Source: a virus. Taken from it: a stretch of DNA of 22,831 bases. Made by a program: the position numbers and the translations under genes. Below, piece by piece: positions 1-22,831 of the stretch. Below the pieces are notes generated by a model, which searched no databases, was not told where the DNA came from, and saw only the letters and a list, made by a program, of their open reading frames with translations. The first letter of the stretch is position 1; each line of letters opens with the position of its first letter. The stretch covers positions 1 through 22,831 of the IMG/VR virus record IMGVR_UViG_3300007519_000078. One strand, given 5' to 3'.

Positions 1-1
1 A

Positions 2-214
2 AAGGATATCGAAATATTCGGCAAAGAAAATTTCAAGCGTGAAATAATTAGACTTTGTAAAGCAAAAGGTGAGTTGCATTATATGGAATTGAAGTATCAG
101 ATTGATAACAATGTGCTTTTTCGTGACGATTTTTACAATAATATTGTGCAAACACGCATACATGGAACGCACGTTTCTACGCTACGAGAAGAGTTGCTTA
201 AAGTTACTAAATAA
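2..214 (+). CDS. SegE-like GIY-YIG family protein, C-terminal part
   Basis: Only the last 70 codons are in the window; the frame is open from the left edge to TAA. Visible pieces are FGKENFKREI and an acidic helix with MELKYQ, followed by DDFYNNIVQTRIH. This resembles the C-terminal half of the SegE-like GIY-YIG proteins of T4-superfamily phages, in which FGK..F..EI is followed by a helix carrying the catalytic glutamate. The GIY and YIG strands would lie off the left edge, so activity cannot be judged. The 3' end carries an early-type promoter and a late-type box for the next gene. The family call is from memory of the fold pattern and is moderate. Confidence 0.6.
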   Translation, partial: KDIEIFGKENFKREIIRLCKAKGELHYMELKYQIDNNVLFRDDFYNNIVQTRIHGTHVSTLREELLKVTK

Positions 215-222
215 TATATAAT
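194..222 (+). promoter_or_regulatory. Putative early sigma70-type promoter (TTGCTT-17-TATAAT)
   Basis: TTGCTT at 194-199 and TATAAT at 217-222 are separated by exactly 17 bp and preceded by AG, giving the AGTTGC form shared with other sites in this window. Transcription would start near 229, about 26 nt upstream of the ATG at 255. The site lies inside the end of the preceding gene and overlaps a CTAAATA late-type box. Confidence 0.65.
207..213 (+). promoter_or_regulatory. Putative T4-type late promoter box CTAAATA
   Basis: CTAAATA followed by ATATATA, lying in the spacer of the early-type promoter. It resembles the T4 late -10 box (TATAAATA) and the CTAAATA-like late boxes of T4-like cyanophages. 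Expected start is about 6 nt downstream of the box. Confidence 0.45.
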
Positions 223-254
223 ATGCGATACATTAAAAATATAGGAAATAATTT

Positions 255-575
255 ATGACAAATACACGCAAAGTACCATCATTCGCCGACTTTAAGTCTG
301 ATGGCTTAGTATCAGTATCAGAAGGTCCGGACGCGATCCTTCCAGTTCTACATGATCCTGATCAACCCGATCAAGACGATGATGATAGTAAAATCCCGAA
401 CCTATTTGCAACTATCCACTTTAAATCAGATCAGCGTCCAGACGGATATACTTCAAAGGATCTTTGGGAAATGAATAACAACGCGAATGCGCATTTACCT
501 CACCTACAACAAGAGTGGCCGCATGGCGATGCGCACGAGGCCCCTGAAGACGAAGAATCTGAAGTCGCAAAATAA
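255..575 (+). CDS. Hypothetical acidic protein, 106 aa
   Basis: I do not recognise this protein. It is very acidic, with a run of Asp near residue 41 (DQDDDDSK), a proline-rich stretch before it, and a Glu-rich tail ending EDEESEVAK. No membrane segment, signal peptide or catalytic motif is visible. The ATG follows TAGGAA at a normal Shine-Dalgarno distance. Tandem early-type and late-type promoter sequences lie just upstream, so it may be made throughout infection. The composition suggests a soluble, partly disordered protein; any role such as DNA mimicry would be speculation. Confidence 0.75.
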   Translation: MTNTRKVPSFADFKSDGLVSVSEGPDAILPVLHDPDQPDQDDDDSKIPNLFATIHFKSDQRPDGYTSKDLWEMNNNANAHLPHLQQEWPHGDAHEAPEDEESEVAK

Positions 576-595
576 GCGCACGTTTGCGAAGACAC

Positions 596-643
596 TTTAA
601 TTGATTATGAGGGAATTCCCACCGGGTAACCGAAACAATTAGA
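596..643 (+). promoter_or_regulatory. Possible structured 5' leader (three-way junction)
   Basis: Between two genes the RNA can form an 8 bp outer helix (596-603 with 636-643, one G-U pair) enclosing two short hairpins: GGG-AAUU-CCC (611-620) and CGG-GUAA-CCG (623-632, a GNRA tetraloop). The start codon of the PAS gene follows 15 nt after the outer helix. It matches no riboswitch or ribozyme consensus I could recall. The inner helices are only 3 bp, so it may be chance. Confidence 0.25.
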
Positions 644-657
644 AAGAAAAGCAGTGT

Positions 658-1107
658 ATGTTGATGCCTGGAGAAATCACTCTAAACATTGAGTCATTAG
701 AACAAATGGAATTACGGCTGGCCGTCGCTCCGTTTTTCCTAGACTCTCGTGCATCAGAACTAATATCTTTCATTTCATGTTGCCCGTATCCTGCTTGGAT
801 TAAAGATTACGATACGCGAATGATATACGTAAATCCAGCATACGAGACTGAATATAAAGTAACTGTTGAAGAATACAATACAAAATTAGACTTTGAAATG
901 TGGCATAACGATTCGTCGAAAGAATATGGTATAAACGATAAAGCTGTTATGGAATCACACGAACACGTCGAACTACAAGAAACATATGTTGATATACACG
1001 GTGGCGAACATATTTTAAATGTTGTAAAGTGGCCACTATCACGCGAAGGTGATATAATTGGCGTCGCAGGGATGGTAATTCCCACATGGCAAAGGATGCT
1101 TAACTAA
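658..1107 (+). CDS. PAS-domain protein
   Basis: A single PAS-fold sensory domain takes up about residues 32-145 of 149. Visible signatures are PYPAWIKDYDTRMIYVNPAYE (split here as PYPAWIKDYD and RMIYVNPAYE), the Y.vt.eEY helix, D..mw, and the final strands with KWPLSREGDIIGVAGM, all typical of PAS_4/PAS_9-type domains. There is no kinase, GGDEF, HTH or other output domain, so any signal would pass through protein-protein contact. ATGs lie at 658 and 664; 658 is used, with GAAAGAAAAG upstream as a weak ribosome site. Ligand and role are unknown. It may act on a host two-component pathway, but that is inference. Confidence 0.8.
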   Translation: MLMPGEITLNIESLEQMELRLAVAPFFLDSRASELISFISCCPYPAWIKDYDTRMIYVNPAYETEYKVTVEEYNTKLDFEMWHNDSSKEYGINDKAVMESHEHVELQETYVDIHGGEHILNVVKWPLSREGDIIGVAGMVIPTWQRMLN

Positions 1108-1110
1108 ATA
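1104..1110 (+). promoter_or_regulatory. Putative T4-type late promoter box CTAAATA
   Basis: CTAAATAATATAT directly after the PAS gene repeats almost the same string as at 207-219. It would start transcription near 1116, with a leader of about 90 nt before the SpeD-like gene. That leader holds a 6 bp hairpin (GACAAT/ATTGTC, 1152-1174) and a GTTCCC/GGGAAC pairing (1122-1127 with 1196-1201) that touches the ribosome site. Confidence 0.4.
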
Positions 1111-1205
1111 ATATATGCTGCGTTCCCATAAGATTTTTCTATATGAGCAGAGACAATAGTAACTCGTGATTGTCGCTTTTCTTGATCTTTTTAACGGGAA
1201 CCAAT

Positions 1206-1619
1206 ATGGCAAAAATACACAAGCATCTTATGATAGATGCGGAGATTACTCATCCCCCTACGGATACAGCTCTGACAGAGGCTTGGGTTCGAGATATCAT
1301 CAAAGCGATAGACATGGAAGTATTCATTCCTCCTGTGGCCAAATATTGCGACGATCCCTGCAACGAGGGTCTGTCTGTATTCGCAATGATAACGACTTCA
1401 CATTTCACTGCACATTTCTGGAATAATAACGGAAAACCTTTTGTCAAAGCAGATCTCTATTCATGTAAGGAATACGATCCTCAAACTGTAATTCCGTTCT
1501 TTAATGTGTTCGAACCAGTATCGTTAGAATATTCTGTAATAGATCGAACACAGTTCCCGCATAAAATTGAAACACAAGGACAAATCGTTTATAATGATCA
1601 AACTATATTGGAGAGCTGA
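1206..1619 (+). CDS. speD: S-adenosylmethionine decarboxylase-like (SpeD-type) pyruvoyl protein
   Basis: The 137-residue product has the architecture of bacterial class 1 SpeD. HKHLMIDAE near the N-terminus corresponds to the GrHL..E strand. TSHFTAHFW corresponds to ESHxxxHTWPE and ADLYSCKEYD to DxFTCGe. The self-cleaving serine (S65), His (H70) and Cys (C87) therefore seem present, with two extra residues between His and Cys. The usual Glu before the serine is Thr. SpeD makes decarboxylated AdoMet for spermidine synthesis, but some short SpeD homologues act on arginine or ornithine, so the substrate is uncertain. The ATG at 1206 after AACGGGA is preferred over an upstream TTG. The glutaredoxin gene overlaps its end. 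Confidence 0.7.
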   Translation: MAKIHKHLMIDAEITHPPTDTALTEAWVRDIIKAIDMEVFIPPVAKYCDDPCNEGLSVFAMITTSHFTAHFWNNNGKPFVKADLYSCKEYDPQTVIPFFNVFEPVSLEYSVIDRTQFPHKIETQGQIVYNDQTILES

Positions 1620-1866
1620 GCCGGTATGCATCTATTGCGTCAAGGCAAAAACGCTACTTGAGTCTCGAGAAATTGCCTACGAATCAATACTAATCGGAGA
1701 AGATATTTCTCGAGCAGAAGTAGTTCGAATATATCCGTTTGCAAAGACGCTCCCTATCGTAGTCGTTGATGGTAATTACATCGGTGGATATACTGAACTG
1801 CAACAATTTATAACAGCAAACAACATAATGGGTGAAAACTATGGAAACAAACGCGACAACTTCTAA
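1594..1866 (+). CDS. Glutaredoxin
   Basis: A 90-residue class I glutaredoxin with the dithiol site C12-I-Y-C15, the cis-proline loop TLPIVVVDG and the glutathione-binding GGYTEL. Phage glutaredoxins usually donate electrons to ribonucleotide reductase, as T4 NrdC does; no reductase gene is in this window. The ATG at 1594 lies inside the end of the SpeD-like gene (26 bp overlap), and the product ends 26 bp inside the next gene, so the cluster is translationally packed. An upstream in-frame TTG at 1567 would add nine residues unlike the family start and is not preferred. Confidence 0.88.
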   Translation: MIKLYWRAEPVCIYCVKAKTLLESREIAYESILIGEDISRAEVVRIYPFAKTLPIVVVDGNYIGGYTELQQFITANNIMGENYGNKRDNF

Positions 1867-2125
1867 TCAAGATCTATATAAAGAAAAAGTACTAGAGCTA
1901 TTACGAGCATCAGAGACTCCTGTTGCAATTGCGTTCAACAAGGTAGATGGTACGATCCGTCAAATGAACGCTACTCTCAACCCTGCTTTGATTACCTCGA
2001 CATATGAGAAAACCACCGATACTGTCAAGACGCCAAATCCGGATAACCAGGTTGTATTCGATACAGACATTGGTGCGTTTAGAAACTTCCGCTGGGATAA
2101 CCTTCTAGAGGTTCGCTTCCCGTAA
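1841..2125 (+). CDS. SH3-barrel (WYL_2/DUF2693-like) small phage protein
   Basis: A 94-residue protein whose core reads VAIAFNKVDGTIRQMNATLNP and, at the end, VFDTDIGAFRNFRWDNLLEV. This is the pattern of the T4-superfamily SH3-like beta-barrel family formerly DUF2693 (v.F.K.DGt.R.m..Tl.p, then vwD.e...wR.fr.dsi). The biochemical role of the family is not established; some members sit near replication genes. ATG at 1841 is chosen over an in-frame GTG at 1832. Its TAA overlaps the ATG of the glycosyltransferase (TAATG), indicating translational coupling. Confidence 0.75.
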   Translation: METNATTSNQDLYKEKVLELLRASETPVAIAFNKVDGTIRQMNATLNPALITSTYEKTTDTVKTPNPDNQVVFDTDIGAFRNFRWDNLLEVRFP

Positions 2126-4209
2126 TGATCAAAACAGACGAACTATCTGCGAACGCAAAGGGTGGTACTGAACTTCTAAAAGGGAGACTTCATGATTTCC
2201 TCGTAGAAAAGCACCCAGAACATCTTGAAAACATAGATTTTTATTTCTCGAGAGTTCGTGATTTTGACGAAAATCGGCATTCGGTGTACTATGCTCATGA
2301 TTTGCCCGGAGACCCGGAAACAGAGCATTTAAAGACAAGTTTATACAATTTCGATGTTCAGGTGTTTGTTTCGTATTGGCAACACCAACAGTTCCTCGAA
2401 AAGGGTTATCTACCCGATGCCCGAGCGTACAACACTGTAATAATTCCCAACTCAATTAACATCGATTATGATCTAAAGCCGATTTTAAATAATAAGTTTA
2501 AAATCGGATTAGGTCGAAAAGAATACCCGATCAAGTTAATATACCATACTACACCTCACCGAGGCCTAGCTATTCTACTCCCGGTGTTTAAAACTCTATA
2601 CACTCAACTACAAGAGCAGGGCATCTATATTACCCTTGATGTGTATAGTTCGTTTGAAATATACGGTTGGGGTAGTCGAAACCAACAATATCAACACTTA
2701 TTTCAAGAGTGTATAGATCATCCAGGTATTACATACCACGGTACTGTATCAAACGAAGAAGTGCTTGAAGCCCTTAAACAATCTCATGTTTTTGCATTCC
2801 CGTCGATTTGGCCTGAAACGAGTTGCCAGCTAGCAGGCACTAATATACTTACTAAACTTGGTGTTAAAAACATCGAAGATATTCAAATTGGAGATGAAGT
2901 GCTTTCCCACACTGGGGTTTTTCGTAAAGTAACAAAAACATTTAGTAGGGAGTATAACGGAAAACTCTATGGATTCAAACCTATTGGAGTACATAAAACA
3001 GTATACTTTACAAACGAACATCCATTATACACGGGAATTATACATAAGCAAAAAACGGCTAAATATAGTAAATCAGACACTAAAAAAATATATAATACAG
3101 TTTGGAAAAATGCAGAAGACTTTAATAAACAAACAGAAGTGTTATTACGAGTAAAACAACACGAACAGAATCTTGAATATATTAATATATATGATTACAT
3201 GCAGGGTGAACATAATCTCGTTAATGAATTAGATGAAATTACTAGTATTCGTAATACATATAGTTCTTATAAAAAAGTACTAAATCGGCAGAAAATAACA
3301 CCTGAGTTTGCATATATTCTCGGGTTAATGGCTGGTGATGGACATGCTTCAAAAGCTGGAACGCTAACGCTAGCACACCACGTATCTGAAACAGATAACG
3401 TTGCACGCTTTATTGATTTTTTTGGAGGAGTAGATAAGCAAACATCTGAAAACGGTGGAGTGGTTACAGCGCATAATAAAATATGGGCGAACTTCATTAG
3501 AGGTACGATTGGCGTCAGCAGAGATAAAAGGGTACCGTCATTTATTTGGGATTGTTCGTTCGCGATTCAAGAAGAATTTTTAAATGGATATTTTGCAGCT
3601 GATGGGCACACTAATAAACACAACCGAAAAACAATTCAATCAATATCTATTTCTCTCATTCACGGAGCAACGCAAATACTAACAAATTTAGGTAAATTTG
3701 CAACCGTGTGTGAAACACCTAAAGTCAAGGCATACACTGTAAGTTGGAATGATATTGAACAAAAAAGTAAATGTATAAAGTATGAAAACTTAATCGGGTT
3801 AAAATTTCGAGAAAAAGATAAGATTCAACAACCTATTGATTATAGCGGAATGGTATACAACTTTGAAGTTGAGGTAGATCATTCCTATGTAACAGAAACA
3901 TTTGTAAGTCATAACTGTCTAGCTCTTATTGAAGCAATGGCAACTGGAAACTTCTGCGTTCACAGCTCACTTGGCGCCCTTCCGGAAACTTCTGGTGGCC
4001 TCACACATATATATCCATTCGTACCAAATCCAGAAATCCACGTAGATTTGTTTACAGCTCATCTTACGAAGGTTATCAAACATATAGCTGAACGATACGA
4101 TTTAACGAAGCTTGCAAAGGCGAGTGAGTATATAAGAAACAAACATTCCTGGGCAACAGTCCAACATAAATGGACCGAACTGCTGAATCAAGTTGCACCA
4201 TCTACGTAA
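2125..4209 (+). CDS. GT-B glycosyltransferase precursor containing an intein
   Basis: The 694-residue precursor should splice to a 330-residue GT4-like glycosyltransferase. The N-terminal extein (1-233) has the early glycine motif AKGGTELL, a second Rossmann half beginning KLIYHTTPHRGLAILLPVF, and HGTVSNEEVLEALKQSHVF. The C-terminal extein continues CLALIEAMATG and SLGALPETSGG. After splicing, PETSCLALIEAMATG restores the EX7E nucleotide-sugar motif (E231 and E239). The acceptor is unknown; modification of phage DNA or of a surface glycan are both possible. It ends the SpeD-glutaredoxin-SH3 cluster and carries the early promoter of the next gene in its last codons. Confidence 0.82.
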   Translation: MIKTDELSANAKGGTELLKGRLHDFLVEKHPEHLENIDFYFSRVRDFDENRHSVYYAHDLPGDPETEHLKTSLYNFDVQVFVSYWQHQQFLEKGYLPDARAYNTVIIPNSINIDYDLKPILNNKFKIGLGRKEYPIKLIYHTTPHRGLAILLPVFKTLYTQLQEQGIYITLDVYSSFEIYGWGSRNQQYQHLFQECIDHPGITYHGTVSNEEVLEALKQSHVFAFPSIWPETSCQLAGTNILTKLGVKNIEDIQIGDEVLSHTGVFRKVTKTFSREYNGKLYGFKPIGVHKTVYFTNEHPLYTGIIHKQKTAKYSKSDTKKIYNTVWKNAEDFNKQTEVLLRVKQHEQNLEYINIYDYMQGEHNLVNELDEITSIRNTYSSYKKVLNRQKITPEFAYILGLMAGDGHASKAGTLTLAHHVSETDNVARFIDFFGGVDKQTSENGGVVTAHNKIWANFIRGTIGVSRDKRVPSFIWDCSFAIQEEFLNGYFAADGHTNKHNRKTIQSISISLIHGATQILTNLGKFATVCETPKVKAYTVSWNDIEQKSKCIKYENLIGLKFREKDKIQQPIDYSGMVYNFEVEVDHSYVTETFVSHNCLALIEAMATGNFCVHSSLGALPETSGGLTHIYPFVPNPEIHVDLFTAHLTKVIKHIAERYDLTKLAKASEYIRNKHSWATVQHKWTELLNQVAPST
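2824..3915 (+). mobile_element. LAGLIDADG intein in the glycosyltransferase EX7E motif
   Basis: A 364-residue in-frame insertion starts at Cys1 (CQLAGTNILT) and ends SHN before Cys+1. Block A contains IGDEVLSHTGVFRKV, block B has FTNEHPLYTG with the conserved T..H, and the C-terminal blocks are VYNFEVEVDHSYVTETFV plus SHN|C. Two LAGLIDADG helices are present, LGLMAGDG (intein residues 166-173) and FLNGYFAADG (252-261), both with the metal-binding Asp, so the endonuclease looks intact. It is much more AT-rich than the extein, as expected for a recently mobile element. This is a canonical class 1 intein (Cys1, terminal HN, Cys+1). Confidence 0.93.
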
Positions 4210-4221
4210 AGAGCCTATAAC
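4193..4221 (+). promoter_or_regulatory. Putative early sigma70-type promoter (TTGCAC-17-TATAAC)
   Basis: TTGCAC (4193-4198) and TATAAC (4216-4221) with a 17 bp spacer and the AGTTGC lead-in. It sits across the stop codon of the glycosyltransferase gene. The expected start near 4228 leaves a 20 nt leader with CAGGAG before the ATG at 4248. The sequence is nearly the same as the promoter at 20865-20893. Confidence 0.7.
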
Positions 4222-4223
4222 TG

Positions 4224-4230
4224 TTAAATA
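4224..4230 (+). promoter_or_regulatory. Possible late promoter box TTAAATA
   Basis: GTTAAATAG differs by one base from the CTAAATA boxes elsewhere and lies at the right distance (start near 4236) to give a very short leader with AGGAG. If real, this gene has tandem early and late promoters, like the gene at 255. Confidence 0.3.
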
Positions 4231-4247
4231 GAAACAGGAGATAGCAC

Positions 4248-5417
4248 ATGGCACGAGCCGCTCGTAAACTTCAAAAGACCAAAAAGCCTACTATTCGCGT
4301 CGGCCCTATGGCAGCGAAATCGATCGCTATCAAAGGATACGGATCGGAACCTGAGATCAAGTCTGACTTCTCTGCATCGGGTCTGACCGCCGCTTTGAAT
4401 TGGTATAATACAGTCGAAGAGCCTGATGCGCATATCGAATCACTCTTTGCCGAGATGAAAGCGCGCGACTACAGCAAAGCCGATATCGCTGCGATGAAGC
4501 GAGCCGCTTCACAAAAAGGATTCTGGCAACATTCTGTACTCGTCATCGCTCGGATGCTGCAGCGTGAGATTATTCTCCCATACGACGTTCTTACGCGATG
4601 GGAAGAGAAGGTTACAACCCTGATTGCTCAAGGTTACACGATTCGTGAAGAGCGAGTTGCTGAAGCCGAAGAGAAAGGCATTGTACTCTCGATTCAAGAG
4701 CGCACCGACAACAAAGCCAATGAGATGTTCGTCGCATTTGACGATCTTGCCGATGAAGTTTGGACGAACGAAAAGCAACTCAAAGACTTGAAGTTCTTCG
4801 AAATCTTCAAAGAGATGGACATCAAGCCTGGACATGCACGTCGTCTTGTTGAGCGCTTCAAAGAATCGGTTGAAAAGTATGCAGAGAATCCTGCAGACTA
4901 CTCCAAGGAAACTCTGAAGACTCAGGTGCCGTTCTGGACCAATCTACTCGATGCAGCTTCCACATGGGCTTCTGAAAAGCAGGCCAAGCCGAAGACGGAT
5001 GCACAACTGAAGCGTGAATCGGTTCGCCTCGCACTTACGAGCGCCAAGCGTGAAACCAAAGCGGTATCTGGTCTAAAGTATAAGCCTTCGGATGACGATA
5101 CTGGCGTTATCAGTCAGAATCCTTCCGGTATTATTGGCGCTCAAGTTGCGGTTCTTTACAACACCAAGTATAATCTACTGACGGTGTTGTACGCTAAGGG
5201 TGCCGCGGGGCTTTCGATTAAGGGTACGTCAATCATTAACTACAATGAAGACGAATCTAAGACCAAGCGAGCAGGTCGAGCTGCGGCTACTGTAAAGGCC
5301 ATGGCATCGCAACCTAAGACTACTCTAAAGAAGTCGTTCGACTCAGTCAAAGGTACGCCAGTTGAAGCTAAAAATCGCACTTCTGAAGAAGTGATTATCG
5401 TTCGAATCATCAAGTAG
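4248..5417 (+). CDS. Conserved-type phage protein of unknown function, 389 aa
   Basis: I do not recognise a family. The N-terminus is basic (MARAARKLQKTKK). The middle (about 60-260) is mainly charged helix, rich in Lys and Glu, with possible coiled-coil around VAEAEEKGIVLSIQE. The C-terminal part (about 290-389) includes a beta-rich stretch (GAQVAVLYNTKYNLLTVLYA) and a basic tail. No catalytic motif is seen. Codon use is GC-richer and more regular than in the neighbouring intein and homing genes, which hints at high expression. It has the best ribosome site in the region (CAGGAG) and an early promoter directly upstream. A DNA-binding or virion-associated role would be a guess. Confidence 0.8.
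   Translation: MARAARKLQKTKKPTIRVGPMAAKSIAIKGYGSEPEIKSDFSASGLTAALNWYNTVEEPDAHIESLFAEMKARDYSKADIAAMKRAASQKGFWQHSVLVIARMLQREIILPYDVLTRWEEKVTTLIAQGYTIREERVAEAEEKGIVLSIQERTDNKANEMFVAFDDLADEVWTNEKQLKDLKFFEIFKEMDIKPGHARRLVERFKESVEKYAENPADYSKETLKTQVPFWTNLLDAASTWASEKQAKPKTDAQLKRESVRLALTSAKRETKAVSGLKYKPSDDDTGVISQNPSGIIGAQVAVLYNTKYNLLTVLYAKGAAGLSIKGTSIINYNEDESKTKRAGRAAATVKAMASQPKTTLKKSFDSVKGTPVEAKNRTSEEVIIVRIIK
5146..5174 (+). promoter_or_regulatory. Putative intragenic early promoter (TTGCGG-17-TATAAT)
   Basis: TTGCGG (5146-5151) and a perfect TATAAT (5169-5174) with a 17 bp spacer and AGTTGC lead-in, inside the 389-residue gene. A transcript from here would start near 5181 and carry both arms of the hairpin at 5432-5480. 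It may be a chance match inside coding sequence, but all elements fit the family. Confidence 0.45.
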
Positions 5418-5431
5418 GGAGATGCCTACCG

Positions 5432-5480
5432 CATATCGTCTCCTTTGACTAAATAGTACAGTAGTAAAGGAGACGATATG
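5432..5480 (+). promoter_or_regulatory. Hairpin occluding Shine-Dalgarno and start codon
   Basis: CATATCGTCTCCTTT (5432-5446) is the exact reverse complement of AAAGGAGACGATATG (5466-5480). The right arm contains the Shine-Dalgarno AAAGGAG and the ATG of the gene at 5478. RNA that includes both arms would form a 15 bp stem with a 19 nt loop and block initiation. The loop holds a CTAAATA late-type box whose expected start (about 5461) excludes the left arm. This is the layout known for T4 genes e and soc. Confidence 0.8.
5449..5455 (+). promoter_or_regulatory. Putative late promoter box CTAAATA in hairpin loop
   Basis: GACTAAATAG in the loop of the occluding hairpin. Initiation about 6 nt after the box would give a leader of roughly 17 nt (GTAGTAAAGGAGACGAT), with the ribosome site single-stranded. 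Confidence 0.55.
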
Positions 5481-5825
5481 GATTCAGCTAATAACGTCAT
5501 CATGTTCCCCAGTGACAATAATCGTATAACAAAAAACCCATACGACGTCGCTGAGAGACTAATAGGATTAAAACTCGAAACAATCGAAGATACGCTTGAT
5601 TATATCATTCCAAACATATATACTTCCTTTATAGAGATCGGTATAGACCCATCTGACGAGAAAATGAATATTTTGGAAAGCCTCTTGCGATCTATTATGT
5701 CAGACCATTATAGTTTCGAAGATGAATTCAACACCTTTGTAGACGTGTTTAATACATTTACAAACTACAAAGAAGAACTAACTGAAGTTGTGCTTGAACA
5801 GGTTCGCGCAACTCAAGGAAACTAG
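5478..5825 (+). CDS. Hypothetical protein, 115 aa, hairpin-controlled
   Basis: I do not recognise this family. The product starts MDSANNVIMFP, a form often seen in small phage proteins, and is then acidic and mostly helical (ERLIGLKLETIEDTLDYIIPNIYTSF split over two helices), with repeated Phe in the FEDEFNTFVDVFNTFTN stretch. No membrane segment or signal is visible. The start codon and ribosome site lie in the right arm of a perfect inverted repeat, so it is probably silent on read-through transcripts and expressed late. RNase H begins 9 nt after its stop, so translation of the two may be linked. Confidence 0.75.
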   Translation: MDSANNVIMFPSDNNRITKNPYDVAERLIGLKLETIEDTLDYIIPNIYTSFIEIGIDPSDEKMNILESLLRSIMSDHYSFEDEFNTFVDVFNTFTNYKEELTEVVLEQVRATQGN

Positions 5826-5834
5826 AAAGCTTAT

Positions 5835-6791
5835 ATGATAATTTTTGATATGTCTAACATTTTTTTCATAAATCTGCATGCCTCTATGAGGGAGACAGAT
5901 GATCTAGATGAAAACGGAAAGAAGATTAAAGTCTTTGACCCTGACGCATGTAGGTATATGATTTTAAATACCGTTCGCGCCGTTACTTCTCGGTACAAAG
6001 GTAAATATGGAGAAGTAGTATTCGCTGCTGACGATAGACATCTGTGGCGTAAAGACTTCTTCAAACCGTATAAATCACATCGTAAAGCAGATAGAGAAGC
6101 TCTAACGCATATTGATTGGACTACAGTCTTCGAATTCTTTGCTGATTTCAAAAAAGAAGTGCGGACATATACGAAATATAGAGTGATTGAGATAGACGGA
6201 GCTGAAGGGGATGATGTTATTGCAACCCTAGCAATACGTTACTCTGATCAACCTAATTTAATTATATCAACCGATAAGGATTTCAAGCAGCTTCAGGTTT
6301 ATACCGACTGCGTAATTTATCACCCAGTAGATAATAAAATCGTCAAAGCGGCAAACCCACTTTTATTCCTACATGAACACATCATTAGAGGTGATAGTGG
6401 CGATGGCATCCCTAATATACTTTCTGAAGATACCGCATTACAAGACGATACCAAACGGCAAGTGGCGCTAACAGAAGCCCGTATGTCCTTTATGCTCAAC
6501 GTTACTGTCTCAGATTGGGATAATGAAACCGAGTTAGAAAAACATTTTATAAAGTTTAACGTCAAAAAAGATGTTATTAAAGAGCGAGAAACCGCCCTTT
6601 TTGTCCTTGGAAAACAACAGTATCTCGAACGTAATAAGCCCCTTATAGATCTACGAGAGGTACCTGAAGAAATTCAGGACGCCATTATCGATAAATATAA
6701 GGAGCCGATAGTTAAAGGGCCAAGAAGCCTCTTTGATTATTTTTACAAATATAACTTAACAAAGCTGATGTCTTCAATCAGCGATTTTTAA
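5835..6791 (+). CDS. rnh: T4-type RNase H (5'-3' exonuclease / flap nuclease)
   Basis: A 318-residue FEN/PIN-like nuclease close to the 305 residues of T4 RNase H. Acidic metal-binding motifs are visible in order: IIFDMSNIFF at the N-terminus, FAADDRHLWRKDFFKPYKSHR (D with the R/K bridge region), EIDGAEGDDVIATLA, STDKDFKQL, and GDSGDGIPNIL in the helix-hairpin region. The protein removes RNA primers from lagging-strand fragments and trims flaps, with two magnesium ions. The C-terminus (SLFDYFYKYNLTKLM) resembles the gp32-contacting tail of T4 RNase H in position only. The ATG follows GAAAGC. It sits among T4-superfamily small genes. Confidence 0.93.
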   Translation: MIIFDMSNIFFINLHASMRETDDLDENGKKIKVFDPDACRYMILNTVRAVTSRYKGKYGEVVFAADDRHLWRKDFFKPYKSHRKADREALTHIDWTTVFEFFADFKKEVRTYTKYRVIEIDGAEGDDVIATLAIRYSDQPNLIISTDKDFKQLQVYTDCVIYHPVDNKIVKAANPLLFLHEHIIRGDSGDGIPNILSEDTALQDDTKRQVALTEARMSFMLNVTVSDWDNETELEKHFIKFNVKKDVIKERETALFVLGKQQYLERNKPLIDLREVPEEIQDAIIDKYKEPIVKGPRSLFDYFYKYNLTKLMSSISDF

Positions 6792-6802
6792 TGAGACCAT
6801 AA

Positions 6803-7219
6803 ATGTCAAAATTTGCCGTGTATGAAATATTTAATGCACTCGACTCGATTACAAACACCTTTGATAGACAAGCTTCTCTCAAAACAGTCCCGGATTCTAT
6901 TCAACAAATATTATACTATTGGATTAATCCTGCAGTGACTACGAATTTACCTAGTGACGATCCACCCTTTACATCACATAACGATATAAACACCCATAAC
7001 TCATTGTGGGCGGAAATTAGGCGTTTGAAGATTTTTGTAAACGGTGGTGGGTATGATCACCTCCCAACGAATAAACGACAAGCACTTTTTATTGCGATGT
7101 TGGAATATATACATCCACATGATGCCGCGCTTGTTTTAAACATGAAAAATAAAGTTTGGCCTTATACGACGTTTAGCATAGAAGACGTTCGTGAAGTATT
7201 TCCTACTATTTTTGATTGA
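6803..7219 (+). CDS. DUF6433-like T4-superfamily protein
   Basis: A 138-residue protein with the motif order I associate with DUF6433 of T4-like cyanophages and relatives: YEIFNALDSI at the start, an aspartate/proline turn (PSDDPPF), LWAEIRRLKIFVNGGG, the TNKRQALFIAMLEYIHPHDAALVL helix pair, and a final FSIEDVREVFP. The function of the family is not known to me. The ATG lies 12 nt after the RNase H stop with only a weak GAG upstream, so it may depend on coupling to RNase H translation. No signal peptide or membrane segment is seen. Confidence 0.7.
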   Translation: MSKFAVYEIFNALDSITNTFDRQASLKTVPDSIQQILYYWINPAVTTNLPSDDPPFTSHNDINTHNSLWAEIRRLKIFVNGGGYDHLPTNKRQALFIAMLEYIHPHDAALVLNMKNKVWPYTTFSIEDVREVFPTIFD

Positions 7220-7223
7220 GACA

Positions 7224-7373
7224 ATGGGTAAAACATTCCGAAAATTCGATAAAGACGACAGGTTTCACAACGTCAAGCGTGAGCGTGAGCAGGCGAAGCA
7301 TAGTCGTGAACAAAAACATAAGCGTGAAATTATAAAGGATACCGAAAATCCCAACATATACCTTGCAGAATAA
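7224..7373 (+). CDS. Small basic hypothetical protein, 49 aa
   Basis: Starting at the ATG after ATTGAGACA, the product is strongly basic, with KTFRKFDKDD followed by a charged helix rich in Arg, Lys and His (VKREREQAKHSREQKHKRE). Proteins of this look occur next to DUF6433-type genes in T4-superfamily phages, but I know no function. It lies 4 nt after the preceding gene, and the next frame overlaps its end, so it belongs to the same transcript. Starts further upstream would extend into the neighbour and are not supported by a ribosome site. Confidence 0.6.
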   Translation: MGKTFRKFDKDDRFHNVKREREQAKHSREQKHKREIIKDTENPNIYLAE

Positions 7374-7584
7374 AACAAATGAAGTGGAGCATGATGAGTT
7401 CTTCACAAGCTATTCGAAGCTTGAAGAATTTCTTGTTGCGCATCCTGAATTTATGACAATAATTAGATCGGCTCCAGCACTTGTTTCTGGTGTCGGTTCA
7501 CTTAGGATTTCAAACGGGTTTAACGATCTGTTGAAAGGAATTAAAAGAGGCTCCGGCCAAGGTAACACCATTAATACAAAATGA
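7363..7584 (+). CDS. Small hypothetical protein, start uncertain
   Basis: The open frame begins with TTG at 7363, overlapping the previous gene by 11 nt; an in-frame GTG at 7384 is an alternative, and neither has a good Shine-Dalgarno. The product is helical: FFTSYSKLEEFLVAHPEF, then a more hydrophobic stretch (MTIIRSAPALVSGVGSL) and a basic Gly-rich tail (GIKRGSGQG). The hydrophobic stretch is short for a membrane segment. I do not recognise it. Codon pattern and tight packing favour a real gene. Confidence 0.5.
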   Translation: MQNKTNEVEHDEFFTSYSKLEEFLVAHPEFMTIIRSAPALVSGVGSLRISNGFNDLLKGIKRGSGQGNTINTK

Positions 7585-7597
7585 TAACCACTGATGA

Positions 7598-7629
7598 CTT
7601 TTTGTTATGATTCTTACTTTAACAAAAAG
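7598..7629 (+). promoter_or_regulatory. Inverted repeat before phoH touching its ribosome site
   Basis: CTTTTTGTTA (7598-7607) and TAACAAAAAG (7620-7629) form a perfect 10 bp inverted repeat with a 12 nt loop. The right arm runs into the AAGGA ribosome site of phoH (ATG 7638). The left arm and loop contain TATGAT (7606-7611), a fair -10, but no matching -35. It could be a weaker version of the two occluding hairpins or a weak terminator-like stem. It is A+T-rich, so stability is modest. Confidence 0.4.
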
Positions 7630-7637
7630 GATTATAC

Positions 7638-9461
7638 ATGGCCGCAGCTTCAACCCGACGCTCGAAAAGAGACCAAGCAGGTAATATTAAGAGTGCATTA
7701 GTACTCAAAAAAATTGAAGGATTAACTGATACACAAGATATTGTATTTGCACAATTCGCCCTCGGTCAACATCTTAACTTACACGGCTTCGCAGGTACAG
7801 GCAAGGCACAGCCGTTAGACAGTCTTATTAAAACGCCAACTGGGTGGATAAAAATGGGTGATGTTGTCTTAGGGCAACAGTTATCAATGCCAGATGGAAC
7901 TATCAGTCTAATAAACGGGATATTTCCGCAAGGTAAAAAAGCAATCTACAAAATAACTTTCTCAGACGGGCGTTCTACAGAATGTTGTGATGAACACCTT
8001 TGGCGGGTGTATAACTATTCCTGGGGTCGAAAGCCGCAAAAGGATTATATAAAAGATAAATCTAGAGATGATATGTGGAGAGTTTTATCCCTTAAGGAGA
8101 TAATGGAGTTTAAAGGAATACATCCGCTAAAAATACAATTACCCATACCGATTGAAACCCCGGATATTGATTTGCCTCTAGATCCATGGTTACTAGGTAT
8201 TTTAATTGGAGATGGTTCCCTCACAACTCAACCTTCCTTTTCCTCTATTGATGAAGAAATAATAACCCGGGTAGGACAGCTTATCAGTGTAGACGGGTAT
8301 AAACTTACTCCTAAAAGTGATGGAGTAAGCTATGGTATAGTATCGGAATTAGTTCTTCAGGGTGCACGAATAGAGGGACAATATTTAAATAAATATAGGC
8401 GAATTATATCAGATTTAAATTTAAATTGTACAAGTTATTCTAAATTTATACCAGATATTTATAAACAAGCCTCTATTACGCAAAAATTAGAATTAATCAG
8501 AGGATTAATGGATAGTGATGGATGTGCGGAAAAAACAGGCGGAGCTTCGTTTACGACAACAAGTAAACAATTAGCAAATGATTTTACAGATATTATTCGT
8601 AGTCTAGGGGGTATATGTTCAATTAAATATAGAGATGATACAAGTTATACCTATAATGGTGTTAAGAAAATCGGTGTACCTAATTATACTTGTCGTATAC
8701 GAGTTAAAGTACCGTCAGATTTATTTTTTCTTTCTCGAAAAAAAGCTCGCTGCAAGTATAAGAACCAATACTCTGAATTTTTAAATCTTGCAATTAAGCA
8801 AATAGAGTTTATAGGAGTAAAGGAGGCTCAATGTATTTCTGTTGATCACCCTGAACATCTCTATATAACAGATAATTGGATTGTTACACATAATACTTAT
8901 CTTTCAATGTATCTAGCACTTAAAGCAGTATCTCGCGGCGAGTATAAAAAAGTCGCTATCTTTAGAAGTGCAGTTGCCTCGAGATCTATTGGATTTCTAC
9001 CAGGCAATGAACAAGAAAAAATGGCAGTATTTGAAGCCCCATATAAGGCAATTTGTGCCGACTTATATGATCGGGGCGATGCATATGACATACAAACGCG
9101 AAACGGTATTATCGAATTTAACTCAACGTCTTTTGAACGCGGCACTACCTACGACGATACCGTTATTATTGTAGATGAATGTCAATCAATGGGTTGGAAC
9201 GAACTAAACACATTATGTACACGAGTCGGTGAAAACACCCGCATTATCTTCTGTGGAGATCTCCGGCAAACAGATCTAAAATTTGAAGATGAACGATCAG
9301 GTCATAGAACATTCTATGAAATAATCAAATTAATGGAGGATATTTCCTCAATCGAGTTTAGACTTGAAGATATTGTTCGGTCAGGATTCGTAAAATCATG
9401 GATAGAGGCTTCGATCAAATACGAATCTCAGAATAATACTTCGCTATTGAGGCTTATATAA
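7638..9461 (+). CDS. phoH: PhoH-like ATPase precursor containing an intein
   Basis: A 607-residue precursor that should splice to about 244 residues. The N-extein (1-56) ends HGFAGTGK and the C-extein starts TYLSMYLALKAV, so splicing restores the Walker A motif GFAGTGKT. The C-extein carries VAIFRSAVASRSIGFLPG, Walker B VIIVDECQSM and the sensor-like FCGDLRQTDL, all typical of the phage PhoH family (nucleotide-binding, related to the PhoH half of Pho-regulon proteins; exact role in phage unknown). The C-terminus SLLRLI is probably altered by the adjacent homing endonuclease (see 10174-10236). ATG follows AAAAAGGA. Only an intein-spliced product could bind ATP normally. Confidence 0.9.
   Translation: MAAASTRRSKRDQAGNIKSALVLKKIEGLTDTQDIVFAQFALGQHLNLHGFAGTGKAQPLDSLIKTPTGWIKMGDVVLGQQLSMPDGTISLINGIFPQGKKAIYKITFSDGRSTECCDEHLWRVYNYSWGRKPQKDYIKDKSRDDMWRVLSLKEIMEFKGIHPLKIQLPIPIETPDIDLPLDPWLLGILIGDGSLTTQPSFSSIDEEIITRVGQLISVDGYKLTPKSDGVSYGIVSELVLQGARIEGQYLNKYRRIISDLNLNCTSYSKFIPDIYKQASITQKLELIRGLMDSDGCAEKTGGASFTTTSKQLANDFTDIIRSLGGICSIKYRDDTSYTYNGVKKIGVPNYTCRIRVKVPSDLFFLSRKKARCKYKNQYSEFLNLAIKQIEFIGVKEAQCISVDHPEHLYITDNWIVTHNTYLSMYLALKAVSRGEYKKVAIFRSAVASRSIGFLPGNEQEKMAVFEAPYKAICADLYDRGDAYDIQTRNGIIEFNSTSFERGTTYDDTVIIVDECQSMGWNELNTLCTRVGENTRIIFCGDLRQTDLKFEDERSGHRTFYEIIKLMEDISSIEFRLEDIVRSGFVKSWIEASIKYESQNNTSLLRLI
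7806..8894 (+). mobile_element. Class 3-type LAGLIDADG intein in the PhoH Walker A motif
   Basis: A 363-residue intein starts at Ala1 (AQPLDSLIKTPTGW) instead of Cys or Ser and ends VTHN before Thr+1. It has the three residues that define class 3 inteins: Trp66 in block B (EHLW), Cys343 in block F (QCISV) and Thr361 in block G (VTHN). In this class the block F Cys starts splicing in place of residue 1. LAGLIDADG helices LLGILIGDG (Asp136) and LIRGLMDSDG (Asp238) look intact. The insertion point is between Lys and Thr of GTGK|T. Base composition is more AT-rich than the PhoH extein. Confidence 0.9.
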
Positions 9462-10173
9462 GCAAACTAACATAATATCCAGCAACACACGTATTTAAGC
9501 GTTTAGCTTTTTGTAATGACCCTAAACCTATAGAATTGTCTTTTGCAAACTTTGTTAAGTTGCGTATTATACGCTCTTCGCCAGTCGGAAGAATAATTCT
9601 ATAGGTTTTCGATTTTAACATTATATGTCGTTCTTTTTCTTGCGCATTTGCCCAACGCTTGTTGTTTCGTTCAGTAAGAGCTTCGCGACGTTTAGGGTCT
9701 TTCCACCGGTCTTTAACGGCTTGAATTACCTTAGCCTGTCGCTCCGGTTGTCTAATTAGTGCTAACTGTGCTTTTCTAAAATCCGGATCATCCCAACGTT
9801 TACGAAGACCGTCAGCGCGTTTACGTATATGATCAACACTCTGCGTATACCCAGGATTATTACAAAAACTAGAGCTTGTTATTTTAACATTAATTAATTT
9901 ACTTCGGTGCTTGGAAAATAGTTTCTCGAGTACCTTTTCTTCCCATATAAACGCACGTTCGCGTGAATTAAATGTTTTACGTACACTAGCAACAAAGGCA
10001 GCATCACCAAATTGGATTCTCAACTTTTTGATCCGCGTAGAACTAGAAAAATATACATGCCAAAGATCTTCTTTTGGCGAAACCCGATTACCTACACGGA
10101 CACCATAATATATTTTATCTAACGGTATACAGTAAAGTAAGTATGTGTATGGTGTTTGTCCATAAATATTCAT
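9454..10173 (-). CDS. SegE-like GIY-YIG homing endonuclease
   Basis: A 239-residue free-standing endonuclease. The nuclease domain (about 8-95) shows the variant GIY-YIG pair YLLY (11-14) and YYG (22-24), Arg26, DLWHVYFSSS, FGDAAF and IWEEKVL with the catalytic Glu, matching SegE-like domains. Residues about 115-180 contain repeated RW.DP units (RKRWDDPDFR, KDRWKDPKRR) like NUMOD-type DNA-contact modules, and the tail (ILPTGEERIIRNLTKFAKDN) is a typical phage GIY-YIG C-terminal module. It is antisense to phoH, overlapping its last 8 bp, with a strong GAGGAGG ribosome site and a CTAAATA box upstream. An 8 bp inverted repeat (GAGGCTTA 9449-9456, TAAGCCTC 10176-10183) flanks it. Confidence 0.85.
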   Translation of the reverse strand: MNIYGQTPYTYLLYCIPLDKIYYGVRVGNRVSPKEDLWHVYFSSSTRIKKLRIQFGDAAFVASVRKTFNSRERAFIWEEKVLEKLFSKHRSKLINVKITSSSFCNNPGYTQSVDHIRKRADGLRKRWDDPDFRKAQLALIRQPERQAKVIQAVKDRWKDPKRREALTERNNKRWANAQEKERHIMLKSKTYRIILPTGEERIIRNLTKFAKDNSIGLGSLQKAKRLNTCVAGYYVSLLI

Positions 10174-10236
10174 GCTAAGCCTCCTCTACGGGTTAGGACT
10201 GGTGGGTGCGTCAACACCGCGATCAGTACTATTTAG
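10174..10236 (+). pseudogene. Probable displaced 3' end of phoH
   Basis: Beyond the endonuclease, a plus-strand frame reads PLRVRTGGCVNTAISTI and stops at TAG (10234-10236), 8 nt before the next ATG. PhoH ends ...NNTSLLR-LI at the other side of the insertion. Joining SLLR to VRTGG would give a continuous C-terminus and restore normal operon spacing. The join is inference; the open frame itself is only 21 codons. Confidence 0.4.
10230..10236 (-). promoter_or_regulatory. Putative late promoter box CTAAATA for the 9454-10173 endonuclease
   Basis: On the minus strand CTCTAAATAGTACTG lies 57 nt upstream of the endonuclease ATG. It coincides with the TAG stop of the putative phoH remnant on the plus strand. 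Confidence 0.45.
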
Positions 10237-10244
10237 AGGTTATT

Positions 10245-10907
10245 ATGAAACTAAACATACAATATAAATCAGACATGGTGTCAACGAATATAGACGGCAA
10301 ACGACGATATGTGACTCCAGAGGGCAATTCATATTTAAGTATGACCACAGTCCTAGCTGAATATGGAAAAGAAGGTCTCCAGAAATGGATTGACGCTGTA
10401 GGTGTTGTAGAAGCGGATCGTATTAAAAACAAAGCCGGGCAGTTTGGAACCGCGCTCCATAATCTTGCAGAACAACACATTCTAGGACAACCGATAGAGT
10501 TTGGACATAACTTAGAATTAAAACGAAGATTCAAATCTGTACAGGAGTGCATCGACACTCGGTTCGGAGATGTGTACGCATTAGAAACTCCACTCTATTC
10601 TGACCAGCTAAAAATTGCTGGACGTTGTGATGTTATTGGACAGTTTGATGGAGTTAACTCTGTAATTGATTTTAAACAAGCAAATAACGAGAAACGTAAA
10701 GAATGGATTCACAGCTACTTCTATCAAACTTCTGGTTATGGTTATATGTTCGCCGAAAGAACTCGGCGAATTGACTTGATTCCGAAGCAAGTAGTCATTA
10801 TAATATCCCCAGCAGACGGAATTTTGCAAGTTTTTAAAGAACCCATCAAGCCGTGGTTCATTGAATTTTTGAAATACCTTGAGGATATTGGTCATGAAAC
10901 TGCGTAA
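10245..10907 (+). CDS. PD-(D/E)XK exonuclease (RecB/Cas4/MGME1-like)
   Basis: A 220-residue nuclease. After a substrate-side region with YLSMTTVL and the helix GTALHNLAEQHILGQPI, the core reads ETPLYSDQLKIAGRCDVIGQFDG and SVIDFKQANNEK: the GxxD and the D-x-K residues of PD-(D/E)XK nucleases, with a Gln after Lys as in RecB-family motifs. A later SYFYQTSGYGYMF corresponds to the QxxxY motif. T4-superfamily phages commonly encode such an exonuclease, thought to process DNA ends in recombination or degradation of host DNA. The ATG at 10245 after GAGG is chosen over upstream starts, which fall in the phoH remnant. Confidence 0.82.
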   Translation: MKLNIQYKSDMVSTNIDGKRRYVTPEGNSYLSMTTVLAEYGKEGLQKWIDAVGVVEADRIKNKAGQFGTALHNLAEQHILGQPIEFGHNLELKRRFKSVQECIDTRFGDVYALETPLYSDQLKIAGRCDVIGQFDGVNSVIDFKQANNEKRKEWIHSYFYQTSGYGYMFAERTRRIDLIPKQVVIIISPADGILQVFKEPIKPWFIEFLKYLEDIGHETA

Positions 10908-11079
10908 TATTTTTAAGGCACTCCGCGAGTTAATACATAGACATAAATTTGCATATATTCGTGATGGTTACGTCCGTATATGTGATTGTGGACAAGAGGA
11001 GTGGATGATGTCGAAACCATATCCACGAGTAGGTGAACCCAAATACACTTGGAAAGATATGACAGTAAAGGATTTTTAA
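10894..11079 (+). CDS. Small hypothetical protein with CxC motif, 61 aa
   Basis: Overlaps the end of the exonuclease gene by 14 nt, with GAGG 9 nt before the ATG. The product is basic at the N-terminus (MKLRNIFKALRELIHRHKF), then YVRICDCGQEEWMM, and ends PKYTWKDMTVKDF. The H.H...CxC set could bind a metal, but there is no second CxxC pair. Function unknown; coupling to the exonuclease suggests it belongs to the same transcript. Confidence 0.65.
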   Translation: MKLRNIFKALRELIHRHKFAYIRDGYVRICDCGQEEWMMSKPYPRVGEPKYTWKDMTVKDF

Positions 11080-11080
11080 A

Positions 11081-11221
11081 ATGGCACCATATCACGGAAT
11101 TGAAGGCACTCTACATAATAAGCAGAATTTAACTGTTGAGGAAATCGTTTATTTACGTAAACTGATTAAACGAGATAAAGCTAAACGCGATAAAAAGAAG
11201 TTGCAAACGCTTACGAAGTAG
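11081..11221 (+). CDS. Small basic hypothetical protein, 46 aa
   Basis: A short gene starting 1 nt after the previous stop, with AAAGGA at normal distance. It reads MAPYHGIEGTLHNKQNL, then a helix with LTVEEIVYLRKLIK and a strongly basic end (RDKAKRDKKKLQTLTK). Its last codons contain the early-type promoter at 11201-11229. No known family; the basic helix could contact nucleic acid. Confidence 0.6.
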   Translation: MAPYHGIEGTLHNKQNLTVEEIVYLRKLIKRDKAKRDKKKLQTLTK

Positions 11222-11229
11222 GCTATAAG
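11201..11229 (+). promoter_or_regulatory. Putative early sigma70-type promoter (TTGCAA-17-TATAAG)
   Basis: TTGCAA (11201-11206) and TATAAG (11224-11229) with a 17 bp spacer, AGTTGC lead-in and GC before the -10. Expected start near 11236, 20 nt before the ATG at 11256. Confidence 0.6.
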
Positions 11230-11255
11230 TAGCTATCAAATGATGGAGACGAATT

Positions 11256-11522
11256 ATGCGCCACGCCGATTATCGCAAGCACAACGACGGCTCTCATAAC
11301 AGCTCCACCTACCACAAAAAGGATGGTACCCCTGTTCGTCAGATCCTGGCCAAGGACACCCGGAAGCGTGTCGAGGCCTATCTCTCTGATGTGGACGTTG
11401 TACTCGAGTGCGCGTGTATTGCTGGTCATTCTGAACCAGTAGCCAACTCAATTTTTGAAAGCCTCCGGGTTGCATATAATATATCCGAAGACGATATATC
11501 CTCTTATAAGGTAGATGTGTAA
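11256..11522 (+). CDS. Hypothetical protein, 88 aa
   Basis: First gene behind an early-type promoter, with GGAGA well placed before the ATG. The N-terminal third is polar and basic with several His (MRHADYRKHNDGSHNSSTYHKK), the rest is helical and acidic with two close Cys (VVLECACIAGHSE) and ends VAYNISEDDISSYKVDV. I do not recognise a family. It is coupled to the next gene by a TAATG overlap. Confidence 0.7.
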   Translation: MRHADYRKHNDGSHNSSTYHKKDGTPVRQILAKDTRKRVEAYLSDVDVVLECACIAGHSEPVANSIFESLRVAYNISEDDISSYKVDV

Positions 11523-11662
11523 TGAAAATTTATATGGTTATAGGGCAGTATAGTTCCTTTGAAGGTTCATTCAGCCATAACGTCGCAGCATACCAGGATG
11601 AGGATACAGCTACACGAGTTGCAGCTGAACTCAACACATTATGCTATGCGAGTGTGGAATAG
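11522..11662 (+). CDS. Small protein, probably truncated by a deletion
   Basis: 46 codons beginning MKIYMVIGQYSSFEG and HNVAAYQDEDTATRVAAEL. This start resembles small phage proteins that go on for about 30 more residues with an aromatic, acidic end. Here the frame runs out of frame into the 3' part of a phosphoesterase gene from about 11634 and stops soon after. The ATG overlaps the previous stop (TAATG). Likely a shortened product of a fusion event; whether it is functional is unclear. Confidence 0.5.
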   Translation: MKIYMVIGQYSSFEGSFSHNVAAYQDEDTATRVAAELNTLCYASVE

Positions 11663-11849
11663 ATCACATTATGGCGCTATAATGCTGTATGGCCATAGCC
11701 ACGGATCACTCCCAGGTACAGATCAAAGCCTCGACGTCGGAGTTGATTGCTGGGACTTTAGTCCTGTAACCCTTAACCAAATACAAGAGCGGCTTAAAAC
11801 GCTTAAAAGGTACAAGAACGATGATCACCACAAACCTAGAGAAACTTAA
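11634..11849 (+). pseudogene. 3' fragment of a calcineurin-like phosphoesterase gene
   Basis: The frame reads THYAMRVWNRSHYGAIMLYG, then HSHGSLPG and SLDVGVDCWDFSPVTLNQI. This is the last 70 or so residues of the short phage phosphoesterase family (about 170-180 residues; cHYPmr.Wn..h.G...L.GHsHg.lp..slDVGvD). The N-terminal metal-binding motifs (D.H, GD, GNHD) are missing; upstream in this frame is only a meaningless read of the preceding gene. A start at ATG 11646 could give a 67-residue piece that cannot form the metal site. It is separate from the intact phosphoesterase at 12696. Confidence 0.7.
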
Positions 11850-12021
11850 AACATCACTGAGAAATTATCTTCAGTTTGAGGGGAAGTATGGCGACGAGGC
11901 ATACTTCGATCCGGATGATGCTAAGGATATTCTCGATATTCTGAATCTGTTAAAAAATGATCCACGAGAACCCAAACATAAGTTCGCGGAGTATTACTTA
12001 TCGATTGAATATGACTTCTAG
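11821..12021 (+). CDS. Small acidic hypothetical protein, 66 aa
   Basis: Starts inside the end of the phosphoesterase fragment, with AAAAGG 10 nt before the ATG. The sequence is helical: TTNLEKLKTSLRNYLQFEGKYG, DPDDAKDILDILNLLKND, EPKHKFAEYYLSIEYDF. No family recognised. Its TAG overlaps the TAG of the antisense endonuclease in a shared CTAG (12018-12021), so its natural end may have been set by the endonuclease insertion. Confidence 0.6.
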   Translation: MITTNLEKLKTSLRNYLQFEGKYGDEAYFDPDDAKDILDILNLLKNDPREPKHKFAEYYLSIEYDF

Positions 12022-12671
12022 GCTAAAGACCACCCCTTATATGGTTTGTTGTTCATTATGCGAACAATATATGGTTTTGGAATATGACATACGTCTTTGA
12101 TTTGAGAACGGTTACCTGAAAATGTTTGTCCTAATGTGTGTTTGATATTAATTATTTCGGGTTTGAAATGTGGATTATTTACACCTTTATGATTAACTCC
12201 TTTAGAAGTTTCACTCCTATGTTTACGAAGCTCTTGAGCCTTTGTACTTCCGTAGAGTTCTTCGTAGGTTTTACCAGTAAAGTGTAGCTTAGCTCGTTCG
12301 CCTTGTGCTCGTTTAACTTCTTCTGTATGAGTCTTACCAAACATTCCGTTAGCTACACCTTTTAATATAGGTCCACGAAATCCACCTTGCATTGAGTTGT
12401 ATCCTGAATTAAGGGAACCGTATTGTGCTATGAATTGATCTTCAATTATTTCTAAACAGTGAACTCTATCCCAAGACTCATATATAATCTCCCAAGTAAA
12501 GTTTTCCCAACCGTGTTTACGTAACGCTTTAGCAAATTTAGTTTTTGCATTTTGCGTAAACGCATAATATTTATGTTGATACATTCGTTGTTTTAATGAT
12601 CCGCTAGAATAACCAATATATACTTTCTCGTTAAGATAATTACGCGCAACATAAATAAAACATTTTTCCAT
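12018..12671 (-). CDS. GIY-YIG homing endonuclease with NUMOD3-like modules
   Basis: 217 residues. The nuclease domain (about 4-95) has FIY (5-7) and YIG (18-20), Arg29 in SLKQRMYQHK, a glutamate-bearing helix (CLEIIEDQFIAQYG) and the GYNSMQGG turn found in I-TevI-like and Seg endonucleases. Residues about 105-170 contain NUMOD3-like units (NGMFGKTHTEE, NNPHF). The tail ends with GNRSQIKDVCHIPKPYIVRI and KPYKGW, a NUMOD1/HTH-like end. It fills the junction between two plus-strand genes. On the minus strand a CTAAATA box and AAGGA lie just upstream, giving a leader of about 12 nt. Confidence 0.88.
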   Translation of the reverse strand: MEKCFIYVARNYLNEKVYIGYSSGSLKQRMYQHKYYAFTQNAKTKFAKALRKHGWENFTWEIIYESWDRVHCLEIIEDQFIAQYGSLNSGYNSMQGGFRGPILKGVANGMFGKTHTEEVKRAQGERAKLHFTGKTYEELYGSTKAQELRKHRSETSKGVNHKGVNNPHFKPEIINIKHTLGQTFSGNRSQIKDVCHIPKPYIVRIMNNKPYKGWSLA

Positions 12672-12689
12672 TTCTTTTTCCTTATGAGG

Positions 12690-12696
12690 TATTTAG
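12690..12696 (-). promoter_or_regulatory. Putative late promoter box CTAAATA for the 12018-12671 endonuclease
   Basis: Minus-strand CACTAAATACC, 19 nt upstream of the endonuclease ATG. It overlaps the start region of the plus-strand phosphoesterase gene. Confidence 0.45.
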
Positions 12697-13475
12697 TGAG
12701 AATACTAACCTGCTCGGATTTGCATACTGAATTCTATCGTAACATTCAATGGCTGGAGCGTAATCTTCCAGACCATGATACGTATGATGTTGTCTTAGCT
12801 GTGGGAGATATAGGTACGTGGACAGAAGGTATTGCCAAACTGCAAATGTGGTTTAAAAAGCCGGTATTCACAACCTTCGGCAACCACGAATACTACGGAC
12901 ATGCATATCAAGATTTACGATATATGTTTATCGGGAAAGACTACGAAAACGTAAAACTCCTTCTTGGAGGCGATTCGTACGATTATGAATTTGAGGGTAA
13001 GACATATAAGTTCATTGGATCCACATTGTGGACTACTGGGCATCTTGATGGTTATGATACTTCACCAACCGTAATTGAAAACCAGCTCGCTGATTTCAGA
13101 TTGATTAAATACGGTAATCATAAAATGAATCTCGATCTGATGCGTCAGATTTGTAAACAGGAAAAAATAAGCATTAACGATGCTCTACGTGAGTCAACGG
13201 CTGATCACAACATTGTGTTTACACACTTTATGCCAACTGTCGAAGCGTGTAAACGGGGTTCATACGCAGGTGATGCGCTAAATCCGTATTTCGCGACCTC
13301 ATGTGACAGTATTATGGAAGAGTACGCAGATAAGATTGACCTGTGGGCTTTCGGACATACTCACGACCGAATGGAATTTGTTCATCCTGATAACGGTGTT
13401 CATCTAGTTGCTAATCCACTCGGGTACCCCGGTGAGGTTAAGACCCCATATGAATGGAAAGTTATCAATGTCTAA
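12696..13475 (+). CDS. Calcineurin-like metallophosphoesterase
   Basis: From GTG at 12696 the product starts MRILTCSDLHTEF, the standard opening of this superfamily, with GAGG 6 nt upstream. An ATG four codons earlier (12684) lacks a ribosome site. All metal-binding motifs are present: SDLH, VGDIG, TFGNHEYYGH, FTHFMP and FGHTHD. The 259-residue length and GNHE variant fit general phosphodiesterase/phosphatase-type members found in phages; the substrate is unknown. The antisense endonuclease starts only 24 bp away, and its promoter box overlaps this start region, so the two starts interlock. Confidence 0.88.
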   Translation: MRILTCSDLHTEFYRNIQWLERNLPDHDTYDVVLAVGDIGTWTEGIAKLQMWFKKPVFTTFGNHEYYGHAYQDLRYMFIGKDYENVKLLLGGDSYDYEFEGKTYKFIGSTLWTTGHLDGYDTSPTVIENQLADFRLIKYGNHKMNLDLMRQICKQEKISINDALRESTADHNIVFTHFMPTVEACKRGSYAGDALNPYFATSCDSIMEEYADKIDLWAFGHTHDRMEFVHPDNGVHLVANPLGYPGEVKTPYEWKVINV

Positions 13476-13506
13476 TACTTATTCAACCACATATAAGGAA
13501 TAAATT

Positions 13507-13770
13507 ATGGGATTTTATACCGATAATAAACGACCTGTTCTTGAGTCAGCGTTAGCAGCTCTTGAAAAAGTAGGATCTGGAGATCCTACTGCATACCATG
13601 TTGAGGGTACCAATTCCAGGGGCCAACTCACCGAGGCGCGGCCTGATATTCAGTCTGAGGCTCGGTTTAATTCTATAACACGACGAGTTGCTGTTATTAG
13701 AGATTGCCGTGCGGCTATTCGCGAAGAGCTTATTTATATGCTTTCTGATGCCGAAACGCGCGTAGACTAA
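13507..13770 (+). CDS. Hypothetical protein, 87 aa
   Basis: ATG preceded by AAGGA. The product has a short N-terminal tail, a helix ESALAALEKVGSG, a turn and two more helices (RFNSITRRVAVIRDCRAAIR and EELIYMLSDAETRV). No known family. Codons 21-28 contain a 9 bp perfect inverted repeat with a 4 nt loop (13569-13590), and this stem may affect translation or RNA processing. The stop overlaps the next ATG (TAATG). Confidence 0.7.
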   Translation: MGFYTDNKRPVLESALAALEKVGSGDPTAYHVEGTNSRGQLTEARPDIQSEARFNSITRRVAVIRDCRAAIREELIYMLSDAETRVD

Positions 13771-13964
13771 TGGATACTACAGGACCGCTCAGACTACGCA
13801 GCATAGCAGTAGTACAAGAAAGATATCCTGATGCTCGACTGGAAATAGTCGGGTCGATGTTTTGTGTTATCTGCTCTTCCTCAGGCCGCCGCTTAAGTAG
13901 GCTTAGAACTGACCCAGTACGCGCCTGGATATCTGCGCGGGATTTTATTAGTATTGAAGGATAA
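13770..13964 (+). CDS. Small hypothetical protein, 64 aa
   Basis: Translationally coupled to the previous gene by TAATG. The product is basic, with MFCVICSSSGRRLSRL and RTDPVRAWISARDFI. The VVQERYPDARLEI opening and short strands suggest a small alpha-beta domain. A single CxxC is present, without a partner pair. I do not recognise it. It ends 1 nt before the next ATG. Confidence 0.6.
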   Translation: MDTTGPLRLRSIAVVQERYPDARLEIVGSMFCVICSSSGRRLSRLRTDPVRAWISARDFISIEG

Positions 13965-13965
13965 C

Positions 13966-14292
13966 ATGACAGAATATATTTTAATTACACCCGAGATTGA
14001 TGCCGATGGACTTGGACGAAATATCGGGAAAACGTTTATTGCGCAAGCGGTAGTAGATAAACTACGCGGACGTCATAAGACAGTTCTCCACTTCGACGAA
14101 GACATGGTGGAGTCGGAGTTTATAACACGTAACGCCACAGTAGAATCACTCAAGCAAACGTGTACGGGTAAATCATACGATTTCATCGTACTCGCTGGTA
14201 TGACGCGAGATGTAGAGAATGCATTCCGGATCTTACGTAGATCGTTTTACCCATCTAACACAAAAACAATTAAACTGCAGAATTTATCATAA
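13966..14292 (+). CDS. P-loop NTPase-like small protein, 108 aa
   Basis: The N-terminal part reads ITPEIDADGLGRNIGKTFIAQAVVDKL, a strand-loop-helix ending in GKT that resembles the loop of BioD/ParA-like P-loop proteins, although the glycine spacing (G-x3-GKT) is not standard. A second strand, YDFIVLAGMTRD, could be a Walker B-like strand, but the aspartate is early. At 108 residues it is about half a normal P-loop domain. ATG follows GAAGGA. Function unknown; the fold call is tentative. Confidence 0.6.
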   Translation: MTEYILITPEIDADGLGRNIGKTFIAQAVVDKLRGRHKTVLHFDEDMVESEFITRNATVESLKQTCTGKSYDFIVLAGMTRDVENAFRILRRSFYPSNTKTIKLQNLS

Positions 14293-14296
14293 GCAG

Positions 14297-14325
14297 TTGC
14301 TCTTTATGTTGAAGTAGTCTATAAC
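14297..14325 (+). promoter_or_regulatory. Putative early sigma70-type promoter (TTGCTC-17-TATAAC)
   Basis: TTGCTC (14297-14302) and TATAAC (14320-14325), 17 bp spacer, AGTTGC lead-in. The expected start, about 14332, coincides with an ATG. Confidence 0.65.
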
Positions 14326-14331
14326 ATGACT

Positions 14332-14493
14332 ATGAAAAGAACGGAAGCGGAACATCAATTAGATCTAAAGGTGGTGCCCAACCTTCAGCGCGCAATAGTC
14401 TTGGCGTTTGAACTGAAACACTATTCGACCGCCACGCAGTTAGATGCTAACCTTACCAAAGTTCAACAAAGGATTGACGATTATGGATCATAA
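14332..14493 (+). CDS. Small hypothetical protein, 53 aa, possibly leaderless
   Basis: MKRTEAEHQLDLKVVPNLQR, then AIVLAFELKHYSTATQLDAN and a helical end. The ATG is where transcription from the promoter at 14297-14325 should begin, so the message may have no leader; an ATG at 14326 lies upstream of the expected start. No Shine-Dalgarno is seen. The frame overlaps the next gene by 11 nt, which supports translation. Family unknown. Confidence 0.5.
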   Translation: MKRTEAEHQLDLKVVPNLQRAIVLAFELKHYSTATQLDANLTKVQQRIDDYGS

Positions 14494-14665
14494 TTGGCCG
14501 GAAGTATCCGCGTATAATACTGGGTTTAATGCCACGTGTTTTGATAGAAATATCGCTGCAAAGAACCCGTACAATACTGAGGCCCTCGCAAATGAATGGT
14601 CCCGGGGGTATCTTGACGGAATACATGATTATGACCAATGTGAGGAGATGTTTGACGATGAATAA
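14483..14665 (+). CDS. Ribosome modulation factor-like protein
   Basis: 60 residues. The core AYNTGFNATC..NIAAKNPYNTEALANEWSRGYLDG follows the RMF layout: A..eG..A, then a short gap, NPY, a helix and W..Gw..g. RMF packs 70S ribosomes into inactive 100S dimers in stationary phase; small RMF-like proteins occur in phages but what they do there is not clear. The Gly usual before the NPY segment is replaced. ATG follows AAAGGA and overlaps both neighbours. An early promoter lies 150 bp upstream, so expression early in infection is likely. Confidence 0.55.
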   Translation: MDHNWPEVSAYNTGFNATCFDRNIAAKNPYNTEALANEWSRGYLDGIHDYDQCEEMFDDE

Positions 14666-15206
14666 GCAAGAGGCAATCCAACGTTGGGGATCTGATATCG
14701 TAGAGACCGCTCGCGATTATTATGAGACTGATTTCGGTAAGTATCTTTTCCAGGAGGATTGTCCTGAGGATGACTACTGTGCCGGTGAAGAAGAGCAGAT
14801 CGAGCGCTGCACTCGTGCTTCTCGCAATACGAAACGCGAAGGTCCTATTGCTCAAGCTATGGGGTTCAAAGAGCTCATTCACCTCTCTGATGAGGAAGCG
14901 TATGCTACGCGACGGACTGTCAGTCACGAGTATGTATTTCAAATGCCAGTAGCTGCTTATAGGGAAAAGCGTAAGAACCTTACTGAGGGCGAACTCGCCT
15001 TCCTGCGAGGAAACCCAGGCTATGAGTATTCTGAGCACTGGTCGACCCCCGGAGATACCGGTGAACGGCTATTTGCGGAACGAGACGTTCAGTATCTACT
15101 CAACAGTTTGATAAACAATCTCATAATAAACCGCGACGTATGCGACGATGAGTACGCCCGCGCGTATCAAAACACGATTAACCAGCTACTCGTTATCTGT
15201 TCATAG
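14658..15206 (+). CDS. Hypothetical protein, 182 aa
   Basis: ATGAATAA overlap with the RMF-like gene, and GAGGAG 10 nt upstream. The product is acidic and helical, with several Cys in the N-terminal half (EDCPEDDYC, IERCTRASR), then GFKELIHLSDEEAYATRR, and a C-terminal helix pair (RDVQYLLNSLINNLIINRDV, DDEYARAYQNTINQLLVI). No motif or family recognised. It is part of the early-type cluster 14332-16092. Confidence 0.75.
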   Translation: MNKQEAIQRWGSDIVETARDYYETDFGKYLFQEDCPEDDYCAGEEEQIERCTRASRNTKREGPIAQAMGFKELIHLSDEEAYATRRTVSHEYVFQMPVAAYREKRKNLTEGELAFLRGNPGYEYSEHWSTPGDTGERLFAERDVQYLLNSLINNLIINRDVCDDEYARAYQNTINQLLVICS

Positions 15207-15216
15207 GAGACTACCC

Positions 15217-15399
15217 ATGGTCAAAATAGTAGGTAGAGATGAAAACGCTGTCAAGCGTATTACATGCCGTGAATGTGCATCGATTTTAGAATATACGATA
15301 TCGGAGCAAAAGACACGAAAGTATAGTGCATGTGGAGAGGTTGACACTCTTACATATATTGATTGTCCTAATGGTCACGAAGCCATTGTACGTATGTAA
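15217..15399 (+). CDS. Small zinc-ribbon protein
   Basis: 60 residues with ITCRECASILEYTI near the N-terminus and YIDCPNGHEAIVRM at the end, giving a C-x2-C and C-x3-H pair on two knuckles, the typical zinc ribbon seen in many small phage proteins. ATG follows TAGGAGA. Its partner is unknown; such proteins often contact nucleic acid or transcription factors. Confidence 0.75.
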   Translation: MVKIVGRDENAVKRITCRECASILEYTISEQKTRKYSACGEVDTLTYIDCPNGHEAIVRM

Positions 15400-15426
15400 C
15401 TAAATCAATAGATTGAGGATAAAACA

Positions 15427-15654
15427 ATGAAATTTATTACTGTAACATCTATCGTGACTGTGTCAGGTATGAGTAGTACTGGATCATACCAGCGAGCGAT
15501 CTTTATTAACCCACACGCGGTTTCTGATATTATTGAAAATTCAGGTAGCCAGCCTGCTTGTATTCTCCATATGACAAACGGACTTAAATATGACATCGCA
15601 GCATCAGCAACCACACTAGTAAAATTAATTGAGGATAGTACTAACGATGACTAA
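15427..15654 (+). CDS. FlbD-like small beta protein
   Basis: 75 residues. RAIFINPHAVSDIIENSG, CILHMTNGLKYDIAASATTL and a last helix follow the pattern of the FlbD-like family (strand, iNp..I..I, then a strand pair with nG..y.v..s). In flagellar operons FlbD is a small protein of unclear function; similar small domains are frequent in phages of alphaproteobacteria. GAGGA precedes the ATG. A second FlbD-like protein is encoded at 20657. Confidence 0.55.
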   Translation: MKFITVTSIVTVSGMSSTGSYQRAIFINPHAVSDIIENSGSQPACILHMTNGLKYDIAASATTLVKLIEDSTNDD

Positions 15655-15841
15655 ACTAAAAAACGATGCCTTTGATGGTGAATATGTTCGCATTATTGAC
15701 CCTACCCATTCGATGTATGGCTTCTTTGGTGAAGCCGCCTTTGATCCTGGGTCTGGTTTATATGATGTGATCGAAGAAGAAAACGGGCGAGTTTTACAGT
15801 CTGTTGAAAACCTTTCACTTTCCCAGCTAAAAGTAGCGTAA
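15647..15841 (+). CDS. Small hypothetical protein, 64 aa
   Basis: Overlaps the FlbD-like gene by 8 nt, with GAGGA upstream. The product reads DGEYVRIIDPTHSMYGFFGEA and LYDVIEEENGRVLQSVENLSLSQL, looking like a small beta-barrel of the type found in KOW/SH3-like accessory proteins (yVrI.dp.h..yG..G), but this is only a shape impression. The stop overlaps the ATG of the lipoprotein (TAATG). Confidence 0.65.
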   Translation: MTKLKNDAFDGEYVRIIDPTHSMYGFFGEAAFDPGSGLYDVIEEENGRVLQSVENLSLSQLKVA

Positions 15842-16092
15842 TGCGGATCGCAGTAATTGCTGTCTGTATGCTACTGCTTACGTCATGCTCACCTGAATGG
15901 ACGGACGCCGAGTTCCAGCTCGACCAGAATAGGGAACATGACGAACGGACCGCATTAACTTTGACGAGGGCGCTTGTATACACGAAAGACGAGCGGGTAA
16001 ATATCTGCTATGCGTGGTCGCGCCCGTATTATCAGTCTGCAGCTACCGCTACAGTCCCATGTGAACAGGTGGAGCATTTACTCGCAAAGTAG
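15841..16092 (+). CDS. Small predicted lipoprotein
   Basis: The N-terminus MRIAVIAVCMLLLTSC is a lipoprotein signal with lipobox LTSC; Cys16 would be lipidated after cleavage by signal peptidase II, leaving a mature protein of 68 residues. The mature part is polar, with later Cys56 (ICYAW) and Cys74 (VPCEQ) that could pair. The location would be the periplasmic face of the inner membrane or the outer membrane. Candidate roles are superinfection exclusion or lysis, but no known family is recognised. It is coupled to the preceding gene and followed 6 nt later by the end of an antisense endonuclease. Confidence 0.72.
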   Translation: MRIAVIAVCMLLLTSCSPEWTDAEFQLDQNREHDERTALTLTRALVYTKDERVNICYAWSRPYYQSAATATVPCEQVEHLLAK

Positions 16093-16098
16093 TTGCAT

Positions 16099-17088
16099 TT
16101 AGCGTATTTTGTATGTTTGAATTAAAGAGATAACATCTAAAATAGGAATATCTACTAGTAACATATCTATATTTGGTATATAGTTAATTACACCTAGTTT
16201 AATATTATTGTGTGTCTTAAGTGTATGTTTTACGTGCGTATATACAGGCATCAAAGTTGTATTAAAATCTATAAGGGCCAATGGAGCATTGGTTATATTA
16301 CTATAATACGAATGTTTTCGGTGATCACAAAACCCAACTTTTATTTCAATGTTTATATCATTAATTTTAAAATCAGGGAAAAAGATAGCTCGGTTACTTT
16401 GTTCAGGGTGCACTTCTAACGAGGCGACGTTATTTTTAATACATAATAAATAGAATGTAAACTCACCTAATGAGTAAAAAATCAGATCATTATACTGTAA
16501 CACATACCCGAAGTTACTCACAGTATTTGGATATGTTTGTAGTCCTGATACTGTAAAATTACTGGTAATATTATTTCTTGATAATTTTTGAACTTCTGAC
16601 AAAGTTCTTTTTTTAATTAAATATTTACTTAGTTTTTGAGAGATGGCGGCTGGGGAACACTGCAGTTTTTGTGCTATTGCTACCTGTGAAAGTTTATCAA
16701 CCGTATACATTTGTTCAAGTATGTTATGATTTCTAAGATTTGGTCGTCTATTGGGTATTTTATGTAATGTCTTAAATTTCGATATTACAGTTTCAGATAC
16801 TTGATATTTTTTAGATATTTGTTGATTTGTTTCTCCTAGAATAATTAGAGTTTTAATATCCTCTATACACTCCATTTCAGTTTTCCCACATTTAGTAAAA
16901 AAGCGGATACTTTCATGGGACGTTTTCTTGCCGCTTTCCTTTAACATGAATAAGTTATGCCGTTGTATTCTTTGCCGTATACTATTAGATGTAACATTTA
17001 ATATATCTGCAATATCGCGAATATACATGGTCAATCCATATTCTTCAATTAACTCATTTATTTCTCTAGTTGTTAATAACTTTTTCAT
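16099..17088 (-). CDS. Triple-HTH PD-(D/E)XK homing endonuclease
   Basis: 329 residues with no GIY-YIG, HNH or LAGLIDADG motif. Three helix-turn-helix units lie in the N-terminal half: IRDIADILNVTSNSIRQRI (about 23-41), TNQQISKKYQVSETVISKF (87-105) and SQVAIAQKLQCSPAAISQKL (134-153). The C-terminal half has a nuclease-like core: SLGEFTFYLL with Glu209, then FFPDFKINDINIEIKVG with Asp239, Glu248 and Lys250, the PD-(D/E)XK arrangement. Size, AT-rich composition and antisense position at a gene junction match the other homing genes. AAGG precedes the ATG, and a CTAAATA box lies 28 nt upstream. Nuclease activity is inferred. Confidence 0.72.
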   Translation of the reverse strand: MKKLLTTREINELIEEYGLTMYIRDIADILNVTSNSIRQRIQRHNLFMLKESGKKTSHESIRFFTKCGKTEMECIEDIKTLIILGETNQQISKKYQVSETVISKFKTLHKIPNRRPNLRNHNILEQMYTVDKLSQVAIAQKLQCSPAAISQKLSKYLIKKRTLSEVQKLSRNNITSNFTVSGLQTYPNTVSNFGYVLQYNDLIFYSLGEFTFYLLCIKNNVASLEVHPEQSNRAIFFPDFKINDINIEIKVGFCDHRKHSYYSNITNAPLALIDFNTTLMPVYTHVKHTLKTHNNIKLGVINYIPNIDMLLVDIPILDVISLIQTYKIR

Positions 17089-17116
17089 TGCATTTTACCT
17101 TCGTTGAGACTATGAT
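17088..17116 (+). promoter_or_regulatory. Putative early sigma70-type promoter (TTGCAT-17-TATGAT)
   Basis: TTGCAT (17088-17093) and TATGAT (17111-17116) with a 17 bp spacer, pointing to the RNA ligase gene (expected start about 17123, leader about 18 nt with AGGAAA). Its -10 abuts the minus-strand CTAAATA box of the endonuclease. Confidence 0.55.
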
Positions 17117-17122
17117 ATTTAG
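17116..17122 (-). promoter_or_regulatory. Putative late promoter box CTAAATA for the 16099-17088 endonuclease
   Basis: Minus-strand CCTAAATATC, 28 nt upstream of the endonuclease ATG, back to back with the RNA ligase early-type promoter. Confidence 0.45.
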
Positions 17123-17140
17123 GTAAACAGGAAACACCAA

Positions 17141-18277
17141 ATGAACCTACTTTTTAAATACCACTCATCAGACCTTAAGATATTTCAAAGAGCAGCTGAG
17201 CGATATGAGGGGTTTTATGTGCAAGACAAAGGCGACTATTGGCTTGCTAACTACCGTAGTATTATCACAAAATTTCCTTCTATTAAAATAGATAGTGGCG
17301 ATGTAGAGGACATGCAATTACGAGTTGCATGTTGGAATTCTCGCGGAGCACTGTTTGATAAAACTGGCAAACTTATAAGTCTCAGTCTACATAAGTTCCA
17401 CAATCTGAATGAAGGTGTGGAGAACCAACACGACACTCTGGACTGGTCGTCGTTTGAAGTGTATGACAAGCTCGATGGTTCGATGCTTCGCCCAGCTATG
17501 ATCAACGGTGCAGTTCGGTGGTGTACCAAAGCAGGCGTCACGCATATGACGCCTGATGTTGAAGCGTTTGTGGAACGTAACCCTGAGTATCAAGCTCTTG
17601 CGAATGCTATTATGTCGCTCGACAAAACTCCTACTTTTGAGTATATGGCTCCGAAGCATCGTATTGTTGTGGACTACGGTCCTCTAGAAAAGATGACGCT
17701 TCTCGCTGTACGTGATAATACATCGGGTGCGTATTTGTCGTACGCTGACCTTTGTTATATCGCGAATCAATATAACGTTTCCGTTGTTCAACGTTGGGAG
17801 ATCAAGCCAGAAGACGATATCCGTACTCTCGTTGCTGCACTACGCAACGCTGAGGGTGTTATTATTCGCTTTCCTAACGATCATCGCGTGAAATTGAAAG
17901 GTATGGAATATATTAAGCTACACGCACTTAGGTCGGGACTAGAATCAAAAAAGACCCAATACGAGGTATGTGTAAACGCAACCTTGGATGATATTATACC
18001 AGTTATGGGAGATAATCATTATCTCATTAAAGAAGTTACAGAAATGTTTCTGATGTATGTTAGGTTTAGAGAGTATATAATCAATACATCAGAAACCTTC
18101 TATATACAAAATAATACACTAACGAGAAAAGACTATGATATTTTAGGGCAAGGTACTCTCATCAAGCCTTGTTTTTCTATTGCTATGAACCGTTATACCA
18201 ATAAGGCGTATGATGAGCAGAAATTTATGTTGAGTTTATTTGAACCGTTTCAAGAATATCTAATACGACATTTATAA
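17141..18277 (+). CDS. rnlA: T4 RNA ligase 1-like RNA ligase
   Basis: 378 residues, near the 374 of T4 Rnl1 (gp63). Nucleotidyltransferase motifs in order: YDKLDGSM with the adenylated Lys110, FEYMAPKHRIVVDYG (motif IIIa region), EGVIIRF (motif IV) and RVKLKGMEY (motif V). The C-terminal part is helical, as in the tRNA-specific domain of Rnl1. With polynucleotide kinase, this enzyme repairs tRNA cut by host anticodon nucleases; no kinase gene is in the window. The ATG follows AGGAAA. The last 53 bp overlap an antisense endonuclease, and the extreme C-terminus may have been changed by that insertion. Confidence 0.92.
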   Translation: MNLLFKYHSSDLKIFQRAAERYEGFYVQDKGDYWLANYRSIITKFPSIKIDSGDVEDMQLRVACWNSRGALFDKTGKLISLSLHKFHNLNEGVENQHDTLDWSSFEVYDKLDGSMLRPAMINGAVRWCTKAGVTHMTPDVEAFVERNPEYQALANAIMSLDKTPTFEYMAPKHRIVVDYGPLEKMTLLAVRDNTSGAYLSYADLCYIANQYNVSVVQRWEIKPEDDIRTLVAALRNAEGVIIRFPNDHRVKLKGMEYIKLHALRSGLESKKTQYEVCVNATLDDIIPVMGDNHYLIKEVTEMFLMYVRFREYIINTSETFYIQNNTLTRKDYDILGQGTLIKPCFSIAMNRYTNKAYDEQKFMLSLFEPFQEYLIRHL

Positions 18278-19379
18278 TTTTAGGAGTAAAGCATTCGCAA
18301 TCTCCTCCTATTTTGTAGAGTGGTGTATATCTGTTGCGATAACAATGCTCGTTTAATATTTTTTGTTCAAGTTCAAACAAGGAGGCTAAATTCCCGTTTA
18401 TTTGAGTTATAATTTTAATATTATACTCTTTTTTACACGATAATTGATTTATACGTTTATTAATATTTTTAGTAATACCCACTTTATAAAATTCTTCAGT
18501 ATTGGAAGTAAATTTTAACACATACAATACACCCCGCAAATTTTGATTTTTAGGATCTTGGAAAAACTTATAACTATACCTCCCTCCAGTGTAGCATTTT
18601 TTACAACCCTGGCTGTTAGAAACATGATTACTCCATGTTTGAGAAAATTTGCCGTGTATACTACATAATATAACTACTCTTTTGTTTGTACTCTCTTCTG
18701 AGATATAAACATATTTACCCTTATGTACCGCTAAAGCTTTTTTAATTTTTTGTTCAATAGGTATTGTATGGGCTTTACCTATACGTATATTAGCACATTT
18801 GGGGCATCCACTTTTTTCATATATGTGATTACCAACGGTAGGTGAGAATATTCCATGATTGGGGCATAATACATTAATCTTGTCAGCATTGCGAGTGAAG
18901 CTCAAATTGGGATAAGTGTACTCACCTTTATGTATATGTTTTACTCGCTGCAAAAAGGTATCTATTGATAACGCTCGCTGGCGATTTGAGCATTCAGGGC
19001 ACCCATTTAATCTAATATGATCTGAAGGTCTCTGTTTAAAAATTCCGTGGATGTTGCAAATAATATCTACTTTTTGATTCATCCCTGTGTATTTTACTAA
19101 TGAATAATCATATCTCATACCATGAGTCGTAATACTTCTTTTGATGATATCTTCGAGATTATGCATTTTAGTATTGCTTATTTTAATATGTCCACATTTG
19201 ATACACCCCGACCCTCTTAAATGACAAGTAGGCATTTGGTAAAATATACCGTGAGTAGGGCAACGTATTAATACTTTTGTTTTTGTATCTTTAAAAATTA
19301 ATGCTGTGTAATCATAATATTTTTTATGTACTACTTTCGCTAATTCAATAAAACTCTCGGTTGTATGTCGCGTCATCAC
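18225..19379 (-). CDS. Homing endonuclease: four zinc repeats plus GIY-YIG-like domain
   Basis: 384 residues. Four tandem units of the DUF723 type each have C-x2-HG-F, a His, then GCxxC: Cys40/His43/Cys59/Cys62, Cys108/His111/Cys127/Cys130, Cys172/His175/Cys192/Cys195, Cys239/His242/Cys259/Cys262. Each is preceded by a helix with vH...Y.Y. The C-terminal domain (about 283-375) is GIY-YIG-like: VLYVLKF, YKVGIT (298-303), NKRINQL with Arg309, and LFELEQKIL with Glu338. Start is GTG at 19379 or ATG at 19376, with AGGAG upstream. It overlaps the RNA ligase end tail-to-tail. The zinc repeats probably read the target site. Confidence 0.82.
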   Translation of the reverse strand: MMTRHTTESFIELAKVVHKKYYDYTALIFKDTKTKVLIRCPTHGIFYQMPTCHLRGSGCIKCGHIKISNTKMHNLEDIIKRSITTHGMRYDYSLVKYTGMNQKVDIICNIHGIFKQRPSDHIRLNGCPECSNRQRALSIDTFLQRVKHIHKGEYTYPNLSFTRNADKINVLCPNHGIFSPTVGNHIYEKSGCPKCANIRIGKAHTIPIEQKIKKALAVHKGKYVYISEESTNKRVVILCSIHGKFSQTWSNHVSNSQGCKKCYTGGRYSYKFFQDPKNQNLRGVLYVLKFTSNTEEFYKVGITKNINKRINQLSCKKEYNIKIITQINGNLASLFELEQKILNEHCYRNRYTPLYKIGGDCECFTPKIINVVLDILETVQINST

Positions 19380-19406
19380 TTGCCTTGCTCCTGAAAATAC
19401 TATATA

Positions 19407-19413
19407 TATTTAG
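19407..19413 (-). promoter_or_regulatory. Putative late promoter box CTAAATA for the 18225-19379 endonuclease
   Basis: Minus-strand CGCTAAATATATATAG, 28 nt upstream of the GTG start. Confidence 0.45.
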
Positions 19414-19430
19414 CGTTGCATTGTACTTGA

Positions 19431-19532
19431 TACGACATTCGCTTCGAAACTGAAGTGCGTAATCGCATCTTCGCTAACCCCTACGCACTACCTATCTGGA
19501 ACATTTGGGAGCATACATCTGATGAAGAATAA
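19431..19532 (+). pseudogene. 3' remnant of a native gene cut off by the endonuclease
   Basis: An open frame of 33 codons without a start reads YDIRFETEVRNRIF, then ANPYALPIWNIWEHTSDEE, and ends with TAA overlapping the next gene's first codons. The base composition is like the native phage genes, not like the AT-rich endonuclease next door. The in-frame coupling to the gene at 19522 suggests the end of a real upstream gene. The parent could be the RNA ligase or a lost gene. It also contains an 8 bp inverted repeat (AGTGCGTA 19454-19461, TACGCACT 19482-19489). Confidence 0.45.
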
Positions 19533-20364
19533 ATTTGTACTAATTACTACTGCTGTTATCGCGAGTATTGTACTATTCGTGTCATACACATCTCCGTATA
19601 GTTTACCTAATACGATCGAGAACGCAGCAATCGCAAATGATGCGCCTTCGTTGATGAGGCATATCGACTACGAAGCGGTTATTATCACGCTTTCAACCTC
19701 TGCTGGCGCGAACGCGTTACCGGGGTACGAAGAGATTTCAAGCAACATTGCGGCGCTCATGTACTCATCTTTCCTGACGCCCTCAAATACTACTGACTTT
19801 TATCGTAATGTCAATCCGACAGTAGGTGATATCTCTATCGATTTCGTGCAGAATACCTTCGATACGGATACCTATAAAGCCCGATATGTCGATTTTAATA
19901 CGTTTGAGTATTTGATTAGCACAAAAGTAACAGATGGGACTCTTACTCATTATGTTATTACTGCTTCTCGAACCAACGTTTCTAGCTGGAAAATTACGTC
20001 GATTACATATACAATTGAGGATAATCCGACGGTGTTTCAACCTGCATCATTTACGGCGGAGCAGCCCATGATGCAGGTTGACACAACACGTCGACTCTCA
20101 ACCCCAACCCGCAACGTATATTGCGAAGTAGATTCAGAAAATATCGCCTGCGTAAACAAGAATAATGATGGTATGTATTGTTCACAGAATCTTTGTGAAT
20201 ATGATGAAACTGGGGAGCTCGCGTTTAGAACAGACGGAGTAATTACTCGGAGTATAGTGACAGTAGGATCTACTACATGCTCATTTACGGAAACAGACGT
20301 ACGGTGTAATGCTAGACAAACTGGTGCTACTACTGACGACACTGGTGTGCAACTACACAGATAA
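19522..20364 (+). CDS. Membrane-anchored DUF2939-like protein with Cys-rich tail
   Basis: 280 residues. Residues 5-22 form a signal anchor (KFVLITTAVIASIVLF), followed by SPYSLPNTIENAAIANDAPS and LMRHIDYEAVIITL, the start pattern of DUF2939 (sPy....l..A...gDa..l...iD...v). The C-terminal 80 residues form a separate Cys-rich part: TPTRNVYCEVDSENIACVN, MYCSQNLCEY, TTCSFTETDVRCNARQ. This resembles the secreted SPSGNI.C...C / F.C....GV.C domain common in actinobacteria. The protein would sit in the inner membrane with its domains in the periplasm, where the Cys pairs could be oxidised. GGGAG precedes the ATG. Function unknown. Confidence 0.65.
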   Translation: MKNKFVLITTAVIASIVLFVSYTSPYSLPNTIENAAIANDAPSLMRHIDYEAVIITLSTSAGANALPGYEEISSNIAALMYSSFLTPSNTTDFYRNVNPTVGDISIDFVQNTFDTDTYKARYVDFNTFEYLISTKVTDGTLTHYVITASRTNVSSWKITSITYTIEDNPTVFQPASFTAEQPMMQVDTTRRLSTPTRNVYCEVDSENIACVNKNNDGMYCSQNLCEYDETGELAFRTDGVITRSIVTVGSTTCSFTETDVRCNARQTGATTDDTGVQLHR

Positions 20365-20390
20365 TACAATTAATTTAACAAGGAAATAAT

Positions 20391-20657
20391 ATGACTGATA
20401 AAGTACCAAGCAACGATGTAACTCTAGAACAAGCGCAATCTCGTTTGAAAGCGTTTATCGACAGACTTCAACGGCTCGACGAAGATAAAAAAGCTGTGGC
20501 AGAAGATATGAAGGAAGTCTTCGCTGAATGCAAAGGTGAAGGATATGATGTCAAAATCATCAGAAAGATTCTCCGTATCCTAGCTCAAGATAAAGCTAAG
20601 CGTCAGGAAGAAGAAGCCCTCACAGATCTCTATCTATCTGCTCTCGGCGAGGCCTAA
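20391..20657 (+). CDS. gapR: GapR-like (DUF2312) DNA-binding protein
   Basis: 88 residues matching DUF2312 over the whole length: LKAFIDRLQRLDEDKKAVAED, MKEVFAECKGEGYDVKIIRKI and DKAKRQEEEALTDLYLSALG. In Caulobacter, GapR binds overtwisted AT-rich DNA ahead of replication and transcription and stimulates topoisomerases. Phage copies of the family are common in alphaproteobacterial phages. They may help replication of phage DNA or compete with the host protein; this is inference. ATG follows AAGGA. The stop overlaps the next ATG (TAATG). Confidence 0.88.
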   Translation: MTDKVPSNDVTLEQAQSRLKAFIDRLQRLDEDKKAVAEDMKEVFAECKGEGYDVKIIRKILRILAQDKAKRQEEEALTDLYLSALGEA

Positions 20658-20860
20658 TGTTTATCCGGTTAACATATAACAATTATTCGCGGTCGAATAA
20701 TCGAAAGTTTAATCTTCGGGCCGACTTGATTGAGCGTATTTCAGAGGGGTTTCGCGGAGGTTCCTGTGTTACTCTGACAACTGGAACGTATTACAACGTA
20801 AAAGAGTTAATGGATGATGTGACCATATTAGTAATGGTCGCGGAAGGCCGCCTCGTATAA
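20657..20860 (+). CDS. FlbD-like small beta protein (second copy)
   Basis: 67 residues: MFIRLTYNNYSRSNNRKFNL, ADLIERISEG, CVTLTTGTYYNVKELMDDV. The order (strand, n...I..I.eg, then tl..G..y.v.e) is that of FlbD-like small domains and parallels the protein at 15427, though the two differ widely. Coupled to the GapR-like gene by TAATG. It ends 3 nt before the hairpin at 20864. Confidence 0.55.
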   Translation: MFIRLTYNNYSRSNNRKFNLRADLIERISEGFRGGSCVTLTTGTYYNVKELMDDVTILVMVAEGRLV

Positions 20861-20863
20861 ACA

Positions 20864-20914
20864 GTTGCACTCTCCTATAGAATATGCTATAACATAGCTA
20901 TAGGAGAGTGCAAC
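20864..20914 (+). promoter_or_regulatory. Hairpin occluding the ribosome site of the membrane-protein gene
   Basis: GTTGCACTCTCCTATAG (20864-20880) is the exact reverse complement of CTATAGGAGAGTGCAAC (20898-20914), a 17 bp stem. TATG/CATA (20883-20886, 20893-20896) can add an upper stem. The right arm holds AGGAGAG and ends directly before the ATG at 20915. Read-through RNA from the gapR-like operon would hide the ribosome site. RNA from the promoter inside the repeat would start near 20900 and lack the left arm. There is no U-run, so it is not a standard terminator. Confidence 0.8.
20865..20893 (+). promoter_or_regulatory. Putative early promoter inside the hairpin (TTGCAC-17-TATAAC)
   Basis: TTGCAC (20865-20870) lies in the left arm and TATAAC (20888-20893), as GCTATAAC, in the loop; spacer 17 bp, AGTTGC lead-in. 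The expected start, about 20900, falls at the beginning of the right arm. Confidence 0.68.
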
Positions 20915-21082
20915 ATGATCAAGTTCATTTGGCAAAATGGTTGGTATCTGGTAACAGGGCTTCTGATTGTCGGTAAGATCACCGGGGTCGTTCGCCTCCC
21001 ATGGATTGTAGTGCTCGCACCCGCAATCGCATACTGGGTCACGATCTACTACATGATCCAACATACCCTTACAGTTCTCTAG
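20915..21082 (+). CDS. Small membrane protein, 55 aa
   Basis: Two hydrophobic segments, WYLVTGLLIVGKITGVV and WIVVLAPAIAYWVTIYYM, separated by a short turn. The KITGV..lPW..VLAP pattern resembles the small phage and prophage membrane proteins often labelled transmembrane Fragile-X-F-type, which have no known role. It would sit in the inner membrane. The ATG is directly after the right arm of a 17 bp inverted repeat with AGGAGAG, so expression seems to need the promoter inside that repeat. Too short for many gene finders but well supported by the ribosome site and spacing. Confidence 0.75.
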   Translation: MIKFIWQNGWYLVTGLLIVGKITGVVRLPWIVVLAPAIAYWVTIYYMIQHTLTVL

Positions 21083-21093
21083 GAGAGTATTAC

Positions 21094-21213
21094 ATGACCT
21101 CCAAGACCAAGGTATTACCCGCTCTGGATATCCTACTGATAGGACTTATTCTCAGACATTCTGTATACGACGCACAAAATCAACGGCAATCAGTTCGTGA
21201 GGGAGTTCAGTGA
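21094..21213 (+). CDS. Very small hypothetical protein, 39 aa
   Basis: Starts 11 nt after the membrane-protein stop with AGGAGAG in the same spacing. One hydrophobic stretch (ALDILLIGLILRHSVY) could be a short membrane helix; the rest is polar. The stop overlaps the next ATG (TGATG). Family unknown. Confidence 0.55.
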   Translation: MTSKTKVLPALDILLIGLILRHSVYDAQNQRQSVREGVQ

Positions 21214-21455
21214 TGACGATGTTGGAAAAGATGGCGCAGGCGATTGATCCCGACGCGTGGGATGAAAATGCGGAACCTATTTGGGCCAGCGGGCGAAAGT
21301 TTAAGGCCAAACAAAAGGCTCGCGACGCGCTACGGGCAATACGGGAACCAGACAAGTCGATTTGCGGAGCGATCGCCTCCGAGGCTTACTCGGACAGTGG
21401 CGCTTATACGCGCTGGCAGGCTGGGGTCGACGCCATTCTGTTGGGAGAAGCGTGA
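21213..21455 (+). CDS. Hypothetical protein, 80 aa, alphaproteobacterial phage type
   Basis: MTMLEKMAQAIDPDAWDE, then FKAKQKARDALRAIREPDKS and a C-terminal YTRWQAGVDAILLGEA. This opening and the A..ai.aiREP helix are common in small proteins of rhizobial and related phages, with no known function. GC-rich codons set it apart from genes left of 20390. Coupled at both ends by TGATG overlaps. ATG follows GGGAG. Confidence 0.7.
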   Translation: MTMLEKMAQAIDPDAWDENAEPIWASGRKFKAKQKARDALRAIREPDKSICGAIASEAYSDSGAYTRWQAGVDAILLGEA

Positions 21456-21895
21456 TGGTGAACGCCACAGACAAAGGAGAGTCCCTACAAATCGCGGTTG
21501 AGGCTTTGAAGAGTATCGTTAGGCAAAAACAGACCGCCGCTTATGACGAGGTCGAGGCTTGGTATCTTCAAGAGATTGCCAGTAAAGCTCTCGCCGACGT
21601 CCGCTCCATTGAGGCGCGTATCTCTGGTACGTCAGAAGCTCCAGCGCCTGCCGCTCCTCCACGGATAGAGGCGTATGTTGAGTGGTCTTACCGTGAAGAT
21701 TGTTTTTATCCGCCTCGTGATTTCTGGCACGCAAGAATGACCATTGATGATTTTTCAACCGAATGGTGTTCGTGGGGCCCCCAGAAGCAATATGACCTTT
21801 CAGATACTTTGAAAGCCACCGTCGAGGCTGATTTGTTTGAGCAATATAAGCCTCTCCTCGATGCTTTGAATGCTGAAAGGTGTGTATCATCATGA
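21455..21895 (+). CDS. Hypothetical protein, 146 aa
   Basis: Begins MVNATDKGESLQIAVEALKS after GGGAG, in a TGATG overlap. A helical N-terminal part is joined by an Ala/Pro linker (SEAPAPAAPPR, about 67-77) to a second part with several Trp and Phe (VEWSYREDCFYPPRDFWHAR, WCSWGPQ). No family recognised. The last bases overlap the next ATG (ATGA). Confidence 0.68.
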   Translation: MVNATDKGESLQIAVEALKSIVRQKQTAAYDEVEAWYLQEIASKALADVRSIEARISGTSEAPAPAAPPRIEAYVEWSYREDCFYPPRDFWHARMTIDDFSTEWCSWGPQKQYDLSDTLKATVEADLFEQYKPLLDALNAERCVSS

Positions 21896-22611
21896 GCTTC
21901 ACCAACGCCTCACAGGACGACTTCGCCAACCTCGAGGCAGTGATCGCGGAGATTGAGGAATCCCCGGAATATGCCTATGAGGGGCGGATCGCTGTTCTTG
22001 AGCAGCAACTCGTCGGGGACCTACCGAAGACTGCCTTGAAACACGGACCAGTCACGGCTGATATTTTACCACTACTTACCCGGCAATCCATGCTGAGTCT
22101 GGCTGGAGAAGTCGAGCCTTACATTGGTCGTTCTATGAACTCTCCTGAGTACATATTGACTGGTGACCTTGGTGATGAACTCCGCTGTACGAACTTCATC
22201 TACATAGGCGAGCGCGACGAGGACGGTTGGATTGCGGTCCCAGAAGGCGGATGGACCAAGAACCCAGCGCCGAGGCAGATGGTTATTGGCCGGTATGCAG
22301 ACGGGTGGACGCACGGAGATTTTGCACCGTCTGAGATTGTGTTTCCAGACCCGCAAATCCTCGCCTTCCGCCTCACCCCCGACGCCGCCTCACCAGCACA
22401 CGGCATCTCCACGATGCGCCGCGCTGAGCCTGGTTGGCTACGGCGATCCCTCGATGAAGCAAAGGAAGAGGTGTCACCGTCTGTGTTAGAGGGAGCCCGC
22501 TTTGACGCTGGATTGCTTGGCGGCGGCGGCGGAGGCGACGTGGATTGGTGGCAAGATTATATCCGCACTCTGCTCGCGGACGCCCATGAATTTTATAACG
22601 AAAGAATCTAA
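21892..22611 (+). CDS. Hypothetical protein, 239 aa, Gly-rich hinge
   Basis: Starts by ATGA overlap with the previous gene. Visible parts are an acidic helix (FANLEAVIAEIEESPEYAYE), a middle section with LTGDLGDELRCTNFIYIGER and DEDGWIAVPEGGW, an IVFPDPQILAFRLTP strand region, and a short poly-Gly hinge (LLGGGGGGD, about 217) before a helical end with DVDWWQDYIRTLLADAH. No family recognised. The codons are strongly GC-rich. The string YIGE.DEDG recurs in the next protein. Confidence 0.68.
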   Translation: MSFTNASQDDFANLEAVIAEIEESPEYAYEGRIAVLEQQLVGDLPKTALKHGPVTADILPLLTRQSMLSLAGEVEPYIGRSMNSPEYILTGDLGDELRCTNFIYIGERDEDGWIAVPEGGWTKNPAPRQMVIGRYADGWTHGDFAPSEIVFPDPQILAFRLTPDAASPAHGISTMRRAEPGWLRRSLDEAKEEVSPSVLEGARFDAGLLGGGGGGDVDWWQDYIRTLLADAHEFYNERI

Positions 22612-22614
22612 AAA

Positions 22615-22831
22615 ATGACTAATCTTGTACATGGCCCTCTTATAGATCAGCGGCTGCGGTCGTTGACTCCAAAAGCAAGCATCCTTCTTCACGAAACTCT
22701 CGGGCTTTGTGAATTTGTAGGTAGCGACGGGGAGTCTACTGTGATTGTCAGCTTTAAGGATCGTCCACAGACCACTGAAGTGTGGGCTCCATCTCGCTTT
22801 GAATATATCGGTGAGGGTGACGAGGACGGCT
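22615..22831 (+). CDS. Hypothetical protein, N-terminal part only
   Basis: Runs off the right edge after 72 codons. It starts MTNLVHGPLIDQRLRSLTPK, then ILLHETLGLCEFVGSDGEST and WAPSRFEYIGEGDEDG. The short YIGE.DEDG string matches one in the preceding protein. No ribosome site is clear; the start is 3 nt after the previous stop. Confidence 0.6.
   Translation, partial: MTNLVHGPLIDQRLRSLTPKASILLHETLGLCEFVGSDGESTVIVSFKDRPQTTEVWAPSRFEYIGEGDEDG

Follow-up and report, generated by a model that had tools for sequence, protein, structure and literature searches.

A phage hairpin that joins a putative host-sigma-type promoter to a hidden ribosome-binding site and would insulate a small membrane protein gene from read-through

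In bacteriophage T4, hairpins at the ribosome-binding sites (RBSs) of late genes hold the Shine-Dalgarno (SD) sequence in a stem on RNA initiated upstream, whereas RNA from an internal promoter lacks the 5' arm (PMC3014915, PMC2988022), and hairpin regulation in T4 is confined to late genes (PMC2988022). These elements, found at T4 genes e, soc, 49, I-TevI, and segB and at mobE of phage Aeh1, share a hidden SD and, as is predicted for it, a promoter within the element with I2, a hairpin at positions 20864 to 20914 of a 22.8-kb virus record (22,831 nucleotides, here called the window). They differ from it in being driven by gp55 late promoters and in serving late genes that are silent early, whereas I2 carries a putative host-sigma-type promoter with a -35 and an extended -10 element. 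In further contrast to the T4 elements, the stem of I2 is perfect over 17 bp, and its gene would be active in the early or middle period and silent on read-through RNA.

Two other known systems resemble I2 in part. In the leaders of the IS10 and IS50 transposase genes, transcripts from the sigma70-type promoter of the element have an open RBS, and transcripts that enter from outside fold so that the RBS is hidden; an element that has inserted into an active gene is thereby kept from expressing its transposase. The similarity lies in this mechanism as it is predicted for I2; the setting is a transposon and not a phage operon, and the gene behind I2 encodes a 55-aa membrane protein without a family match, not an IS transposase. 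The promoter-early stem-loop (PeSL) cassettes of phages RB49 and phi1 combine an early sigma70 promoter with a stem-loop, occur in dispersed copies, and have stem-loops described as transcription terminators. I2, in contrast, lacks a U-run, and its stem lies over the RBS; it is not a PeSL, because the terminator is absent. The initial annotation knew of no described early-promoter version of the T4 device, which holds for the T4 reviews consulted but not for IS10 and IS50, with their sigma70-promoter versions. No description of early-promoter hairpins in Pootjesviridae, phiM12/phiN3, or T4 was found in the open-licence literature, and judged on that literature the early form seems to be undescribed for T4-like phages.

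The window belongs to a T4-like phage, as recognized by a T4-type RNase H and a phrog_11903 protein that has low-identity relatives in Caulobacter phage Cr30, Sinorhizobium phages, and others. Two other contigs match the window at 100% over the tested stretch, and part of the genome of this phage is also found on a third contig. The closest relatives of its GapR-like protein are found in Brevundimonas and Caulobacter phages, so the host is likely to be related to these bacteria, judging from protein similarity; an exact-peptide search of IMG/VR returned no homologues of the GapR-like protein. The genes at 19522, 20391, and 20657 lie upstream of I2 on the same strand, which places the hairpin inside a co-directional transcription unit, and a terminator scan of the plus strand between these genes and I2 found no terminator-like site. 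The features of the locus are as follows.

20391 to 20657, plus strand: GapR-like gene (PF10073, E value 6.9e-28), upstream of I2
20657 to 20860, plus strand: FlbD-like gene (PF06289), with its stop codon at 20858 to 20860, 3 nt before I2
20864 to 20880, plus strand: left arm of I2 (anti-RBS), GTTGCACTCTCCTATAG, complementary to the right arm at 17/17 positions and holding the -35 GTTGCAC
20881 to 20897, plus strand: 17-nt loop of I2, AATATGCTATAACATAG, holding the -10
20898 to 20914, plus strand: right arm of I2, CTATAGGAGAGTGCAAC, carrying the SD AGGAG (20902 to 20906)
20915 to 21082, plus strand: open reading frame of the 55-aa small membrane protein, with two hydrophobic stretches

GapR-like and FlbD-like phage genes are thus adjacent in the window (20391 to 20860). 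In Cr30 and in Brevundimonas jumbo phages, a small gene also directly follows the GapR-like gene, and the genes beyond it differ. The 55-aa protein itself has no homologue in phages or IMG/VR.

Both structural claims of the initial annotation, a perfect 17-bp inverted repeat ending at an ATG and an AGGAGAG hidden within it, are borne out. All 17 positions of the arms pair, the ATG at 20915 directly follows the right arm, and AGGAGAG occupies 20902 to 20908 of that arm. The RNA fold has a predicted energy of -31.4 kcal/mol (z = -9.1), and none of 200 shuffles was equally stable. The window and other phage sequence sets were scanned, at each start that has an SD, for repeats with a right arm lying over the SD, and shuffling of the left side gave the null. 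The window contains two such repeats of at least 15 bp versus 0.0 expected, namely, I2 and a sister hairpin, I3, at 5432; in alphaproteobacterial T4-like phages, repeats with 12- to 32-nt loops and a score of at least 11 are present against a null of about 0. An intrinsic terminator at I2 was ruled out, as neither strand has a T-run after the stem and the site is absent from the terminator-scan list. No second contig covering I2 was found, but an assembly artefact at the nearby GC step is not favoured, because the step lies about 300 nt downstream of I2 and the I3 repeat is identical in two other contigs. A DNA search with the right arm gave a single match (L005), which lacks the left arm, belongs to an unrelated gene, and was set aside as a chance RBS match.

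The putative promoter is distributed over the left arm and the loop, in the positions and with the 17-bp spacing given in the initial annotation. Its elements, and other sites that share its motif, are listed here.

20865 to 20870, plus strand: -35-like hexamer TTGCAC (in GTTGC), member of the GTTGC-N19-TATAA[CT] family
20885 to 20893, plus strand: extended -10 element TGCTATAAC (TGC-TATAAC), of which the part GCTATAAC fits GCTANAWC
20900, plus strand: predicted transcription start, about 7 nt past the -10 element, in the right arm
193 to 222, plus strand: GTTGCTT-N17-TATAAT, before the gene at 255
4192 to 4221, plus strand: GTTGCAC-N17-TATAAC without a hairpin, before the gene at 4248
14296 to 14325, plus strand: GTTGCTC-N17-TATAAC, of the same promoter motif family as I2

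By Escherichia coli rules, TTGCAC is a weak -35 element that matches TTGACA at only 3 of 6 positions. The -10 element (TATAAC at 20888 to 20893) is better than had been stated, as it is an extended -10 that fits the Caulobacter RpoD consensus GCTANAWC (PMC8144410), with the reservation that the Caulobacter-like host is itself predicted. Five copies of the motif GTTGC-N19-TATAA[CT] are present in the window, all on the plus (coding) strand and all with the 17-bp spacer, versus 0.14 expected and a maximum of one in 200 shuffles, and GTTGC and the overlapping AGTTG are the top two among all 5-mers at the -35 distance. One of the five sites lies within a coding region, and only one, I2, has a hairpin. 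The motif was picked after I2 had been seen, and the five-member family is therefore support and not proof; a scan with the full Caulobacter motif, TTG...GCTANAWC, gave 2 sites versus 1.6 expected, which alone is not significant. The TTGCAC-17-TATAAC pair is nevertheless probably not due to chance, and the sequence makes a host-sigma-type promoter in I2 credible. The earlier description of it as an early sigma70-type promoter is plausible as far as the sigma factor is concerned, on the strength of the five-member family; early and middle promoters both use the host sigma factor, and this one may be of either class.

The other promoter type to be considered is that of the late genes, and the same phage has clear examples of it.

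5432 to 5480, plus strand: I3, late-type sister device with 15-bp arms (5432 to 5446 and 5466 to 5480), a 19-nt loop, and an ATG at 5478

The initial annotation had spoken of the same device, and I3 confirms this: its repeat ends at the ATG, and its loop carries the late box CTAAATA at 5449 to 5455. The boxes CTAAATA and ATAAATA are enriched upstream of the genes of this phage. A third device, on an upstream contig (L013), has 13-bp arms with CTATAAATA in arm and loop, carries CTATAAATATAG, and precedes an open reading frame for an HNH endonuclease, so that the late-promoter version of the hairpin occurs twice in this phage. An endonuclease with its own late-promoter hairpin resembles mobE and I-TevI. 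At L013:4535-8175 (minus strand), a gene for the ribonucleotide reductase large subunit is split within an intein, with the HNH endonuclease frame between the halves.

Could the I2 loop hold a degenerate gp55-type promoter, making I2 a third late device of the e, soc, and I-TevI kind? Its CTATAAC and the late box CTATAAATA of this phage have CTATAA in common, and both sister devices are of the late type. However, neither a T4-like late promoter of the TATAAATA type nor the boxes CTAAATA and ATAAATA are found in the hairpin, and the single-mismatch TATAAACA just outside it (20856 to 20863) belongs to a set of matches that occur at chance frequency. The candidate box in I2 lies in the 3' half of the loop, whereas the late box of the sister devices is at the 5' end, and late promoters are characterized neither by GTTGC at exactly 17 bp nor by an extended TG. 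A late promoter is thus unlikely, and, as far as its sequence tells, I2 is not a member of the T4 late RBS-hairpin class, because the late promoter was looked for and not found.

The best-fitting model, and the one that the initial annotation proposed, is that read-through RNA would be silent and the gene's own promoter would turn it on. RNA polymerase arriving from the GapR- and FlbD-like genes would copy both arms of I2, and the 17-bp stem would then hide AGGAG and the stretch leading to the AUG, with the result that no 55-aa protein would be made from read-through RNA. Polymerase with a host-type sigma factor would start at the promoter that has its -35 in the left arm and its -10 in the loop. 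The resulting RNA, with the predicted start at 20900 inside the right arm, would begin about 15 nt before the AUG and lack the left arm, as had been claimed, leaving the SD accessible; the shortness of this predicted 15-nt leader counts against the model. Since read-through RNA would be silent and own-promoter RNA open, the 55-aa gene would be coupled to its own promoter and uncoupled from the operon. In silico folding agrees: in read-through RNA the SD and/or the AUG of the 55-aa gene is paired, and the predicted probability that the SD is unpaired is 0.00 there versus 0.93 in the promoter-made RNA. Insulation from read-through translation is accordingly the likely function, and I2 probably combines a promoter with an insulator that acts at the RNA level, with a predicted start site, presumed silencing of read-through RNA, and putative early or middle timing.

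The stem might instead couple translation to the FlbD-like gene, whose stop codon precedes the left arm by 3 nt: a ribosome terminating at 20858 to 20860 would open I2, and read-through RNA would be translated too. By estimate, however, such a ribosome covers only about the first 9 to 12 nt of the left arm, and the pairing of TCCTATAG/CTATAGGA, which make up the greater part of the SD region, persists; coupling also leaves the promoter motif in arm and loop unexplained, and it is quite unlikely. It is still harder to credit that RNase III processes read-through RNA at the stem and so gives it a translatable 5' end. The stem is long and perfect, and the fold adds 4 inner pairs to it, but after a cut within it the right arm would stay paired as long as the short duplex did not melt, and the promoter motif is again not accounted for.

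Host-sigma-type promoters whose 5' arm lies upstream of the start and whose 3' arm lies over the SD, with a spacing of about 17, are also found in other T4-like phages: in Pootjesviridae (N34, Y68, RL38J1, phiM9, and OLIVR5), the related IG49 and ORM_20, phiM12/phiN3, and T4 itself (denV and regB). The rhizobial Pootjesviridae have a cassette, CTTTCTTGTTTAC[GTTTCCGTGGTTTTG]gaaTAGTATcatttcataaa[CAAAACCACGGAGAC]ttcaaATG, which occurs with variants in several copies per genome. Its -35 is TTTAC; the 17-bp spacer contains the left arm, the loop contains the -10, and CGGAG is covered by the right arm. The phiM12/phiN3 devices are TTGACA versions. In T4 (NC_000866), -35/-10 regions of early promoters that pair with the SD of their own gene are found at 65355 (denV), 62740 (regB), and 130253, with helix scores of 10, 9, and 8, respectively. 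These devices differ from I2 in that the 5' arm is usually in the -35/-10 spacer, whereas the arm of I2 includes the -35 itself; their -35 elements (TTTAC or TTGAC) are different, and their genes are not homologous.

At such promoters, pairing with the own RBS exceeds that in shuffles. As a control that excludes trivial pairing of any TCC-rich spacer with any SD, each promoter was also paired with every RBS of the same phage (3000 permutations). There were 28, 23, 18, and 12 own SD-covering helices at scores of at least 7, 8, 9, and 10, versus swapped means of 10.7, 8.3, 5.9, and 3.4 and maxima of 19, 15, 13, and 9; the phage sample behind these counts is uneven, and the Pootjesviridae cassettes are shared and hence not independent. 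At a score of at least 7, single phages with a clear excess of own pairs are T4, Y68, phiM9, and ORM_20; OLIVR5 shows it clearly at higher cutoffs only, and in N34 and RL38J1 swapped partners pair too, because the cassettes are repeated in these genomes. There was no clear excess at this score in Cr30, RB43, OspM_OC, or BUCT-ZZ01, and with the strict motif, early-type devices show no excess in Cr30, the nearest named T4-like phage. Sequence comparison thus supports the existence of an early-promoter version of the RBS-hiding hairpin in other T4-like phages. A Cr30 match (L044) and short-loop matches in phiM12, phiM9, and OspM_OC were set aside, as they resemble terminators or chance. A separate Cr30 locus (L041; 45364 to 45527, minus strand of KF301602) has a 15-bp RBS-covering hairpin before the gene for a 37-aa membrane protein, just after PhoH; a clear late box is absent from its loop, and there is a weak TTCAGA-17-TAAGAT.

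The gene behind I2 has no homologue, and the covariation of arms described here is that of devices in other phages. The initial annotation had called for a search for changes in both arms, and compensatory changes are indeed present in the rhizobial devices and in T4/RB69 denV. In seven closely alike rhizobial devices, 99% of the cells are paired, and two pairs are changed on both sides (five cells); neither any of 500 shuffles nor any slid register reached the covariation score. The denV arms of T4 (TCTCCTGTAG/CTACAGGAGA) and RB69 (TTCCTCCAAG/CTTGGAGGAA) differ in their letters, yet each forms a perfect 10-bp helix around the same TTTAC...GATACTAT promoter, and the denV device of Pu-Krd-SF4 resembles that of RB69. 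Relatives that keep the promoter and lose the pairing had been named as evidence against the idea; there is one such case, denV of VEc20, whereas denV in T4 versus RB69 keeps its pairing. Winklervirus Virsaitis27 has no SD-covering stem. The device thus seems, from these comparisons, to be kept by selection in some lineages and to be dispensable in others. These data also bear on a DNA-level palindrome, an operator or recombination site with an incidental RNA stem, which is highly improbable: the I2 loop is nearly palindromic (ATGCTATAACAT), which gives the minus strand a weaker match to the promoter, but the two sister repeats of this phage have unrelated arm sequences, and all end at an SD and start codon, and in other phages the arm letters change while the pairing stays, which points to pairing and not to a binding sequence. 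Each of these alternatives accounts for less of the evidence than promoter-specific translation.

The RBS-hiding hairpin of T4-like phages has so far been described as keeping late genes silent early. The early-promoter form would follow the opposite logic, tying early genes to the short burst of their own promoter, and stopping translation of later read-through RNA could sharpen early shut-off. There is about an even chance that such hairpins make up a widespread, undescribed class in the T4 superfamily: early genes with host-sigma promoters whose -35/-10 region contains a sequence complementary to the RBS of the same gene. Such genes would respond to no promoter but their own and would be silenced once that promoter is shut off and read-through replaces it. 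On this reading, denV and regB would represent the class in T4, the best-studied phage, and I2 would be an extreme case of it. As denV and regB seem to have the device, this is directly testable in a laboratory phage and strain. The I2-type arrangement is, in addition, a compact design for promoter-specific expression.

Several other features of the window deserve mention. The next start after the 55-aa gene (TAGGAGAGTATTACATG, 21082 to 21098) has an RBS nearly identical to 20901 to 20917, and the left arm of I2 could in principle also pair with this second RBS over 9 bp. Past about 21,200, the GC content rises from about 0.42 to about 0.55; the tested genes between 21200 and 22831 have no family matches, and this stretch is possibly a recently acquired block. 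An 18-nt inverted repeat (94%) lies at 20033 to 20085, within the coding frame 19522 to 20364. Judged from translations only, the region is rich in mobile elements: four minus-strand frames within plus-strand operons resemble mobile endonucleases (9454 to 10173, 12018 to 12671, 16099 to 17088, and 18225 to 19379), and inteins are found on the plus strand in a glycosyltransferase-like gene (2125 to 4209) and in PhoH (7638 to 9461).
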